From positions 627,600 through 691,599 of the forward strand of contig NZ_JH719942.1 in assembly GCF_000275825.1 (NCBI RefSeq): a stretch of 64,000 nt of DNA. Direction: 5' to 3'. This DNA comes from Saprospira grandis DSM 2844 (lineage in GTDB: Bacteria; Bacteroidota; Bacteroidia; Chitinophagales; Saprospiraceae). The position numbers and the translations under genes are program-made. Below, one piece after another: positions 1-64,000 of this stretch; within the stretch, counting starts at the first letter, position 1; every line of letters begins with the position of its first letter. The notes beneath the pieces were generated by a model. The model was not told where the DNA came from and ran no database searches. It was given only the letters and a program-made list of their open reading frames with translations.

Positions 1-62
1 TCGCCAAAAAGCTTCTTAAATCCAAAATCGGTCAGTGGATTGATATAGCGATCCTTGATCAT
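1..62 (-). CDS. PD-(D/E)XK nuclease / Rpn-type transposase-like protein, 5' end only
   Basis: The minus strand from an ATG at 62 reads MIKDRYINPLTDFGFKKLFG and runs off the window edge. Seen: the start codon follows an A-rich leader, and the N-terminus carries the PLTDFGFKKLFG signature. Known: this opening is typical of the large Bacteroidota family of PD-(D/E)XK nuclease family putative transposases (Rpn/PDDEXK_2), often present in many copies and linked to recombination-promoting nuclease activity. Inference: a full-length gene continues outside the window; only 20 codons are visible, so integrity cannot be judged. Confidence 0.7.
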   Translation of the reverse strand, partial: MIKDRYINPLTDFGFKKLFG

Positions 63-236
63 CTTTTTTTCTTCTTTTCCCAAAATTAAGACATTTAAAT
101 GAGGTGATAAAAAAATGCAGCGCTAAAAACTGCGTATACCCCTAACTATACGAACTAAAAACCAAAAAATCAACACTTAAATGTACTTAATTTTAAATTT
201 GGGCCAAATTTGCGGTTTTGGGGGCGCAAAGCGCCC

Positions 237-349
237 GGCCTAGCGATGTGAAAGGGGGCGGCGAAGCCGCAGACCAAGGCCGTCAGGCCGCAGGGCCGAG
301 CAGGCCTGCGAGCCCTGAAGCGTAGCGCCTGCCGAAGGCAGGAGGCCCC
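237..349 (-). repeat. E1, GC-rich structured intergenic element, type A
   Basis: Read on the minus strand it starts GGGGCCT and ends AGGCC, so the closing stem pairs. P3 is AGGG/CCCT, P4 is GGCC-tgac-GGCC, and P5 is a GCGGC/GCCGC hairpin. An outer GGGCGC/GCGCCC hairpin lies at 222-236. Its left end faces the start of the 613 gene, 260 bp away. The stretch 63-236 otherwise shows only short AT-rich inverted repeats. Confidence 0.9.
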
Positions 350-612
350 AAAAGAAAAGTCCTTTAATTTTGTTAAAAAAATGTTACTTTTTAATTTTAA
401 CATACTAAAGTTTTGGAGTTTATTGCTGAGCTATTTTTCGCCTAAAGATTTAGTTAAAAGCTAGGAACAAAGGCGCTTGCGTTAAAAATGGTACTTTTGG
501 TGCTTTTAAAGTTTTAGTTCCCGAGGCTATAAAAAAAGTTGGCTTGGCACGAAAGTAGACTGAGAGCAATCCAAATAAAACCGACATACATACATAACTT
601 AAACCTTAATTT

Positions 613-3600
613 ATGCGATCATTTATTTATTCAGTATTAGTGCTTCTGCTCTCTTTGGGGAGTTTGGGGCAGCTACAGGCTCAGGAGAGCGATGGCTATG
701 GCGGTCATTGGTTTTTGGGTGGTGGTGGAGGTGTTGCTTGGCAGCAGAGCGATGCTTGCACGCAATTGGGGGGTGGTTGGACCATCTACCTAGGCAAGAA
801 CATTTATTACAGTCCGAGCAGGCCCTTATCTTTAGATTTGCGGATGCGTTATATGGGGACTGTGACCTATGGGCAGGACGATCAGTTGACGGACATCAGC
901 AACAACAACTTGTTGAATGGGCAGTCTACCTCTTTGTTTGACCCAGATTATTCGGTGAGTAATGGGGGCAGCAACTTTGTATACCACAACCACCGCACGG
1001 CTTTTAATGATTTATCATTGGAGGCGAGAATCAACTTTGAGAACCTACGTCGCAATCACAACATCTGGTTATCGCTTTATGGTGGAATTGGGCTGGGTTG
1101 GTATCGGGTAGCTTATGATCAGTTGGACCAGCGTGTTTTTTTGGATGATGAGTACATCAACCTTTATAATAGTGTAGCGGGTGATTCTAGCTTGAGTTCT
1201 TCTGAGATTGTGGACCAGCTTGTGGGGGGTCGTGATGGCGACTATGAGACCTTTACCGATGGATTTGGCGATTATGACGTCATTTTCACCCCTTCTGTAG
1301 GTTTTGAGTTGGGCTATTGGGTAACGCCACGTTTTGCGATTGGTTTTGGGCACCGAGTGAACTGGACCTTAACGGACAACTTTGACGGAGTTGTTCGGGC
1401 TGGCAACAATGAGATTCATCATTTTTCCAACTTCTTTATTCATGGTCGTTTGACGGACCATCATGAGGAGGAAGTGAAGCCTTTGCCAGATCCTCAGGCA
1501 GCGCCTCCGCAGGTCAGTTTTACGAATCCTTCGGGCAGTTCGGCCACGACCAACAACAGCAGTTATACGGTACGGGCGACAGTTCGGAACGTACGTTCGG
1601 CCAGTGACATTCGCTTTATTCAGAATGGGCAGGTGATTAACAACTTTAGTTATAGCAATGGGACTTTTCAAGTAACGATTCGATTGCAGCAGGGAGCCAA
1701 CAACATCAACATTCGGGCAAACAACCCCTCTGGAACCGACCAAGATGTGGCCACCATTAACTACGAGCCTATTATTCGTCAGGATCCTCCCCCCAGCGTA
1801 GTCATTACGACTCCTTCGGCCAATCCTTATACCACAAGCAGCAGTTCTGCTAGCGTAAGAGCGACCATTCGCCATGTAAACAGCAGCAACAATGTAAGTT
1901 GTACGCTAAACGGTCAATCGGTCAATAACTTTAGCTTTAGTGGGACAAGTTTTAGCTTGAGCAATATTTCTTTGCAAAATGGCAGCAACACGGTAGTGGT
2001 ATCGGCTAGTAACAATGCGGGTCAGGCCTCTGACCAGACCGTCATTATTTACAAGCAGCCTGTAAACAACAATACGAATACCCCCTATCCCCCTACCGTA
2101 AACATTACGAGTCCTTCTTCTAATCCCTATAACAGCTCGAGCAGCAGTGCGAGCGTTCGTGCGACTATTCGCAATGTTCGGAGCAGCAGCAACATCAGCT
2201 TTACGGTAAATGGTCAGGTGATTCGCAACTTTAGTTTTAGTGGAACTAGCTTTGTGGCGAGCAACATCAATTTGCAGCAAGGAAGCAATAATATTGTGAT
2301 TACGGCTAGTAATAGTGATGGAAATGGTTCTGATCAGACGACTATCATCTACCAGCCAGTGCGCAATGCTACGCCTCCCACGGTAAACATCACGACACCT
2401 TCTGCCAATCCATACAACAGCAGTAATAATAATGCAACCATTCGTGCGAGCATTCGCAATGTGCGTACTAGCCGCGACATCAGCTTTACCGTAAACGGCC
2501 AGGCCTCTAGTAGCTTTAGCTTTAGCGGAACTAGCTTTGTGGCCACGGGCATCAACCTACAGCAGGGCAATAACTTTATTGTTATTTCGGCCAGCAACCA
2601 AGATGGCAATGCTTCGGATCAAACGACGATTATTTATCAGCCGCAGCGCAACCCCATGCCTCCTACGGTAAACATCACTAGCCCTTCAGCAGATCCTTAT
2701 ACGGCTTCTACTAATCGGGCGACTGTTCGAGCGACGATTCGGAATGTGAACAATAGGAATGATCTGCAAATGCAGGTGAATGGGCAAACGATTCGCAACT
2801 TTAGCTTTGCGGGGACCAACTTTGTGGCTACAAATGTGAATCTTCAGCAAGGTAATAATGTAGTGGTTATCTCGGCCAGCAACCCAGATGGTACAGCTTC
2901 GGACCAAACGAGCATTATCTACAAGCCGCAGCGCAACCCCACGCCTCCTACGGTAAACATCACTAGCCCTTCAGCAGATCCCTATACCTCTAACGCTAGT
3001 CAGGCAAGCATCCGCGCAACAATTCGCAATGTGAATAATAGCAGTGATGTACAAATGCAGGTGAATGGGCAAACGATTCGCAGATTTAGCCTCAGCGGCA
3101 GCAGCTTTAGCGCCAATAATGTTTCTCTACAACAGGGTAATAATGTGGTGGTGATTTCTGCTAGCAACCCAGATGGTACAGCTTCGGACCAAACGACCAT
3201 TATCTACAAGCCGCAGCGAGTTCCTACTCCCCCTACGGTAGATATTACTACGCCCTCGGCCAATCCTTATAACACGCCGAGCAATACAACGACAATTAGA
3301 GCCAGTATTCAGCATGTAGATAACAACCGTGCAGTTAGCTTTAAGGTAAACGGGCAAACCGTTCGCAACTTTAGCTTTAGCGGAACTAGCTTTGTGGCTA
3401 ATAATGTCCGCCTACAACAGGGTAATAATACCATTGTCGTTTCGGCCAATAACCCAGATGGCAATGCTTCGGACCAAACGACGATTATTTACAAGCCGCA
3501 GCGAGTTCCCACGCCCCCTACGGTAAATATTACGACGCCTTCAGCTGATCCTTATACAAGTACAAGCAACAGCACAACGGTAAAAGCTAGCATTCAGCAT

Positions 3601-5478
3601 GTAGCCAGTAGCAGTAATGTTCGCTTTACGGTAAACGGACAAACCGTTCGCAACTTTAGCTTTAGCGGAACTAGCTTTGTCGCTAATAATGTCCGCCTAC
3701 AACAGGGTAATAATACCATTGTCGTTTCGGCCAATAACCAAGATGGCAATGCTTCGGACCAAACTGTAGTGATCTTTAAACCACAGCGTATTCCCACTCC
3801 ACCCACAGTGAAGATTACTACGCCTTCGGCAGATCCTTACAACAGCCCGAATACCAATACGCGTATCGTTGCTACAACTAGCAATATTAGCCGCAAATCA
3901 GAAATTAGCTTTAGCCTGAATAATCAGAATGTTTCTAATTTCAGCTTTGCCAATAATAGAATTACCGCTTCGGTAAATCTTAAGCAAGGAAGCAATCAAA
4001 TTAGCATCAAGGTGCGCAACCAAGATGGCAGCGCTACTGATCAAACAGTGATTACCTACAAGCCAGCACCTGCACCTACAGTGAGAATTACCTCTCCTTC
4101 TGCCGATCCACATACTGTGGCCCAAAACCAAGTCGATATTAAAGCCGATGTCTTTAATGTCAATTCTGCCAATGATATCCGCTTTACGGTTAATGGCCAA
4201 ACCAACCGCAACTTCCGCTTTAGCAACAATAAGTTTACGGCCCCCAATATTCGATTGAATACAGGCAATAATACCTTTGTTGTTAGTGCAACGAATGCGC
4301 AAGGCAATGCCTCTGACCAAACCGTGGTGATCTATCAAGCCGCTCCACAACCCCCAACTGTAGATATTACTACGCCCTCTAGCAACCCTTATATGGCCGC
4401 TAGCAATAGCACGACAATTCGGGCCACCATCCGAAATGTAAGCAGCAGTAGTAATGTTAGCTTCTTGGTGAATGGTAGAGCCATGAGTAACTTTAGCTTT
4501 AGTGGAACGAGCTTTAGCGCAACCAACATCCCCCTACGCCAAGGCAATAACAGCATTAGCATTTCAGGGCAAAATAGCGCAGGTACCGCTAGCGATGCCG
4601 TTACCGTGATCTATAAACCCGCTCCCACTCCAGATGTACGCAACCTCAATGTGAGCATTAGCCCCAACCTCAATAAGTGCTTCGCCGCTATTTCAGCCGA
4701 GGTCCTTAATGTGAGCAGCAAAAATGAAGTGAGCTTCCAAGTTAATGGCCGTAGAGTTTCTGACTTTACCCTAAGCGGTAGCCGCTTCAACGCCCGCCTA
4801 GATGTAAGCAATCTCGGCTCTGGCGCAATCACATTTACTGTTTCGGCACAAACTGCCGGCGGTAGCGACTCCGAAAATAAACGCGCTAGCCTAGCCGATT
4901 GCTCTAGCAATGTTTCTGGCGGAAACTCCAGTACCATCGGCGGAAATAACAATACCAAGGATCCTCGAAATTCAGGAGGAAATAATGGCGCCAATAGCCG
5001 CCCAAAACCTTCTGTTACCTTTACTAGCCCTCGTCTTGGAACGAGCTCGGTCCGTACCGTCAATGTTCGTGCAACCATCACGAATGTAGATAACCGTAGC
5101 CAAGTCCGCTTTAAGCTCAATGGCCAGAATATGTCGAACTTCCAACTCTCAGGCATCAATTTCCAAGCTAATAATATGGGCTTGCGCCCAGGGAGCAACC
5201 TGCTCGAAATTACCGCCACAAACAATAACGGAAGTACCACACAAACCTTTGCCATTACTTATAATACCGGAGGAGGAACGAGCAATACTGCCGACCGCAA
5301 AGCTGATAACAATAACCAAAATAGCGCTACCAATAGTGAATCTACGGTGAACGATAAAAAGCAAAGCAATAAGCAGACAAAAACCTCGACTAAGGACCAA
5401 AAACGTCGTGGAAGTACAACGAAAACAGAGGAAGAAAAGAAAGAAGAAGCCAAAACGCAAAAACGTCGAGGTAACTAA
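613..5478 (+). CDS. Giant secreted surface protein with 13 Ig-like repeats
   Basis: 1621 aa. Seen: Sec signal peptide (about residues 1-24, ending LQAQ); an N-terminal region (25-295) rich in aromatic beta-strand patterns resembling an outer-membrane barrel; 13 repeats of about 93 aa (298-1530), most opening PPTVxITxPSAxPY and closing SDQTxIIYKPQR; then a Lys/Arg/Glu-rich tail ending KRRGN. The repeat pattern matches bacterial Ig-like beta-sandwich domains that bracket a VNGQ hairpin. Inference: the barrel anchors a long stalk on the cell surface for adhesion or prey and particle contact. Repeats 7 and 8 share long near-identical DNA, a sign of recent duplication or gene conversion. No T9SS tail is seen; the basic tail is unusual. 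The gene stands alone with its own terminator. The function is not recognised beyond fold. Confidence 0.85.
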   Translation: MRSFIYSVLVLLLSLGSLGQLQAQESDGYGGHWFLGGGGGVAWQQSDACTQLGGGWTIYLGKNIYYSPSRPLSLDLRMRYMGTVTYGQDDQLTDISNNNLLNGQSTSLFDPDYSVSNGGSNFVYHNHRTAFNDLSLEARINFENLRRNHNIWLSLYGGIGLGWYRVAYDQLDQRVFLDDEYINLYNSVAGDSSLSSSEIVDQLVGGRDGDYETFTDGFGDYDVIFTPSVGFELGYWVTPRFAIGFGHRVNWTLTDNFDGVVRAGNNEIHHFSNFFIHGRLTDHHEEEVKPLPDPQAAPPQVSFTNPSGSSATTNNSSYTVRATVRNVRSASDIRFIQNGQVINNFSYSNGTFQVTIRLQQGANNINIRANNPSGTDQDVATINYEPIIRQDPPPSVVITTPSANPYTTSSSSASVRATIRHVNSSNNVSCTLNGQSVNNFSFSGTSFSLSNISLQNGSNTVVVSASNNAGQASDQTVIIYKQPVNNNTNTPYPPTVNITSPSSNPYNSSSSSASVRATIRNVRSSSNISFTVNGQVIRNFSFSGTSFVASNINLQQGSNNIVITASNSDGNGSDQTTIIYQPVRNATPPTVNITTPSANPYNSSNNNATIRASIRNVRTSRDISFTVNGQASSSFSFSGTSFVATGINLQQGNNFIVISASNQDGNASDQTTIIYQPQRNPMPPTVNITSPSADPYTASTNRATVRATIRNVNNRNDLQMQVNGQTIRNFSFAGTNFVATNVNLQQGNNVVVISASNPDGTASDQTSIIYKPQRNPTPPTVNITSPSADPYTSNASQASIRATIRNVNNSSDVQMQVNGQTIRRFSLSGSSFSANNVSLQQGNNVVVISASNPDGTASDQTTIIYKPQRVPTPPTVDITTPSANPYNTPSNTTTIRASIQHVDNNRAVSFKVNGQTVRNFSFSGTSFVANNVRLQQGNNTIVVSANNPDGNASDQTTIIYKPQRVPTPPTVNITTPSADPYTSTSNSTTVKASIQHVASSSNVRFTVNGQTVRNFSFSGTSFVANNVRLQQGNNTIVVSANNQDGNASDQTVVIFKPQRIPTPPTVKITTPSADPYNSPNTNTRIVATTSNISRKSEISFSLNNQNVSNFSFANNRITASVNLKQGSNQISIKVRNQDGSATDQTVITYKPAPAPTVRITSPSADPHTVAQNQVDIKADVFNVNSANDIRFTVNGQTNRNFRFSNNKFTAPNIRLNTGNNTFVVSATNAQGNASDQTVVIYQAAPQPPTVDITTPSSNPYMAASNSTTIRATIRNVSSSSNVSFLVNGRAMSNFSFSGTSFSATNIPLRQGNNSISISGQNSAGTASDAVTVIYKPAPTPDVRNLNVSISPNLNKCFAAISAEVLNVSSKNEVSFQVNGRRVSDFTLSGSRFNARLDVSNLGSGAITFTVSAQTAGGSDSENKRASLADCSSNVSGGNSSTIGGNNNTKDPRNSGGNNGANSRPKPSVTFTSPRLGTSSVRTVNVRATITNVDNRSQVRFKLNGQNMSNFQLSGINFQANNMGLRPGSNLLEITATNNNGSTTQTFAITYNTGGGTSNTADRKADNNNQNSATNSESTVNDKKQSNKQTKTSTKDQKRRGSTTKTEEEKKEEAKTQKRRGN

Positions 5479-5503
5479 ATTTACACTCTTTCTCTAAAAT
5501 TTT

Positions 5504-5538
5504 GGGAGCATTGGATTTTTTCCGATGCTCCCTTTTTT
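5504..5538 (+). terminator. Rho-independent terminator of the Ig-repeat gene
   Basis: GGGAGCAT-tGG pairs with CCg-ATGCTCCC (about 11 bp, one wobble) and is followed by TTTTTT. It lies 26 bp past the stop at 5478, and its T-rich tail runs straight into the left end of E2. Confidence 0.9.
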
Positions 5539-5552
5539 ATTTTCTTTTTTTT

Positions 5553-5669
5553 GGGGCTGCCCCGCCCTGCGGGCGGGTCGGGCTGTGTCACAGCTCGCTG
5601 TTCGCTCGGCCCTGCGCCGCCTTTGGCGGCTGGGTCTGGCCTGCGGCCACTGCTATCCATCCCTCAGCC
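5553..5669 (+). repeat. E2, structured intergenic element, type B
   Basis: Closing stem GGCTG/CAGCC. P2 is CCCGCCC-tgc-GGGCGGG, P3 is CAG/CTG, P4 is GCCGCC-ttt-GGCGGC and P5 is GGCC-tgc-GGCC. The type B signatures CGGGCTGTGTC and ATCCATCCCT are present. An outer GGGCCC/GGGCCC hairpin follows. The left end abuts the terminator T-tract. Confidence 0.93.
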
Positions 5670-5725
5670 ATGGGCCCTGCGGGCCCTAGCGGCTGCGCCG
5701 CCAAGCCAAACGCTTGCCTTAGAGC

Positions 5726-5791
5726 AAAAAAAAAGACCCGCCCACAAAAATGCGAGCAGGTACTAACCCCTAAAAATGTATGAAGAACAAG
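5726..5791 (-). ncRNA. Candidate small RNA, tandem copy 1
   Basis: On the minus strand a short transcript would begin near 5790, form a 5' GAAC/GTTC hairpin, pass through a linear TTAGGGGTTAG segment and end in an 11-bp hairpin (ACCTGCTCGCA pairing UGUGGGCGGGU) followed by nine Ts. A nearly identical unit lies at 5889-5955. In this copy the stem has a U.G where copy 2 has U-A, so pairing is kept. A promoter with the expected spacing lies just upstream. Known: this is the layout of a Bacteroidota intergenic sRNA. Inference: function unknown. Confidence 0.6.
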
Positions 5792-5796
5792 TAGTT

Positions 5797-5827
5797 CAAA
5801 TAGAATGGATTTTACTAAAAACCCAAA
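5797..5827 (-). promoter_or_regulatory. Promoter of small RNA copy 1
   Basis: Minus strand TTTG (5824-5827), 19-nt spacer, then TCTATTTG (5797-5804). This fits the Bacteroidota -33 TTTG / -7 TAnnTTTG consensus except for one base. The predicted start is about 6 nt further on. Confidence 0.55.
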
Positions 5828-5888
5828 AAACACTTTTCAAAAAATCCCCCTCATAAATGACAGAATGTAGGATTTTTACACCCTACAT

Positions 5889-5955
5889 AAAAAAAAGACC
5901 TGCCCACAAAAATGCGAGCAGGTACTAACCCCTAAAAAATGTATGAAGAACAAGT
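5889..5955 (-). ncRNA. Candidate small RNA, tandem copy 2
   Basis: Direct repeat of the unit at 5726-5791, about 160 bp away. It has the same 5' GAAC/GTTC hairpin, linear segment and terminator hairpin (here ACCTGC/GCAGGT, fully paired) with an eight-T tail. A perfect -7 box TATATTTG lies at 5960-5967 on the minus strand; no TTTG is visible at -33, where the DNA is simply AT-rich. The two copies lie downstream of the nitrilase gene on the same strand and could also serve as its terminators. Confidence 0.6.
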
Positions 5956-6048
5956 AGTTCAAATATACTATATAATAATTTATTATAGTGTATAATTTAA
6001 GTTTTTGCTCCCTCTAAGCCTCTAAATAGAATAATTCTATACAAAAGT

Positions 6049-6810
6049 CTATTTTGTTCTATCCTTCAAAAAAGGGAGCCGTTTCCGTATAGCTAATAAT
6101 TCATCTATAGAAATCTCTATGTTTTTTATTTGCTCTTTACCTTTAAGCTGAAATAATATTTCGCCATCGGCGGCAATGAGGCTGCTATATCCAGAATAAT
6201 ACAAATCTGTGCCATCGGTCCCTAGCCGATTTACAGCAGCAACATAAGCTTGGTTTTCTATTGCTCGGGCCTGAAGCAGCGCCCGCCAATGTGCGCTGCG
6301 TTTATCGGGCCAATTGGCCACATAAATGGCCAAATCGTAGTTATCCTCTTGGCGGTTTCGGTTCCAGACCGGAAAGCGAAGATCATAGCAAACAAAAGGG
6401 CAAATCCGCCAGCCTTTATAGGCAATGATAATTTTTTCTTGGCCGGCCTCATAGTGTAGATCTTCTTGGGCCATCGTAAATAGATGTCTCTTATCGTAGC
6501 AAAGATAATCGCCTGAAGGAGGCATCCAAACAAAACGATTATAGTACTTTCCGTTTTCTTCAATAATGAGACTGCCCGCCAAAACCGTCTCCAATGCTTG
6601 GGCTTTTTGCTGCATCCATTGCATAGCGGGCCCCATCATGGGCTCGGCCAGCTTTTGGGGCTGCATACTAAAGCCCGTTGTAAACATTTCGGGCAAGATG
6701 ATTAAATCGCTTTCTTTGGGGGCCAAAGGCGCCAAAAGTTGGTCAAAATGGGCCAAATTGGCCAAGGCATCTTCCCAATGCAAATTTGCTTGGACTAAGG
6801 TGATATTCAT
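6049..6810 (-). CDS. Carbon-nitrogen hydrolase, omega-amidase (YafV-like)
   Basis: 253 aa, usual length for single-domain nitrilase-superfamily enzymes. The Glu-Lys-Cys catalytic triad is visible: E41 in LPEMF, K107 in YDKRHLF and C141 in VCYDLRFPVW. The LPEMFTTGFSM and CYDLRFP signatures match the omega-amidase/YafV branch, which hydrolyses alpha-ketoglutaramate and alpha-ketosuccinamate and repairs deaminated side products. No signal peptide, so cytosolic. It is a single-gene unit on the minus strand between the right ends of elements E2 and E3, with two candidate sRNAs downstream. The exact substrate within the family is inferred. Confidence 0.88.
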   Translation of the reverse strand: MNITLVQANLHWEDALANLAHFDQLLAPLAPKESDLIILPEMFTTGFSMQPQKLAEPMMGPAMQWMQQKAQALETVLAGSLIIEENGKYYNRFVWMPPSGDYLCYDKRHLFTMAQEDLHYEAGQEKIIIAYKGWRICPFVCYDLRFPVWNRNRQEDNYDLAIYVANWPDKRSAHWRALLQARAIENQAYVAAVNRLGTDGTDLYYSGYSSLIAADGEILFQLKGKEQIKNIEISIDELLAIRKRLPFLKDRTK

Positions 6811-6873
6811 AAGCTGATGTTTTATGCAAGATAATTTGGCCCTCTGCGGCGGACAGGCGGCGAAGCCGCCGCA

Positions 6874-7007
6874 GGCCTAGCGATGTGCAGCAGTGGCCCA
6901 AAGGGCCAGACCGAACAAAACGAGCCTTAGCGAAGTTTTGTGAAGGGCCGAGCAGACCTGCGAGCTGCAGAACGTAGCGCCGACGAGCGAAGCGAGGCGG
7001 AGGCCCC
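6874..7007 (-). repeat. E3, structured intergenic element, type A
   Basis: Closing stem GGCCT/AGGCC. P3 is extended (TGCAG/CTGCA). P4 is a long AT-rich hairpin (ACAAAAC/GTTTTGT) instead of the usual GC stem. P5 is GGCCC-ttt-GGGCC, with an outer GGCGG/CCGCC hairpin. The left end lies only 7 bp from the stop codon of the 7015 gene. Confidence 0.92.
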
Positions 7008-7014
7008 AAAGTCA

Positions 7015-7416
7015 TTAGAAAGTAGCCAACTGCCGCTTGTACATTTTCCAAACCACCCAAAAGTAATACAAAAGAGGAAGGGCCAGCCCCAAGGCAAAAT
7101 AGCCCCAAAAAGCAGGCGTTTCTACAGCGATATACTGCCCCAAAACCCACTGAAAGCTGTAGCTGGCATAGGCCAAGAGGCCCAAGAGTAGGAGGGCCGA
7201 AATGCTCATCATTAGGCCCCTAGAGAAGCGCCATAGTTGTAGTCCTCTGGCCTCGTTTTTTGTGGCCACCTTATCGCTAAACTGTAGTAATTTTTGGCGG
7301 ATATACAAGAGGAGGGGGAGCGGAAAAATGGGCAAAAGGAAGCCCGCCAAGGCAAAAATGCCGCCTAGGTAAATCAAGCCCAAGAAAAAGGCTTTGAGCG
7401 CCAAAAGGAAATCCAT
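7015..7416 (-). CDS. Small integral membrane protein, unknown
   Basis: 133 aa from the ATG at 7416; an upstream in-frame ATG at 7467 would add 17 residues but leaves only 29 bp to the divergent neighbour, so the inner start is preferred. Seen: an N-terminal pair of hydrophobic segments (about residues 2-40), a basic loop (RQKLLQFSDKVATKNEARG), then two or three further membrane spans ending KMYKRQLATF. No family is recognised. It is divergently arranged with the DUF3810 gene at 7497. The stop sits directly at the left end of E3, with no separate terminator. Confidence 0.65.
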   Translation of the reverse strand: MDFLLALKAFFLGLIYLGGIFALAGFLLPIFPLPLLLYIRQKLLQFSDKVATKNEARGLQLWRFSRGLMMSISALLLLGLLAYASYSFQWVLGQYIAVETPAFWGYFALGLALPLLYYFWVVWKMYKRQLATF

Positions 7417-7496
7417 AACTTGAGTATTATTGCTAAAGGGCGCCAGACAGCCCCAAAATGAGTTCATTTTAATTAGTTGTCCAAAATATAGAAAAT

Positions 7497-8579
7497 ATGC
7501 GGTTTTTCCTGAAAAACTATTTCTCTTTCCTGCTTGGTCTCTTGGCCCTTTTGCTAAGAATTTTTTGGGGATTTTTTCCGGCTCATTGCGAGACCTACTA
7601 CGCTAGAGGCCTTTTTTTATGGATCCGCCAAGGGCTAGACCTCCTTTTTTCGCCCCTACCATTTGCGGCTTTCTATTTATTTTGGGCCAGTTTTTTTATT
7701 TGGGCGGCCTATCGGATTTGGGCTAGTTTTCGGGCCAGGCCTTTTGGGGGTTGGCGAGCATTTTTAGGCTTGCAAGTTCGGGCCACGGCTAATTTTACAG
7801 GCCTAATTGTCAGTCTTTTTTTGGGCCTTTGGGGCTACAATTATGCAAGGATTCCCTTAGAAGAACAGCTTAGCTTGGCCGTTCGTCCGCTCAGCCAAGA
7901 AGAAATGCGGGCCGAAGGGGCTCGGATACTAGAAGCGGTGGCCCAAGCCCGGGCTGAAATTGGTCCATTAGATAGTTTTGCTTTAGATAGTGCCATTTTG
8001 CCCAAAGATCTAGTGGCACATCTGCGTACTTGTTTGGAGGCTGAGCTGGCCAAACTGGGCTATCCGCATCGGGCAAATTTTAGGTTGCGGGCCTTGCAGC
8101 CCAAGGGCTTGGGCTATGGCTTTAATGCCTCGGGGTTTTATTGGCCCTTTACGGGAGAAGCGCATATAGAGTCGGCTTTGCACCCTTTGCAACAGCCCTT
8201 TACGATTGCGCATGAACTGGCCCATGGCTATGGCTTTGGCGATGAGGCCAGTTGTAATTTTTTGGCCTATTTGGCTTGTCAGGCCTCGCCCAATGCCTTT
8301 ATCCGTTATACGGGCCAACTGGCCTATTGGCGCTACATTTTCTCGGAGTTAAAATATAGTGACTATGGCTATTATCGCTATCTGCGAGCGCAAATTGATC
8401 GAGGAGTGCATCAAGATTTGGCCGCTATTTATGCTCAGATGGGGCCCTACTTTGAGTTTGTTCCGGGCCTACATGGCATTGCCTACGAAACCTACCTGCA
8501 AATGCAAGGCGTAGAAGAGGGTTTGGCCTCCTATGACCGCATGGTTTTATTGGTCTATGCCTGGGAAAAGCAACACTAA
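7497..8579 (+). CDS. DUF3810 membrane protein with HExxH zinc-peptidase motif
   Basis: 360 aa. N-terminal hydrophobic spans (about residues 5-110) are followed by a soluble domain with HELAHGYGFGDEASCNFLAY (near residue 240). This HExxH followed by a downstream E is the gluzincin-type zinc site that defines DUF3810, a Bacteroidota membrane family. Inference: a membrane-anchored metallopeptidase; the substrate is unknown. The start is the first ATG, 80 bp from the divergent 7416 start. Its stop overlaps by 4 bp the stop of the convergent LRR gene. Confidence 0.8.
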   Translation: MRFFLKNYFSFLLGLLALLLRIFWGFFPAHCETYYARGLFLWIRQGLDLLFSPLPFAAFYLFWASFFIWAAYRIWASFRARPFGGWRAFLGLQVRATANFTGLIVSLFLGLWGYNYARIPLEEQLSLAVRPLSQEEMRAEGARILEAVAQARAEIGPLDSFALDSAILPKDLVAHLRTCLEAELAKLGYPHRANFRLRALQPKGLGYGFNASGFYWPFTGEAHIESALHPLQQPFTIAHELAHGYGFGDEASCNFLAYLACQASPNAFIRYTGQLAYWRYIFSELKYSDYGYYRYLRAQIDRGVHQDLAAIYAQMGPYFEFVPGLHGIAYETYLQMQGVEEGLASYDRMVLLVYAWEKQH

Positions 8580-10147
8580 TCGAGTAAATATTGTAATTCT
8601 GGCCCAAAATGCGCCTTAATCTGCTTTTTTACGCCTTCTTTGGCCGCCCGATGCAAATAGAACCGAAGCTCTCGCAATTGCTTGAGTTCTAAAAAGCTGC
8701 TGGGCAATTCTAAGGAGGGACTATAGACCGAGAAGCTCTGATAAAAGGAAAGTCGCTGCAAGTTGGGCAGGCCGCCCCAATTTTCTGGAAACTCCTCTAA
8801 GAGATTATAGGAGAGGTCCAAATCCTCTAAATTGGGCAAATCGAATAGGCAGGCAGGCAGGGCCGTAAGGCTACAATTTTTTAAGGACAAGGCCCGCATA
8901 TTCTTGAGCTGGCCCAAAATATGGAGCCGCTCTCGGTCGATCTGCTGTGCACCTTTAGATAACTCTTCGGTTTGTTTGTAGTAACTCCCCACAAAACCAA
9001 TTCGGCACTGACTAAGGTCCAAAATCTCAATATCAAAATCGGCAATTTCGGTGGGAAGATGCTCTAAATACTGCCCAGAAAGGTCCATCGTTTTGGCCTC
9101 TTCCTGATAGAAATGAGCCAATAAGCGCCGTTTTTGTTCCGAATCCTCGCTATAGCGGAGCAAAAAAGCCAAGCCCTCTTTATTCTGCTCAAAAGCCAGG
9201 GCCGCCATGGCCAAGGGCTGTTCTAAGGGGAGGCGTTGCCCTGCAGGCAGCTGCAGCTCACTAAAATGGGGGTAATTATGAAATGGCGTATAGGCTTTGA
9301 GGCTCTGAGAGGGTCGTTTGTAGTTGGCCAGGCCTAGTTGCCGCAACTTTGGAGCTTGGCAAAATTCTTCGGGCAAGGCCAAGCCTCTTTGCAAATTCAC
9401 CTGACAGCTGCCCGTCAGTTCTAAGGCTTCTAGCTCAGGGAGTTGGGCCAAAAAGCTAGGAAATTGCTTGAGGTTATTTCGGCCTAGCTGTAGGCGCTTG
9501 AGCTGCTTTAGCGAAAGCAAGGCCTTGGGCATTTTTTTCAATTGATTGCCCGATAGCTCTAGGACTTCTAGCTGCTCTAGCTTGGCAATTTCTGGAGGAA
9601 GACGGCGCAAAAAATTATCATTGAGCCGAAGATGCCGAAGGTTTTTATAGGCCAAAACGGCCATGGGAAACTCTTCTAGGCCTGCCTGAGAAAGATCGAT
9701 CAAATTGCCCTTTTGGCAAAAGCTCAGATCTGCATCGGATTTTCTGCCCCCATCCAATAAATAATAGGCTCCCAGTTTGTGGTCCTCATAAAGCCATTCG
9801 GCCAATAGCTTGGCCGGCAGATCGGCCTCGGCCTCGCAAAGATGAAGCTGCTGGGCCAAGGTCTTTTCCTGAGAAGATAAAAGGAGCGATCGGCTAATCT
9901 GCTGCCAGTAAAAATCCATCACGCCAGAAGCGGCTAGCCTCGGATTGGCCCGCAGCAAACGCTCGGCAGTATCGGCAATGGCCGAAGTGGGCGCAAACTG
10001 ATAGACATAAAAAAGAGCGGCCCGCAGCTGGGGAGACTGCGGCCCTTCCGCCAAAAGGCTAAAGGCCAATTCTACATTTTCGGGCTGCGAGCTCCGCAGC
10101 AGCAGTAATAAATTGGCCAGTTCGTCGGCAGTAAATCGATTGGGCAT
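8576..10147 (-). CDS. Leucine-rich repeat protein
   Basis: 523 aa. Two LRR blocks are visible: about residues 145-250 and 335-470, with repeats of the LEVLELSGNQLKKMP / LQRLSFYQ type (about 23 aa, LxxLxLxxNxLxxLP). The region before them is helical and Leu/Ala-rich. No signal peptide, so probably cytosolic. Known: such LRRs are protein-interaction scaffolds. It lies 4 bp after the DUF4340-like gene and is probably cotranscribed with it. The partner is unknown. Confidence 0.85.
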   Translation of the reverse strand: MPNRFTADELANLLLLLRSSQPENVELAFSLLAEGPQSPQLRAALFYVYQFAPTSAIADTAERLLRANPRLAASGVMDFYWQQISRSLLLSSQEKTLAQQLHLCEAEADLPAKLLAEWLYEDHKLGAYYLLDGGRKSDADLSFCQKGNLIDLSQAGLEEFPMAVLAYKNLRHLRLNDNFLRRLPPEIAKLEQLEVLELSGNQLKKMPKALLSLKQLKRLQLGRNNLKQFPSFLAQLPELEALELTGSCQVNLQRGLALPEEFCQAPKLRQLGLANYKRPSQSLKAYTPFHNYPHFSELQLPAGQRLPLEQPLAMAALAFEQNKEGLAFLLRYSEDSEQKRRLLAHFYQEEAKTMDLSGQYLEHLPTEIADFDIEILDLSQCRIGFVGSYYKQTEELSKGAQQIDRERLHILGQLKNMRALSLKNCSLTALPACLFDLPNLEDLDLSYNLLEEFPENWGGLPNLQRLSFYQSFSVYSPSLELPSSFLELKQLRELRFYLHRAAKEGVKKQIKAHFGPELQYLLD

Positions 10148-10151
10148 ATAT

Positions 10152-11225
10152 TTATTTTTGAGGAGCCTGGGGCGCCTCCGTCACTAAGAAAAAGTCATAT
10201 GGACGTAGCAGCTTTTGCAAGACGAGATTCTGGGCCAAATAAAAATGATCCTCATCCCGATCGACAAAATATCGAATGATGCGCTCGCGCAAGCCCGGAC
10301 GGCCATCACCACGGTCATAAGAAGGGTTAATGACCGGATAAATACTCAATTGCTCCTTTTTCCCTCCCTTAAATTCATATCGCAATTGGGCAAAAGGAAC
10401 CGTTTTTATTATAGAGTCGCGCAAAGGCGCATCATAAATTAAACGCTCGGCCCCCATGAATTCCATTTCTTCCAAATAGGCCGAAATATACTCCTTTTTC
10501 AACTGCCCCTGGGCTACATCCTCTCCATTGGGCATCTGGTATAAAGGACGCAATTTATAGTCCTCTCCCCCATTACAATCAATATGAAAAGAATAGGGGC
10601 GCTGCTCTGGCGAGTAATATTCCATCTCTAACCAAGCAATTTTTTGGGGGTTGAGGCGCAACATGGCCTTATCTCTCAATGCCTTTTCTCTACAAGTGTA
10701 GCGGGTATCAATACTGCCCGAAAACTTAGGCAAATAGACCATATAAGGCACCTCAGCACCTTCCATGACGGCAAAAGTAGCCTGCCCAGCATCGGCAGGG
10801 CCACCAATGTAGTAGGTCCGCATTTTTTTATCTTGCTGATTGTACAACTCTACCTTGATGCCAATACTTCCAATCCCCTTGAGGACCGAATTGACAGAAG
10901 GCGCAGGCACTCGGTTTCTGGCCCGTAGCTTTTCTATGGTCTCTATCAAGTTATTAAAGGCATTGGGACTAGGCCGAAAAACCTTGCCCGTTGCCTGATT
11001 GGTATAGGTCCAGCTGCCATCCGATTGCTTTTCAAACAAAGCCTGATTGCCCTGCTTATCGGCCAAAAATATTTTATGCAAAACCTCCCGAGCATTTTCT
11101 ACCGCAAATTGCGTATGCTCTACCTCTGCAAAGCTATCTTTGTACTCCTTTCTCCCTTGCCAAAGCCAATAGACCAAGCCCAATAAGATCATTAAAATAA
11201 TGGCTAGTATTCCAATCCGTTTCAT
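10152..11225 (-). CDS. DUF4340-like single-pass membrane protein
   Basis: 357 aa. A single N-terminal membrane span (ILAIILMILLGLVYWLW, residues 6-22) is followed by a large extracytoplasmic beta-rich domain. The opening after the anchor (FAVENAREVLHKIFLADKQG) and the repeated short beta modules resemble DUF4340, a family often encoded beside gliding-type ABC transporter genes (GldG); none is present here. It is the first gene of a two-gene unit with the LRR protein. The family call is by pattern only. Confidence 0.6.
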   Translation of the reverse strand: MKRIGILAIILMILLGLVYWLWQGRKEYKDSFAEVEHTQFAVENAREVLHKIFLADKQGNQALFEKQSDGSWTYTNQATGKVFRPSPNAFNNLIETIEKLRARNRVPAPSVNSVLKGIGSIGIKVELYNQQDKKMRTYYIGGPADAGQATFAVMEGAEVPYMVYLPKFSGSIDTRYTCREKALRDKAMLRLNPQKIAWLEMEYYSPEQRPYSFHIDCNGGEDYKLRPLYQMPNGEDVAQGQLKKEYISAYLEEMEFMGAERLIYDAPLRDSIIKTVPFAQLRYEFKGGKKEQLSIYPVINPSYDRGDGRPGLRERIIRYFVDRDEDHFYLAQNLVLQKLLRPYDFFLVTEAPQAPQK

Positions 11226-11313
11226 GTTTCATTTTTTATATAAGCTCCAAAGATAAGCAGCCTAAGGGAAATCTAAAATCTAAATAGCGGCCTTCTCTTT
11301 TTCTTAATTTTTT

Positions 11314-11434
11314 GGGGCTGCCCCGCCCTGCGGGCGGGTCGGGCCATTTCGCAGCTCGCAGGTCTGCTCGGCCCTGCGCGGGCTGCGCCCGCTGGGTCTG
11401 CCGCCTTTGGCGGCCCTGCTACAGCCCCTCAGCC
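11314..11434 (+). repeat. E4, structured intergenic element, type B
   Basis: Closing stem GGCTG/CAGCC. P2 is CCCGCCC-tgc-GGGCGGG, P3 is GCAG/CTGC, P4 is GCGGGC/GCCCGC and P5 is CCGCC-ttt-GGCGG. The core TCTG precedes P5 as usual. The left end faces the start of the 11225 gene. With E5 it fills the gap 11226-11748, right ends facing. Confidence 0.92.
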
Positions 11435-11523
11435 GCGGGCCTTCGGCCCTTTGAAGCGGTATGGCTACGCCATAATATATTGATGAGGTCCAAATCTGCG
11501 CCCTACAGGCGCGAAGCGCCGCA

Positions 11524-11686
11524 GGCTGAGGGATGGACAAGGGGGGCCGAAGGCCAGACCGAGCAAAAATGCGCAGCATTTTTTGCGAAGGGCCGAGCGA
11601 ACAGCGAGCCCTGACAACCAGCCCCAAAGGGGCGCCAGTTCGACGAAGTAAACAGCCCGACCCGAGCGAAGCGAGTGGGCAGCCCC
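11524..11686 (-). repeat. E5, structured element, type B with extra domain
   Basis: Closing stem GGCTG/CAGCC, P3 AGGG/CCCT. Between P2 and P3 it carries an extra segment of about 45 nt (GTCGAACTGG, then a GCCCC-ttt-GGGGC hairpin, then GGTTGTC) shared with E18 and the partial copy at 40991. P4 is AT-rich (AAAAAATGC/GCATTTTT). The left end faces the stop of the 11749 gene. Confidence 0.9.
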
Positions 11687-11748
11687 AAAAAAAACAGCCC
11701 AACAAAACTGTTGAGCTGTCTATTTAATGATCAAGCAGTAGCTGCCTA

Positions 11749-14700
11749 TTATTGTTTGACAAAGCGGCGGTGGTAATTTTGCCCACCTTGCTGAATGCGC
11801 AAGAAGTAAATGCCGGCGGCCAAATCTTGAAGCGGGAACTGGAATTGGTTCTCTCCCTCACTCACGCTCACTCTTCTTGGAGGCGTAATTTGTCGGCCCA
11901 AAGCGTCTACAATTTCAATTTGGATCTCGCTATTATAGTAACTATAAAATAGGAGGTTAATTTGTTCTCGGGCGGGGTTGGGCTGTAGGCGAATGGTCTC
12001 TAGGCTGTTGCGGCGTATGTCTAGCACACGGACCGAAGAGTAGTGGGTGCTGCCATCATCAAAATGCTGCAAGAGGCGATAATAATTATAGCCATTGAGC
12101 GGCTGTGCATGAATTTTTTGATAGCTAGCGGCTTGGCCTTCTGCGGTAATTTGGAAAAGGTCTTCAAAGTCAATTCCATTTGCAGAATGCTGTAGGCTAA
12201 AGCTATTGCAGCCTTCCTCCGAAGCTGTTTCCCAGCTTAATAGCGCCTGATCTCCGGTTCTTTTGGCCTCAAAAGAGAGTAGATTATTAGAGAGCAAAGT
12301 GGGATTGGGATCGCCAAAGCCAAAGCCAGAAAAGCCCGTACTAAAGTTAGCGGAAAGTGTTATGCCATTGGCGCCAAAGCTGCCTAGAGTTGCTGGAACA
12401 TACTCAATATTATAGCTGGCATAATTGCCGGGCGTCACATCTGAAATTGGATTATTGGCTACCTTAATAATTTTGAGATCGGCTCTTGTTTTTCCCGTGG
12501 CGGCCTCCCAATCGGCAATTTCTGTTTCTGTAAAATAGAAAGTTGCGTTATAGGTTCCTGAAGCATTATTGCTAGATGGATTTAGGTAGAACGTTTTGGC
12601 CATTAGGGCATTGGCTGCAAGCAAATCGATAAAAGGAGCGGTAGGTCCAGCATTACTAGCCGTAGAGCGATCTAGCTCTAGGGTGGTGCAGCCATAATCC
12701 CAAGCCGAAGTATTTTCAATGCTTCCCATGACATTAGAAGTAGCGGGATCGTAGAAATACACCATATTGTTTGGGCCAAGGGGAAGATCATCATTATTGG
12801 CCGTATTTACGGCCTCTTGGATATCCGTATTAAAGTTGGCCTGCAAAAGGATATTGTCTAGGGCCATACCATACATCCAGCTGCCGCCATCACTATACTC
12901 AAAGCGAAGCATAAGGTTATTTTGGCCAAGGTAAGCATCTAGGTTGCTATTGATCGTTACCCAAGGCGTGATCCGGAGGCCATTTCCACCATTTGTGCTA
13001 GTATTGCTTAGCGTTAGGAGGGGGAGAAAGGGACCAGCGGCGCCATTGGTAGAAATAGATACAATTCCAGTTTCAGGCGCTTCGTCGGCAAAGGCATGAT
13101 CAAAGCTAAAGGTTGTAGAATTGGCATTTTGCAGACTAAAGGCAGGAGAAAAGAGGTAATCTGCAGACTTATCGCAGGCATTGCAGCCATCATCATTGGT
13201 ATAGGCAATAGTTGTTGCATTGCTATTGTCGATGGTCCAATATTGACTAGAAGCTGTAGCGGCAGTGCCTAAAGCAAACATGTCGGCAGGTGTATTTCCA
13301 GAGGTAGTAAATCCGCCAGCACCAGATTCAAAGTCTACGTTGATGATATCGACCAATTGGTTGGCCATAGGCGCATAATCGTCATCTTGGACCGTAAATA
13401 CATGTTGGCGATTATCGGTTGTTGTAATTGCGGCATCGCCTACAGTACTTAGATTCATATCGATAGTAAAGTCTTCTGTTGCTTCAATAACACCATCATT
13501 ATAGATACGAACCGTTAGGGTTTGCGTAGTTTGTTGGCCGGCTAAAAAAGTAACTGAGCTAGGGAAAAAGTCATAATCTTCGCCTTGGGTGGCTGTTCCA
13601 GAAGGGACAAAAGTAATGATGGCATCATCAGAAGGAGGAAGAGCGATATTGAGGTCTAGGGTAAACTCCTGAAAATTACAATCGGTCCCTTCGGTTACTA
13701 CTGTTTGGTCCAAATCAAAGGCAATAGTTGGGGTTGGAGGCGCACATTTGGTAGAGCTAGCTAGTTCCATCCGACGAGGCGAGTTATTCATGACCACGAC
13801 CATCCTTGCTTTTTGGTCGGCGGTAAAGTTATTCATACAAGCATCATTGGAATAATCCATATAGTTCTCAATCAAATCTGTAGTGCTACAAGAAACATGG
13901 CCCGTAGGGCAACCATAGTTAGCATCATCTGATTCGGGAGTATCTGCACAAAAGTCATCTAAACTACAATCTCCATCGCCCCAGATATGCCGAAGGCCAA
14001 GCCAGTGGCCCACTTCATGAGTAGTTGTTCGGCCCAAATCGTAGGGTGCGCTATAGGTTCCGCCGGGTGCAATAGCCGAAGAGCCGAAGGCACTAAAAGA
14101 CATAATTACCCCATCGGTATTTGCGGCACCGCCAGAAGCCGTTAGGCCGCCTAATCCAGAGGCATCTGGAAATTGGGCATAACCGAGAATACCCCCCATT
14201 CCACCACCAAAGCGGCAGGTCCACATATTTAGGTATAGAGTAGGGTCCCATTGCGTAGAAGGTTTTAGCGTGCCTTCAATGGAGGCATTGGTGTTCCAGC
14301 TTGCCTGTCCCAAATCTACCCGGTTAATCCCATTAAAAGGGTTACCTGCTTCATCATATTGGGCCATACAGAACTCGATCTCCACATCGACCCCAGCCCC
14401 ATCGCCGGGGGTGCCTGCCAATTTGCGGAAGTCCTCATTCATCACTTGGATTTGTGACAAAATTTGGGCGTCAGAAATATTTTCGTCTGTGCCCACAGGA
14501 TCGCCATTATGAATAACATGCACCACCACGGGAATTCTATAGACCACTGATTTGGCTCCGCCTCTAGCGGCCTTTTGTTTGTATTTGGCTACTTTGGGAG
14601 CGAGCCAGCGTTCAAAATCTTCTACATAATTTGTATTGAGCTGTTTACGCATGCGTTCAGCTTCCATTTCAACGGTGGCGCAGCGAATATGGCCAGAGGG

Positions 14701-14814
14701 CGTGCGTTGAAAACTAGTTTGATTTTGGGCAGCTCGGGGCGCATTGGCTGGTTTTTGAGCCAAAAGACCTGTAGTCAGTCCAATAAAAAGAAGTAGTGTA
14801 TAGAGTAATTTCAT
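11749..14814 (-). CDS. Secreted M43-family metalloprotease with T9SS sorting domain
   Basis: 1021 aa. Order: Sec signal peptide (1-19, ending LLAQ); pro-region; M43/cytophagalysin-type zinc protease domain (about 90-350) with H266-E267-x2-H270-x5-H276 (HEVGHWLGLRH) and the downstream Met-turn ENYMDYS; Calx-beta-type domain (about 360-470, VTEGTD / GEDYDF); MAM/jelly-roll-like region (about 490-680); and a C-terminal type A sorting domain (LQPNPAREQINL to RRFVKQ). Known: T9SS exports such cargo across the outer membrane and trims the tail. Inference: an extracellular protease for protein degradation or predation. E5 follows its stop; there is no separate terminator. Confidence 0.92.
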   Translation of the reverse strand: MKLLYTLLLFIGLTTGLLAQKPANAPRAAQNQTSFQRTPSGHIRCATVEMEAERMRKQLNTNYVEDFERWLAPKVAKYKQKAARGGAKSVVYRIPVVVHVIHNGDPVGTDENISDAQILSQIQVMNEDFRKLAGTPGDGAGVDVEIEFCMAQYDEAGNPFNGINRVDLGQASWNTNASIEGTLKPSTQWDPTLYLNMWTCRFGGGMGGILGYAQFPDASGLGGLTASGGAANTDGVIMSFSAFGSSAIAPGGTYSAPYDLGRTTTHEVGHWLGLRHIWGDGDCSLDDFCADTPESDDANYGCPTGHVSCSTTDLIENYMDYSNDACMNNFTADQKARMVVVMNNSPRRMELASSTKCAPPTPTIAFDLDQTVVTEGTDCNFQEFTLDLNIALPPSDDAIITFVPSGTATQGEDYDFFPSSVTFLAGQQTTQTLTVRIYNDGVIEATEDFTIDMNLSTVGDAAITTTDNRQHVFTVQDDDYAPMANQLVDIINVDFESGAGGFTTSGNTPADMFALGTAATASSQYWTIDNSNATTIAYTNDDGCNACDKSADYLFSPAFSLQNANSTTFSFDHAFADEAPETGIVSISTNGAAGPFLPLLTLSNTSTNGGNGLRITPWVTINSNLDAYLGQNNLMLRFEYSDGGSWMYGMALDNILLQANFNTDIQEAVNTANNDDLPLGPNNMVYFYDPATSNVMGSIENTSAWDYGCTTLELDRSTASNAGPTAPFIDLLAANALMAKTFYLNPSSNNASGTYNATFYFTETEIADWEAATGKTRADLKIIKVANNPISDVTPGNYASYNIEYVPATLGSFGANGITLSANFSTGFSGFGFGDPNPTLLSNNLLSFEAKRTGDQALLSWETASEEGCNSFSLQHSANGIDFEDLFQITAEGQAASYQKIHAQPLNGYNYYRLLQHFDDGSTHYSSVRVLDIRRNSLETIRLQPNPAREQINLLFYSYYNSEIQIEIVDALGRQITPPRRVSVSEGENQFQFPLQDLAAGIYFLRIQQGGQNYHRRFVKQ

Positions 14815-14967
14815 GAACGTTGGTTTTGGTTAGACGATTAAATTTTGCTAATTTTTTGACTTAAAAAAAAGGCCTAAATCACCTAAGTGGAGAAATTTAA
14901 TTCAAAAAAATGCACTTATTCAAATATATAATTTTGAATAATTCGTTAAAACAAAAAACTAGCGCTC

Positions 14968-15012
14968 AAAACAAAGCCCTAGCCATTTTATAAATGGCTA
15001 GGGCTTTGTTTT
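14968..15012 (-). terminator. Terminator hairpin downstream of the lipase gene
   Basis: AAAACAAAGCCCTAGCCATT pairs with its exact complement across a short loop, giving a symmetrical A- and T-flanked stem of nearly 20 bp. It lies downstream of the minus-strand lipase stop at 15094 and could work in both directions. Confidence 0.85.
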
Positions 15013-15093
15013 GTTACATCTTTTACGTTCCTTTTTTTCAGAAGAATTTGAAGTTTTTGCGCAGAGCATTCCAAAAGGCCCCAAAACAGCCAA

Positions 15094-16362
15094 CTACTTA
15101 GAGCCAGGCATGCCTGATTTTCCGCCAAAGTAGAGATAGGGAAAACTATCGTCTACCCCAGGGAGCACTTTCTTTTGTTCTTCAGTGAGTTGCTCATAGG
15201 CCGCTTTTACGTAGAACTGTGGATTGTGGTACCAAACGCGAATAGGCAAGGCAGGCAGCCAAGCGTTTTCCATTTCCTTTTTTAGACGAAGCTCCGCCCT
15301 TGTTCTTTTGTCTCTGAAGGGGTGTTTATGAAACTTGAAAGGAGATAATGGGGTATAGCGTTCTCTTACATTTTCGTGCAATTGATAACCGCCTAGGTCT
15401 TCGGCATCAAACCAATGCCGTTGTCCGCAGTTGGTATAACCTGGTGCCCAGAGAATACTCACGGGGTCAAGGTAATACTCAAATCGGTGGATCTTATTGG
15501 GCAGTAATTGCGCTAGCTTTTCGGCAAACTTCTTATTTCCAATGGTTCGGGGCGAGGCAAAAGTATAGACATTTTGCACAGGCAGGCCCGCTGATTTTAG
15601 GTAAGCGCCCGAGATAATAGCCATGGCGCCGCCCAAACTATGTCCAGTAATCCAGATGGGTTTATGTTTAAACTCTTTTTGTTGTAAGGTACGCATCAGC
15701 TCATCTCGGATCAGGTCAAAGCTCTGCCAAAAGCCCTTATGCACCTTAGTATTGATCAAAAAACCACCAGCTTGAACCAGCTGAATTCGAAAATCGGTCC
15801 CCTTCCATTCGCTCCATTCATTTTCCTCTACTCGATCGGTGCCCCTATAGACCAAAACGACCGCTCTAGGGGTATTGACAATCATCAGTTCGGGGTCTAG
15901 GCCTTGGGCTTTCCCCTTGCCGAGATAAGCCATTTTCCGCATAAAGTGGAAGGTACTTTTAGCTTGTGGAGGCTGCTCCTCTTTCATGCCCGTTAGCTGC
16001 CGGGGGTAATCAAAATAGTGAGCAAAGCGCAGCTGAAAAGCCTCCTGAAAATTATCGTCATCGACTACTGCATATTGCTTAATCCATTCTGAGTCTGGAA
16101 TACTATCTACTGGCTGATAGCCATTTTCTAGATAGCGCAAATGGTACTCCATTCGCTCCAAATACATCAGTTCTGAGAACTTGGCCAAAAAGAATAAGTT
16201 AATCGGAGAGATACCCTCCGCCTTGGGTTCAAAAAACCGAAAGGCTCCTTTTTCTTGCTCTCGGGGCTGAAACTTAAACTGCAGCTGAGCAAAACTGCAA
16301 TTAGGGAGTAAGAAGACTAAAAATAAAAGATAGTTTACAGGCGCTAGTCCTTTGGTTTTCAT
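15094..16362 (-). CDS. Secreted lipase, class 3 family
   Basis: 422 aa with a Sec signal peptide (about 1-25, NCSFAQ; the Cys could also make it a lipoprotein). Alpha/beta-hydrolase of the Lipase_3 family: nucleophile S242 in ITGHSLGGA, oxyanion strand VLVYRGTD (about 170), a likely acid D299 in YYLDPVS, and a following FASPRTIGN block typical of fungal-type class 3 lipases. Inference: triacylglycerol or phospholipid hydrolysis outside the cell. It lies between two minus-strand genes and has its own terminator at 14968-15012. Confidence 0.85.
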   Translation of the reverse strand: MKTKGLAPVNYLLFLVFLLPNCSFAQLQFKFQPREQEKGAFRFFEPKAEGISPINLFFLAKFSELMYLERMEYHLRYLENGYQPVDSIPDSEWIKQYAVVDDDNFQEAFQLRFAHYFDYPRQLTGMKEEQPPQAKSTFHFMRKMAYLGKGKAQGLDPELMIVNTPRAVVLVYRGTDRVEENEWSEWKGTDFRIQLVQAGGFLINTKVHKGFWQSFDLIRDELMRTLQQKEFKHKPIWITGHSLGGAMAIISGAYLKSAGLPVQNVYTFASPRTIGNKKFAEKLAQLLPNKIHRFEYYLDPVSILWAPGYTNCGQRHWFDAEDLGGYQLHENVRERYTPLSPFKFHKHPFRDKRTRAELRLKKEMENAWLPALPIRVWYHNPQFYVKAAYEQLTEEQKKVLPGVDDSFPYLYFGGKSGMPGSK

Positions 16363-16459
16363 TGATTTATTGTTTTTTCATACTATTTAACTTTGGTCGT
16401 TTGCCTATCAAAAAATGTGCCCCTATTTAAGTTTTTCTTTAGCTTTTTGAGTCTGCTAC

Positions 16460-17881
16460 TTAATAGTCAAACTCCATACTTTCTAGGGGGAAACCAAAAG
16501 CCCCTCTTTCTTGAATATATCGAGCCACACGGTCAGATAACATCGCCTCCCAGCCTTCTTCTGCCGCCTGTATTTTGCGCAGCGCTTCTCTAGATCGAAT
16601 ATGCAAAACATCCTCATTATAGCCTTCTACATCTCGAATCTGCCGCTGGTCCAGCAAATGCTGATAGAGATTGCGCATCCCTTCTGGAATGGGCAAATTA
16701 TGCGTTTGCAAAAGCTCGCCACTGCCTTCCTTGAGCTCTGGATAAGCGTATAGCGTTACACTTCGGGTAAAGACCTCGCCAAAGGCCGTGAGCAAACGCC
16801 CATCTTTATTCCGCTCATATTTGCCCGATAGCAAACTAAGCAGCAGGTTGTTTTCGAGGACCAAGCCCAAATGCTGAATCCGATAATCAAAGGCATATTG
16901 AATGAGCTTATGGTAGCGGTCGCAGTCCGTAATCATGACATACTGCCCCAAATAATTAAGCAGCCGCGCCCGTTCCAAAAAGTTTTTCTCATCAGTAGTG
17001 TTTTCTTCTCCCTGCAGACTATGGAGGGTCATTTCGGTCATGACAAAGCAATCCATAGCCCGCCGACTAAAGTCGGCCCTAAACTGTGCCGCCGAAGCCC
17101 GAATCATGTCTAGGCTCAGTAAGGTAGAAGGATTGTAGTTGCCCCGAACCAACAAAAGGTTTTTCTTATACAAGAACTCCGAAATATGAACGGGCTGCCC
17201 CTTCTTATCAAAAACAGCCACATCGGTCAGCTTTTGCTCTACCAAAGACAAGAGCAAAAGGCGGTTGTCAATATGCTCAAAATCAGGCCCTTTCATGCGC
17301 ACCACATCAATGCGGATGCGGTCCTCCAGCTTATCGAGCAAAGAAGCCAAAAGCTCTTTGTAATCCGCATGATAGCGATAACAAGCATACAGTAAATTAA
17401 CCCCCAAAATACCCACCGCCTGCTGCTGCAAATTGGCATTGCCATCCTGCAACTCTATATGCAATACAATTTCGTTGGGCTCTGCATGCGGACTCAACTG
17501 AAAGCGCATGCCCATCCAGCCCTGCCCCTTGATGGTGCGGTGATAATTGATGGTAGTAATGGTATCGGCAAAGGCAAACAAACAGAGGTCGGGCCGCTGC
17601 CCACTCAAACGATCCAACAACAACTCATACTCATGGTCCAACATTCTATATAACCTAGACTCGCAAACGTAGCGGCCAGAAGGCTCCCGCCCATAAATGT
17701 CATCACTAACCACTTTGTCGTAGGCCGAAATCGTTTTGGCAATGGTCCCCGCCGCAGCCCCTACCTTAAAAAAATAACGAGCCACTTCTTGCCCCGCCCC
17801 AATTTCGGCAAAAGAGCCGTAAATTCTAGGGTCGAGGTTGATTTCTAGGGCTTTCTGTTCGGTTTCTAAAAATTGACGCAT
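16460..17881 (-). CDS. Conserved cytosolic protein of unknown function
   Basis: 473 aa, no signal peptide or membrane span. The opening is highly patterned: EINLDPRIYGSFAEIGAGQEVARYFF, then AAAGTIAKTISAYD, YVCESRLYRMLDHEY, and FADTITTINYHRTIKGQGWMGMRFQ. I recognise this as a protein conserved across many bacterial phyla that is often annotated only tentatively; no catalytic motif is clear enough to name a reaction. The strongly conserved Gly/Ala and Asp/Arg blocks suggest an enzyme or nucleotide-binding protein. It is monocistronic, with 96 bp to the lipase gene. Confidence 0.75.
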   Translation of the reverse strand: MRQFLETEQKALEINLDPRIYGSFAEIGAGQEVARYFFKVGAAAGTIAKTISAYDKVVSDDIYGREPSGRYVCESRLYRMLDHEYELLLDRLSGQRPDLCLFAFADTITTINYHRTIKGQGWMGMRFQLSPHAEPNEIVLHIELQDGNANLQQQAVGILGVNLLYACYRYHADYKELLASLLDKLEDRIRIDVVRMKGPDFEHIDNRLLLLSLVEQKLTDVAVFDKKGQPVHISEFLYKKNLLLVRGNYNPSTLLSLDMIRASAAQFRADFSRRAMDCFVMTEMTLHSLQGEENTTDEKNFLERARLLNYLGQYVMITDCDRYHKLIQYAFDYRIQHLGLVLENNLLLSLLSGKYERNKDGRLLTAFGEVFTRSVTLYAYPELKEGSGELLQTHNLPIPEGMRNLYQHLLDQRQIRDVEGYNEDVLHIRSREALRKIQAAEEGWEAMLSDRVARYIQERGAFGFPLESMEFDY

Positions 17882-17920
17882 AGTTGTAGTATTAAGATCC
17901 CGAATATACAGTTTTGCTGA

Positions 17921-17958
17921 AAAAAAAGAAAGGTTTGTAAACTGAGTTTACAAACCTT
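17921..17958 (-). terminator. Terminator of the nuclease gene
   Basis: AAGGTTTGTAAAC / GTTTACAAACCTT form a perfect 13-bp stem with a 3-nt loop, followed on the minus strand by a T-rich tail. It lies downstream of the stop at 18108. Confidence 0.88.
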
Positions 17959-18107
17959 CTAATCACCAAAAATCAATCAAATTCTAACGCTTGTATTAAA
18001 GGACCAAAAGCGAATTGGCCCCAATACTGTCGTTTTCTATTAGCTAAGATAGAAGCATTCTACATAAATGCAAAACTTTTTACAAAAAAAAAGTTTTGTT
18101 CTTCTGC

Positions 18108-18917
18108 TTAGTCCTTAAACCAGTTGGCCAGTTCTTTTTGCTGCTCCAAAGCATCTGCCTGCTGCACCGATAATTTCGGAAAAAAGTTAAGCCCAGTCTT
18201 ACTTTCCAATTCCCGAATGCTCAAAGCAAAGCTGCCTAATTCAGCATCCGATTTCTCATTGGCCAATAAAAAGGCTATGCTCTTACGCCCCTTTAGGTCT
18301 ACAATGACTTTGTAAAAGGCCGAAGGCACCAAAATATCTCCCGCAATTTTAGGAGCATCCGCAGGCAGTTGCGCAGGCAAAACAGGCCCAGTAATTACCA
18401 ATAAATCACCTTTCTCTAAGGCCCAATCTCGCAAATCACCCTCTAGCTTTTTCCAAATCCCCCGATTAAAACTAGGGTCCTGAGGCGATACATTAGACAA
18501 ATAAAAGCTTTCGTCCATAGCCTTGGGATCAAAATCCATATCCTCCGCCGGAACCAAATGCCCCCGGTCAAAACCCGACCCCCGATAATCAGCATCGCTA
18601 GCCGTTTGCCGACCCAATTCAGGGTCCTGTATAAAACCAGAACGCCTAGGCGCCCGATCATCTACTACCGACTGGCTGTCGATCCGATACATAACCCAGT
18701 CCGCATTTTTAGCATCTAAACGATAAGAAAGCTGATAAAATTGATGACGCACCAATTGCCCAGCCCGCCCCGCTGGCACATCTGCCAGTAACTGATCGGC
18801 AACCCAAAGCTGCTCTTCTGCCACTGGGGCCGGACTATCCCCCCCCGGCGCTTGCGGACTAGGTTGACAGGACCAAAAACTCAATAATAAAAAACCTAAT
18901 GCTAGTAATCGATTCAT
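18108..18917 (-). CDS. DNA/RNA non-specific endonuclease, lipoprotein
   Basis: 269 aa. Lipoprotein signal peptide with lipobox SFWSC (Cys near residue 17). The beta-beta-alpha-metal nuclease domain shows DRGHLVPAED (catalytic His in DRGH), then FYLSNVSPQDPSFNRGIWKKLE, where the metal-binding Asn and the helix are visible. This is the NucA/NUC1 family, which cuts single- and double-stranded DNA and RNA with Mg2+. Inference: a surface-tethered scavenging nuclease. It is divergent from the oxidase subunit III gene; a 24-bp inverted repeat with opposed -7-like boxes lies in front of it. Confidence 0.9.
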   Translation of the reverse strand: MNRLLALGFLLLSFWSCQPSPQAPGGDSPAPVAEEQLWVADQLLADVPAGRAGQLVRHQFYQLSYRLDAKNADWVMYRIDSQSVVDDRAPRRSGFIQDPELGRQTASDADYRGSGFDRGHLVPAEDMDFDPKAMDESFYLSNVSPQDPSFNRGIWKKLEGDLRDWALEKGDLLVITGPVLPAQLPADAPKIAGDILVPSAFYKVIVDLKGRKSIAFLLANEKSDAELGSFALSIRELESKTGLNFFPKLSVQQADALEQQKELANWFKD

Positions 18918-18958
18918 AAGTTCTGCTTTTGCGTTGGGTTACCCCAACTCTTTTCTTA

Positions 18959-18982
18959 TATGTTTGTTAAGAAGCAAACATA
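18959..18982. promoter_or_regulatory. Inverted repeat with opposed -7-like boxes
   Basis: TATGTTTG (18959-18966) and its exact complement CAAACATA (18975-18982) are separated by 8 bp. Each arm matches the TAnnTTTG -7 consensus, one per strand, in the divergent gap between the nuclease and oxidase genes. No well-spaced -33 TTTG was found, so it may be an operator rather than two promoters. Confidence 0.4.
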
Positions 18983-19079
18983 AGTTATTTTTCCCAAAGC
19001 TCTCTTCTGTGACTCTCATCGCTTAAACTCATCATAGCCCTTTGTTTATTTTGACCTCATTTTTCAACCGCACCAACTT

Positions 19080-19706
19080 ATGGCCAATAGAAAACAGTAC
19101 CCCCAAGACCAATACGAAAAACCGGTCTTTAACCTCCCCTACCAAAAAATTTATCTCTACCTGCTTTTGCTGGGCCTCACTTTTCTCTTTATTGCATTTG
19201 CCATCGGCTATGTCTATACCCGATCAGCCAATGAGGTGGACCAGGGCGTTTACCTCCCCCCCATTTTTATCGCCAACTCCATTTTGCTCCTCCTCAGTAG
19301 CCTTACAGTCAAAGCCGCCAATACCGCCTACAAAGAGGATGAAACCCAAAAGTACCAAAATGCCCTCAACCTTACCTTTTTACTCACAACCATTTTCTTG
19401 GTCATGCAGGTACTCGCCTGGACCCTCTACAAAGATGCCCTAATGGGCGAAAATATCGGCAATGGCAAACAGTATCTCTACGCCCTCTCAGGCCTGCACT
19501 TTGCCCACGTTTTTGGCGGCCTGCCATTTCTGCTCTACTTTATGTATGTGGCCTCCGTCCGCATGAAAGAACCCGTTAGCGTACTGGTCTATTTCTCCGA
19601 CCCCGCCAAAAAACTCCACCTAGAACTCCTCACCGTCTATTGGCATTTCCTAGATGCCCTCTGGATCTTCCTCGTCCTTTTCTTCCTTCTCAATATGCTG
19701 TTTTAA
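19080..19706 (+). CDS. Cytochrome c oxidase subunit III-like protein
   Basis: 208 aa, five predicted membrane helices (about residues 22-48, 62-82, 95-118, 135-160, 180-207). Seen: ALSGLHFAHVFGGLP and ELLTVYWHFLDALWIFLVLFFL, the two conserved C-terminal helices of haem-copper oxidase subunit III (the His-containing GLHxxHV and WHFLDxxWI patterns). Role: structural subunit stabilising the proton-pumping oxidase in the inner membrane. Odd: no other oxidase subunit gene is adjacent. The stop is 10 bp from the left end of E6, with no other terminator. Confidence 0.88.
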   Translation: MANRKQYPQDQYEKPVFNLPYQKIYLYLLLLGLTFLFIAFAIGYVYTRSANEVDQGVYLPPIFIANSILLLLSSLTVKAANTAYKEDETQKYQNALNLTFLLTTIFLVMQVLAWTLYKDALMGENIGNGKQYLYALSGLHFAHVFGGLPFLLYFMYVASVRMKEPVSVLVYFSDPAKKLHLELLTVYWHFLDALWIFLVLFFLLNMLF

Positions 19707-19716
19707 CTGCTGTTTT

Positions 19717-19832
19717 GGGGCCTGCCGCCTTCGGCGGCCGGGCTGTGTCAGGGCTCGCAGGTCTGCTCGGCCCTGCGCGGGCTGCGCCCGCTTGGTCTGC
19801 GGCTGCGCCGCCCCCTTTTCCATCCCTAGGCC
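19717..19832 (+). repeat. E6, structured intergenic element, A/B hybrid
   Basis: Type A closing stem (GGCCT/AGGCC) combined with type B inner signatures (GGGCTGTGTC and CCATCCCT). P2 is CCGCC-ttc-GGCGG, P3 is AGGG/CCCT, P4 is GCGGGC/GCCCGC and P5 is GCGGC-tgc-GCCGC. An outer TTGGCC/GGCCAA hairpin follows. The intermediate gap 19833-20068 shows nothing recognisable. Confidence 0.92.
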
Positions 19833-20068
19833 GATTTGGCCTCCGGCCAACCCTAGGGTTCCTATGAATTTTAGGAGAGGATATATAGTAGGCAGCAAAA
19901 AGGCGAAACACAAAATTTTAAACAGACTCCTCTTTTCCCTCCCCTCAATTCAAACACCCAAGAAAAAGTTGAGGGACTAGCTAAGCACCTATTAGTCTAA
20001 GGCTAGGTTTATATACATTGGGTTATTGGGCCGGAGAAGAAGGTCCAAAGAAAAAACTAAAGTTGAGC

Positions 20069-20197
20069 GGCCCAGCGCTGCGGAGGGGTGGCCACAGGCC
20101 AGACCGAGCTGGCGAAGCCAGCGAAGGGCCGAGCGAACAGCGAGCCCCGCAGCATAGCGGCGGCCAACTAGCCTTCAGCTAGTTGGCCGCGGGCCCC
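20069..20197 (-). repeat. E7, structured intergenic element, type A, GGCCC/GGGCC ends
   Basis: Closing stem GGCCC/GGGCC. P2 is a long near-perfect stem of about 12 bp (GCGGCCAACTAG/CTAGTTGGCCGC). P3 is GGGG/CCCC, P4 is GCTGGC/GCCAGC and P5 is GGCC-tgt-GGCC. The inner left base change ATGC is matched by CGCAG on the right. The left end lies 10 bp from the stop at 20207. Confidence 0.92.
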
Positions 20198-20206
20198 AAA
20201 TTATTC

Positions 20207-20758
20207 CTAAAATTCTTTTTCCTCTAAGGGGGGCTGTAGATCTAAATCTAGTTCTCGGTACTTCTTTTTATAGAGCTTGGGGTAATCCCAAAAAGCGAAC
20301 TCTCCATTGCTGCGGTCGAGCAACTGCCAATCATTGATACTAAAAATGGTTAGGCTCAGGCCGGCGGTGGGTTGGTTATCGATAGGCGTTGGTTTGAAGG
20401 CATTGACCCAATTGGTGGCGCTAGTATTGTGGCCCACAACCAGGACCTTATTGATCTGGTTGGGCAACTCTCGGAGGCGTTGATACAGCTGCGGGAGCTC
20501 GGCTTCATAGAGGCGATAACTAATTTCGATATCGCCGGCGGGGCGGTTTAGGGCTTGGCAAAAATGCAGAGCCGTTTGTTGGCAGCGTTCTGCAGGAGAG
20601 CAGATAATATGGTCCAGCGGCAGCTCCCTGCGCTTAAACAACTGGGCCATAAGTTGGGCGGCCTCCTCTCCTCTGGGGTTGAGCGGGCGATCAATATCGT
20701 CTAGTTCGGGCTGCTCCCAAGAAGATTTGGCATGGCGTAAAAAATAAACCCACTTCAC
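20207..20758 (-). CDS. SixA-like histidine phosphatase
   Basis: 183 aa from a GTG at 20758 (VKWVYFLRHAKSSW); an in-frame ATG at 20812 would add 18 residues not expected in this family, which normally begins just before the LRHAKSSW motif. Seen: RHAKSSW phosphohistidine site, RPLNPRGEEAA, IICSPAERCQQTA, and VLVVGHNTS with the second catalytic His. Known: SixA-type enzymes dephosphorylate phosphohistidine on proteins such as HPt domains or phosphotransfer proteins. Cytosolic. It precedes, on the minus strand, the left end of E7, with no separate terminator. Confidence 0.85.
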   Translation of the reverse strand: MKWVYFLRHAKSSWEQPELDDIDRPLNPRGEEAAQLMAQLFKRRELPLDHIICSPAERCQQTALHFCQALNRPAGDIEISYRLYEAELPQLYQRLRELPNQINKVLVVGHNTSATNWVNAFKPTPIDNQPTAGLSLTIFSINDWQLLDRSNGEFAFWDYPKLYKKKYRELDLDLQPPLEEKEF

Positions 20759-20810
20759 AGTTATTGTATTTTGGTTAGGGGGCGAATATCTTAAAAAAAA
20801 GAGAGGGCAC

Positions 20811-20842
20811 AAAAAAAGCCGCCTCCTTTGTCAGGAGGCGGC
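20811..20842 (-). terminator. Terminator of the PA-domain protein gene
   Basis: GCCGCCTCCT / AGGAGGCGGC form a perfect 10-bp stem with a 5-nt loop, followed by seven Ts on the minus strand. It lies 40 bp beyond the stop at 20882. Confidence 0.92.
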
Positions 20843-20881
20843 ACTGAAAGCTATTGTAATCAGCTTTTTAAACGCTATTTA

Positions 20882-22534
20882 TTATTGCTTGATGAACTGC
20901 TTAACTGTAAATCCTTGGCTAGTGGCCAAGCGGATAAAGTAGACTCCAGCAGGCAATTCGTTGATATTGATTTGCTCCGTTTGGTTTTGGGCGCCATTCA
21001 AGCTAATTTCCTGAAGACGTTGTCCACGGATATCGATCAAGCTAATTTGTGCATCCATTTGCTCCTCTAGAGACAACTGAATATTGAGGTAGTCCTTAGC
21101 AGGATTGGGGAAAACAGCCAAGTTATTTTGGTCCAATTGCGCTACAGGCGTTACGGCTGTTCCTGACATGAAAGCAGCTTGATGTAGACGGACAACGGGG
21201 CGGTAGCCACCAGTAAATCCACCAGGATAAAAGCGGTCAGTATATACTGTAGAACCTAGGCTAATGAACTCTCCAGTTCCGCCATAGGTAAATCGAGGAG
21301 AAGTGGGAATTGTGCTATCGCCTTGGTACTGTACCACAAGGAGGTACTGCGTGTTGGCCGTCAAAACAGCAGAATCGGCTCCGCTATTGATATCGAACAA
21401 ACGCTCAGTAATGATCGTATTGGGTAGCGTATCAGCAGCAGTAATGATGTGCTGAGTAGCGGCGACAGGCGTATAAGTAGAGTAATCTGCATCTTGCCCT
21501 GTAGCGCCAGTAATATCATAAAGGAGGATATTGAAAGGACGGCCAATAAACTCAGAGCCATTGTCTAGTGCAAAAGAAGCCCAAGCTGCAGCACCACCAT
21601 TGGGGCCAGCGATATAAGCGTTACCCATATCGAAGCGGTAAGCGGCATCGGCAAAGCCTTGGTCAGTTACCCCGATCCAGGTGAACTCATCTTCATCGCC
21701 TTCATCAAGCATAAAGCTATGCTCTGTAATGCGGAAGTTTTCAAATACAGTATCATTAGCCAAAGAGCTAAAGAAAGTCATCTGGTACAAGCCCGTATCT
21801 ACAGGCGTGTAGGTCTGTGTGAACGTTACATTAACAGTAGTATCTGCAGCAATAGTTAGGGTGTCAGTCAAGGTTTGAGTAGCCCCAGCAGGATCAGTTA
21901 CAATAGCCGTAACGGTAGCACTAGCAGCAGAAGCGCTAGCATTGATTACATCTACATTGATTCCGTCTAATACTTGGATATGGTCCTCTGGCGTACCATA
22001 AGCAAAAGTACCTACGGCATTGGCAATAGCAGGCTTACGGAAAGTCATGCTTACAGAATCGCCGGCAGTAATCGCATTGGCCAAAAGCTCACAGTCTTCA
22101 TAGCTAAGCATTACCGTGGGGATGGTTACCGAAGCACCAGAAGTACCTCCGGCCATATTGATGACCCCACCACCGGGCTGGCTATTACAAATCACACAAC
22201 CAACAGCCCCTTGAGTTTGTGCATTTAGGGCCTTTAGGCTAAAGTTACAAGCGCCACGGCGAACAAGAGCAATCTTGCCCGTCAAATCATTGACTACAGA
22301 GTCACAAGAAATAGAATCGCCTACTGCAGTTCTGGCCCAAACGGCCTCTCCAGTTACACTTGCAGCCAAAGAGGTAGGTCCCCAGTCCGACTGATAACCA
22401 TAGATATAAGAGCCCGCCAAGTTAGAGGGCGAGTTAACCTCTACCAACATGGGGTGCTCCAACTGCTGGGCAGATAGACCGAAACCCATAAGCAGGCAGG
22501 CAAAAAGAAAAAGTTTCTGTTGTAGAATTTTCAT
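20882..22534 (-). CDS. Secreted PA-domain protein with T9SS sorting domain
   Basis: 550 aa. Sec signal peptide (1-22, GLSAQ); protease-associated (PA) domain (about 45-165, GKIALVRRGACNFSLKA followed by GAVGCVICNS and VTIPTVMLSYEDC); a middle beta-sandwich region (about 190-460); and a C-terminal T9SS type A sorting domain (about 475-550, VFPNPAKDYLNIQL to VKQFIKQ). Known: PA domains bind substrates or partners of secreted proteases. Odd: no protease catalytic domain is present, so it may be a binding or surface protein that works with separate enzymes such as the M43 protease nearby. Confidence 0.87.
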   Translation of the reverse strand: MKILQQKLFLFACLLMGFGLSAQQLEHPMLVEVNSPSNLAGSYIYGYQSDWGPTSLAASVTGEAVWARTAVGDSISCDSVVNDLTGKIALVRRGACNFSLKALNAQTQGAVGCVICNSQPGGGVINMAGGTSGASVTIPTVMLSYEDCELLANAITAGDSVSMTFRKPAIANAVGTFAYGTPEDHIQVLDGINVDVINASASAASATVTAIVTDPAGATQTLTDTLTIAADTTVNVTFTQTYTPVDTGLYQMTFFSSLANDTVFENFRITEHSFMLDEGDEDEFTWIGVTDQGFADAAYRFDMGNAYIAGPNGGAAAWASFALDNGSEFIGRPFNILLYDITGATGQDADYSTYTPVAATQHIITAADTLPNTIITERLFDINSGADSAVLTANTQYLLVVQYQGDSTIPTSPRFTYGGTGEFISLGSTVYTDRFYPGGFTGGYRPVVRLHQAAFMSGTAVTPVAQLDQNNLAVFPNPAKDYLNIQLSLEEQMDAQISLIDIRGQRLQEISLNGAQNQTEQININELPAGVYFIRLATSQGFTVKQFIKQ

Positions 22535-22805
22535 AATAGATTGCTGTTTTGGTTCTAAAATCGCAATAATATATGCGGTTCGTTTGCCTTAGCAAGATAA
22601 TTTATTCTGTTTGATTTTAAAAGCCCTATTGTCTTAAAGTTTAAGTTATATTAACTTTTATTTTACAACAGCCGCCTAAAATACTGCAAACTAAGGCTTT
22701 ATTTTTTTGTTTTATCTGCCCTTGCCAATGAGCGGGAAAAGCTTATATTTAAGCTTGTTTTAGATTAAAATTAAGGCCCTTTTGGCCGCATCAAAACGTC
22801 AATTT

Positions 22806-23888
22806 ATGAATATCATCACGCCAGCTTCTGAAGAATTTTTGGCCCAATACCTCAACAATGCTTCGCCTACGGGCTTCGAAACCCCCGGCCAAAAACTTTG
22901 GCTAGATTATATTAAACCCTATATCGATGAGTATTTTGTCGATAACTACGGTACCGTGGTGGGCGTGATCAACCCCACTGCCGACTACCGCGTAGTCATT
23001 GAGGCCCATGCCGATGAAATCTCTTGGTTTGTGCATCAAATTACCAAAGATGGCTACCTCAAAGTGATTCGCAATGGCGGCTCTGACCATATGATTGCCC
23101 CCTCCAAACGCGTCAATATCCATACGCCCCAAGGCATTGTCCGCGGCGTTTTTGGCTGGCCCGCTATTCATACTCGCCGTGGCGAGGATGCCAAACTGGC
23201 CCCAAAACTCGACAATATTTTTATTGATGTGGGAGCAGACTCTAAAGAAGAGGTAGAAGAAATGGGCATTCATGTGGGTTGTGTGATTACCTTCGACGAT
23301 GAGTTTGAGGTCCTCAACGACCGATTTTATATGGGCCGCGCCCTAGATAACCGCATGGGGGGCTTCTGCATTGCCGAGGTGGCTCGCCTACTCCAAGAAG
23401 AAAATGTAAAATTGCCCTTTGCGCTCTATATCGTTAATGCCGTTCAGGAGGAAGTGGGCCTCCGTGGTGCCCAAATGATTGCCAACCGCATTAAACCGCA
23501 TGCGGCTATCGTTACCGATGTTTGCCACAACACCCATACGCCCCTGGTCAGCATTGCCAAACATGGAGACATTAAAGGTGGAGAAGGGCCCGATTTGACT
23601 TATGCCCCTGCCGTGCACAACAAATTGCTACAGCTCATTATTGAGGCCGCCCAAGAGAAGGAGATCCCCTTCCAACGCTCGGCTTCTTCACGCATAACGG
23701 GCACCGATACCGATGCCTTTGCCTACTCCAATGCGGGCGTGCCCTCGGCCCTCATTTCTCTGCCCCTCAAGTATATGCACACCACCGTAGAGATGGCCCA
23801 TAAGGAAGATGTCAAGCATGTGATTCAACTCATTTTTGAAAGTCTTCAGAAGATCGAAAATCAACACGATTTCCGCTATTTTCATTAA
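22806..23888 (+). CDS. M42-family aminopeptidase
   Basis: 360 aa from the ATG at 22806; an in-frame TTG at 22782 is less likely. Seen: the zinc-ligand blocks of M42 metallopeptidases: IEAHADEISWFVHQI (His-x-Asp), GRALDNRMGGFC (bridging Asp), VNAVQEEVGLRGAQM (Glu-Glu catalytic/ligand), TDVCHNTH, and KYMHTTVEMAH near the C-terminus. Known: these co-catalytic zinc or cobalt enzymes form dodecameric cages and trim N-terminal residues from peptides. Cytosolic. Monocistronic, 271 bp downstream of the divergent PA-protein gene; that gap shows AT-rich sequence but no clear promoter box. E8 follows the stop by 14 bp. Confidence 0.92.
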   Translation: MNIITPASEEFLAQYLNNASPTGFETPGQKLWLDYIKPYIDEYFVDNYGTVVGVINPTADYRVVIEAHADEISWFVHQITKDGYLKVIRNGGSDHMIAPSKRVNIHTPQGIVRGVFGWPAIHTRRGEDAKLAPKLDNIFIDVGADSKEEVEEMGIHVGCVITFDDEFEVLNDRFYMGRALDNRMGGFCIAEVARLLQEENVKLPFALYIVNAVQEEVGLRGAQMIANRIKPHAAIVTDVCHNTHTPLVSIAKHGDIKGGEGPDLTYAPAVHNKLLQLIIEAAQEKEIPFQRSASSRITGTDTDAFAYSNAGVPSALISLPLKYMHTTVEMAHKEDVKHVIQLIFESLQKIENQHDFRYFH

Positions 23889-23902
23889 AGAATGATTTTT
23901 TT

Positions 23903-24036
23903 GGGGCCTCCCCTAGGGCGCTTTGCGCCCTAGGGGCCTTCCCTTTCGCAGCTCGCAGGCCTGCTCGGCCCTGCGGGCTGCACTTCGTTTAGCCCTGGGT
24001 CGGCGGCTGCGCCGCCCTCCTACAGGCAAGTAGGCC
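23903..24036 (+). repeat. E8, structured intergenic element, type A, diverged
   Basis: Closing stem GGCCT/AGGCC, with a perfect 12-bp P2 (CCCCTAGGGCGC/GCGCCCTAGGGG). The core CTCGCAGGCCTGCTCGG is intact, but P3 does not pair (GCAG against CTCC) and the joining segments are altered. It is the most degenerate full copy. The gap 24037-24115 to E9 shows nothing else. Confidence 0.85.
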
Positions 24037-24115
24037 GCTCATCGGGCTTGTTCCCTTTGGGGCAGCCATCTTTGGCCCTATTAATTATTAAAAGGTGCGC
24101 AGCGCTGCCTTATTT

Positions 24116-24234
24116 GGCTGAGGGATGGATAAGGGGGGCCGTCAGGCCAGACCCAGCCGCCTTTGGCGGCGCAGGGCCGAGCAGACCTGCGAGCCCTGAC
24201 ACAGCCCGACCCGCCCGCAGGGCGGGGCAGCCCC
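24116..24234 (-). repeat. E9, structured intergenic element, type B
   Basis: Closing stem GGCTG/CAGCC, P2 CCCGCCC-tgc-GGGCGGG type, P3 AGGG/CCCT, P4 CGCCGCC/GGCGGC and P5 GGCC-tga-GGCC. The left end faces the recR start, 89 bp away. Confidence 0.92.
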
Positions 24235-24322
24235 AAATTCTTCTCCCCGAACTGCACAAAAAGAAGACTGACAAATTTTGTATCTTGCGCCCATTCTAAA
24301 ACTTCTTTGAAATAAAGTAGCT

Positions 24323-24931
24323 ATGCCCCTTTCCTCTCAACTCTTAGAAGAAGGCGTACAAGCCTTTAGCAAACTGCCGGGTATTGGCCGCAAAACGGCC
24401 CTTCGTTTGGCCCTACACCTCTTGCAAGCCGAAGAAGAGGAGGTGGTTGATTTTGCCAAAGCCTTGCTTGATATGAAGCAAAAAATTCAGTTTTGCCAAA
24501 AATGTCATAATATTTCGGACCAAGAAACTTGCAGCATTTGTCTATCGCCTAGCCGCAGCAAGCAAATTATTTGTGTGGTAGAAAGCATTAAGGAGGTCAT
24601 GGCCATTGAAAACACCCAGCAATTTCAAGGTACTTATCATGTATTGGGGGGCCTCATTGCGCCCATTGATGGCATTGGCCCGAGCGAACTTGAGATTGCC
24701 TCTTTGATAGAGCGCATTGAAAAAGATGAGGTAGAAGAGCTAATTATGGCTCTTAGCCCTAGCATTGAGGGCGATACTACCGTTTATTATATATCTAAGC
24801 AGCTAGCAGGCAAAACGATTAAGATTTCGACCATTGCCCGAGGGGTTTCTTTTGGTGGCGAGCTAGAATATGCCGATGAGCTAACCTTAGGACGTTCTAT
24901 TTTGGGCCGTTTGCCCTATAAACAAAGCTAA
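24323..24931 (+). CDS. recR: Recombination mediator protein RecR
   Basis: 202 aa, normal length. Helix-hairpin-helix LPGIGRKTALRLALHLL (18-34); four-cysteine zinc finger C58-x2-C61-x8-C70-x2-C73; Toprim domain with ICVVESIKEVMAIE, HVLGGLIAPIDGIGPSEL; and the C-terminal Walker-like TIARGVSFGGELEYADELTL. Role: with RecO/RecF, RecR loads RecA onto SSB-coated gaps in daughter-strand repair. It is the first gene of a tight operon: the next gene starts 6 bp after its stop. Confidence 0.97.
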   Translation: MPLSSQLLEEGVQAFSKLPGIGRKTALRLALHLLQAEEEEVVDFAKALLDMKQKIQFCQKCHNISDQETCSICLSPSRSKQIICVVESIKEVMAIENTQQFQGTYHVLGGLIAPIDGIGPSELEIASLIERIEKDEVEELIMALSPSIEGDTTVYYISKQLAGKTIKISTIARGVSFGGELEYADELTLGRSILGRLPYKQS

Positions 24932-24937
24932 TTGAGC

Positions 24938-26950
24938 ATGAAACTGAGCATTGTCATTGTCAACTACAATGTGAAATATTTTTTGGAGCAGGCACTCTTG
25001 GCCGTTCGCAAGGCGGCCAAGGGCTTAGCCGTAGAGGTTTTTGTGGTAGACAACAACTCAGTAGATGATTCTGTGCAGATGTTGCGGGAAAAATTTCCTG
25101 AGGTCAAGCTGATAGCCAACAGCCAAAACTTGGGTTTTTCTAAGGCCAATAACCAAGCAATTGCGCAGGCCAAGGGAGAATATGTACTTTTGCTCAACCC
25201 CGATACTGTTATCCGAGAAGATAGTTTATCGGCCCCCTTAGCCTTTATGGATGCGCATCCTGAGGCGGGCGGTTTGGGCGTAAAAATGATTGATGGCAAG
25301 GGTTGTTTTTTGCCCGAATCTAAGCGGGGATTTCCTAGTCCGGAAGTGGCCTTCTACAAAGCCTTTGGGCTCTCTAAGCTCTTTCCCAAATCTACTCGCT
25401 TCAATCGTTATCATTTGGGCTACCTCAGCGCCGATGAAACCCATGAAATCGAGGTACTTTCTGGGGCCTATATGCTTTTGCGCACATCTGTTTTGGACCA
25501 AATCGGCTATTTAGATGAGGCCTTCTTTATGTATGGGGAGGACATTGACCTCTCTTATCGGGTGGTACAAGCGGGTTATAAGAACTATTATTTTGCGGGC
25601 ACCACGATTATCCATTATAAGGGAGAAAGCACCAAAAAGGGCAGCTTAAATTATGTCAAGACCTTTTATAATGCCATGATTATTTTTGCCAAAAAGCATT
25701 TTGGTGGACCTCAGGCGGGGCTTTATGTGGGCATGTTGCGGGCGGCCATTTATTTTCGGGCTAGCCTTACGCTTTTGGCCAATTGGAGCAAGCGCTTATT
25801 TCCCTTGCTCTTAGATGCGTTGCTCATCTTTCTAGGCCTCTTTTTGCTCAAAGATATTTGGGCCAATTTGCGCTTTAATGATCCTCATTACTTTAAGCCC
25901 AGCTTAGTCTACTTCAACTATCCGCTTTATATAGGCATTTGGCTGACTACCGCTTTTTTTCGTGGGGTCTATGACCAAAAGCTCAAGGCGGGACAGTTGG
26001 TCTCGGGTTTTGCCTTGGGCAGCCTGCTCATTGCGGCGGTTTATGGTTTTCTGCCCTCCCATCTTCGGGCCTCTCGCATGCTGATTGTGCTGGGCACTAT
26101 TTGGGCCATTGGCAGCAGTTGGAGCTGGCGCTACCTGCTAGCCCTTTTGGGTAAGGGCCCATTAGAGCAAGGCCAACAACTGCATAATGTAGTTATTCTG
26201 GGCAGCTTATCGGAAAGCGAGCGGGTGCAGCGCCTGCTCTACAAGGCGAGGGTACAAAACAACCTCATTGGCACCGTGGCGGCCAGCGAAACCGAAGCCA
26301 ACTTCAAGCAGTTTTTGGGCAGCCTCTACCAGCTAGAAGAGCTGGTCCAAATCTATAAAATCAAAGAGATTATCTTTTGCGCCAAAGACCTTCGGGCCGA
26401 GCAAATCATTTACTGGATGAACCGTTTGGGAGCAGAAGTCGCCTATAAAATTGTGGCCGAAGATAGTCTGAGTATTGTGGGCTCCAACTCCAAAAACGCT
26501 GCAGGCGACCTCTACACCCTAGAGCTGGGTTTCAAGATTGCCGAAACCATGGCCAAGCGCAACAAAAGGCTGTTGGATTTGAGCAGCAGTTTCATTTTCC
26601 TGCTTTTTTCTCCTATTTTAGCTTGGAGCTGCGCCTCTCCGCTGGGCTTTATCGCCAATGCTTGGGCCGTTTTTTGGGGCCAAAAAAGCTGGTTGGGCTA
26701 TACCGAAGGAGACAGCAAACTACAGCATCTGCCCAAGCTCCGCCCTTCGGTCCTCTCCCCTGCCGATAGCCTGCCCCAACTGCCTGATGAAGAACACAGC
26801 CTCCACCGCATCAATCTCTTTTATGCCAAAGACTACTATTGGTCAGAAGATGCTCGGCTAATCTGGGAAAACTGGCGCAAACTGGGCCGAAAAAAGCAGC
26901 CCGCCCGCACTTCTGCCCAGCCTCAGCCCGCCGCTCAAAAACAAGACTAA
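24938..26950 (+). CDS. GT2 glycosyltransferase fused to degenerate polyprenyl glycosylphosphotransferase
   Basis: 670 aa from ATG 24938 (a TTG at 24932 is in frame). Residues 1-250: family 2 glycosyltransferase of the rhamnosyltransferase type (SIVIVNYNVKYFLEQ, VVDNNSVDDS, NPDTVI, GEDIDLSYRV). Residues about 270-400: four or more membrane spans. Residues 410-520: a Rossmann-like segment (NVVILGSLSESERVQRLL, TLELGFKIAETMAKR) as in the central part of polyprenyl-phosphate glycosylphosphotransferases. Residues 525-620: KRLLDLSSSFIFLLFSPIL and a shortened ending in which the usual catalytic block is not visible. Inference: adds a sugar to a lipid-linked surface polysaccharide, with the C-terminal part acting as a membrane scaffold. 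Confidence 0.8.
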   Translation: MKLSIVIVNYNVKYFLEQALLAVRKAAKGLAVEVFVVDNNSVDDSVQMLREKFPEVKLIANSQNLGFSKANNQAIAQAKGEYVLLLNPDTVIREDSLSAPLAFMDAHPEAGGLGVKMIDGKGCFLPESKRGFPSPEVAFYKAFGLSKLFPKSTRFNRYHLGYLSADETHEIEVLSGAYMLLRTSVLDQIGYLDEAFFMYGEDIDLSYRVVQAGYKNYYFAGTTIIHYKGESTKKGSLNYVKTFYNAMIIFAKKHFGGPQAGLYVGMLRAAIYFRASLTLLANWSKRLFPLLLDALLIFLGLFLLKDIWANLRFNDPHYFKPSLVYFNYPLYIGIWLTTAFFRGVYDQKLKAGQLVSGFALGSLLIAAVYGFLPSHLRASRMLIVLGTIWAIGSSWSWRYLLALLGKGPLEQGQQLHNVVILGSLSESERVQRLLYKARVQNNLIGTVAASETEANFKQFLGSLYQLEELVQIYKIKEIIFCAKDLRAEQIIYWMNRLGAEVAYKIVAEDSLSIVGSNSKNAAGDLYTLELGFKIAETMAKRNKRLLDLSSSFIFLLFSPILAWSCASPLGFIANAWAVFWGQKSWLGYTEGDSKLQHLPKLRPSVLSPADSLPQLPDEEHSLHRINLFYAKDYYWSEDARLIWENWRKLGRKKQPARTSAQPQPAAQKQD

Positions 26951-27823
26951 ATGGCCAAGAACTACCAGGCCCAACTGATGGCCCACCCCAAAATCCCCAT
27001 CAGCCTTTTCGACTTCCTAACCGAAGAGCTGCAGATTTCTCGCCGCTATCTGGCCCTTTGTATCGGTGCCGATGCCCTACAACTTATTAAGCATTGGAAA
27101 AAACGCCTGCATCTGCTTTGCCTGCTCTTGCCCGATGAAGCCGCCATCTCCCTAGCCGAAGAACTAGACCCCAGCCAAGAAATCTGGATCCAAAAAGGCG
27201 ATTTGGCCCAACTTCCCCTAGATGATGATAGCGTAGATATGGTCTGTATTCTAGCCCCCCTGCCCGCCTCCCCAACCGCCTGGAAAAAAGAACTCCAACG
27301 CCTGCTCCGCCTCAATAGCTATGTCTTTGTACTCAGACACGAACTAGAGGACCAAAATGAACGCAGCTTTTCCTGGGCCTTTAGCCAGTTTTTTAAACAA
27401 TTACACGGCCCCAATAGCTACCCCCACCTCCCCAAAACAGAAAACTTTGACCAACTCTACCCTAGCAACTACAAAGCGCAAAGCTTTGCCAATCAACTCC
27501 GACTCGATTGGCCCCTACTAGAAGCCCACTACCAAGCTTGCCCCCAAGCCTTTGGCCTAGAACAAGAAGAATACGAACGCTCCCGAAAAGGCCTGCGCAT
27601 CCTCTTTGAACAATATCAACAAGATGGAAAAGTGGTCCTCAACTACCAAACAAAACTCTACTACGGCCTTTTTAACCTCTATACCCCAGCCATCTCCCTG
27701 CGCAAAAATATATTTTTTCAACTGCTCCGCCCCTTTGCCTTTCTCTTCTACCTACTCATCAAATTAAACCTCTACTTTTGGCGAGCTATCTACAAATTGC
27801 AAAAAAAACAAGCTGATGACTAA
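26951..27823 (+). CDS. SAM-methyltransferase-like protein, motif-poor
   Basis: 290 aa. The middle reads like the second half of a class I methyltransferase (GDLAQLPLDDDSVDMVCILAPL, then WKKELQRLLRLNSYVFVLRHE), but the glycine-rich SAM loop at the start is replaced by LALCIGADALQLIKHW, so activity is uncertain. The C-terminus has a hydrophobic segment (FFQLLRPFAFLFYLLIKLNLYFW). It directly abuts the stop of the glycosyltransferase and overlaps the next gene by 8 bp, so it is cotranscribed. Inference: works with the glycosyltransferase at the membrane. Confidence 0.6.
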   Translation: MAKNYQAQLMAHPKIPISLFDFLTEELQISRRYLALCIGADALQLIKHWKKRLHLLCLLLPDEAAISLAEELDPSQEIWIQKGDLAQLPLDDDSVDMVCILAPLPASPTAWKKELQRLLRLNSYVFVLRHELEDQNERSFSWAFSQFFKQLHGPNSYPHLPKTENFDQLYPSNYKAQSFANQLRLDWPLLEAHYQACPQAFGLEQEEYERSRKGLRILFEQYQQDGKVVLNYQTKLYYGLFNLYTPAISLRKNIFFQLLRPFAFLFYLLIKLNLYFWRAIYKLQKKQADD

Positions 27824-28064
27824 GCAAGATTTACAAAATAAATGTCAAGAGTTAATCGAAAAATTATCCTACGAACACCTAGAACAAGTCCACGACTTTG
27901 GCAAAATGCTCCTAGAAATGCAACAAAGTGAAGAAGATTTTAATAACCACTTTAGCATAGAAACCCAAGAGGAAACTCAAGCCCCCAATGCAGAACCCCT
28001 AGCCGACCCCCTAGATAAACTCCTGCTGCAACACCTAAAAGACGAAAATCGAGATATTAACTAA
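27816..28064 (+). CDS. Small acidic protein, unknown
   Basis: 82 aa, predominantly helical, acidic, Gln/Glu-rich. Its ATG overlaps the end of the previous gene by 8 bp, which supports translation by coupling. The first 35 residues (KCQELIEKLSYEHLEQVHDFGKML) resemble the short helical segment of DUF2281-like antitoxin-type proteins, but no toxin gene is adjacent. No function assigned. Confidence 0.6.
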   Translation: MTKQDLQNKCQELIEKLSYEHLEQVHDFGKMLLEMQQSEEDFNNHFSIETQEETQAPNAEPLADPLDKLLLQHLKDENRDIN

Positions 28065-28109
28065 ACCAATTTCTCCTTTTTCTATTCTACTCTAAAAGTA
28101 CGCTCTAAA

Positions 28110-28325
28110 ATGAAGAAACTCGTTTTTAAAACCAGTTTGCAGTGCAACAACTGCCAAGCCAAAGTGCAAGATGAACTCAACGCTATTCCCGGACTGCATT
28201 GGCGGCTCGACCTAGCCGATGCCGACAAAAAACTCTATGCGGAAGGCGAAGAAATCAAAGCCGAAAAAATTATCGAAACCATTGAAGATTATGGGTTTGA
28301 TATAGAACTTATTGACGAAGTATAA
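28110..28325 (+). CDS. Heavy-metal-associated (HMA) domain protein
   Basis: 71 aa, one complete HMA ferredoxin-like domain. C12-N-N-C15 gives the CxxC metal site, followed by the usual AKVQDELNAIPG helix. Known: such small proteins are copper or zinc chaperones that hand metal to P-type ATPases; none is encoded here. The metal is inferred. It sits 45 bp after the small acidic gene and 13 bp before the DUF3050 ATG, in the same operon. Confidence 0.85.
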   Translation: MKKLVFKTSLQCNNCQAKVQDELNAIPGLHWRLDLADADKKLYAEGEEIKAEKIIETIEDYGFDIELIDEV

Positions 28326-28338
28326 TCTATACCGCTTT

Positions 28339-29127
28339 ATGGCCAACCTACCCAAGGAAATTCAGGCCCTTCAGGCCAAAATTGCTCCCATCGAGGCGCA
28401 AATTATCCAACACCCACTCTATAAAAGTATCCAAAAACCAGAAGATCTGCACCCCTTTATGCAGCATCATCTGCTGGCCGTTTGGGACTTTATGTCGCTG
28501 CTCAAAGCCCTGCAAATTGAGCTGACCTGCATGCAGCTCCCCTGGCGCCCAACAGGCAATGCCGAAACCCGATTTCTCATCAATGAAATTGTGGTGGGCG
28601 AAGAGTCTGACGAACTACCCGATGGCAGCCACCTTAGCCATTTTGAACTCTACCTGCAGGCGATGCAAAAGGCTGGCGCCAATCTAAACCCCATGCAAAC
28701 CCTTTTGCAAGCTATAGAAGAGGGCCAAAAGGTAGAAAAAGCCCTGCAAACCGCCAATATTCCCGCCGGCGCCCAAAAGTTTGTCAACTTTACCTTTGAG
28801 GTGATCGCCACAGGCAAACCCCATATTATGGCCGCCGTTTTCACTTTTGGCCGCGAGGACCTGATCCCCGATATGTTCCAAGCCATGGTAGACGACCTCA
28901 ACGCCCGCTTCCCCAACGACCTTAGCCTCTTTAAGTATTATCTGGACCGCCACATCGAGGTGGATGGCGACCACCACAGCCATCTGGCCCTCTCCATGAC
29001 GGCCCAACTCTGTGGCCAAGATCCCGAAAAATGGGCCGAAGCCGAACAATATGTACTCCAAGCCCTGCAAATGCGAAAAATGCTCTGGGACTCCGCCTAT
29101 GAAGCCATTATGACCGTGCAAGTCTAA
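28339..29127 (+). CDS. DUF3050 haem-oxygenase-like protein
   Basis: 262 aa from ATG 28339; an upstream TTG at 28312 overlaps the HMA gene. All-helical. The pattern PFMQHHLLAVWDFMSLLKALQ, NEIVVGEESDELPDG, SHFELYLQAM, then DRHIEVDGDHHSHLA matches DUF3050, a family with the haem-oxygenase/TENA fold whose His and Glu residues suggest a di-metal site. Known: several members of this fold act as metal-dependent oxygenases; this one has no assigned reaction. Last gene of the recR operon; E10 begins 10 bp past its stop. Confidence 0.85.
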   Translation: MANLPKEIQALQAKIAPIEAQIIQHPLYKSIQKPEDLHPFMQHHLLAVWDFMSLLKALQIELTCMQLPWRPTGNAETRFLINEIVVGEESDELPDGSHLSHFELYLQAMQKAGANLNPMQTLLQAIEEGQKVEKALQTANIPAGAQKFVNFTFEVIATGKPHIMAAVFTFGREDLIPDMFQAMVDDLNARFPNDLSLFKYYLDRHIEVDGDHHSHLALSMTAQLCGQDPEKWAEAEQYVLQALQMRKMLWDSAYEAIMTVQV

Positions 29128-29136
29128 TCCCTTTTT

Positions 29137-29253
29137 GGGGCCTCCGCAGCAAAGCTGCGGCGCTACGTTTCAGGGCTCGCAGGTCTGCTCGGCCCTGCGC
29201 AGGCTTCGCCTGCTGGGTCTGGCCTAACGGCCACCCTTACACATCGCTAGGCC
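29137..29253 (+). repeat. E10, structured intergenic element, type A
   Basis: Closing stem GGCCT/AGGCC, P2 CCGCAGC-aaa-GCTGCGG, P3 AGGG/CCCT, P4 GCAGGC-ttc-GCCTGC and P5 GGCC-taac-GGCC. It begins directly after the operon's last stop codon. Confidence 0.93.
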
Positions 29254-29528
29254 AAATGGAAGTGCTGCGCTTCGGCCATTCTTTGATAAAAATTTTAAGC
29301 TAGTCAAGGCATTTTTTAAAGGCATAGCCCTCGCTATGGCCGCAAAAAATAACGATGAATAGCAAGAAATTAAATCAAAGGATAGAAGAGACAGGACTTC
29401 TATTTGGCTTTTGCCTGCGGCGGCTGCGCCGCCTGCAAAACGCAAGCTCATCTTATCTGGATGGCCTTGCGTTTTTTTGTACCTTTGGACCAAAGGGCGC
29501 AAAGCGCCCCCAAGGAGCGAAGCGACTC
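29254..29528. other. Non-coding remnant between E10 and E11
   Basis: About 275 bp with lower GC than the elements. It contains an imperfect hairpin GGCATAGC-cctc-GCTATGgCC, an element-type GGCGGC-tgc-GCCGCC hairpin, a terminator-like hairpin (29437-29478) and a CCTTTGG/CCAAAGG palindrome. No ORF or known mobile-element end is recognised; it may be decayed insertion material. Confidence 0.4.
29437..29478 (+). terminator. Possible terminator in the E10-E11 spacer
   Basis: AACGCAAG (29439-29446) pairs with CTTGCGTT (29466-29473) across a 19-nt loop, followed by seven Ts. It could end readthrough from the recR operon; the long loop makes it weak. Confidence 0.45.
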
Positions 29529-29648
29529 GGCTGAGGGATGGAAAGTGGGGCGGCGAAGCCGCAGACCAAACTGCCGAAGGCAGTGCAGGGCCGAGCAGAC
29601 CTGCGAGCCACGACAGAGCCCGACCCGACCGCAGGGAGGGGCAGCCCC
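29529..29648 (-). repeat. E11, structured intergenic element, type B
   Basis: Closing stem GGCTG/CAGCC, P3 GTGG/CCAC, P4 CTGCC-ttc-GGCAG and P5 GCGGC-ttc-GCCGC. An outer hairpin GGGCGC/GCGCCC lies further left. The left end faces the start of the 29677 gene, 28 bp away. Confidence 0.92.
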
Positions 29649-29676
29649 AAAAAATAGAAAAAACTAGTTGAAGAAT

Positions 29677-30624
29677 ATGAAAAAGATTTATTTCAGTTGT
29701 TGTTTCCTTTTGCTTAGCCTTTTGGCCAAAGCACAATACTATGAAGTCTATAAAGGGATTTTGGGCGGCGAACCTATGGAAATTATTTGGACCGAAAAGG
29801 CCGACGGCCAACTAGAAGCCTATTATATAGATATTAACCGCAGACAACGCTTTCCTTTAGTTGGCGAATATCATCAGGAAGGGCAATATTGGTCCTTTGA
29901 AAGCCATGAAAGCCCCCAAAGTTGGCGGCTGTTTTTGCGAGCACGCTGGGGCCAAAAAGGCCGCCTAGACGGCATCTACTACCGAGAAGATAAGCTGCGT
30001 AGCTTTGCCGATATGCGACAACAAAATGCCAGCAAACGCAATCCCGAACAACTCATCGAGGCCGTTAATGGCATTTATCGCGACTTTTTGGCCCAAAATA
30101 AGCTCCCCCAACGACAAAAGGAATTGCCCTTTACCCAAGACGAACAAACAGGCATTTATTTTCTGGCCGAAAATGAACCCGCCCCCCTGCCCTCTGGCCT
30201 TAGTTTGGCTGGCCGAAAAATGCACCGTTACCAAGCGATGCAGGTCTTTTTTGACGACTTTTCGGGAGATGGCAAAAAACTGAGCCTCTACTTTCAAGTC
30301 CTTACTTATTACCCCAATATGCAACTGATGGTCTGGGCCGAAGAACAAAACGAAAGCGGCCAAACACTCACCCTAGGCGTTTATCAGCAAAATCGTAGAA
30401 ATTGGGAGCTGACCAAAGATGTTTTGCAAGAAAAAAGCTGGACCGAACTAGCCGAACGGCTCCCCAAAGGGGCCAAAATCAGCAAGAAGGGCGCATTTTA
30501 CCAATTGGAATTGGGCCAAAATCCCTTGCAAATTGATCTAGGCACCCCTTTGAGTAGCTTTTACGACAAAAAGAAACCACTCTTCCGCCTCTTTTGGGAA
30601 AAAGGCCATTTGCTGATTCGCTAG
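29677..30624 (+). CDS. Secreted protein, unknown
   Basis: 315 aa from ATG 29677 (TTG at 29668 in frame). Sec signal peptide (1-20, LLAKAQ; an internal Cys pair makes a lipoprotein less likely). The mature protein starts YYEVYKGILGGEPMEI and is beta-rich through about residue 95, then a helical stretch (NPEQLIEAVNGIYRDF), then more beta. No domain is recognised. First gene after E11; 65 bp before the SWIM gene, which may share its transcript. Confidence 0.7.
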   Translation: MKKIYFSCCFLLLSLLAKAQYYEVYKGILGGEPMEIIWTEKADGQLEAYYIDINRRQRFPLVGEYHQEGQYWSFESHESPQSWRLFLRARWGQKGRLDGIYYREDKLRSFADMRQQNASKRNPEQLIEAVNGIYRDFLAQNKLPQRQKELPFTQDEQTGIYFLAENEPAPLPSGLSLAGRKMHRYQAMQVFFDDFSGDGKKLSLYFQVLTYYPNMQLMVWAEEQNESGQTLTLGVYQQNRRNWELTKDVLQEKSWTELAERLPKGAKISKKGAFYQLELGQNPLQIDLGTPLSSFYDKKKPLFRLFWEKGHLLIR

Positions 30625-30689
30625 GCCAAGACCTTCCATTCTTCACTGCTATTTTGTACATTTAAAGCCCAAAACATTTTCTTTTGCCC

Positions 30690-32030
30690 ATGAATTGGAC
30701 GACCTCAGAAATTTCTGCCCTCGCCCCAGATGTCGCTACCGAAAACCGTGCACGTCGACTTGCCCAAGCCCAAAAATGGGAGACCCTGGGCCAATATGAA
30801 GACTGCATCTGGGGCTATTGCAAAGGAGCCGGCATTGGAAGTATGGCCTATGAAGTAAAAATCTACCTCAAGGGACCAGAACTGCTTTGTAACTGTGCCC
30901 AAAGACAACTGCATTGCAAACACGCCCTTGCCCTACTCTTCCTTTTTGCTGAATCTGCCCCGCTTTTTCAGAAAAAAACGCCCCCAAAAAATATCCTCCA
31001 CTGGTATTTGCAGCAACAACCCCAAACTGCAAAAACAAACCCCTCGGCAGCGGTGGACCAAAAAGAGCTAGAAAAAAAGCGCTTGGCCAAAGCCAAGCGC
31101 CAAGCCAAAAAACTGGCCCAAATGGAGGCCGGCATGGAAGAACTAGAACAATGGCTACAAGATTTTAGCAGACAGGGGTTTGCCCAATTGCCCGTCCAAG
31201 ACAAAAGCTTTTGGGAACAACTGGCCCAAAAAATGACCGATGCCAAAATGAGCCGCCTAGCTTATGGCCTGCGAGAAACCGCCCAAATCCTGCCCTTTCA
31301 AAGCAACTGGATGGATTTTCTGGGCCAAAAAATTGGCGAGCTGCAACTGCTGCTGCAAAGCTTTAAGCAAAGAGAAAAGCTCTCGCCCCTTCAGCTAGAA
31401 GATTTACTAGATGCCCTGGGCCGAGTACAGCGCAAAAAAGATATTGTGGCCCAAAACGAGCCCATTCAAGACCTATGGTTAGTCTTGGCCCAACTAGAAG
31501 AAATTGATGCCGAGGGCCGAAATATGCGCAGAGTTTGGCTGCAAGGTCTGCAAACAGGCAAAAATGCCCTACTCATTGATTATAGCTTTGGGAGCCGTGG
31601 TTTTGAGCAAAACTACTTTTTGGGCCAGCTCTTAAGCGCCAAACTCTACTATTATCCTAGCGCCTACCCCCAAAGAGCTATCTTGCAAGAACAGCAGCAA
31701 AGTGCCCAAAAAGGACCCTTCCAAATTCAGATGGCCGAAAACTGGCAGGCGGCCCAAAAACAATACGCCCAAGCCCTAGGGAAAAACCCCTGGCTCAATT
31801 ACCAATTATTTTTGGTCCAAAACCTTCGCTTAGAACAGCAGGCCGATGAACACTTTATCCTTTTGGACCAAAATGGGCAATTCCTTCCCTTTCAGACCAA
31901 AATAGAGCAAAGCCTCTGGCGCATCTTGGCCTATGCCGCCGAAGCCGACATCCACCTAATTGGCGAATGGCAAAATGGCCAATTCCGTCCCCTTTCTATC
32001 TTCAAACAAGGTCAACCTCAAGCGCTTTAA
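30690..32030 (+). CDS. SWIM zinc-finger protein
   Basis: 446 aa from ATG 30690. N-terminal SWIM finger: LLCNCAQRQLHCKHALALLFLF (CxC-x7-CxH, about residues 70-90), preceded by the typical EVKIYLKGPELLC strand. A Lys/Gln-rich helical linker follows, then a long helical domain. Known: bacterial SWIM proteins of this layout are encoded with DUF5691 and MoxR ATPases in predicted chaperone or conflict-related systems, and SWIM fingers bind DNA or proteins. The DUF5691 gene starts 5 bp after its stop, so the pair is cotranscribed. Confidence 0.85.
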   Translation: MNWTTSEISALAPDVATENRARRLAQAQKWETLGQYEDCIWGYCKGAGIGSMAYEVKIYLKGPELLCNCAQRQLHCKHALALLFLFAESAPLFQKKTPPKNILHWYLQQQPQTAKTNPSAAVDQKELEKKRLAKAKRQAKKLAQMEAGMEELEQWLQDFSRQGFAQLPVQDKSFWEQLAQKMTDAKMSRLAYGLRETAQILPFQSNWMDFLGQKIGELQLLLQSFKQREKLSPLQLEDLLDALGRVQRKKDIVAQNEPIQDLWLVLAQLEEIDAEGRNMRRVWLQGLQTGKNALLIDYSFGSRGFEQNYFLGQLLSAKLYYYPSAYPQRAILQEQQQSAQKGPFQIQMAENWQAAQKQYAQALGKNPWLNYQLFLVQNLRLEQQADEHFILLDQNGQFLPFQTKIEQSLWRILAYAAEADIHLIGEWQNGQFRPLSIFKQGQPQAL

Positions 32031-32035
32031 GTCTT

Positions 32036-33565
32036 ATGCAAAGCTGGAACCTCATCATCAAACAACTTTTATTGGGCAGTGCCCAAGCAGGCCCTTTACC
32101 CAAAGAAAGCCAACTCCAATTGGAGCATTGGCAACTGCAGCATATTGGCCAAGAACAACTAGAGCTTCAATATTTGCAGGCTTTGGCGGCCCAATCGCTC
32201 TTTAAGAAAGCAGAATTGCCCCTGGGCCAACTGCCCGAAGCCGCCCAAAAAACTAAGAAAATTCAGGATGAGCAGCAGGCCGCGCCCCAAAAAGCCAGCT
32301 GGATGCTGCAACAAATCCTCAGCCGCAGACAAGAAGAGCTCTTGCCCGCTTGGATCGATTTGGCCCATAGCCAAAACTGGCGAGTGGCGCCCGATAATTT
32401 AGCCGATATCTTAACCTTTGGCAGCCGCCACAAAGAACTGCGGCCCGCTATTATTTCCGTTTTGGGGCAAACGGGCCGCTACTTGGCCCAATTCAAAAGA
32501 AGTTGGTCCTATGCCGCCATCAAGGAATTACAGGAAGAAGAATTGGCCCAAGCCGACTTCTCTAGCCTGCTCTTTTGGTTGCAGCAAGAGCGCCGTTTAG
32601 ACCCCGCCAATGCCCTAAAAGTAGTTCAGCAGTATTGGAAAGAATGGAGCAAAAAACAGCGGCTGGAAGTGCTCGAGCTGCTTCAGCCCCAAATCAGTAA
32701 GGCCGATGAAGCCTTTCTGGAGGAGGTCCAAAATGACCGCCGCCAAGAGATTAGGCAAGCCGCTGTAGAGCTTTTATTGCTTTTGCCCAATACCGCCCTC
32801 GAAAAGCGAATGCAAACCGCCCTCGAACAACTGATTCAGTATGATGGGGAACGACTAAAGATCGCGGCTCCCGAAAAACTAAGCGCCCAGCTCAAAAAAG
32901 ATGGAATAAGAGCGCATTACCAGGCCTTTAGCGAAGGGAAAAACAGCAATTGGCTGGCGCAGATGATGGCCTCGGTAGCACCCAGTTATTGGGCCCAAAG
33001 TTGGGGGCTTTCGCCTATGGCTTGTCTGCAGTTGGCCCTAAACTCTGACTATCGGCAGGCTTTGGTTTGGGGCTGGAGCAAAGCCGCCCACCGCCTCAAA
33101 GATTTAGATTGGCTGATGGCCTTTCATCAGCTCTTTATGCAAAATGAACCTAAAGGGAAACAAGCCCTTTTCTTTTCCCTAGAATTTCTGTATTATGATT
33201 TGCCCAGTTCATTCTTTAATGAATTGGCCATGGCTTACCTTCAGGCCTCGGGCAAAAGAAGCATAGATGATGAAGATCCGATTATGCAGTTACTTTTGCA
33301 AGAGGGCCAAAGTTGGGAGGCCGAATTGGGCCGGCAGGTTTTGGAGGCCATGAAAATCAGTTTGGCCCAGGGCTTTTCCGTTTTTCAGTGGAACCACAAA
33401 ACCCTGCTCAAACGAGCGGCCTTTGCCCTAGACGAAAGTCTGTTTGAGGACAAAGAACTGCTTAATGACTGGCCTCAACTGGATTATTCTTGGCAAAAGG
33501 AATTGGACCAATTTAGCGCCCAAATCTCTTTCCGTAAAGAACTGGCCCAACTCAAGGCCCTTTAG
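32036..33565 (+). CDS. DUF5691 protein, partner of SWIM protein
   Basis: 509 aa from ATG 32036, just after the SWIM stop; an ATG at 31967 would overlap the SWIM gene by 64 bp. The N-terminal SWNLIIKQLLLGSAQ and the block LRPAIISVLGQTGRYLAQF match DUF5691. The rest is helical and HEAT-like (FLEEVQNDRRQEIRQAAVELL). Known: DUF5691 is encoded beside SWIM and MoxR genes in many bacteria; no reaction is known. Inference: scaffold of the complex. E12 separates it from the MoxR gene. Confidence 0.78.
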   Translation: MQSWNLIIKQLLLGSAQAGPLPKESQLQLEHWQLQHIGQEQLELQYLQALAAQSLFKKAELPLGQLPEAAQKTKKIQDEQQAAPQKASWMLQQILSRRQEELLPAWIDLAHSQNWRVAPDNLADILTFGSRHKELRPAIISVLGQTGRYLAQFKRSWSYAAIKELQEEELAQADFSSLLFWLQQERRLDPANALKVVQQYWKEWSKKQRLEVLELLQPQISKADEAFLEEVQNDRRQEIRQAAVELLLLLPNTALEKRMQTALEQLIQYDGERLKIAAPEKLSAQLKKDGIRAHYQAFSEGKNSNWLAQMMASVAPSYWAQSWGLSPMACLQLALNSDYRQALVWGWSKAAHRLKDLDWLMAFHQLFMQNEPKGKQALFFSLEFLYYDLPSSFFNELAMAYLQASGKRSIDDEDPIMQLLLQEGQSWEAELGRQVLEAMKISLAQGFSVFQWNHKTLLKRAAFALDESLFEDKELLNDWPQLDYSWQKELDQFSAQISFRKELAQLKAL

Positions 33566-33599
33566 GGACTTGCAGCGGACAGGCGGCGAAGCCGCCGCA

Positions 33600-33716
33600 G
33601 GCTGAGGGATGGATAGTGGGGCGGCGCAGCCGCCGACCAAGGCGCCCCGCGCCGCAGGGCCGAGCGAACAGCGAGCCACGACACAGCCCGACCCGAGCGA
33701 AGCGAGGGGCAGCCCC
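33600..33716 (-). repeat. E12, structured intergenic element, type B
   Basis: Closing stem GGCTG/CAGCC, P2 CCTCGC-ttc-GCTCGG type, P3 GTGG/CCAC, P4 GCGGCGC/GCGCC and P5 CGGCGGC/GCCGCC. Outer hairpin GGCGGC/GCCGCC at 33582-33597. It is the only copy that breaks orientation alternation, and it splits the DUF5691 and MoxR genes. Confidence 0.92.
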
Positions 33717-33753
33717 AAAAAAATAGCTTGACGATTATCTAATACAATACTAT

Positions 33754-34854
33754 ATGGCGAAGCGAAAAAAGGCAGCAGAACAATTGTTGCGCCCTCATGC
33801 CGAGGTGCTTTATGCAGAGGAACTCAAGGCCCTCAAAAAAATGGATAGCTACCCCAAACCCCATAATTGGGCGCTTTCGCCTTGGGCGGTGGTGCAGTTT
33901 GTTATGGGTGGCAGCTTGGAAGATGGGACCGAAATTGAGCCCAAATATTTTGGCAACCGCCGCTTGATTGAGCTGGCCGTAGCTACCCTAGCCACCGACC
34001 GCGCCCTGCTTTTGATGGGGGTGCCCGGTACGGCCAAATCATGGGTCAGCGAGAATATTGCAGCGGCCATTAGTGGCAGCTCGACCTATTTGGTGCAGGG
34101 CACCGCCGGCCTTGGCGAAGAGGCCATGCGCTATAGCTGGAACTATGCGCAATTGTTGGCCAAAGGCCCATCGGCAGAGGCTTTGGTGCCCTCTCCCCTG
34201 CTGCGGGCCATGCAAAATGGGGCCATTGCCCGACTAGAAGAATTGACCCGTGTGCCCGCCGATGTGCAGGATACCCTCATTACCATGCTGTCGGAGAAAT
34301 TGCTGCCGATTCCCGAGCTCAATACCGAAGTTCAGGCCCAAAAAGGCTTTAACCTGATTGCCACGGCCAATGACCGCGACAAGGGCGTCAATGAGCTTTC
34401 TTCGGCCCTCAAACGCCGCTTTAATACTGTAATTTTGCCCCTGCCCGCTTCTTTAGAAGAGGAGGTCAAGATTGTCAAAATGCGAGTAGAAAAGCTAGGC
34501 GCCGCCCTAGAGATTCCCGCAAAAATGGCCCCACTCAAAGAGATTGAACGCCTAGTGACGATCTTTAGAGAACTGCGTTCGGGCGTAACCCAAGATGGCC
34601 GTCAGAAAATCAAGCAGCCCAGCTCTACCCTCAGCACCGCCGAGGCCATTTCGGTGGTCAATAATGGCCAAGCCTTGGCCGCCCATTTTGGCGATGGCGA
34701 ACTGCGGGCCAGAGATTTGGCCTCTAGCCTGATTGGTGCGGTGGTCAAAGACCCCAGCCAAGACCAAGAAGCCTGGCAAGAATATGTAGAAACGGTGATC
34801 AAAGAGCGGAAAGAATGGGCCGATTTGTACCGCGCCTTTAAAGAACTAAGCTAA
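33754..34854 (+). CDS. MoxR-type AAA+ ATPase
   Basis: 366 aa. Walker A G89-VPGTAKS; a Walker B with the acidic pair as E-E (IARLEELTRVP) rather than D-E; sensor 1 NLIATANDRDKG; and Arg-finger region ALKRRFN. Known: MoxR ATPases act as chaperones for metal insertion or complex maturation, usually with a von Willebrand A partner. Here the linked genes are SWIM and DUF5691 upstream; no DUF5682 or VWA gene follows. Cytosolic. A DEDD exonuclease gene lies 45 bp downstream on the same strand. Confidence 0.9.
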   Translation: MAKRKKAAEQLLRPHAEVLYAEELKALKKMDSYPKPHNWALSPWAVVQFVMGGSLEDGTEIEPKYFGNRRLIELAVATLATDRALLLMGVPGTAKSWVSENIAAAISGSSTYLVQGTAGLGEEAMRYSWNYAQLLAKGPSAEALVPSPLLRAMQNGAIARLEELTRVPADVQDTLITMLSEKLLPIPELNTEVQAQKGFNLIATANDRDKGVNELSSALKRRFNTVILPLPASLEEEVKIVKMRVEKLGAALEIPAKMAPLKEIERLVTIFRELRSGVTQDGRQKIKQPSSTLSTAEAISVVNNGQALAAHFGDGELRARDLASSLIGAVVKDPSQDQEAWQEYVETVIKERKEWADLYRAFKELS

Positions 34855-34899
34855 ACTACCTCATTTGGGCCATAAAACGGCCCCAATAAACTGATTAAC

Positions 34900-35484
34900 A
34901 TGCAATACCCCGTCAAGATCTCTAAAGCAGAGGTCAATGAACTCCCCCTCTGGCATTTTGAGGGCGAAATTATTACCGTAGAAACCGAAGAGCAGCTAGA
35001 AGAGGCCCTTTTGGCCCTCAATCAATGCAAAATTTTGGGCTTTGATACCGAGAGCAAACCCTCTTTTCGCAAAGGAGAATACTATCCCGTTTCGCTCATC
35101 CAATTGGCTATGCCCGATAAGGTTTTTCTGATTCGCAACCTCAAATCCGGCTTTAGCGATGGCCTCAAGGCCCTCTTCGAGAACCCCAAAATTGTCAAGG
35201 CAGGCCCCGCTCTCCGAGATGATATCCGCGATTTACAGCGGCTGCGCCCCTTTACCGCCAAAGGCTTTAAGGACATTGCAGATATTGCCAAGGCCAACGG
35301 CATTCAGCAAATGGGAGCCCGCAATCTCACGGCGATTTTTCTGGGCAAACGGATTTCGAAATCCCAACAGACCTCGAACTGGGAGCGAGAGCCCCTCAGC
35401 CAAGCCCAAAACTTTTATGCCGCCACAGATGCCTATTTGGGCCTAAAAATTTATACCTTATTCGAGGAATTGGGCTGGACCTAA
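34900..35484 (+). CDS. 3'-5' exonuclease, DEDD family (WRN/RNase D-like)
   Basis: 194 aa, a single exonuclease domain. ExoI ILGFDTESKPSF (Asp, Glu), ExoII VKAGPALRDDIRDL (Asp), and ExoIII-like NFYAATDAYLGLKIY (Tyr and Asp, DEDDy subclass) are all present. Known: these enzymes degrade DNA or RNA from the 3' end; the WRN-exonuclease-like bacterial form is typically stand-alone as here. Inference: a repair or RNA-turnover role. It follows the MoxR gene; E13 begins 44 bp past its stop. Confidence 0.88.
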   Translation: MQYPVKISKAEVNELPLWHFEGEIITVETEEQLEEALLALNQCKILGFDTESKPSFRKGEYYPVSLIQLAMPDKVFLIRNLKSGFSDGLKALFENPKIVKAGPALRDDIRDLQRLRPFTAKGFKDIADIAKANGIQQMGARNLTAIFLGKRISKSQQTSNWEREPLSQAQNFYAATDAYLGLKIYTLFEELGWT

Positions 35485-35527
35485 AACAAGATGCAGCAGT
35501 CTATTTTTCTAGGCTGCTGTTTTTTTT

Positions 35528-35657
35528 GGGGCTTGCCCGCCTCCTAGGCGGGCCGGGCTGTGTCGCGGCTCGCTCTCTGCTCGGCCCTGCAGTTTTTTCG
35601 CTGCGCTCAAAAAACTTTGGTCTGCCCCTTCGGGGCACCGCTATCCATCCCTAAGCC
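35528..35657 (+). repeat. E13, structured intergenic element, type B, GGCTT/AAGCC ends
   Basis: Unique closing stem GGCTT/AAGCC and unique P3 GCGG/CCGC, both complementary. P2 is GCCCGCC/GGCGGGC, P4 is long (GTTTTTT.../AAAAAAC, enclosing a GCTGCGCTC loop) and P5 is CCCC-ttc-GGGG. Outer GGCGGC/GCCGCC hairpin follows. Confidence 0.93.
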
Positions 35658-35694
35658 GGCGGCTTCGCCGCCTCGGAACGCAAATATTGGAGCC

Positions 35695-37167
35695 ATGTCA
35701 TACGAACAAAAAGAAGTTAATCTTCGCCTAGAAAAATACTTGCTCAAAAGTAACCAACAATTTACCCTAGAAGATGCTACCGCTAGTACGGGTATGCCCA
35801 TTATTGAGAGCGAGTCGGCTATTCGAGAGCTGATGCAGCGCTACGATTGCAAGCTTAAAGTGACCGAAAATGGCGATTTAATCTATGATTTTACGGGCCT
35901 GCACCGCCGTACAGAAAAAAGCTTTGGCGAACGCCTGCAGGAATTTGCCGATTGGTTCTGGAAGGGCTTCAAAATCTTCTATCGAATTGTCACGGCGGTT
36001 TTTCTGCTCATTTATTTTGTACTTTTTGTGGTCATTCTGATTGCCTTGATTGTCGGTCTGTTGTCTCAGGGCGGCAACTCGGATAATGATAGCAAATCGG
36101 GGGGAGTGGGCAAGCTCTTTTTGGTCCTTTTTCGAGTTTTTCTCTCCATTTTTGAGTGGAGCACCATTTTGGGCTATGATTATACCTACCGCAGCCGCGA
36201 CGACTACGGTTATCCCTATAAACATTATGTAGAGAAGCCGGGGCAATTGGCCAAATTGCGCAAAAAGCGCAAAAGTTCTAAGGAAGAAAAGGGCTTTGTG
36301 GCTTCTATTTACGACTTTATTTTTGGTCCTGTTCGTTATCAGCCGGACCCCTATGCCAACCATAAGGAGGTGGCCAGTTTTCTGAAGGAAAACAAGGGCT
36401 TGGTCTCTACTGCAGAGCTACAGGCTTTGGCCGGTTGGCGCAGAGATGAGGCCGAAAACTTTATGACAGAGCTTTTGGGCCGTTATGATGGCCAAGCCAA
36501 GATTTCGGAGCGTTCTGCCGTCCTTTATGGCAACTTTAGCCAGCTAAACCGCTCGGCCAACCGCCCCGATGAGGCCCCTATTATCTATTATTGGGATGAA
36601 TATGAGCCTGAATATGAGCTCACGGGCAATAAAACAGGGCGAAATTGGGCCATTGTGGGCATGAATAGCTTGAATTTAGTTTTTTCGCTCTTCTTTTTGG
36701 CCCAGCCTAACTTTTTTGCCGAATTGGAGATTCCCATTGCCAACGGTCCCTTTTTGGCCCAGATTATTTTAGGGACGATTCCCTTTACTTACTCCCTGCT
36801 CTTCTTTTTGATTCCCGCTTTTCGCTACTTTAGGCTCTTGCCCCTGAAGCGAAAGCAACGGCAAGAGAATGCGCGTAAACGATTGATGAAAGTCATCTTT
36901 CAGCATGTTCGCGTTCCTATTAGTCTAAAGATGCTGACCCAGGTGGCCAATGACCAAGCCCAAACCGAGGAGAAGCTCAAGGAGGAGCAGGTAGAAGCCC
37001 TAATGCAGGAAGTGATTCAGGATTTAGGGGGAGAGTCGAGCTTAAATTCTCAAAACCAATTGGTCTATCGCTTTGATCGCCTGCAAGAAGAGGTAGAAGA
37101 AATGAGCCGTTTGCGCCAAGAGCATCGAGGAGATGATCGTCTGGGCAAGATTGTTTTTGAGTCTTAG
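35695..37167 (+). CDS. Membrane protein with three winged-helix-like modules
   Basis: 490 aa from ATG 35695; the longer reading frame to 35560 runs through E13 and is rejected. Seen: three related helical modules of about 65 aa (about residues 1-65, 220-290, 415-480), each reading x-LxxxLLxx-exE-a-x-x-f-m-x-x-L-x-RYD and ending in a short beta pair (LIYDF, VLYGNF, LVYRF), interleaved with four hydrophobic spans (about 90-115, 140-160, 325-345, 360-385). The pattern resembles winged helices. No family is recognised. Inference: a membrane-bound sensor or scaffold. Its start is 37 bp from the right end of E13. Confidence 0.65.
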   Translation: MSYEQKEVNLRLEKYLLKSNQQFTLEDATASTGMPIIESESAIRELMQRYDCKLKVTENGDLIYDFTGLHRRTEKSFGERLQEFADWFWKGFKIFYRIVTAVFLLIYFVLFVVILIALIVGLLSQGGNSDNDSKSGGVGKLFLVLFRVFLSIFEWSTILGYDYTYRSRDDYGYPYKHYVEKPGQLAKLRKKRKSSKEEKGFVASIYDFIFGPVRYQPDPYANHKEVASFLKENKGLVSTAELQALAGWRRDEAENFMTELLGRYDGQAKISERSAVLYGNFSQLNRSANRPDEAPIIYYWDEYEPEYELTGNKTGRNWAIVGMNSLNLVFSLFFLAQPNFFAELEIPIANGPFLAQIILGTIPFTYSLLFFLIPAFRYFRLLPLKRKQRQENARKRLMKVIFQHVRVPISLKMLTQVANDQAQTEEKLKEEQVEALMQEVIQDLGGESSLNSQNQLVYRFDRLQEEVEEMSRLRQEHRGDDRLGKIVFES

Positions 37168-37278
37168 GGGGAACTGTTCAGGATTTTGTGTATCCGAATA
37201 AAATCTGGGTCTTTAGCTTGCTAGGAGCCAGCCAATAGTCGCCTAGGGACAAGCCCCTCTCTAAACAACCCGCCAACA

Positions 37279-37366
37279 GCTCCCCTGAGGGATTCCTTAG
37301 GGAATCCCGAGGAGGGGCGGGTGGGCGGGGTCGTGAAAACGGATGAGGAGCGCAGCGACGAATACC
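37279..37366 (+). repeat. Second repeat family, copy 1
   Basis: An 88-bp unit starting GCTCCCC and ending GACGAATACC, matching 59461-59547 in reverse. Its hairpin arms GGGATTCC/GGAATCCC change in step with ATGGATTCC/GGAATCCAT in the other copy. It lies 33 bp from the right end of E14; 37168-37278 shows nothing else. Confidence 0.75.
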
Positions 37367-37398
37367 GCTTTTCTGCGAAGGCCCGCAGGGCCGCTGAG

Positions 37399-37533
37399 GG
37401 CCCAGCGCTGCGGAGCGGGTGGCCCGAAGGGCCAGACCAAAGGCAGGCTCCGCCTGCCTGCAGGGCCGAGCGAGCAGCGAGCCCCGCAGCATAGCGGCGG
37501 CCGCCCCTACTAAAAAGGGCGGCCGCGGGCCCC
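37399..37533 (-). repeat. E14, structured intergenic element, type A, GGCCC/GGGCC ends
   Basis: Closing stem GGCCC/GGGCC, P2 GCGGCCGCCC/GGGCGGCCGC (10 bp, same stem as E17 with a different loop), P3 shifted register GCGGG/CCCGC, P4 GCAGGC/GCCTGC and P5 GGCCC/GGGCC. The left end merges with the T-tract of the terminator at 37534. Confidence 0.92.
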
Positions 37534-37570
37534 AAAAAAAATCTCCCCAACAGTAAACTGTTGAGGAGAT
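37534..37570 (-). terminator. Terminator of the 37580-40938 operon
   Basis: ATCTCCCCAACAGT pairs with ACTGTTGAGGAGAT (14 bp, one mismatch, short loop), followed on the minus strand by eight Ts that run into the GGGG of E14. Confidence 0.9.
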
Positions 37571-37579
37571 TTTGGCGCC

Positions 37580-38530
37580 TTACTTTTGTAATTCTAGTAA
37601 AAGCTTATGCTTATAATCCTTACTCTTCTCGAAATCATCGGGGTTCAGGAGGATATGCTCCGTAAACTTTCGCTTCTTAAAATCGGCAGTCATATTAGAG
37701 AGCTGGCTATAATCATTTTTGGAGAGATAAGGCTCCTTATTGGGCCAAACGACAAAACTAGGCTCTGCATATTTGGTAAAAGGATACTTTTGCAACTTCT
37801 CGATGGCCTCGGTAATGGCTGGACCAAAATAATAGCCCTCGGGTAGGGCTTTGTCGCCTAGAGCTTGCCGCAGCAGAATCTCTGCCAAAGACTCTTGGCT
37901 CTGGATATTGAGGGTCAGGAAAAAGCTATTGACATGTGGTAGCTTTTGGACCTTTTCGGCATTGAAATTTTCTTGCAGATAAGTCATATGCTCCATGGGA
38001 TCGCCCCCATTAAAATGGACCACAATCGTTTCGGAAAAGCGGAGCATCGTTTTGAGGTAATAGGTTTTTACGCCCTTATGGTAAGTATAAGTGACCTCCT
38101 CTACCTCTAGGCGCTCCTCCATGAGATCGGCAGGATGCTCGGCGGTAATAAAATTGCGTATAATGGTTTTGAAACTGGGGTGCGACATACGAACCTTAAA
38201 GGCTGTATTATGGGGCAAATAGATGCCCCATTCATCTCCCTTGGGGTCATAATATGCAATATAGGTATTGCCTAAATCGGTACCTCGATTTCGGATATCA
38301 TAGACCGTAAACTCTACCTTCAGCTTAGCACGGGCCTCTTTATAGCCAATTGCTCTTTGGGCCCTGTATGCTGGTTTTTCGAGTCGGATAATGAGGTGCG
38401 TCATCCCCTCTTCCGACTTATTGGAGAGGATGCGTTCTCTGGGCTTTTTATCTTTGGGCGGCAAGAGGCCTTGGGCAAAGCTAGGCGAAATAAAGAGGGC
38501 CAAAAGGCCAATTAAGGCGAGTTTTCTCAT
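37580..38530 (-). CDS. Secreted protein, unknown, prodomain-like C-terminus
   Basis: 316 aa. Sec signal peptide (1-19, SPSFAQ). The middle part is beta-rich. The segment about 195-265 (KVQKLPHVNSFFLTL ... AIEKLQKYPFTKYAEPSFVV) resembles the propeptide/inhibitor fold preceding subtilisin-type proteases, but no protease domain follows. No family is assigned. Last gene of a minus-strand run that starts with folB; the gap to the upstream gene is 12 bp, so it is probably cotranscribed. Confidence 0.65.
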   Translation of the reverse strand: MRKLALIGLLALFISPSFAQGLLPPKDKKPRERILSNKSEEGMTHLIIRLEKPAYRAQRAIGYKEARAKLKVEFTVYDIRNRGTDLGNTYIAYYDPKGDEWGIYLPHNTAFKVRMSHPSFKTIIRNFITAEHPADLMEERLEVEEVTYTYHKGVKTYYLKTMLRFSETIVVHFNGGDPMEHMTYLQENFNAEKVQKLPHVNSFFLTLNIQSQESLAEILLRQALGDKALPEGYYFGPAITEAIEKLQKYPFTKYAEPSFVVWPNKEPYLSKNDYSQLSNMTADFKKRKFTEHILLNPDDFEKSKDYKHKLLLELQK

Positions 38531-38542
38531 AGTGGCTAAGAT

Positions 38543-39070
38543 TTATTGGGCGCTAAAAATGGGCTGTAGTTCTTGCTTAATTTGGTAGAGATACATAATC
38601 TGCTGGCTACATTCTGGGCCGAATTCGGCCTGCAATTCGTTCCAAAGCATCAGGCGGTCCATAGCGGTTTGCAAATAGGGCCAAAGGCTGCAGGGCAGCT
38701 CGCCTTCAAGGACCAAAGGGGCCAAGCAGGCCGCCAGAAGATAACTATCGGTAGAGAGAATTTCTAGCTCATCGCGAAAGCGGCGATCGGCAATTTCTGC
38801 TTCCATTTTCTTTCGGTTGAGCAAATGAGGGCCATATTGGGCCAGATTTAGCTTTCGTTTTTTGCTCATCCAATCGCTAACAAACTCTAAGGGGTCGGCT
38901 TGGGGCGCTGTTTCTCGCCAAAGCAGATAAGCTTTTAGGCTTTGGTAGCCCTCCATGGCCCCAAAAGGCGCCAGTTGGTCGCGGCTATCCCAGAAAAAAT
39001 CGCCTTTAAATAAGGCTAGGGCTTTGGGGTGGGCCAAAGATTTTTGAATTCCTCTATAGGTCGTTTTCAT
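38543..39070 (-). CDS. Cytosolic protein, unknown
   Basis: 175 aa, helical, Trp/Leu-rich, no signal peptide. Its ATG overlaps the amine oxidase stop by one base (TAATG), indicating translational coupling. Seen: YRGIQKSLAHPKALALF, then FDSRDQLAPFG-like segments and a C-terminal helical bundle (YLQTAMDRLMLWNELQ). No family is recognised. Confidence 0.7.
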   Translation of the reverse strand: MKTTYRGIQKSLAHPKALALFKGDFFWDSRDQLAPFGAMEGYQSLKAYLLWRETAPQADPLEFVSDWMSKKRKLNLAQYGPHLLNRKKMEAEIADRRFRDELEILSTDSYLLAACLAPLVLEGELPCSLWPYLQTAMDRLMLWNELQAEFGPECSQQIMYLYQIKQELQPIFSAQ

Positions 39071-40413
39071 TAAGATACATTTAGGTCCATCAAGATTTGT
39101 AGGGCTGCCTCATAGCCCGTTTCAAAGGCCCCATGAAGGCTTTGAATATGGCCCTTAGGGTGGCAGGCTTCACCAGCAAAATACAATTTATAATCGATCG
39201 GGGCTTGCAGTTCGGCTCTATCGCCGGGCAGCTCGCTATTAGAGGGATAAGAATAGGCGCCCCAGATATGCTCCTCTTGGCTCCAGTCCTGCCAATAATA
39301 TTTTTCAAAATGGCTGCTGGCCGCCCCTACATAAAGGCTATCTAATTCGGCTAAAATGGCTCGGCTAGCGAGCTCTTGGCCCATATTCCGTAGAATTTCG
39401 GCCTTTTCGCCAAAGGCCCAGGCGCAAAGAATAGCATCCTTGCCCGACTTATAGGCCTGCGTATCAATATAACTGCTGGCCATTTTGGCCCCAATAATAT
39501 CACCGCTCCAAAATAGGCGATTAAATTTAAAGAAGATTTTCAGGCCATCGCCCATTTTTAGTCGCTGAATCGCTGCGGTTTTGGCACTGGGCAAGTTGGG
39601 CGCAAAGCTAATGCTCTCCTTTTGCAAAACAGGCAGGGGAACGGTCAGTAGCACCTTATCCACCAAAATTGTTTGATCTTGGGTAAAAACCTTAATCTGC
39701 TCCCCACTATAATCAATATGTTTTACAACTTGGCCCAATTGCAAATATGGGCGGAGCGGACGAATCAGGGACTCATCAATAAGATCATAGAGCGAGGGCT
39801 CTGCCTTAAAGTCTAGCTCGCCTGAAGACCATTCTCTATTGATTTTGGCTAGGGCTTCCATCCCCAACTCCTTGGCCGAGCAGCCCCATTCGCCAGCCCA
39901 ATACTCCAGCAAAGGATAAAGAGCCTGATCAATGCCATTTTGCTCGGCCCAATCTAATAAACTCCCTTTGATGGGTGCTTCTTCATAGCCCAACTCATTA
40001 AGTCGCTCGAGCAGAACCTCTGCCCCAGGATAATCCTCTAGGGCCCGAAGTTGTTGTTTGTAGGGCACAAACTCCTCCCCTTCATCTTCTACAATTTGGC
40101 TTTCGTATTGGCTATCTAGCCAGCGAAAAAGTGTAGAGCGCTGCCCATGCAACCATTCTGCGCCTAGTTCTAGCGGCATATCGGCCCAGTTTCGGAGATT
40201 GGCCAAGCGGCCCGCTGGACGCTTTTTAGCCTCTACAATAATGGGGCGCAAGCCCTGTTGCTTAAGCATATAGGCCGCCGTCAGGCCAGCCAAACCAGCC
40301 CCAACAATAAGGACCTGTCCCTGAAAATAGGGCCCCGTACTCAGCTCCCAAAGGCGGGGGCTGAGCGCTTGAAAAACGGGGGCTAAAAAACGATTGGCAG
40401 GAGAGTTAGGCAT
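39070..40413 (-). CDS. FAD-dependent amine oxidase
   Basis: 447 aa. N-terminal FAD-binding GxGxxG: VLIVGAGLAGLTAAYML (about 33-50), then VEAKKRPAGRL and LELGAEWLHG, the monoamine-oxidase signature; the C-terminal flavin block is LYFAGEACHPKGHIQSLHGAFETGYEAA. Role: oxidative deamination of an amine, reducing FAD and releasing hydrogen peroxide; polyamine- or monoamine-type substrates are possible. No signal peptide. It lies directly after folB (adjacent bases) and one base overlapping the next gene, so it is the centre of a tight minus-strand operon. Confidence 0.88.
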   Translation of the reverse strand: MPNSPANRFLAPVFQALSPRLWELSTGPYFQGQVLIVGAGLAGLTAAYMLKQQGLRPIIVEAKKRPAGRLANLRNWADMPLELGAEWLHGQRSTLFRWLDSQYESQIVEDEGEEFVPYKQQLRALEDYPGAEVLLERLNELGYEEAPIKGSLLDWAEQNGIDQALYPLLEYWAGEWGCSAKELGMEALAKINREWSSGELDFKAEPSLYDLIDESLIRPLRPYLQLGQVVKHIDYSGEQIKVFTQDQTILVDKVLLTVPLPVLQKESISFAPNLPSAKTAAIQRLKMGDGLKIFFKFNRLFWSGDIIGAKMASSYIDTQAYKSGKDAILCAWAFGEKAEILRNMGQELASRAILAELDSLYVGAASSHFEKYYWQDWSQEEHIWGAYSYPSNSELPGDRAELQAPIDYKLYFAGEACHPKGHIQSLHGAFETGYEAALQILMDLNVS

Positions 40414-40938
40414 CTAATCTTTATTTTTAATCAGGTGGGGTTGAATACAAGTTGAACAAATATTGGGGCCATGATTTCGGATGAGGGTGGCCTTGGTTTC
40501 TGGATAAATCAAACCATGTTTTTCCCAACATTCTCCAGCTTCATGCTGCAAAAATTTTTTGCCACATTTGCCACATTTTACCACAAAATTCTGTTGCAGT
40601 TCAACAAAAGTGCGGCTAACGGGGCCGCCCAAGGGCGGGTCCAGCTTAGAAAGGCGCAGCTCAATATCGGCAGCTTTACTCAAAATAGAGCGCAGTCGGT
40701 CCATAATCCGCTGGGCCAGATGTTCAATCATTTTAGAGGGCTTGGCCATTTCTACCTTAGCCGCCCGATAAATGGTTTCATAATTCACCGTATCGCCCAA
40801 TTCATCGGTTTTGCCCACCTTGCCCGTGGCGGTTTCCACATAAACATCTAGGCGGTAACGGCCCCCCATTTTGCGTTCCTCCTCATAAAATCCGTGATAG
40901 GCATAAAACTCCATGCCCTCAATTCCTATTCTTCCCAT
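40414..40938 (-). CDS. folB: Dihydroneopterin aldolase FolB with C-terminal zinc-ribbon
   Basis: 174 aa; a normal FolB is about 120. Residues 1-120: FolB (IGIEGMEFYAYHGFYEEERKMGG, with the catalytic Tyr/Glu region, and ELRLSKLDPPLGGPV). Residues 120-174: an extra module with CGKCGKKF, CWEKH and CSTC, likely a zinc ribbon. Role: cleaves dihydroneopterin to 6-hydroxymethyl-dihydropterin in folate synthesis. Known: FolB normally has no such tail. It starts the minus-strand operon; folA lies about 1.1 kb away on the other strand. Confidence 0.88.
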   Translation of the reverse strand: MGRIGIEGMEFYAYHGFYEEERKMGGRYRLDVYVETATGKVGKTDELGDTVNYETIYRAAKVEMAKPSKMIEHLAQRIMDRLRSILSKAADIELRLSKLDPPLGGPVSRTFVELQQNFVVKCGKCGKKFLQHEAGECWEKHGLIYPETKATLIRNHGPNICSTCIQPHLIKNKD

Positions 40939-40990
40939 AGCGTTAAGCTGCTGTATTTATTTCTACTGCTGTTGATTCAAATTATTTTTT

Positions 40991-41081
40991 GGGGCCTCTG
41001 CAGCAAAGCTGCGGCGGTTACTCCCTCTGGTCGTCGAACTGCGGACTAAAGTCCTTGTTGTCGTTTCAGGGCTCGCTGCTG
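40991..41081 (+). repeat. Partial structured element (left half) with extra domain
   Basis: Begins GGGGCCT with a P2 hairpin (CTGCAGC/GCTGCGG), carries the extra GTCGTCGAACTG segment with its own GGACT/AGTCC hairpin, and stops inside the core at CTCGCTGCT, where the next full copy E15 begins. The right half is missing. Confidence 0.88.
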
Positions 41082-41085
41082 TTTT

Positions 41086-41199
41086 GGGGCCTCCCGCCTT
41101 CGGCGGGCGCTACGTTCTGCAGCTCGCTGTTCGCTCGGCCCTGCGGCGGCAAAGCCGCCTGGGTCTGGCCTAACGGCCACTGCTGCACATCGCTAGGCC
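41086..41199 (+). repeat. E15, structured intergenic element, type A
   Basis: Closing stem GGCCT/AGGCC, P2 CCCGCC-ttc-GGCGGG, P3 TGCAG/CTGCTGCA, P4 GGCGGC/GCCGCC and P5 GGCC-taac-GGCC. It directly follows the truncated copy, in the same orientation. Confidence 0.93.
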
Positions 41200-41237
41200 A
41201 TTGGGCGCCGCCTTCTAAAAGTAAGATATTTTTCCAT

Positions 41238-41273
41238 AAAAAAAGGGCCGTCGGTCATCGACAGCCCTTTTTG
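41238..41273 (-). terminator. Terminator of the NUDIX gene
   Basis: AAAAGGGC (41241-41248) pairs with GCCCTTTT, with an inner GTCG/CGAC stem; T-rich on the minus strand side. Lies 19 bp past the stop at 41292. Confidence 0.85.
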
Positions 41274-41291
41274 GGGATATTTTTAATCTCT

Positions 41292-41948
41292 TCAGGCGGC
41301 TTCTTGGGCCAAGGCCTTACAAAGGGCCACAAATTCGCTTAGCATCATGGCGGTGGCGCCCCAAACCGTTTTTCCGCAAAGGTCAAAATACGGCATATTG
41401 GGCAAAATCGAGCCATTGTAGGTTTGAATATCCTTAGATTTTCGGTTTGTAGAATCGAGTAATTCGGCTAGTGGGATTTCAATAATCTCTTCTACCTCTT
41501 CTGCATCGGGGATAAAATTGGGTCGTTCTTCTAGGTAGCCCACAAAGGGATAGACCAAATAATTGCTCACGGGAATATAGAGTGAGGTCATTTCCCCAAG
41601 CAATTCCACTGTTTCGGACAGCACGCCAAACTCCTCTTCGGTTTCTCGGAGGGCGGCGGCAGCGGGGCCGGCATCAAAGACCTCTAGGCCTCCACCTGGA
41701 AAACTAATTTGTTTGCTATGCGGATAGGGCGAAGTGGGCCGTTGCATTAGGGCGGTATGCCACTCTCCTTTGTGCATATACAGCAAAAGTAGCGTAGCGG
41801 CTTCTTTATATTTTCTGGGCAACTTGAAGCGAGACTCTTGGTCTGCTCTTCGGGCGAGGGCTTGGCCCATCATTTCTTTTTGTGCGGCTTGTCCGGGTAA
41901 TTCTTGAGCGAGTTCTGTCTGCAGGTGGCGAATAAATTTTGCTTTCAT
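41292..41948 (-). CDS. NUDIX hydrolase, CoA pyrophosphatase type
   Basis: 218 aa from ATG 41948; an in-frame ATG at 41972 adds 8 residues. Seen: SFPGGGLEVFDAGPAAAALRETEEEFGVL, a complete NUDIX box (G-x5-E-x7-REUxEExGU, with the first E as E in GLEVF), preceded by LMQRPTSPYPHSKQISFPGG as in the CoA/NudL branch. Known: NudL-type enzymes cleave CoA to phosphopantetheine and ADP. The specificity is inferred from that preceding motif. Divergent from folA, 133 bp apart. Confidence 0.82.
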   Translation of the reverse strand: MKAKFIRHLQTELAQELPGQAAQKEMMGQALARRADQESRFKLPRKYKEAATLLLLYMHKGEWHTALMQRPTSPYPHSKQISFPGGGLEVFDAGPAAAALRETEEEFGVLSETVELLGEMTSLYIPVSNYLVYPFVGYLEERPNFIPDAEEVEEIIEIPLAELLDSTNRKSKDIQTYNGSILPNMPYFDLCGKTVWGATAMMLSEFVALCKALAQEAA

Positions 41949-42035
41949 TGTTCTTTTTTTTGGAGACTGCATTTCAACTAGTCCCTAACTCTATTTTTTT
42001 TTACTTAACTTAAACTTTTGCCAACTTGTTCCTTG

Positions 42036-42043
42036 TAACTTTG
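42036..42043 (+). promoter_or_regulatory. -7 box of the folA promoter
   Basis: TAACTTTG matches TAnnTTTG; a TTTG lies at 42017-42020, 15 bp upstream (shorter than the usual 19-20). The box lies inside a small GTAAC-tttg-GTTAC palindrome. Confidence 0.4.
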
Positions 42044-42081
42044 GTTACGAACTTCTTTTATTTTGCTAACAAACATTTGCT

Positions 42082-42609
42082 ATGATTATATCTGCTATTG
42101 TGGCTTGCAGCCAAAACCGAGCCATTGGCAAGGGCAATAAAATGCCCTGGTATTTGCCGGCTGATTTGCGTTATTTTAAGGCCACAACCCTAGGTTACCC
42201 CATTATTATGGGCCGAAAAACCTTTGCGTCTTTGGGGCGGCCTTTGCCCAAGCGACGCAACATTGTCTTGAGTAAGCAAAAGAAATATGGCCCAGAAGGG
42301 GTAGAGGTTTTTTCTTCGCTTTGGGAGAGTTTGAAAACCCTAAAAAAAGAGGGTTGTGAAGAAGTATTTATTATTGGTGGGGGGCAAATTTACCGGCAGG
42401 CGCTTCCTTTTTGTCATAAGCTCTATTTGACAGAAGTAGAAATTGACTTGCAGGGGGCCGATACTTTTTTTCCAGAGCTCAAGGTAGAAGACTGGACCCT
42501 ATTGAGCGAGGAGGCCCATGAGAAGGACCAAAAAAATTTGTATAATTATACCTTTAAGGTCTTGGAGCAGAACAACAGAAGAAGCTTGCTCAAAGGCTTA
42601 GCGCAGTAG
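42082..42609 (+). CDS. folA: Dihydrofolate reductase FolA
   Basis: 175 aa, usual size. Seen: IVACSQNRAIGKGNKMPWYLPADLRYFK, GYPIIMGRKTFASLGRPLPKRRNIVLS, and VFIIGGGQIYRQALP, the standard NADPH and folate-binding blocks; the active-site Asp lies in LPADLR. Role: reduces dihydrofolate to tetrahydrofolate. With folB in the neighbourhood this is the second folate gene of the window. Its stop is 26 bp from the right end of E16. Confidence 0.97.
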   Translation: MIISAIVACSQNRAIGKGNKMPWYLPADLRYFKATTLGYPIIMGRKTFASLGRPLPKRRNIVLSKQKKYGPEGVEVFSSLWESLKTLKKEGCEEVFIIGGGQIYRQALPFCHKLYLTEVEIDLQGADTFFPELKVEDWTLLSEEAHEKDQKNLYNYTFKVLEQNNRRSLLKGLAQ

Positions 42610-42634
42610 TGGATCTAGAAGGCGCGCAGCGCCT

Positions 42635-42764
42635 GGCTGAGGGATGGATAGGGGTGGCCGAAGGCCAGACCGAACAAAACGAGCGCTAGCGAAGTTTTGT
42701 GAAGGGCCGAGCAGACCTGCGAGCCCCGACACAGCCCGACCCGCCCAAAGGGCGGGGCAGCCCC
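42635..42764 (-). repeat. E16, structured intergenic element, type B
   Basis: Closing stem GGCTG/CAGCC, P2 CCGCCC-ttt-GGGCGG, P3 GGGG/CCCC, P4 AT-rich ACAAAAC/GTTTTGT as in E3, and P5 GGCC-ttc-GGCC. It fills the whole gap between folA and the 42796 gene. Confidence 0.93.
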
Positions 42765-42795
42765 AAATCATAAAAAAGAAGCAGTAGAAAAGAAT

Positions 42796-43824
42796 ATGAG
42801 TACAGCAGAGCAGCGAGAACAAATAGCCCATCGGCAGGCGATATTACTGGACCTATTGATGTTAATTTTGGTCGTTTTGGATTTGAGTTGGATTGCCTTT
42901 GACCAAATTTTTGGCGTCAAGCTCATTCGGGAGCAACTCTTTGATACTTTTTTGCCTCAATTTAGCAGTTGGTACTTTGAGGAAGTGCATCAGAGTTTTT
43001 TGCTTTATGAGTCGACGATATTCGGGACCTTTTTCATTGTAGAAATTAGTTTGCGTTGGGTTTGGGCCATTTGGAAAAAGCGTTATGCAAAATGGTTTTT
43101 CTACCCCATTGTGCATTGGTATGATGTCTTGGGTTGTATTCCCTTGAGTTCTTTTCGGGTTTTGCGTTTTTTGCGGGTCATTGCATTATCGTATAGTTTG
43201 CACAAATGGAAATTCATCAATTTGTACAACTACAGCCTATTTCGTTTAGTCATTCATTACTATAACATTGCGGTAGAAGAGATTTCTGATCGGGTGGCGA
43301 TTTCTTTATTGGAAGAGGCCAAAATTGAGATTCGTCGGGGAACGCCCTTATCTAAAGCCTTGGCCCAGGATGTATTTCGGCCCAAGCATGCGGAATTGAC
43401 CGATTGGGCCGCGGGGCATATTCAGGCGGGTTTACAACTGCATTATCATCGGCATCGCTATGAAATACAGGCCTATTTGAAAGATATTATTGAGGAAATC
43501 ACGCATGGCAACAAAGAGCTCAAGCGGCTGCAGAAGATTCCCGTTTTGGGTAAATCGATACAGCAAGATGTGGAGCAGGCCGTCTCGAGCATTACCTTTG
43601 GGGTGATTGACCGTTTGACCACCGACCTAGCCAACAAAGAGCATTTGGTGGTTTTAGAAACCACCGTGGCCGCCGTTTTGGAGGTTATTTTTCAGATGAG
43701 CGAGCATAGCAAAGGCGAAAAAGATAATTTGGCCAATGATTTAGTCATTGAAAGTGTAGATCTTATCATTAACCGCATACGCAAAAAGCGTTGGCAAGAG
43801 GTAGAAGCCAGCTGGAAGGCCTGA
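42796..43824 (+). CDS. Voltage-sensor-like membrane protein
   Basis: 342 aa. Four predicted spans in the first 150 residues (about 15-40, 72-98, 105-125, 125-145). The fourth reads SSFRVLRFLRVIAL, with Arg every third position as in S4 voltage-sensor helices. No pore helix or selectivity filter follows; instead a soluble helical region of about 190 residues ends the protein (EEAKIEIRRGTPLSKALAQDV, VIESVDLIINRIRKKRW). Known: stand-alone voltage-sensor domains occur in proton channels and phosphatases. Inference: a voltage-sensing regulator or ion-transport protein. Its start faces E16. Confidence 0.7.
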   Translation: MSTAEQREQIAHRQAILLDLLMLILVVLDLSWIAFDQIFGVKLIREQLFDTFLPQFSSWYFEEVHQSFLLYESTIFGTFFIVEISLRWVWAIWKKRYAKWFFYPIVHWYDVLGCIPLSSFRVLRFLRVIALSYSLHKWKFINLYNYSLFRLVIHYYNIAVEEISDRVAISLLEEAKIEIRRGTPLSKALAQDVFRPKHAELTDWAAGHIQAGLQLHYHRHRYEIQAYLKDIIEEITHGNKELKRLQKIPVLGKSIQQDVEQAVSSITFGVIDRLTTDLANKEHLVVLETTVAAVLEVIFQMSEHSKGEKDNLANDLVIESVDLIINRIRKKRWQEVEASWKA

Positions 43825-43899
43825 ATTTACTATAGTTTAGCCCATAGTTCAGTGAACAAAAAAAGTAGTTTAGCATTATAATTTTCAGCTTCAACTCTC

Positions 43900-43907
43900 T
43901 ATATTTG
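43900..43907 (+). promoter_or_regulatory. -7 box of the etfBA promoter
   Basis: TATATTTG matches the TAnnTTTG consensus, 78 bp before the etfB ATG. No perfect -33 TTTG is seen at the expected spacing. It rules out the longer reading frame from 43905 as a coding start. Confidence 0.5.
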
Positions 43908-43923
43908 GCGAAGCTCGAAAAAG

Positions 43924-43954
43924 CAAAAAAAAATTTGGCCAGCCCGCTGGCCAA
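43924..43954. other. Leader hairpin of etfBA
   Basis: TTGGCCAGC (43935-43943) and GCTGGCCAA (43946-43954) form a perfect 9-bp inverted repeat in the predicted 5' untranslated region, preceded by a run of nine As (43925-43933). On the minus strand it has the form of a rho-independent terminator. Confidence 0.6.
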
Positions 43955-43985
43955 CAATTATCATATAATTTCAATTCTAACGTCT

Positions 43986-44726
43986 ATGAAGTTATTAGTG
44001 TGTGTTAGCCAGACACCTGATACCACTGCCAAGATTAAGTTTACGGCAGATAACAGCCAATTTGACAAAAATGGTGTACAGTTTATTATGAACCCCTACG
44101 ATGAGTGGTATGCCCTAGTGCGCGCCCTCGAGCTCAAGGAGCAAGTAGGTGGAACCGTTACCCTTTTGCATGTTGGCCCCAAAGAAAATGAAGCGGTCAT
44201 CCGCAAAGGACTTGCTATTGGTGCCGATAATGCCATCCGCATTGATGCCGAAGCAAAGTCTTCGCTTTTTGTTGCCAAACAAATTGCAGAATATGCCAAA
44301 ACCGAAGGTTTTGACCTTCTTTTCTTTGGTAAAGAAACTATTGACTACAACGGTTCTGAAGTACCCGCAATGGTTTCTGAATACCTCGACCTTCCCTTCG
44401 TATCTTATGGTATCGAAATGAGCGTAGAGGGAACTACCGCTACTGTTCAGCGCGATATTGAAGGTGGTAAAGAAGTACTTACTGTAGATACTCCATTTGT
44501 ATTGAGCTGTGCCAAAGGAATGGCCGAACAACGCATCCCCAACATGCGCGGTATCATGATGGCCAAACGTAAGCCCATCAAAGTGGTTCCCGCTGTAGAA
44601 GCTGCTGTAGGTGCCGAATTGGTAGGCTATGCCTACCCGCCCGAAAAAGGCGATGTTAAACTGATTGATGCAGACAATATGGACGAACTCGTTCAGCTTT
44701 TGCACAATGAGGCCAAAGTCATCTAA
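43986..44726 (+). CDS. etfB: Electron transfer flavoprotein beta subunit
   Basis: 246 aa from ATG 43986 (MKLLVCVSQTPDTTAKIKF), as expected for the family. Seen: MNPYDEWYALVRALELKE, LLHVGPKENEAVIRKGLAIGADNAIRI and LLFFGKETIDYNGSEVPAMVSEYLDLPFV; the AMP/adenine-binding region is intact. Role: with EtfA it carries electrons from acyl-CoA dehydrogenases to the quinone pool. It is 33 bp ahead of etfA in the same operon. A leader hairpin lies upstream. Confidence 0.95.
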   Translation: MKLLVCVSQTPDTTAKIKFTADNSQFDKNGVQFIMNPYDEWYALVRALELKEQVGGTVTLLHVGPKENEAVIRKGLAIGADNAIRIDAEAKSSLFVAKQIAEYAKTEGFDLLFFGKETIDYNGSEVPAMVSEYLDLPFVSYGIEMSVEGTTATVQRDIEGGKEVLTVDTPFVLSCAKGMAEQRIPNMRGIMMAKRKPIKVVPAVEAAVGAELVGYAYPPEKGDVKLIDADNMDELVQLLHNEAKVI

Positions 44727-44759
44727 TTTTTCCCTGACCAAAAATTATCTCAATATATT

Positions 44760-45719
44760 ATGGCTGTATTAGTATTTGCCGAAAGCCTAACAGGCAGTAT
44801 CAAGAAAATTGCCCAAGAAGCCGTAGCCTACGGTTATCAGGCGGCCCAAGCTATGGGTACAGAATGTATCGCCCTTACAATTGGCCAAGCCGATGGCGCT
44901 GGCGATTTGGGCCTTTATGGCGCTGCTAAGGTCTACAATGTAGACGCTAGCAACGATTTTGACGCTCAGGTTTATGCCAGCATTTTGGGCCAAGCGGCCA
45001 ATAAATTTGGTGCTGACCTTATCGTTTTTGCTCACTCTTCTTCTGGAAAGTCTTTGGCTGGCCGCCTTGCCGCTCGCTTTGATGCCGCTTTGGTCACTGC
45101 CGCCACTAGCATTCCTACTGTTGCCGATGGCGGTCTGCATATCAGCAAAGGGGTATTCTCTGGTAAAGCGTTTGCCACTTATGCCCTCAAAACAGACAAA
45201 AAAGTAGTCACTATCGCCGGAAATACGTTCCGCCCCACTGAAGTAGGCGCTGCTGTTGCCATTGAATCCGTAAGCCTAGATGCCGCCACTGGCCGCATCA
45301 AGGTAAAAGAAGTGAACACCGTTACTGGTGCCGTTCCTTTGCCCGAAGCCGAATTGGTGGTTTCTGCTGGCCGTGGGATGAAAGGTCCCGAAAACTGGGG
45401 AATCATCGAGGAACTAGCCGGTACGCTTGGTGCCGCAACCGCTTGCTCTCGCCCAGTTGCCGATGTACACTGGCGCCCTCACCATGAGCATGTAGGCCAA
45501 ACTGGGGTGGCTATCCGTCCCACGCTTTACTTTGCTATCGGTATTTCAGGAGCTATTCAGCACCTGGCTGGAGTTAACCAATCTAAGGTGATTGTAGTCA
45601 TCAATAAAGATCCTGAAGCTCCCTTCTTCAAAGCTGCTGACTATGGCGTTGTTGGCGACCTCTTCGATGTGGTGCCCAAACTAAATGCCGCTCTCGCTAA
45701 ATTTAAGGCCAATAACTAA
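44760..45719 (+). CDS. etfA: Electron transfer flavoprotein alpha subunit
   Basis: 319 aa. N-terminal domain I, then the C-terminal FAD domain with AELVVSAGRGMKGPENW, HEHVGQTGVAIRPTLYFAIGISGAIQHLAG (about 235-270), KVIVVINKDPEAPFFKAADYGVVGDLF, the classic FAD-binding signature. Role: FAD-carrying half of the electron transfer flavoprotein. Followed by a strong terminator. Confidence 0.96.
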   Translation: MAVLVFAESLTGSIKKIAQEAVAYGYQAAQAMGTECIALTIGQADGAGDLGLYGAAKVYNVDASNDFDAQVYASILGQAANKFGADLIVFAHSSSGKSLAGRLAARFDAALVTAATSIPTVADGGLHISKGVFSGKAFATYALKTDKKVVTIAGNTFRPTEVGAAVAIESVSLDAATGRIKVKEVNTVTGAVPLPEAELVVSAGRGMKGPENWGIIEELAGTLGAATACSRPVADVHWRPHHEHVGQTGVAIRPTLYFAIGISGAIQHLAGVNQSKVIVVINKDPEAPFFKAADYGVVGDLFDVVPKLNAALAKFKANN

Positions 45720-45740
45720 GCCTTTACTTCTGCGAATAAA

Positions 45741-45775
45741 AAAAACCTAGTTGCATAGCAACTAGGTTTTTTTTT
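45741..45775 (+). terminator. Terminator of etfBA
   Basis: AACCTAGTTGC-ata-GCAACTAGGTT (perfect 11-bp stem) followed by eight or nine Ts, 25 bp past the stop. Confidence 0.96.
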
Positions 45776-45797
45776 GCCCCTAAGGGAAACTTGGTCC

Positions 45798-45884
45798 AAA
45801 AAAAAGAGCGGACAACCTCCTCAGGCTGCCCGCTTCTGCCAAAATACATTAACCTAACTAACTATTATGAACCTCTAATAGTTA
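45798..45884 (-). ncRNA. Candidate small RNA, third member of the family
   Basis: On the minus strand: predicted start at about 45884; a perfect 8-bp 5' hairpin (TAACTATT/AATAGTTA, 10-nt loop); a linear part with TTAGGTTAATG; then a 10-bp hairpin with two mismatches (AGCGG-x-CA-x-CCT) and eight Ts. The promoter upstream is well spaced. Architecture and linear sequence resemble the RNAs at 5726-5955, suggesting one family. It lies between etfA and the MarC gene; no antisense partner in the window is evident. Confidence 0.65.
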
Positions 45885-45889
45885 CAGTA

Positions 45890-45921
45890 CAAACTTACAA
45901 ATATAAAAATTGGCAGCCAAA
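45890..45921 (-). promoter_or_regulatory. Promoter of the third small RNA
   Basis: Minus strand TTTG (45918-45921), 20-nt spacer, TAAGTTTG (45890-45897): an exact -33/-7 match to the Bacteroidota consensus. A second -7-like TATATTTG directly overlaps the spacer. Confidence 0.65.
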
Positions 45922-46046
45922 TAAAAAAGTGTTTTTTTGTTTTTTGTTTAACAAAGAGCAGCCTGATCTCCCCTTCTTAGCCTTAATTTAAGACTTACTT
46001 TAGTTTATCATAACGTAGATGAGTAGCAAAAAACTAAGGACTTTTA

Positions 46047-46054
46047 TAGCTTTG
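46047..46054 (+). promoter_or_regulatory. -7 box upstream of the MarC gene
   Basis: TAGCTTTG fits TAnnTTTG, 58 bp before the ATG at 46113; no clear -33 TTTG is seen. Confidence 0.35.
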
Positions 46055-46112
46055 CGCTCATTTTTTACTATCTATTGAGTAAGCATACAAAATAGCTCTA
46101 AAACAATTGTTT

Positions 46113-46682
46113 ATGAATTTCAAGGATGCCTTTACGGCTAGCATGATTTTATTTGCGGTAATTGATATTATTGGTAGTATCCCGATCATTTTGGACCTGC
46201 GCAAAAAGGTGGGCCACATTCAATCTGAAAAGGCGAGTTTGGTGGCCGGAATCATCATGATTGCCTTTTTATTTGTTGGCGAAGAAATTCTCAATCTTAT
46301 CGGCATTGATGTCAGTTCTTTTGCCGTGGCAGGGGCTTTTGTGATCTTTTTCTTGGCCATCGAGATGGTGCTGGGCATCCAAATTTATAAGGAAGATGCC
46401 CCCGAAACAGCCTCTATTGTGCCCATTGCCTTTCCCCTGATTGCTGGGGCCGGAACCATGACCTCGCTGCTTTCTTTGCGGGCAGAGTACGCCCTACCCA
46501 ATATTATTATTGCCATTATCGTTAATCTGATCGTGGTCTATGCGGTCCTCAAACTCTCTGGCCGCATCGAAAAATTGCTGGGCCAATCGGGCCTGAACGT
46601 GATTCGCAAGGTCTTTGGCGTCATCCTTTTAGCCATTTCCATCAAGCTGTTTGCCTCTAATGTAGGCGGTTTGATTGACTAA
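46113..46682 (+). CDS. MarC-family integral membrane protein
   Basis: 189 aa from ATG 46113 (in-frame TTG at 46107). Six predicted membrane spans, with the MarC signatures AVIDIIGSIPIILDLRKK near the N-terminus, IFFLAIEMVLGIQI, VPIAFPLIAGAGTMTSLLSL and VFGVILLAISIKLFASNV. The family (UPF0056) sits in the inner membrane; no transport substrate is established, and the old link to antibiotic resistance is not supported. Monocistronic. E17 starts 8 bp past the stop and no other terminator is seen. Confidence 0.93.
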   Translation: MNFKDAFTASMILFAVIDIIGSIPIILDLRKKVGHIQSEKASLVAGIIMIAFLFVGEEILNLIGIDVSSFAVAGAFVIFFLAIEMVLGIQIYKEDAPETASIVPIAFPLIAGAGTMTSLLSLRAEYALPNIIIAIIVNLIVVYAVLKLSGRIEKLLGQSGLNVIRKVFGVILLAISIKLFASNVGGLID

Positions 46683-46690
46683 TGGGATTT

Positions 46691-46820
46691 GGGGCCCGCG
46701 GCCGCCCTTTTCTGCGGGGCGGCCGCCGCTATGCTTCGGGGCTCGCTCTTCGCTCGGCCCTGCAGCCGCCTTTGGCGGCTTTGGTCTGGCCTTCGGCCAC
46801 CCGCTCCGCAGCGCTGGGCC
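46691..46820 (+). repeat. E17, structured intergenic element, type A, GGCCC/GGGCC ends
   Basis: Closing stem GGCCC/GGGCC, P2 GCGGCCGCCC/GGGCGGCCGC, P3 CGGG/CCCG, P4 GCCGCC-ttt-GGCGGC and P5 GGCC-ttc-GGCC; outer GGCCC/GGGCC and GGCGGC/GCCGCC hairpins follow. The gap to E18 (46870-46973) shows nothing recognisable. Confidence 0.92.
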
Positions 46821-46973
46821 GTTTGGCCCTTCGGGCCAAGGCGGCTGCGCCGCCCAAGCCTTTTTCTTCGCTTCTAGACAGATAAAAGGACGTTCTGTTT
46901 AGATTCTAAAGGAATCGCTTTATCTTAAATACCAAAGCCTTTTTGGGCCCTAGCAGGCGGCAAAGCCGCCGCA

Positions 46974-47144
46974 GGCTGAGGGATGGATAGTGGTGCGGCG
47001 AAGCCGCAGACCAAGCAAAAAACTTGTTTTTTTGTGAAGGGCCGAGCAGACCTGCGAGCCACGACAACCAGCCCCTATAGGGGCGCCAGTTCGACGACCA
47101 ACGGGAGTACACAGCCCGACCCGCCCAAAGGGCGGGGCCGCCCC
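46974..47144 (-). repeat. E18, structured element, type B with extra domain
   Basis: Closing ends GGCGG/CAGCC (one mismatch, the only copy with one). P3 is GTGG/CCAC. It carries the extra domain GTCGTCGAACTGG with a CCCC-tata-GGGG hairpin. P4 is ACAAAAAAAC/TTTTTTGC-like and P5 is GCGGC-ttc-GCCGC. The left end faces the start of the macroglobulin gene. Confidence 0.9.
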
Positions 47145-47180
47145 AAAACAAAACTTTCTTAACCTCTATTATACCTACCC

Positions 47181-50100
47181 ATGCGTCAACTTATTTCCCC
47201 TTTATTTTGGAGCAGTCTACTGCTTTCGGGATTTTTACTGTTGGGCCTTTCTGCTTGTAGCAAAAAAGACAAGCCGCCCACAGATCAAGAGCTGTTTCAA
47301 GCCGCCGATGAATCCTACAAAAACTATATTTCGGCCTATACCGCAGGCCTGATTTCTGCAGCCGACCCCATTCGCATTCGCTTTTCTTCCGATTTGGCCA
47401 GCAAGGCCCAAATTGGCCAAGCCGCCCATGCCGAGCTACTGAGCTTTGAGCCCGCCCTAAAAGGAAAACTCTTTTGGGAAGATGCCGCTACACTTCGCTT
47501 TGAGCCCGCAGAAAACCTGCCCCAAAAGCAAAGCTTTCGGGCTATTTTGGACCTCAAAAAGCTGTTTAAAAAACTACCCGAGGGCCTAGAAAACTTTAAA
47601 TTCGCCTTTAAGGCCCTCCCCCAAGACTTTGAAATTAGCAGCCATCGGATTTATATCCCCAAGGCCAATCAGGCCGATCAGCTAGAGCTAGAAGGCGCCC
47701 TCTATACCGCCGATGTGGCTAGCCCCGAAAGCGTCCAACAACTGTTGCAAATTGATTATCCGGGCCAAGAAAACCTAGAGCTGGTCTGGAAACATTTGGC
47801 CGACCAAAGAACCCATCAGTTTACCATCAGAAATATTCAGCTCAAAAAAGGCGGCGAAGATGGCCAACTCTTTTTGCGCTGGGATGGTCAAGCTTTGGGC
47901 CTAGATAAAAAGGGCGTGGACACCATCAATATGCCTTCAGAGCTCTTTAAGGTGGCCCAAGTTAAGGTGTTGAATGATGAGTCGGGTTATCCCTACTTCT
48001 CTGTTCAGTTTTCTCAGCCCTTGGCGCAGTATACTAGGCCAAGCCCTAACGATAATGCTATTCTGCCTAATAACAGTTTGCGGGAACTAGATTATCTCAG
48101 CATCTTTCAGTCAGACTATGAGGTGAGCCGTCGTTTTGACATTTTTGTCGAAAAGAACGAGCTCAAATGTATTCCTAGAAATAAAAATACGACGGGCGAC
48201 TTTAAATTGGTCCTTAATGAGGACCTTCGTTCTTCTTCTGGCGATAAGCTCAAGGGAGAGCAAGAATTTACATTAGAGCTCCGCTCTGCGCAGCCTGCTG
48301 TGCGTTTATTGGGCCGAGGAAGTATTCTGCCCAACAACAAAGGGCTATTTCTCCCCTTTGAGGCCATCAACCTCAAGGCGGTAGATGTGCAGGTTGTTAA
48401 GATTTATGAAAATAATGTATTGCAATTTTTGCAAAAAAATGACCTCAATGATTTATACCTCAATTATATGGGTAGAGTGGTGGCCCAAAAAAGGGTCTCT
48501 TTGCAAGAACTGGCCCCCAATGCCAACCCCAATGAATGGACCCGCTACGCCTTGGCCCTAGACGAACTCGTTGAGCAAGAACCCGGCGCTATTTATCAGG
48601 TGGCTATCGCCTTTAGAAAAGAATACCAAGCCTTTGGTTGTGGCGCTTCGGCCTCTTTGGGCCTAGAAAGCACCCAAACTCTTTATCAGGAAGATGAAGA
48701 AAGCCAAGAGCTCATTAGCTTTTTTGAACGGCCAGAATTCTATAACTACAACTATAGCCGCCGAAATGACCCTTGTACAGATGACTATTATAATTATAGC
48801 CGCTTTGTTCGCCGCAACCTCTTAGCCTCTGATATTGGCATGATTGCCAAAAGAGGACCTAATAAAGAAATACTTGTTGCCCTAACCGACCTAAGAACTA
48901 CCGAGCCCATTAGTCGAGCTACGGTAAAAATCTATGACCATTTTCAGCAACTTATGGCCGAACTACAAACGGATAGTGATGGCTTTGCTAAAACGACCAC
49001 CAAATATCTACCTAGCTTAGTGGTTGCCGAATACAATAAGCAAAAAGGCTATTTGCGCATGCCGAAAGGCGGCAATCTTTCGCTAAGCCGCTTTGAAGTA
49101 GGCGGCAGCCGCAGCCAAAGCGTTAAAGGCTTAAAAGGGAGCTTGTATGGAGAAAGAGGCGTTTGGCGCCCCGGTGATTCTTTGTTCTTAACTGTAGTTT
49201 TGGAAAGCAAAGAAGAGCCCCTGCCCATGCAATATCCCCTAAAGTTGCAATTGCGCAACCCTCGCGGACAAATTGTTTATAGCCGCACAGAAGGGCAACA
49301 CCTCAATGGCGTCTATAGCTTTAAGGTAAAAACCGAAGACAATGCCCCCACCGGAAACTGGTCGGCGGAGGTAGCTGCTGGTGGACTCAACTTTAGCAAA
49401 AGAATCATGATTGAAACGGTAAAACCCAACCGTCTCAAAATTGACTTGGACCTTGGAAAAGAGGAGCTCATGGCCGAAGACCGAGCGCTTAAGGCCGACC
49501 TCAAAGTGAAATGGCTACATGGTGCCCCAGCGGCCAAAATCCGTAGCCGAGTACAAATGAGCCTAGAGCCCATGCCTACTGATTTTGAGGAATATCCCGA
49601 CTTTGTTTTTGATGATCCTACTCGCCTAAACTATAGCCGCAGCCCTTTTACGGTCTTTGATGCCAACCTAAACGAACAGGGCTTTGCCCAGCTTCAGGGC
49701 GAAATCAAAATGGAGGCCCTACCTGCGGGTAAACTCCGTGCGGGCTTTAATGTACGCGCCTTTGAATCTGGCGGAGACTTTAGCGTAGATAATTTCTCTA
49801 TGCCTTTTTCTCCCTTTACGGCCTATGTCGGTATTGAGATCCCCAAAGATGCAGGGGGACGCAAAACCCTCAAGGTGAAAGATGGCAATACAATCAACTT
49901 AGTGGTGCTGGACCAAAATGGGCAGCCCCTTGCCAACAGAAAGGTCAAAGTTGGGCTCTACCGCCTAGACTGGCGCTGGTGGTGGGACAATGGCTATGAA
50001 AACCTTTCTCGTTTTAGCAGCAGCTATCACAAAGGGGCTATTTCTACCATAGAATTGACCACAGATGCCCAAGGTAAGGCCCTTTATCAAGTTACGCCCG

Positions 50101-52847
50101 AAGAATGGGGCCGCTATATGGTCCGAATCACCGAAGAAAGCAGCGGACACTGCACTGGAGATTTCTTCTATGCAGGTTCGCCTTGGGATGATAGCGATTT
50201 TGGCAATCGTTCTGCCGCTAGTATGCTGGCCTTTTCTGCAGACAAGGAGGTCTATGCCCCTGGTGAAGAGGTGGTCCTTCAATTGCCTGCTGGAAAAACG
50301 GGCCGAGCCCTTTTGAGCTTAGAAAATAGCAAAAAGATTTTGGAACATCGCTGGATTAAGATTCAGGATAACCCCAAGGGCATCCAAGAAATTCGCTTTA
50401 AGGTAAATGGCCAAATGAGCCCTACCATTTATGCGCACATTAGCTTGGTCCAACCACATCAGAATAGCCTCAACGACCTGCTTATCCGCAGCTATGGAGT
50501 CATTCCGATCCGAGTAGAAGACCCTGCCAGTCGCCTAGAGCCCCAACTAGAAATGCCTAGTAAGTTGCAGCCCAATAGTACGGTTAGCATTAAGGTCCAA
50601 GAGGCCAAAGGCCGCCCAATGACCTACACTATTGCCATGGTAGATGAGGGCTTACTCGACCTCACTCGCTTCAAAACGCCTGATCTCTGGCCCGAATTCT
50701 ATAAAAAAGAAGCCTTGGGCGTAAAAACCTGGGACCTCTATGAGCAAGTTTTGGGTGCCTTTGGCCAACAACTAGATCGTATCATTACGATTGGTGGAGG
50801 TAGCGGCATTGACCCCGCACAAGCCAAAAAAGCCAACCGCTTTAAACCTATGGTTCGCTATTTGGGTCCTTTTGAGCTAAAAGCAGGCGCCAAAGCCGAA
50901 CATCAAGTGAAAATTCCTAACTACATCGGTTCGGTTCGGACCATGTTGGTGGCGGTCCAAGATGCCGCTTATGGACAGGCAGAAAAAACAACTCCTGTCC
51001 GTAAGGACCTCATGACTTTGGCCTCTTTACCTAGAGTGCTATCGCCCAAAGAACGCTTGGCCCTTCCCGTTACCGTTTTTGCCATGGAAAAAGGCATTAA
51101 GGATGTAGAAGTTCGCTTAGAGACCAATGAATTACTACAGATTAAAGGAGAGAAAAGCAAAAAGCTCCGCTTTGAGCAAGTAGGAGAGCAAATGCTATCC
51201 TTTGATATTGAAGCCGCAGAAGGTTTGGGCGTAGCCAAAATTAAGGTAGTGGCCCAAGCTGCTGGTAAAACAGCTAGCTATGAGCTAGAGGTCCAAGTAC
51301 GCAACCCCAATCCACGGATTAGCAAAACTTATGCGGCTGTCTTGCAACCCGGCGAAAACTGGGAAGAGTCCCTGGCCCGCATTGGAATGCCGGGCACCAA
51401 CCGCGCTAGCCTAGAGCTTTCTCGTATTCCCGCCCTTAACCTACAAAAGCGATTGCACTACCTCAAACGCTACCCCTATGGTTGCGTTGAGCAAACTGTT
51501 TCTGCTGTTTTTGCCCAGTTGTATTTGGGTTCGCTCATGCCATTAAGCAAAAAAGAAACCGCCGAAATCGAGCAAAATGTAAAAGCGGCAATTAAGCGTT
51601 TGGCCCGCTTCCAAACTGCCACGGGCGGTTTTGCCTACTGGCCTGCTGGAAGCGAAGCTTCTGAATGGGGCAGCAGCTATGCTGGACACTTTTTGTTGGC
51701 GGCCAAAAAAGAAGGCTATTTGGTTCCTAAAGCTATGCTCGACAACTGGAGCAATTACCAAAAGAGTATGTCTCGCATTTGGAGAATGCCCAGAGGAGAA
51801 CAACTCAACCAACGAGCCAATGCCCCTTTAATGCAAGCTTATCGCCTGTATACCTTGGCCCTAGCCGGTAAATCGGAATTGGCCGCCATGAACTTACTTC
51901 GCAATCAGCCTTTGCTCCCCAGCAATGCCAAATGGCGCTTGGCGGCAGCCTACGCCCTTACGGGCAATAGCCAATTGGCCAAAAATATGAGCAAAAACTT
52001 GCCAAAAGAAGTTGGTAGCTACCGAGAAATGAGCTACACCTACGGCTCTGACCTTCGAGATGAGGCCATGATTCTAGAAACGCTCAATCGTTTGGGACAA
52101 AAAACCGAGGCCGCCAAAGTCTTGCAGCAATTGGCCCAAAAACTCAGCTCAGATCGCTGGTACTCTACGCAGTCTACCGCCTATGCCCTTTTGGCCGCAG
52201 CCGATTTTGTCAAACAACAAAAAGGAGGCGCTCAGGCCAAAAATAGCTATAGCTTTAGCTTTGCCCAACTCAACGAAAGTGCTAGCTTAGAGCAAGCACC
52301 CATTTTTGAAACGGACTTGCCCGTTGGTAGCCAAGCCGAAGCCCTCAAGGTAAAAAATACTGGAGGAGGACCGCTTTTTGTTCAGGTTTTGCTAGAGGGA
52401 CAAGCCCTGCAAGATGAAACCGAAGAAATTAGCAATGACCTTAAATTGACGGTGAACTACCAAGATTTGGAAGGCAAAAAGCTTGATATTAAACAAATTA
52501 AGCAAGGGACCGACTTTATTGCGATTGTAGAGGTAGCCAACCCTGGCCAAAGAGGCCGCTATGAAGAACTGGCCCTAGAGCAGGTTTTTCCCGCCGGTTG
52601 GGAGATTTTGTCTAACCGCATGAATGCCGCCTTGGGCGCAGGCAATAGCCGAGCCGATTATCAGGATATTCGCGATGATCGGGTGTATAGCTTCTTTGAT
52701 TTGGGCGCAGGCCAAAAAATGACCTTCAAAATTTACTTGAATGCTGCCTATAAGGGCCGCTTTTACCTGCCTCATCAGTCTTGTGAGGCCATGTATGACC
52801 ACAGCATTTTTGCCAATAAAGCTGGCGGTTGGGTAGAGGTAAACTAA
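47181..52847 (+). CDS. Alpha-2-macroglobulin family lipoprotein
   Basis: 1888 aa. Lipobox LLGLSAC (Cys near residue 26). Macroglobulin-type beta domains fill most of the protein; EEGVWRPGDSL-like (GVWRPGDSLFLTVVL) marks an MG3-type region, DEGLLDLTRF the post-bait alpha-2-macroglobulin block, and C1435-V-E-Q1438 (YGCVEQTVSAVFAQLYLG) the thioester site in its alpha-helical thioester domain. Known: bacterial macroglobulins trap attacking proteases in the periplasm; the Cys-Gln thioester covalently captures them. Usual length is about 1600-1900. No penicillin-binding protein 1C gene is adjacent, as often found in proteobacteria. Terminated by the hairpin at 52864. Confidence 0.92.
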   Translation: MRQLISPLFWSSLLLSGFLLLGLSACSKKDKPPTDQELFQAADESYKNYISAYTAGLISAADPIRIRFSSDLASKAQIGQAAHAELLSFEPALKGKLFWEDAATLRFEPAENLPQKQSFRAILDLKKLFKKLPEGLENFKFAFKALPQDFEISSHRIYIPKANQADQLELEGALYTADVASPESVQQLLQIDYPGQENLELVWKHLADQRTHQFTIRNIQLKKGGEDGQLFLRWDGQALGLDKKGVDTINMPSELFKVAQVKVLNDESGYPYFSVQFSQPLAQYTRPSPNDNAILPNNSLRELDYLSIFQSDYEVSRRFDIFVEKNELKCIPRNKNTTGDFKLVLNEDLRSSSGDKLKGEQEFTLELRSAQPAVRLLGRGSILPNNKGLFLPFEAINLKAVDVQVVKIYENNVLQFLQKNDLNDLYLNYMGRVVAQKRVSLQELAPNANPNEWTRYALALDELVEQEPGAIYQVAIAFRKEYQAFGCGASASLGLESTQTLYQEDEESQELISFFERPEFYNYNYSRRNDPCTDDYYNYSRFVRRNLLASDIGMIAKRGPNKEILVALTDLRTTEPISRATVKIYDHFQQLMAELQTDSDGFAKTTTKYLPSLVVAEYNKQKGYLRMPKGGNLSLSRFEVGGSRSQSVKGLKGSLYGERGVWRPGDSLFLTVVLESKEEPLPMQYPLKLQLRNPRGQIVYSRTEGQHLNGVYSFKVKTEDNAPTGNWSAEVAAGGLNFSKRIMIETVKPNRLKIDLDLGKEELMAEDRALKADLKVKWLHGAPAAKIRSRVQMSLEPMPTDFEEYPDFVFDDPTRLNYSRSPFTVFDANLNEQGFAQLQGEIKMEALPAGKLRAGFNVRAFESGGDFSVDNFSMPFSPFTAYVGIEIPKDAGGRKTLKVKDGNTINLVVLDQNGQPLANRKVKVGLYRLDWRWWWDNGYENLSRFSSSYHKGAISTIELTTDAQGKALYQVTPEEWGRYMVRITEESSGHCTGDFFYAGSPWDDSDFGNRSAASMLAFSADKEVYAPGEEVVLQLPAGKTGRALLSLENSKKILEHRWIKIQDNPKGIQEIRFKVNGQMSPTIYAHISLVQPHQNSLNDLLIRSYGVIPIRVEDPASRLEPQLEMPSKLQPNSTVSIKVQEAKGRPMTYTIAMVDEGLLDLTRFKTPDLWPEFYKKEALGVKTWDLYEQVLGAFGQQLDRIITIGGGSGIDPAQAKKANRFKPMVRYLGPFELKAGAKAEHQVKIPNYIGSVRTMLVAVQDAAYGQAEKTTPVRKDLMTLASLPRVLSPKERLALPVTVFAMEKGIKDVEVRLETNELLQIKGEKSKKLRFEQVGEQMLSFDIEAAEGLGVAKIKVVAQAAGKTASYELEVQVRNPNPRISKTYAAVLQPGENWEESLARIGMPGTNRASLELSRIPALNLQKRLHYLKRYPYGCVEQTVSAVFAQLYLGSLMPLSKKETAEIEQNVKAAIKRLARFQTATGGFAYWPAGSEASEWGSSYAGHFLLAAKKEGYLVPKAMLDNWSNYQKSMSRIWRMPRGEQLNQRANAPLMQAYRLYTLALAGKSELAAMNLLRNQPLLPSNAKWRLAAAYALTGNSQLAKNMSKNLPKEVGSYREMSYTYGSDLRDEAMILETLNRLGQKTEAAKVLQQLAQKLSSDRWYSTQSTAYALLAAADFVKQQKGGAQAKNSYSFSFAQLNESASLEQAPIFETDLPVGSQAEALKVKNTGGGPLFVQVLLEGQALQDETEEISNDLKLTVNYQDLEGKKLDIKQIKQGTDFIAIVEVANPGQRGRYEELALEQVFPAGWEILSNRMNAALGAGNSRADYQDIRDDRVYSFFDLGAGQKMTFKIYLNAAYKGRFYLPHQSCEAMYDHSIFANKAGGWVEVN

Positions 52848-52863
52848 GCCCTCTCTCCTATTC

Positions 52864-52903
52864 AAAAAGCGCTAATCGTCTCAGAGATGATTAGCGCTTT
52901 TTT
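52864..52903 (+). terminator. Terminator of the macroglobulin gene
   Basis: AGCGCTAATC pairs with GATTAGCGCT, with an inner TCT/AGA, followed by a T-rich tail that continues to the left end of E19. Confidence 0.93.
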
Positions 52904-52921
52904 GTTTTATTTTTTTCTGTT

Positions 52922-53042
52922 GGGGCCTCCGCTGCGGCTTCGCCTTGCGGCGCTATGTTTCGCAGCTCGCAGGTCTGCTCGGCCCTGCGGCAGCAAAGCT
53001 GCCTGGGTCTGGCCTTCGGCCACTGCTGCACAGCGCTAGGCC
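52922..53042 (+). repeat. E19, structured intergenic element, type A
   Basis: Closing stem GGCCT/AGGCC, P2 CCGCTGCGGC-type, P3 GCAG/CTGC, P4 GGCAGC-aaa-GCTGCC and P5 GGCC-ttc-GGCC; an outer CTGCGGC/GCCGCAG hairpin follows. The right end faces the stop of the RluA-type gene. Confidence 0.92.
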
Positions 53043-53083
53043 AACAAAAACTGCGGCCTTGCCGCAGTCCAGTAAAGCGCCAG

Positions 53084-53821
53084 TTAGGCCTTGGCCCATT
53101 TTCTCAATTGGCTGAGGGTAGCCCGCATATCTTTGGGGGGTTCTGCCTGAAAGCTCAAGCTTTCGCCAGAGCTAGGGTCTGCAATTTGCAATTGGTAAGC
53201 ATGCAGGGGCACTCTTTTTAGCAGGGGGCGTTCTTCGGCATATTTGGCCGAGCGATATTTTCGGCCCTTAATTTCGGAGAGGAAAAACTGATCTTGGCCT
53301 CCGTAGCTAGGGTCTACCACTAGAGAGTGGCCCAAATGTTTGAGATGCAAGCGAATTTGGTGTGTGCGGCCAGTCAAGATATCGCAAGCGAGCAAGCTAT
53401 GTTGTTTAAAGGTCTCTAGGGTCGAGTAATCGGTAATAGAGGGTTTGCCTTTTCGGGCGACGGCCATACGGCCAGCAATGCTAGGATGTTTTGCGATAGG
53501 GACATCGATGCGGCCCTCTTCTGGGTAGGGTTGGCCAAGGACCAGCGCCCAATAGGTCTTTTTGGTTTTCCGCTTTTCAAACTGAAGGCTTAAATTTTTG
53601 TGTGCTTCGGCTGTTCGGGCAAAGCAGATAATGCCTGAAGTATCTTTATCTAGGCGGTGGACGATATAGATTTCGCCAAAATCGGCTTGTAGCATATGAT
53701 AGAGATTGGGTACTTCATCGGGGCGAAAGCGGTCGGGAATGCTGAGCAAGCCGGCAGTTTTATTGACGATGATAAAGTCTTTAGTTTCAGCGATGAGCTG
53801 ATAGTTTGCTTTTTTTGCCAT
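53084..53821 (-). CDS. RluA-family pseudouridine synthase
   Basis: 245 aa, no S4 domain. Catalytic block YIVHRLDKDTSGIICFA with the active-site Asp in RLDKDTSG (about residue 60); further GRTHQIRLHLKHLGHSLVVDPSYGG. Known: RluA/RluC-type enzymes isomerise uridine to pseudouridine in rRNA or tRNA; the exact target cannot be told from sequence alone. It stands alone between the right ends of E19 and E20. Confidence 0.92.
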   Translation of the reverse strand: MAKKANYQLIAETKDFIIVNKTAGLLSIPDRFRPDEVPNLYHMLQADFGEIYIVHRLDKDTSGIICFARTAEAHKNLSLQFEKRKTKKTYWALVLGQPYPEEGRIDVPIAKHPSIAGRMAVARKGKPSITDYSTLETFKQHSLLACDILTGRTHQIRLHLKHLGHSLVVDPSYGGQDQFFLSEIKGRKYRSAKYAEERPLLKRVPLHAYQLQIADPSSGESLSFQAEPPKDMRATLSQLRKWAKA

Positions 53822-53915
53822 TTTATGTTAGCGTTCTGATGTGATGCGAAGGGGTTTTGGTCCTTTTTGTTGCGGCTGCAGGCCGCATTTTGGCGCCTGC
53901 AAGGCGTTTTTTTTT

Positions 53916-54031
53916 GGCCTAGCGCTGTGGAGCAGTGGCCTGAAGGGCCAGACCGAGCCAGCAAAGCTGGCGAAGGGCCGAGCGAATAGCGAGCTGTGCA
54001 ACATAGCGCCGCAGCTTGCTGCGGAGGCCCC
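53916..54031 (-). repeat. E20, structured intergenic element, type A
   Basis: Closing stem GGCCT/AGGCC, P2 CCGCAGC/GCTGCGG, P3 CAG/CTG, P4 GCCAGC-ttt-GCTGGC and P5 GGCCC-ttc-aGGCC. The left end lies beside the T-tract of the terminator at 54041. Confidence 0.92.
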
Positions 54032-54040
54032 AAAGATCCA

Positions 54041-54083
54041 AAAAAAAAGCAGCTTCCGTAAATAATAGTTACGAAAGCTACTT
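54041..54083 (-). terminator. Terminator of the 54110-56629 run
   Basis: GCAGCTTCCGTAA pairs with TTACGAAAGCTAC (two mismatches), followed on the minus strand by eight Ts. It lies 27 bp past the lipoprotein stop. Confidence 0.85.
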
Positions 54084-54109
54084 TTGGGCCTTTAGAAAGC
54101 GGCCAGATA

Positions 54110-54658
54110 TTAGAGTTGAGGCAATTCGATTAGGGCGGGGCTATTGGCATGGGTAAGTTCTAGGGCTTCGGCCTCTAGGTTTTTCTCTTTGATGCGGAAG
54201 CTCCCTTGGCTACCGTCGGGTCGGACCTTTAGTTGGCCCTTGATGATATAGGGGTGGCTCACCCATTGGTCTCGCCAAGAAATTTTGAGGTCCATGACCA
54301 GTTGGCTAGCGTCTAGATCGGCCTTGAGGACCTCTAGGCCGGGCGATTGAAAAGGCTCTGGATAAACGGCATTGATGGCATACCAAACAGAGGCCTTGGC
54401 CAATTCTTCGGGCTTATTACTTTTTCTTTTGTAGGGCCGCTTGAGTTGGGCAATTTTTAGGGGGCCAGCCTTGGGTCGGGTTTGTTCGGTGAGGGTACGA
54501 ATTTCTTGACCCTCTAGGTCTTCATCCTCAAAAAAACCGTCAGAAATATAGACGGTTTCTTTAGGGAGGTTGAGTAAATCTAGATCATTGCCGGGGCTAC
54601 AGGAGTAGGCTAAAAGGCAACTGAGCAAGAAGAGCAGATAAGAACTTTTATACTTCAT
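54110..54658 (-). CDS. Lipoprotein, unknown
   Basis: 182 aa from ATG 54658 (an in-frame ATG at 54667 adds three residues). Lipobox LLAYSC (Cys near residue 20). The mature part is beta-rich and short; repeated AEVLK / LDASQLVMDLKISW pattern. No family is recognised. Separated from the LysM gene by 199 bp containing two copies of TTTTGAGTCGTCAA, so it may have its own promoter. Confidence 0.65.
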   Translation of the reverse strand: MKYKSSYLLFLLSCLLAYSCSPGNDLDLLNLPKETVYISDGFFEDEDLEGQEIRTLTEQTRPKAGPLKIAQLKRPYKRKSNKPEELAKASVWYAINAVYPEPFQSPGLEVLKADLDASQLVMDLKISWRDQWVSHPYIIKGQLKVRPDGSQGSFRIKEKNLEAEALELTHANSPALIELPQL

Positions 54659-54731
54659 ACTGTCCATTTTAAGTTAGTAAAAACAGATCCTGAATGCGGG
54701 GACATTGAGGATTTTTTAGTAGTTAGGTTAG

Positions 54732-54797
54732 TTTTGAGTCGTCAATTGTCACAAATTAGTGAATAAATTATGTTTTTCTAGGCTTTTGAGTCGTCAA
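54732..54797. repeat. Direct repeat TTTTGAGTCGTCAA
   Basis: The 14-mer occurs at 54732-54745 and 54784-54797, 52 bp apart (about five helical turns), in the 199-bp gap between the LysM gene and the lipoprotein gene. It may be an operator pair or insertion remnant. Confidence 0.5.
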
Positions 54798-54857
54798 AAT
54801 CACCACAATCTCTTTATTATCAGGAATAAATCCAAATATCAACTTGTTAAAACTCTA

Positions 54858-55724
54858 TTATTTAACAAGCTTTCTAATTTTTACATATGCTTGAGCATCA
54901 AGGATTCCCAATGCTTGGGCGCTGATAGGGGAAAGCATAACAATAGAGCCTCTGGCGAAGGGCGTATCGGGTACGGGACCTAGAACTTTTGCATATATTC
55001 GGCGTTCAATCATAGGGTTTTCAATCAGAATTACGTCTCCAGTTTGGGCGCCATCATATAGAACATATAGGCCATTAGTTTGTTGGCTAAGTTGTTCATA
55101 TTTGGGCCAACAGGCTCTGCCCTCCTCCATTTTTTCGGTTTTGCCTCTCATCAGGCCCATTTCATACTTTTTTCGCCATTTTCGGTTTTCTTCGGCCAGG
55201 GCGCCATCGAGTCCGGTATGTTTACTTAGGCTGTCACTAACTCCCTTCAAAGAGAACCAACCTACTTGTAGTCTTTGGCCTTCATAGAGCACGGCTGAGC
55301 TAAGTTGGTTGCGATTTTGGAGTAGTTCTACGGGCATATTAAAATGTTTTCGAGCGACTCGCCAGAGGGTTTCATTTGCTTTTACCTGATAATAGACCTT
55401 CACATAATTGCTATCAATATAGGGGCGAGGTTTGTTTCTTAAGATGGCCTTTGCGCTAATGGGAATGCGTAGTTTTTCGCCAACTTTGAGGCTACGTTTA
55501 GAGAGGCCAGGGTTACAATAGTAGAGGTCGGCTAATTTGATTTGGTAAAAGTTTTTCATGGAGTAAAGCGTTTGTTTGTGCTTTACTTGATGGAGCAAAT
55601 ACACTCTTCCGCCGTTAATATCTACAAAGACGCTATCTTCTGGGTAGAGTTTAATATTTTGCGCTTGCGTTAAATGACTTACGAAAAGAGCTAAGACAAG
55701 GATGAGATAAGGCATAAATTTCAT
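54858..55724 (-). CDS. LysM-domain secreted protein
   Basis: 288 aa from ATG 55724, which overlaps the DUF72 stop by one base (coupling); upstream ATG at 55778 reads through the DUF72 gene and is less likely. Signal peptide (LFVSHLTQAQ). Two LysM-like modules: about 25-85 (VYLLHQVKHKQTLYSMKNFYQIKLADLYYCNPGL...LKVGEKLRIP) and about 105-150 (YYQVKANETLWRVARKHFN...LYEGQRLQVGW). Known: LysM binds peptidoglycan. The C-terminal part (TGDVILIENPMIERRIYAKVLG) is a domain also found after LysM in Bacteroidota. Confidence 0.85.
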   Translation of the reverse strand: MKFMPYLILVLALFVSHLTQAQNIKLYPEDSVFVDINGGRVYLLHQVKHKQTLYSMKNFYQIKLADLYYCNPGLSKRSLKVGEKLRIPISAKAILRNKPRPYIDSNYVKVYYQVKANETLWRVARKHFNMPVELLQNRNQLSSAVLYEGQRLQVGWFSLKGVSDSLSKHTGLDGALAEENRKWRKKYEMGLMRGKTEKMEEGRACWPKYEQLSQQTNGLYVLYDGAQTGDVILIENPMIERRIYAKVLGPVPDTPFARGSIVMLSPISAQALGILDAQAYVKIRKLVK

Positions 55725-56629
55725 TAAAATAGTTGGAGTTGGGGGTCTTGGTAAGGTTGTGGAATTTTGATGGACCAATCTGTTTTTTTGGCCAATTGTT
55801 CTGCCATATACTGGCAGATATCTGGGGCCAGGAGGTTGTCTGGTTCATGCAAAAAGAGATAAAACTCCTTCAATCCTTGGGATTGCAGGCTCATTATTTT
55901 TTCTATCCAGGCATCTACTCTTTGGTAATCGCTGGGAAGCAGGCCATTGCCCACAAAGCGGAGCATCAAAAGGGGGGCGGTTAGTTCGAGATGCAGTACA
56001 TCTCTTCTTCCAGCGACATCTGTAATGCAAGTTCCTACTTTATAATGCTGCAAAAGGTCAAAATAGTCTTTGCGGGCAGCAGGATCGGCAAAAATACTGG
56101 CTTGGCGGGCTTCTATACAGATGGGGAAAAGGCTTTGGGGGTATTGTTTGAGGAACTGCTCGAGCAAAGGCAGCTTAGCGGGGCCAAAATGCGGGGGCAA
56201 CTGCATAAATCCCCAGCCCAATCGGGGGCCGAGCTCCTGCATTCGTTCGGCAAAGCTTGGGCCTAGGCCCAGATTGATGCCTAGGTCGGCGGCATGGCTA
56301 ATATTTTGGCCCAATTTGGGTGAAAATCGAAAGTTTTGGGGGCTCTCCTCTCGCCAGCGTTCCAATAATTCTACTTTGGGTAGTTGGTAATGGGTAGAAT
56401 TCAGTTCTATGCCGTTAAATTGGGCCGCATAAGCTTTAAAATAATCTTTGGGCGCTGTTTTGGGCGGATAATAGCGCCCTACCCACTCCTTCATCGCCCA
56501 GCCAGTACAGCCAATATAGACCGCTGGCTGTTCTGGCCGTTCTTTGGCCAGAAGGGCAGTGCTTCGCTCGGCCAAATTGGGCAGCGAAAAATCTACTCTA
56601 GAGATATCTGTCAGTTTACCAAATTTCAT
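55724..56629 (-). CDS. DUF72 (YecE-like) protein
   Basis: 301 aa, TIM-barrel-like. Seen: VYIGCTGWAMKEWVGRYYPPK, NGIELNSTHYQLP, RFSPKLGQNISH, GWGFMQLPPHFGP, and FYLFLHEPDN near the C-terminus. These are standard DUF72/YecE motifs. Structures exist but no reaction is firmly known. First gene of a coupled pair with LysM. Confidence 0.9.
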   Translation of the reverse strand: MKFGKLTDISRVDFSLPNLAERSTALLAKERPEQPAVYIGCTGWAMKEWVGRYYPPKTAPKDYFKAYAAQFNGIELNSTHYQLPKVELLERWREESPQNFRFSPKLGQNISHAADLGINLGLGPSFAERMQELGPRLGWGFMQLPPHFGPAKLPLLEQFLKQYPQSLFPICIEARQASIFADPAARKDYFDLLQHYKVGTCITDVAGRRDVLHLELTAPLLMLRFVGNGLLPSDYQRVDAWIEKIMSLQSQGLKEFYLFLHEPDNLLAPDICQYMAEQLAKKTDWSIKIPQPYQDPQLQLF

Positions 56630-56738
56630 TCCTTACTTTTTGAGAGCACAAAGATCTCGAACTCATTTTATTTTAGTCGCTAAAAGGCCTACTTTTTTTT
56701 AAGGGCAAAAGACGCTATCTTCAGCCAAAATCTAGAAT

Positions 56739-57947
56739 ATGCGCCCAGTTTACTTCCTTTTTGCCGCCATTTGTCTACCACTTTTCCTTTTTTGGCCGCC
56801 CAAAGAGGCCCCTGCTCAAACAGAGGTCTTTGATAACCAAATCAAAACAGGGGCCGAGCAAATGCACCACTACCTCCCTTTCCTCAAAGGTAAGCGGCTC
56901 GGTTTGTTGGTCAATCATAGCTCGGCTATTGGGGAAACGCATTTGGTAGATAGCTTGTTGGCCTTGGGCCTAAATGTAAAAAAGATTTTTGCCCCCGAGC
57001 ATGGCTTTCGCGGAACGGCAGACCGAGGCGAAAAGATTTTGGATGCCAAGGACCCAAAAACGGGCTTGCCTATTGTTTCTCTTTATGGCAAAAACCGCAA
57101 GGCCAAGGCCGCAGAATTGGCCAATTTGGATCTCGTCATTTTTGATATCCAAGATGTGGGGGTTCGCTTTTATACCTATAGCTCTAGTATGACCTATATG
57201 ATGGAGGCCTGCGCCCGAGCCAAAATTCCCTTTTTGGTCCTCGACCGCCCCAACCCTTTGGGCCATTATATAGATGGACCAATTCTGGAAAAAGAACAGC
57301 GCAGCTTTGTGGGCCTTCATCCCGTTCCGATTGTGCATGGCCTTACCTTGGCCGAATATGCCCGCATGATTAACGAGGAGTTTTGGTTGAGCGATAGCCT
57401 GCAATGCGATTTGAAATATGTGGCCTGCCTCAATTATCGACATGATAAATATTATGAGCTGCCCATTAAGCCCTCGCCCAATTTGCCCAATATGCGCAGC
57501 ATTTATCTCTATCCGGGCCTCTGCCTTTTTGAGGGCACCCAATTTTCGGTTGGCCGAGGCACTCAAAAACAGTTTCAGTGCTATGGCCATCCGGCATTTC
57601 CCAGCCGCCAATATTCCTTCAAGCCTGTGCCTATGCCTGGGGCCAAGTCTCCGGTCCAAAATCAACAGCTCTGCTGGGGCGAGGACCTCTCTCTGATTTC
57701 TCTAGATAGCCTGCAGGCCCAAAAACAAATTCCCCTGCAGTATTTTTTAAAGGCCTACAAGGAGGCCCCCAGCAACTTAAAGCAAAAATTCTTTTCTCAA
57801 AAGGCTTTTTTCGATAAATTAGTGGGCAATAGCTGGCTCCGAACCGCCATCCAAAAGGGCGAAAACGAAGAGCAAATCCGAGCCCGCTGGGCCAAAGAAC
57901 TAGAAGATTATAAGGTCTTGCGCCAAAAGTATTTACTTTATCCTTAA
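56739..57947 (+). CDS. Exo-beta-N-acetylmuramidase NamZ-type (DUF1343)
   Basis: 402 aa, Sec signal peptide (about 1-28). Seen: GLLVNHSSAIG, IFAPEHGFRGTADRGEK, IVSLYGKN, VIFDIQDVGVRFYTYSSSM, LDRPNPLGHYIDGPIL, the core signatures of DUF1343, now assigned as NamZ, an exo-N-acetylmuramidase that removes MurNAc from peptidoglycan fragments. Role: cell-wall recycling, or digestion of prey cell wall. Divergent from the DUF72 gene, with 109 bp between starts. E21 starts 12 bp past the stop. Confidence 0.92.
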   Translation: MRPVYFLFAAICLPLFLFWPPKEAPAQTEVFDNQIKTGAEQMHHYLPFLKGKRLGLLVNHSSAIGETHLVDSLLALGLNVKKIFAPEHGFRGTADRGEKILDAKDPKTGLPIVSLYGKNRKAKAAELANLDLVIFDIQDVGVRFYTYSSSMTYMMEACARAKIPFLVLDRPNPLGHYIDGPILEKEQRSFVGLHPVPIVHGLTLAEYARMINEEFWLSDSLQCDLKYVACLNYRHDKYYELPIKPSPNLPNMRSIYLYPGLCLFEGTQFSVGRGTQKQFQCYGHPAFPSRQYSFKPVPMPGAKSPVQNQQLCWGEDLSLISLDSLQAQKQIPLQYFLKAYKEAPSNLKQKFFSQKAFFDKLVGNSWLRTAIQKGENEEQIRARWAKELEDYKVLRQKYLLYP

Positions 57948-57958
57948 GTCTATATTTT

Positions 57959-58081
57959 GGGGCCTCCCGCAGCTAAGCTGCGGGCGCTATGTTGCGGGGC
58001 TCGCTGCTCGCTCGGCCCTTCGTTTTTCGCTGCGCTCAAAACTCGGTCTGGCCTTCGGCCACCCCTTCACAGCGCTAGGCC
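57959..58081 (+). repeat. E21, structured intergenic element, type A
   Basis: Closing stem GGCCT/AGGCC, P2 CCCGCAGC/GCTGCGGG, P3 GGGG/CCCC, P4 long (GTTTT...AAAAC around a GCTGCGCTC loop) and P5 GGCC-ttc-GGCC; outer GGGCC/GGCCC hairpin follows. Confidence 0.93.
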
Positions 58082-58166
58082 GTTTAGGGCCTGCGGCCCT
58101 AGGGCTGGCTATTCCGCCAGCCCGTCCCAACTCTTGTCATCATCAATCACCATCAATCATATTATT

Positions 58167-58673
58167 ATGCAAGCTCCTATTTTAGGGCAACATGCCCCCG
58201 AGTTTATGAAATTGTTTTTGTCGCCCCTCAAGCAAAAGTTATTTTTGCTCAGCAAGCTGCCCGCAGCTTGGTTCATGGGGGTCAAAATGAAGACCCTAAC
58301 GCCTGAGCGCTCTATTGTTCACTTGCCCTTTAGTTGGTACTCCAAAAACCCCTTTAAATCCACTTATTTTGCCGCCCAAGCCGCTGCAGCCGAACTCTCT
58401 ACCGGGATCTTGGCCAATATGCAGCTCTACAAAGGGCCAAAAATGTCTATGTTGGTTACCGGTATGCGAGCAGAATACTTTAAAAAGGTCAATAAAACAG
58501 CTCGCTTTGTCTGCGAACAAGGCCAAGATATTAAGGCCTGTATGCAAAAAGCTATAGATACTGGAGAAGGCCAGCGAATTGAAATCATTTCAGAAGGCTA
58601 TATGACTGGCCCTGACGGACAAGATATTTTGGTCTCTCGCTTTTATTTTGAATGGAGCTTTAAAGCGAAATAA
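58167..58673 (+). CDS. DUF4442 hotdog-fold thioesterase-like protein
   Basis: 168 aa from ATG 58167; the longer frame to 57957 runs through E21 and is rejected. Seen: PAAWFMGVKMKTLTPERSIVHLP, then YFAAQAAAAELSTGIL and RFYFEWSFKAK, as in DUF4442/PaaI-like hotdog proteins. Inference: acyl-CoA or acyl-carrier-protein thioesterase-like; no catalytic Asp/Glu is clear. Next gene starts 7 bp downstream, so the two are cotranscribed. Confidence 0.82.
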   Translation: MQAPILGQHAPEFMKLFLSPLKQKLFLLSKLPAAWFMGVKMKTLTPERSIVHLPFSWYSKNPFKSTYFAAQAAAAELSTGILANMQLYKGPKMSMLVTGMRAEYFKKVNKTARFVCEQGQDIKACMQKAIDTGEGQRIEIISEGYMTGPDGQDILVSRFYFEWSFKAK

Positions 58674-58680
58674 ACAATTT

Positions 58681-59457
58681 ATGAAGTATTTATTTTGGAC
58701 CTTAGGGTTCTTGCTTTTGGCTAGCTCCTGCGATTTGGAAGAAGGCTGCACCGACCCCATTGCCGAGAACTACGCCCCCGAGGCCGATACGGACTGTTGT
58801 TGCGAGTATTTTAATTTGCGCCTCAACCGCTCGGGCATTTGGGCCGATACCAGCAGCTTTAGTTGGTCTAGTAAGTATGCCGATATGCAGGGCGATAGCT
58901 TTCAGCTAGAGCAGTTCCACTTTTTTGTATCTTCCTTTGCCCTCCGCGATAGTAGTGGACAATGGTGGCAGGTACAGGATAGCCTACTCTACCCTTTGGC
59001 CAATGGCAGCAGCCGTTATTTGGCTAGCGATATTGCCATTTGGCGAAGCAATAGCTTTTTGTATGATTTGGGCCGTTTTGACCAAGCTAGAACCTTTGAT
59101 CGCCTTCGCTTTTTGGTGGGCGCCCCTACCGACTGGGCCGATTTGGCCCCAAATGAAATAGAAAGCAGTTTGGCCCTCAGCAGTAGTTTTACGGCTAGTT
59201 TATATGAAAACTCCGCCTATCAATCGGCCCAGATGCAGGCTGTGTTGGGCAACGATAGCAGCCAATATATTCTGAATGACACTCTTTGGGTAGAACTCCC
59301 CTTGGCCCTTTCGGGCTCTTTTGATGAAGACCTCAGCTTAAGTATAGCCCTAGATTATTCGGATTTATTGCGAGGCATCGCCTTTAACAGAGATGATTCT
59401 AGCCAGATCGTCCAAAGCATTCGCCAAAATATGAGCGCTGCTTTTCAGATTCCCTAA
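58681..59457 (+). CDS. MbnP-like lipoprotein
   Basis: 258 aa from ATG 58681. Lipobox LLASSC (Cys near 18), followed by a short Cys-rich stretch (DCCCEYF), then YFNLRLNRSGIWADTSSF, LEQFHFFVSSFALRDSSGQ and FDRLRFLVGAP, the pattern of MbnP-like domains (beta-sandwich, linked to copper handling in methanobactin systems but widespread in Bacteroidota). Metal binding is an inference; the three adjacent Cys are unusual. Cotranscribed with the DUF4442 gene. Confidence 0.75.
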   Translation: MKYLFWTLGFLLLASSCDLEEGCTDPIAENYAPEADTDCCCEYFNLRLNRSGIWADTSSFSWSSKYADMQGDSFQLEQFHFFVSSFALRDSSGQWWQVQDSLLYPLANGSSRYLASDIAIWRSNSFLYDLGRFDQARTFDRLRFLVGAPTDWADLAPNEIESSLALSSSFTASLYENSAYQSAQMQAVLGNDSSQYILNDTLWVELPLALSGSFDEDLSLSIALDYSDLLRGIAFNRDDSSQIVQSIRQNMSAAFQIP

Positions 59458-59460
59458 AAA

Positions 59461-59547
59461 GGTATTCGTCGCAAAGCTCCTCATTCATCAATATAACCCG
59501 CCCACCCTCCCCTCCAATGGATTCCCTAAGGAATCCATTGGGGGAGC
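59461..59547 (-). repeat. Second repeat family, copy 2
   Basis: 87-bp unit, reverse of 37279-37366 with the same ends (GCTCCCC; GACGAATACC). The central hairpin is CCAATGGATTCC/GGAATCCATTGG (12 bp perfect), different from copy 1 but equally paired. It begins 3 bp past the MbnP-like stop and sits beside the right end of E22. Confidence 0.75.
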
Positions 59548-59586
59548 TTGGGCCATTTTTAGGTCCAGAAAGGCGCGAAGCGCCTT

Positions 59587-59705
59587 GGCCTAGTGATGTG
59601 TAGGGGTGGCCGAAGGCCAGACCCAGCCGCCTTTGGCGGCGCAGGGCCGAGCAGACCTGCGAGCCCCGAAACGTAACGCCCGCAGCTTGTCTGCGGGAGG
59701 CCCCC
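59587..59705 (-). repeat. E22, structured intergenic element, type A
   Basis: Closing stem GGCCT/AGGCC, P2 CCCGCAG/CTGCGGG, P3 GGGG/CCCC, P4 CGCCGCC/GGCGGC and P5 GGCC-ttc-GGCC. The inner joint shows a paired change GCGTTACG with CATCACT versus GCGCTACG with CATCGCT in other copies. The left end faces the apbE start. Confidence 0.93.
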
Positions 59706-59718
59706 AAAAAAAAACAAC

Positions 59719-60732
59719 ATGAAAAACCTTATCTACCTTAGCCTAATCTTGCTACTGAGTTGCCAAGCAAAAGCCCCTCAAAATTCGGACTATTTAGAAC
59801 TCAGTGGGCAGACCATGGGCAGCAGCTACAGCATTAGTTACCAAGACAGCCTAGGGCGCAACTTTGGTCCGGCCATCGACTCCCTGCTAGTAGCCATTAA
59901 TGCCGAAGTATCGACCTACATTCCCAGCTCTACAATTAGTCAGTGGAACCAATCGGAAAAAGGCATCAAAATAGATGATCGCCCCCACTTTTTGCGCAAC
60001 TACCTCTTGGCCAAACAAGTATTTCAAGAAAGTGAAGCTTGGTTAGACCCCAGCCTCATGCCTTTGGTTAATTATTGGGGCTTTGGCTATGCTCAAAAAC
60101 GGCCCGTACTTGCCGTAGACAGCCAAAAAGTAGACAGCCTAAGGGCCCTTTGTGCCTTTGGGCAACTAGAGCTCGACAAAGGCTATTTGTATAAAACCAA
60201 AGCTGGCAACGAACTTGATTTTAGCGCCCTAGCCAAAGGCGATGCCGTAGATGAACTGGGCCGTTATTTAGCATCCCAAGGCGTTCGGAACTATATGGTT
60301 GAAATTGGGGGAGAGCTACGTTTGCGGGGACATCAGGAAGGTGCCCAAGGCTGGTATATTGGCATTAATTTGCCTAAAACAGAGGCGGGCCTAAAAGAAA
60401 TTCAGAATATTGTCGAGATCAAGGACTATAGTTTGGCCACTTCTGGAAATTACCGTAACTTTTATGAAGTAGAGGGCCAAAAATATGCCCATACCATCAA
60501 CCCCAAAACCGGTTATCCAGAAAAAAGCCAACTACTCAGCGCTTCTATTTTTGCCCCCAACTGTGGCCGAGCCGATGCCTGGGCCACCGCCTGCATGGCC
60601 ATGGGCCTCCAACGCGCCCAACAACTACTGCCCCAACAAAAAGAACTAGAAGCCCACCTCATTTATGTCGATAGCTTAGGACAACTACAAAGCTGGTCGA
60701 CCCCAAAAGCAAAAACTTGGATAAAAAAATAA
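59719..60732 (+). CDS. apbE: FAD:protein FMN transferase ApbE
   Basis: 337 aa. Lipobox LLLSC (Cys near 15). Seen: SGQTMGSSYSISYQ, DFSALAKGDAVDELGRYL, YMVEIGGELRLRG, and HTINPKTGYP with GRADAWATACMAMG, all standard ApbE motifs including the Mg-binding Asp. Role: attaches FMN to a Ser/Thr of extracytoplasmic flavoproteins such as Rnf or Nqr subunits. First of four plus-strand genes; next starts 6 bp downstream. Confidence 0.95.
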   Translation: MKNLIYLSLILLLSCQAKAPQNSDYLELSGQTMGSSYSISYQDSLGRNFGPAIDSLLVAINAEVSTYIPSSTISQWNQSEKGIKIDDRPHFLRNYLLAKQVFQESEAWLDPSLMPLVNYWGFGYAQKRPVLAVDSQKVDSLRALCAFGQLELDKGYLYKTKAGNELDFSALAKGDAVDELGRYLASQGVRNYMVEIGGELRLRGHQEGAQGWYIGINLPKTEAGLKEIQNIVEIKDYSLATSGNYRNFYEVEGQKYAHTINPKTGYPEKSQLLSASIFAPNCGRADAWATACMAMGLQRAQQLLPQQKELEAHLIYVDSLGQLQSWSTPKAKTWIKK

Positions 60733-60738
60733 TGCCTT

Positions 60739-61200
60739 ATGCGACTCCTCCTACTGCTCACTAGCCTCTTCTTCTTATTGCCAAGCCTAAGCGCCCAAGA
60801 AAAAGAACTAGCCGTAATGGCCCCCCTAATGCTCTCTGGAAAATGGACCGGCAAACTCACCCAAGACAAAGGCGGCATTGCCAAAACCTACTACTATGAA
60901 GTAGAACTCAGCCTCAACGGACAAGATATTGTCGGTACAGGCATGATCCGAGCCGGGCGCATGTTTGGCTATTTCAATATCAAAGGGAAATTAGAAGGGA
61001 CCAAAGTGACCTTAGAAGATATAGAAATTACCAATGAAGAAATTAAGGAAAGAGCCGCCTGGTGCCTCAAAAAAATGCCCCTGCACTTCCGCTTCCAAGA
61101 TCGTAAATACAAATTAATAGGGCCCTGGTCTGGAGCCGTCCCCTGGAGAGACTGCTCCCCCGGAGAAATCGAACTAGAAAAAGCCAGTATTCGGGCCTAG
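60739..61200 (+). CDS. Secreted protein, unknown
   Basis: 153 aa. Sec signal peptide (1-19, SLSAQ). Beta-rich mature part with SGKWTGKLTQDKGGIAKTYYYEVELSL, consistent with a small lipocalin- or calycin-like barrel, but no family is recognised. Starts 6 bp after apbE and is likely cotranscribed, which hints at an extracytoplasmic role alongside flavinylation. Confidence 0.7.
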   Translation: MRLLLLLTSLFFLLPSLSAQEKELAVMAPLMLSGKWTGKLTQDKGGIAKTYYYEVELSLNGQDIVGTGMIRAGRMFGYFNIKGKLEGTKVTLEDIEITNEEIKERAAWCLKKMPLHFRFQDRKYKLIGPWSGAVPWRDCSPGEIELEKASIRA

Positions 61201-61237
61201 GTGGAATACCTAATTTATTAGTTATAGTAAAAACTTT

Positions 61238-61343
61238 TATTCCTAATATGGCCTTTAGAGGCAATTTTTCCCCTAAATTATGCCGCCGAAGCAAAATAAT
61301 ACAGTTTGGTCGCCAATCGCCCACAGAATAGATATTAGGAATA
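61238..61343. repeat. Inverted repeat flanking 82 bp
   Basis: TATTCCTAATAT (61238-61249) and its exact complement ATATTAGGAATA (61332-61343) bracket 82 bp in the 265-bp gap before the TonB-like gene. No ORF inside. It could be a small mobile remnant or a cruciform; the rest of the gap holds no other recognisable feature. Confidence 0.5.
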
Positions 61344-61465
61344 GGTCTTTTTGGTATGATTTTCAGAGAGGAGGACAAGAACAAATCTCTGCCTACAAAA
61401 TAAGACTTATTAAGAACTACTGACTGCCCAGCTCTCCCCTTTTGGGCCTAGAAAAAAATGATATT

Positions 61466-61858
61466 ATGAAACAAATCTTTGCCCTTTTTTTTCTCATTAG
61501 CAGCCTTGGTATTAGCCAAGTATACGCCCAAGAAGGAGAAGAGCCTCGCTTTCCCGGTTGTGAGGATGCCTTAGATTATGACTGCGCAGATATGAAAATG
61601 ATGCAGTTCCTTTTTAGTAATCTCAAACACCCTCAGGCCGCCAAAGACGCTAATATACAAGGTACTGTTGTGGCTAGCTTTACCATAAAATCCGATGGCT
61701 CTATCAGCGACCCAAGCGTAAAGGAAGGACTTGGACATGGATGCGATGAAGAAGTTATCCGCCTAATCAATCTTATGCCCAAATGGATTCCAGGCACCGA
61801 CCCCGAAGGCAATCCCATAGATCTGAAGTGGGAGATTGACGTGAAATTTAAGAATTAA
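61466..61858 (+). CDS. Secreted TonB-C-terminal-like protein (1)
   Basis: 130 aa from ATG 61466 (TTG at 61442 in frame). Signal peptide (1-21, QVYAQ). Body is a single TonB C-terminal-type module: HPQAAKDANIQGTVVASFTIKSDGSIS, then LINLMPKWIPGTDPEGNPIDL. Known: TonB_C normally follows a membrane anchor and links to TonB-dependent receptors; here it is free in the periplasm. A terminator follows, 48 bp before the paralogue. Confidence 0.8.
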   Translation: MKQIFALFFLISSLGISQVYAQEGEEPRFPGCEDALDYDCADMKMMQFLFSNLKHPQAAKDANIQGTVVASFTIKSDGSISDPSVKEGLGHGCDEEVIRLINLMPKWIPGTDPEGNPIDLKWEIDVKFKN

Positions 61859-61888
61859 AAAAAAAGACGGCGGCGCCGTCTTTTTTTT
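61857..61888 (+). terminator. Terminator between the two TonB-C-like genes
   Basis: GACGGC-ggc-GCCGTC with A-run before and eight Ts after, directly past the stop at 61858. Confidence 0.9.
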
Positions 61889-61906
61889 GGCCAACAGCTC
61901 TACACT

Positions 61907-62647
61907 ATGCCTTATTACAGCCTGTTTTTCTGCCTCCTCCTCTCCGCCACGCTCTGGGCCCAAGAAAATCGCCCAGCACTCTTCCCCTCTTGTAGCGACC
62001 CACTCATTAGTCTAGCCCAACAAGAAGACTGCAGCCGCAAAAAACTCCTAGAATATATTCACCTGCATTGCCCCTACCCCGATACCGCCCTGCAAGAAGA
62101 AGTGGAGGGCCTAGTGGTCGCCGCTTTTGAAGTCGATGAAGAGGGCCAAATCGCTAAAGTCAAAATCCTAAAAGGAGTAAATAAGGCTATTAATGAGGCC
62201 GTTATGCAAACCCTCAGGGGCATCAAGGGCTTTCAGCCCGCCCTAAAAGATGGCCAGCCAAGCAAAAGCTGGATTGAGCTGCCTATCCGCTTCCAACTCA
62301 ATAAATTACTGCATCTGGCCCAAGAAAATAAGTACCAATTGCTCTGGTCGGGCCCTAGCCAAAACAACCAACTCAAGAAAAGGGAACTACAAGCCCTCTT
62401 CCAAAATGAATCTCTTTTTGTCCGCAACATCCAAGGCCAAAACTTTAAGATTCAAGAACTAGAACTCAGCTACTGGCGCAAAAAAAAGCTACGAACCATC
62501 TACCTCAAAGCCCCCAAAGATTTCTGGACCGAAGAGGTCCAATCCCTCCTCAAAGATGTTCGCCGAAAAGGAAAGCTTTTTCTCCGAGCGCATATCCAAG
62601 ATCGCTACGAAATAATTGTTGTACACAGAGATCTAGAACTGATTTAA
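61907..62647 (+). CDS. Secreted TonB-C-terminal-like protein (2)
   Basis: 246 aa. Signal peptide (about 1-20). First 130 residues form a TonB_C-type module (EVEGLVVAAFEVDEEGQIAKVKILKG, then LRGIKGFQPALKDGQPSKSW), paralogous to the previous gene and sharing the FPxC start; the remaining 110 residues are an extra basic region with no recognised domain. The E23 element starts 7 bp past its stop. Confidence 0.78.
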   Translation: MPYYSLFFCLLLSATLWAQENRPALFPSCSDPLISLAQQEDCSRKKLLEYIHLHCPYPDTALQEEVEGLVVAAFEVDEEGQIAKVKILKGVNKAINEAVMQTLRGIKGFQPALKDGQPSKSWIELPIRFQLNKLLHLAQENKYQLLWSGPSQNNQLKKRELQALFQNESLFVRNIQGQNFKIQELELSYWRKKKLRTIYLKAPKDFWTEEVQSLLKDVRRKGKLFLRAHIQDRYEIIVVHRDLELI

Positions 62648-62653
62648 GGGTTT

Positions 62654-62858
62654 GGGGCTGCCCCTTCCGCCGGCTGAAAAGCCAGCGCAAAGCGGTATCG
62701 CTTTGCGAAGCGATACAAAATGAGGGTTAGAACCCTCATGAATTATCGGGCGGGTCGGGCTGTGTCAGGGCTCGCAAGTCTGCTCGGCCCTGCAGTTTTT
62801 TCGCTACGCTCAAAAAACTTTGGTCTGGCCTTCGGCCCCCCTTTTCCATCCCTCAGCC
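62654..62858 (+). repeat. E23, structured element, type B with insertion
   Basis: Closing stem GGCTG/CAGCC, P3 AGGG/CCCT, P4 long AT-rich (TTTTTT/AAAAAA) and P5 GGCC-ttc-GGCC. P2 is interrupted by about 80 bp (62669-62748) containing further hairpins: GCAAAGCG/CGCTTTGC and ATGAGGGTT/AACCCTCAT. Confidence 0.9.
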
Positions 62859-62917
62859 TGCGGCCCTTCGGGCCTGCTAGACGCAAAAAGGGCCAAACAA
62901 GGCTCTGCTCCAGCCTA

Positions 62918-62953
62918 AAAGAGGGCAGAAAACCATGGTTTTCTGCCCTCTTT
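62918..62953. terminator. Bidirectional terminator
   Basis: Perfect 36-bp palindrome, AAAGAGGGCAGAAAACC with its complement, A-rich one side and T-rich the other. Lies between the stops of the plus-strand TonB-C-like gene and the minus-strand acyltransferase. Confidence 0.92.
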
Positions 62954-62961
62954 CTTTGGCC

Positions 62962-63849
62962 CTAGGCCTGCGGTGGCTTGTGCTTCCAGCGCTTATGCGA
63001 CCAAAGCCAATAGGCGGGGTCCTTTCGGATTTGAGCCTCTACTTTGGCCATGTAAATCTGGCTGATTTCTTCGGCAGTATGCGCCTGTGGGTCCTTAATG
63101 AGTTCTTCAAAATGGACCTCATACACCCCTCTTTTTACTTTTTGTACATCAAAATAATAAATGGGAATATTATAGCCTTGGGCATAGCGGGCCGGGCCAT
63201 GAATTGTGGCCGTCTGCTGACCAAAAAACTCCACCCAATGCGCCTTTTTCACACTGCTCGGGTTTTGGTCGGCAATGAGGACCAAAAGCGGAGACTGTAG
63301 GCGATGCGCCTCAAATTGCTTGGCCGTTTCATAGGTAGGAACAATCACATTACCCGACAAACTGCGGCCCTTAAACATCTCGGCCTCTATCAATTTATTG
63401 GCCATGGGTTTATAAATGACCATACTGAGCATAGGCGTCTGAAAGCCAAGACCAGCTCCGCCCCACTCCCAGTTATTGTAATGCGCCCCGGCCAAAACAG
63501 CCGCCCCTTGTTTTTGGGCAATGGGGTCAAAAATATCGCCATTGACCACCTTCCAGCGCTTTTCAGCCACTTCTTCACTCATGCTCAGGCCCTTGAGGCT
63601 CTCTAAAAAGATATCGCAAAGATGGCTATAAAACTGCCGTTCTATTTGGGTCCTTTCTGCTTCCGTTTTTTCTGGAAAACAACGCAGTAAATTATCGCGG
63701 ACCACCTGTTTGCGGTAGCCCAACAACTTATAAAGGACCAAATAAAGAAAATTAGAGTAGGCATATAAGAGCCAAAAAGGCGTTAGCCGAAAGCTAAACC
63801 GTACTGTTTTAAAGGCCCAAAGCCCCAAGTGATCTGAAAATTTTGCCAT
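62962..63849 (-). CDS. Lipid A-type acyltransferase (LpxL/HtrB family)
   Basis: 295 aa. N-terminal hydrophobic helix, then GAHYNNWEWGGAGLG (the H-x4-E catalytic motif of the lysophospholipid acyltransferase superfamily), FKGRSLSGNVIVP, LLVLIADQNPSSV, WLWSHKRWKHKPP. This is the late acyltransferase family that adds secondary acyl chains to lipid A at the inner membrane. Substrate chain unknown. Single gene between the right ends of E23 and E24. Confidence 0.9.
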   Translation of the reverse strand: MAKFSDHLGLWAFKTVRFSFRLTPFWLLYAYSNFLYLVLYKLLGYRKQVVRDNLLRCFPEKTEAERTQIERQFYSHLCDIFLESLKGLSMSEEVAEKRWKVVNGDIFDPIAQKQGAAVLAGAHYNNWEWGGAGLGFQTPMLSMVIYKPMANKLIEAEMFKGRSLSGNVIVPTYETAKQFEAHRLQSPLLVLIADQNPSSVKKAHWVEFFGQQTATIHGPARYAQGYNIPIYYFDVQKVKRGVYEVHFEELIKDPQAHTAEEISQIYMAKVEAQIRKDPAYWLWSHKRWKHKPPQA

Positions 63850-63884
63850 AAGTTCTAAGTTGTAAAATGCGGCCAGGCCCTATT

Positions 63885-64000
63885 GGCCTAGCGCTGTGGA
63901 GGGGTGGCCCGCAGGGCCAGACCAAAGGCGAAACGAAGTGAAGCCTGCAGGGCCGAGCAGAGCTGCGAGCCCCGCAACATAGCGCCGCAGCGAAGCTGCG
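63885..64000 (-). repeat. E24, structured intergenic element, type A, cut by window edge
   Basis: Right end AGGCC visible, P3 GGGG/CCCC, P4 GCAGGC-type with TTC loop, P5 GGCCC/GGGCC; the P2 hairpin and left end lie past the window end. Confidence 0.88.

Follow-up and report, generated by a model that had tools for sequence, protein, structure and literature searches.

A probable gene for a trans-acting small RNA between etfA and marC in Saprospira

Small RNAs (sRNAs) of the Bacteroidota have been studied mainly in Bacteroides, and Shine-Dalgarno sequences are rare in this phylum; to our knowledge, Hfq is mostly missing from it. We asked whether the minus strand between etfA and a MarC-family gene of Saprospira grandis DSM 2844, within a stretch of 64,000 nt that we refer to as the window, holds an sRNA gene and, if so, to which other RNAs this gene is related. 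The first-pass annotation had read the locus as the third member of a dispersed family of regulatory RNAs with a near-perfect promoter, and had likened its linear part (TTCATA, TTAGG, GTTA) to two tandem RNAs situated 40 kb away. Our analysis suggests that the locus is probably a free-standing gene, present in one copy, which encodes an 87-nt base-pairing sRNA that acts in trans, with the linker between its two hairpins as the seed and a promoter of the sigma-ABfr type. No such RNA was described in the literature that we searched for Saprospira together with small RNA.

The minus-strand locus at 45798-45921 consists of a promoter, a perfect 9-bp hairpin, a linker and a strong terminator, in that order (Table 1), and the annotated elements TTTG-N20-TAAGTTTG, 5' hairpin and terminator are all present there. 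The transcription start was placed on the basis of Flavobacterium psychrophilum (PMC9723704), in which the -7 box maps to positions -12 to -5, and the predicted +1 falls one base ahead of the 5' hairpin. Within the predicted transcript, we found no start codon with a downstream stop. The 88-nt RNA stretch has a predicted folding energy of -31.7 kcal/mol (z = -5.2), and 0 of 200 shuffles were equally stable. The fold prediction leaves the linker single-stranded or weakly paired, with the ability to pair weakly with itself. Although the words TTCATA, TTAGG and GTTA do occur in this RNA, TTCATA lies partly in the loop and stem of the hairpin and not in the linear part.

Table 1. Features of the sRNA locus, its neighbours and the tandem RNAs (window positions)
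Feature	Position	Strand	Remarks
-33 box, TTTG	45918-45921	-	identified in the sequence; invariant in four Saprospira genomes
-7 box, TAAGTTTG (TAnnTTTG consensus)	45890-45897	-	N20 after the -33 box; invariant in four Saprospira genomes
Predicted 87-nt sRNA	45799-45885	-	+1 at G45885; without ORF; fold z = -5.2
5'-end hairpin	45859-45884	-	9 perfect pairs (45884-45876 / 45867-45859, 100%); 8-nt loop
Linker, proposed seed	45836-45858 (23 nt)	-	core GTTAGGTTAATGTATTTT at 45858-45841; core also in a second genus
Terminator hairpin	45807-45834	-	12 pairs, 7 of them G-C; GAGG loop; C and U8 follow, as far as 45798
etfA	44760-45719	+
Terminator-like inverted repeat of etfA	45738-45774
MarC-family gene	to 46682	+	Pfam
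Tandem RNAs	5733-5796 and 5895-5966	-	near-identical units TTTGAACTACTTGTTCTTCATACATTTTT(T)AGGGGTTAGTACC plus terminator

In this phylum, the -7 box is mainly TAnnTTTG (PMC9723704). Within the window, the promoter pattern with a spacing of 17-23 occurs 7 times compared to an expected 3.2, and by itself it is weak evidence for a gene. At a spacing of 18-21 in 2.46 Mb of the same genome, 161 matches were found versus 41 and 27 in two controls, making the motif about four times commoner than its reversed control (161 versus 41). When an intergenic terminator was required no more than 220 nt beyond TTTG-N18-21-TAnnTTTG, 10 loci remained in these 2.46 Mb: six tRNA genes (Leu, Arg, Val, Pro and two Phe, as identified by ARAGORN), one SRP-RNA-like gene (Rfam RF04183, 44 bits, E 6e-8, under the cut-off of 55.2), the sRNA locus and two others that are unassigned. 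In this genome, the class defined by promoter plus terminator is made up almost only of stable RNA genes. Because the loci that carry this combination are mostly such genes, the promoter of the sRNA belongs to the stable-RNA-gene class, and the combination serves well for locating stable RNA genes in Saprospira. The two intergenic loci that share this promoter spacing and have a terminator, near G000:C2 530130 (minus strand) and 1370833 (plus strand), are candidate sRNAs, and the first of these contains TTTTTAGGGG, as do the tandem RNAs.

Conservation was assessed by blastn, in which three further genomes of Saprospira (G001, G002 and G005) matched the locus at 93-95%. The sRNA is kept almost unchanged across these four closely related marine genomes. 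In the four-genome alignment, variable columns number 0 of 23 in the linker, 1 of 27 in the 5' hairpin (the one being in the loop), 3 of 36 in the promoter and 4 of 29 in the terminator, where the altered stem bases of the other genomes still fold as a hairpin. Outside the RNA, 18 of the 33 columns just past the terminator and 29 of the 119 upstream vary, and the end of the etfA coding sequence has 27 of 260 (10%) in the same alignment; the sRNA is therefore kept at least as well as neighbouring etfA. Two more distant genomes that are filed in the genus (G003 and G004) gave no match to the sRNA. A search for conserved synteny elsewhere in the Saprospiraceae, downstream of 26 more distant EtfA loci, likewise yielded no convincing candidate.

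The tandem RNAs (Table 1) resemble the sRNA in lying in the same genome and on the same strand, in carrying their own terminators and in having their own matches in the same four Saprospira genomes, with two copies also in G002 and with matches of the stretch to G001 and G005 at 84%. A dispersed paralogous family that includes both tandem RNAs, with this RNA as the third, would account for the common layout, in which a short 5' part leads into a linear part and then a terminator, and for the words TTCATA, TTAGG and GTTA. However, in alignments with the tandem copies, between 76 and 459 of the 500 dinucleotide shuffles scored as high as the sRNA, so that the likeness of the linear parts is the same as shuffled sequence gives. 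The 5' half of the tandem RNAs is largely linear and lacks the perfect 5' hairpin. Furthermore, a covariance model built from the sRNA (R1) matched the whole genome at a single place, and no convincing paralog emerged in 2.46 Mb from a second model that included the relative L291 described below. We therefore consider membership in such a family very unlikely, and the tandem RNAs are likely a separate sRNA pair.

Among 101 relatives, strong matches to model R1 were confined to the four Saprospira genomes, and weak matches were also obtained. One weak match, L291, comes from a second genus (g4) and has the linker GTTAGGGTTTAATGTATTTT compared to GTTAGGTTAATGTATTTT in the Saprospira sRNA. The linker core, written as GTTAGG-N0-2-TTAATGTATTTT, occurs in 8 of 248 Saprospiraceae genomes, which are the four Saprospira genomes and all four of the g4 genomes sampled, whereas the reversed control of the pattern matched once in the 248 genomes. 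This pattern was partly fitted to L291, and the independent evidence lies in the three other g4 genomes and in the shared context. Flanking elements in g4 were compared for one copy, L291, in which a TAnnTTTG box (TACATTTG, with a poor -33 box) and a 5'-end hairpin precede the core and a GAGG-loop terminator follows it at a spacing like that of the Saprospira sRNA; the sequence of its 5' hairpin is unlike that of the Saprospira sRNA. The alignment of linker plus terminator with L291 scored 26, compared to 24 for the best unrelated window among about 8,200 T-run windows and 18 for the best of 5,000 shuffles. Four T-run windows that scored 55-63 fit the four etfA loci, where the Saprospira RNA itself is located.

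The first-pass annotation's view of the locus as a small-RNA gene with a near-perfect promoter is supported by the architecture, the tRNA genes that share the promoter, the presence of the sRNA in four Saprospira genomes and its relative in g4. The conservation check that it proposed as a means of refutation left the RNA itself standing. The covariance search that it suggested gave strong matches in Saprospira and a weak one in L291, and returned no second copy in the genome. The promoter pattern alone is common enough in the window that a chance promoter next to a terminator, with no gene at all, has to be weighed. This explanation is scarcely probable, given that the conserved stretch in the four genomes coincides with the predicted transcript and does not extend past it, and that g4 carries the linker core as well. 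Apart from L291, the covariance matches in other genera (E 7e-5 to 0.08) were mostly terminators that had no linker or promoter. Matches of the linker core in IMG/VR seem fortuitous, none of them being followed by a terminator, and the plasmids searched gave no match. One g4 genome, G158, has two linker cores (C17:3796-3815 and C444:11311-11329), one of them a base shorter, and a duplication of the sRNA is possible there.

The position of the sRNA between etfA and marC is the same in all four Saprospira genomes, as would be expected of a transcribed cis-acting element, for example one whose transcription affects etfA or marC. Because etfA has its own terminator-like inverted repeat, before which the sRNA ends, the RNA does not run antisense to etfA and does not form a leader of marC, and marC is transcribed away from it. 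Moreover, L291 is located upstream of a SurA/PpiD-like gene, in a neighbourhood that differs from that of Saprospira. Given that the gene neighbours differ between the two genera, action in trans is favoured, and we regard a role in cis as improbable.

We propose that a sigma-ABfr-type promoter (TTTG / TAnnTTTG), as found at tRNA genes here, would drive transcription of the minus strand and that the intrinsic terminator of the sRNA would end it, with the 5'-end hairpin protecting the RNA. The linker is the natural seed because it is the most conserved part of the RNA and is single-stranded or weakly paired. In this model, the invariant GUUAGGUUAAUGUAUUUU would pair with one mRNA or a small number of mRNAs at the translation-initiation region and thereby block ribosome entry, possibly with the help of the genome's single RRM protein. 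A structured RNA that works through protein binding, in a 6S-like or sponge-like manner, would also fit the strong hairpins at either end and the GAGG loop common to both genera. However, conservation is strongest in the linker and not in the hairpins, the two genera have different 5' hairpin sequences and there is no Rfam match, and this alternative to base pairing appears unlikely to us.

In the window and in the loci with related copies, no Rfam family reached its gathering score. FopS of Bacteroides thetaiotaomicron is a 14-copy family in which the R1 seed occupies the single-stranded 5' end, and its genes have a canonical sigma-ABfr promoter (PMC11697453). The sRNA was rejected as a FopS member (RF04319) on the grounds that its locus scored 15 bits against a gathering cut-off of 56 (no site in the genome was over the cut-off), that its 5' end is a 9-bp hairpin and not a single-stranded seed end, and that it is single-copy and not part of a multi-copy paralogous family. 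Among the sub-threshold FopS matches in this genome, the highest-scoring one (25 bits), L293 at G000:C2:2843515-2843603 on the minus strand, has a TAAATTTG box, AGTTTTTAGGGTTTAAG and a terminator and is itself a candidate sRNA. Like FopS and GibS (PMC11697453), the Saprospira RNA is a short Bacteroidota sRNA with a single-stranded seed followed by a terminator hairpin; the known targets of FopS and GibS are paired at the translation-initiation region, the site at which we also propose pairing for the Saprospira RNA. The locus is a credible conserved sRNA gene that is akin to the GibS/FopS type in layout, yet is not FopS. The Rfp RNAs of F. psychrophilum (PMC9723704) are also free-standing structured RNAs with mostly predicted targets, but they represent a different class of the phylum and are likened to the sRNA here by description and not by sequence. 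The ribosomal protein L20 leader (RF00558) was rejected at 31.5 bits versus a gathering score of 58.7; its match spans the promoter, and such leaders are expected upstream of L20 genes, whereas the sRNA adjoins etfA and marC.

A target scan covered about 1,800 predicted translation-initiation regions from part of the genome. The best duplex (-34.7 kcal/mol) was with the leader of the gene at C2:1639615-1640946 (minus strand); Pfam assigns peptidoglycan-binding and CHAP domains to the product of the G002 ortholog of this gene. The G002 leader was independently found by blastn as a near-complement of the sRNA (L027). In this leader, CCTAACTAACTTTTAAT before the start codon is kept in all four species, with duplexes of -32 to -41 kcal/mol, although these leaders are orthologous and hence not independent of one another. 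One of 12 shuffled queries obtained a better top target energy than the sRNA, and seed complements at start codons showed no enrichment beyond composition bias. The target prediction suggested by the annotation therefore produced a top-ranked candidate but no general signal at start codons, and we name the CHAP/peptidoglycan-binding leader as a tentative and rather doubtful target, based on modelled duplexes. Another match in a 5' leader (L118/L170, C2:3088674) was rejected as absent from the sister genomes at the same stringency, and the antisense matches L028 and L029, situated at a gene's 3' end, were judged to be chance. Many ACCTAACTA sites are 21-bp tandem repeats (CCAGACCTAACTAGTTTAC..), which occur at three distant places, G000:C2:202698-202895, 2060339-2060494 and 2281692-2281742.

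The partner of FopS and GibS is the RRM protein RbpB (PMC11697453), and the Saprospira genome also encodes an RRM protein, a single one with a glycine-rich tail (C2:3121937-3122146). By analogy with RbpB of Bacteroides, this protein is a plausible partner of the sRNA. A combined reading would place the sRNA in a new Saprospiraceae family in which an 18-nt linker seed is kept across two genera while both flanking hairpins have changed, the RRM protein is the partner and translation of the CHAP/peptidoglycan-binding gene is repressed; taken as a whole, we think this improbable. If the target is true, the sRNA would act on a peptidoglycan-hydrolase-like gene in a predatory, gliding Saprospira. 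A small sRNA that is encoded once and whose seed is conserved between genera would, in addition, allow regulation by base pairing to be tested cleanly in bacteria other than the gut species.

Between the sRNA and marC, a block of approximately 45 nt (window positions of about 45975-46020) that contains the palindrome CTTAA(A/T)TTAAG is almost unchanged in the four genomes while its surroundings vary, and it is possibly a regulator site or a leader of marC.
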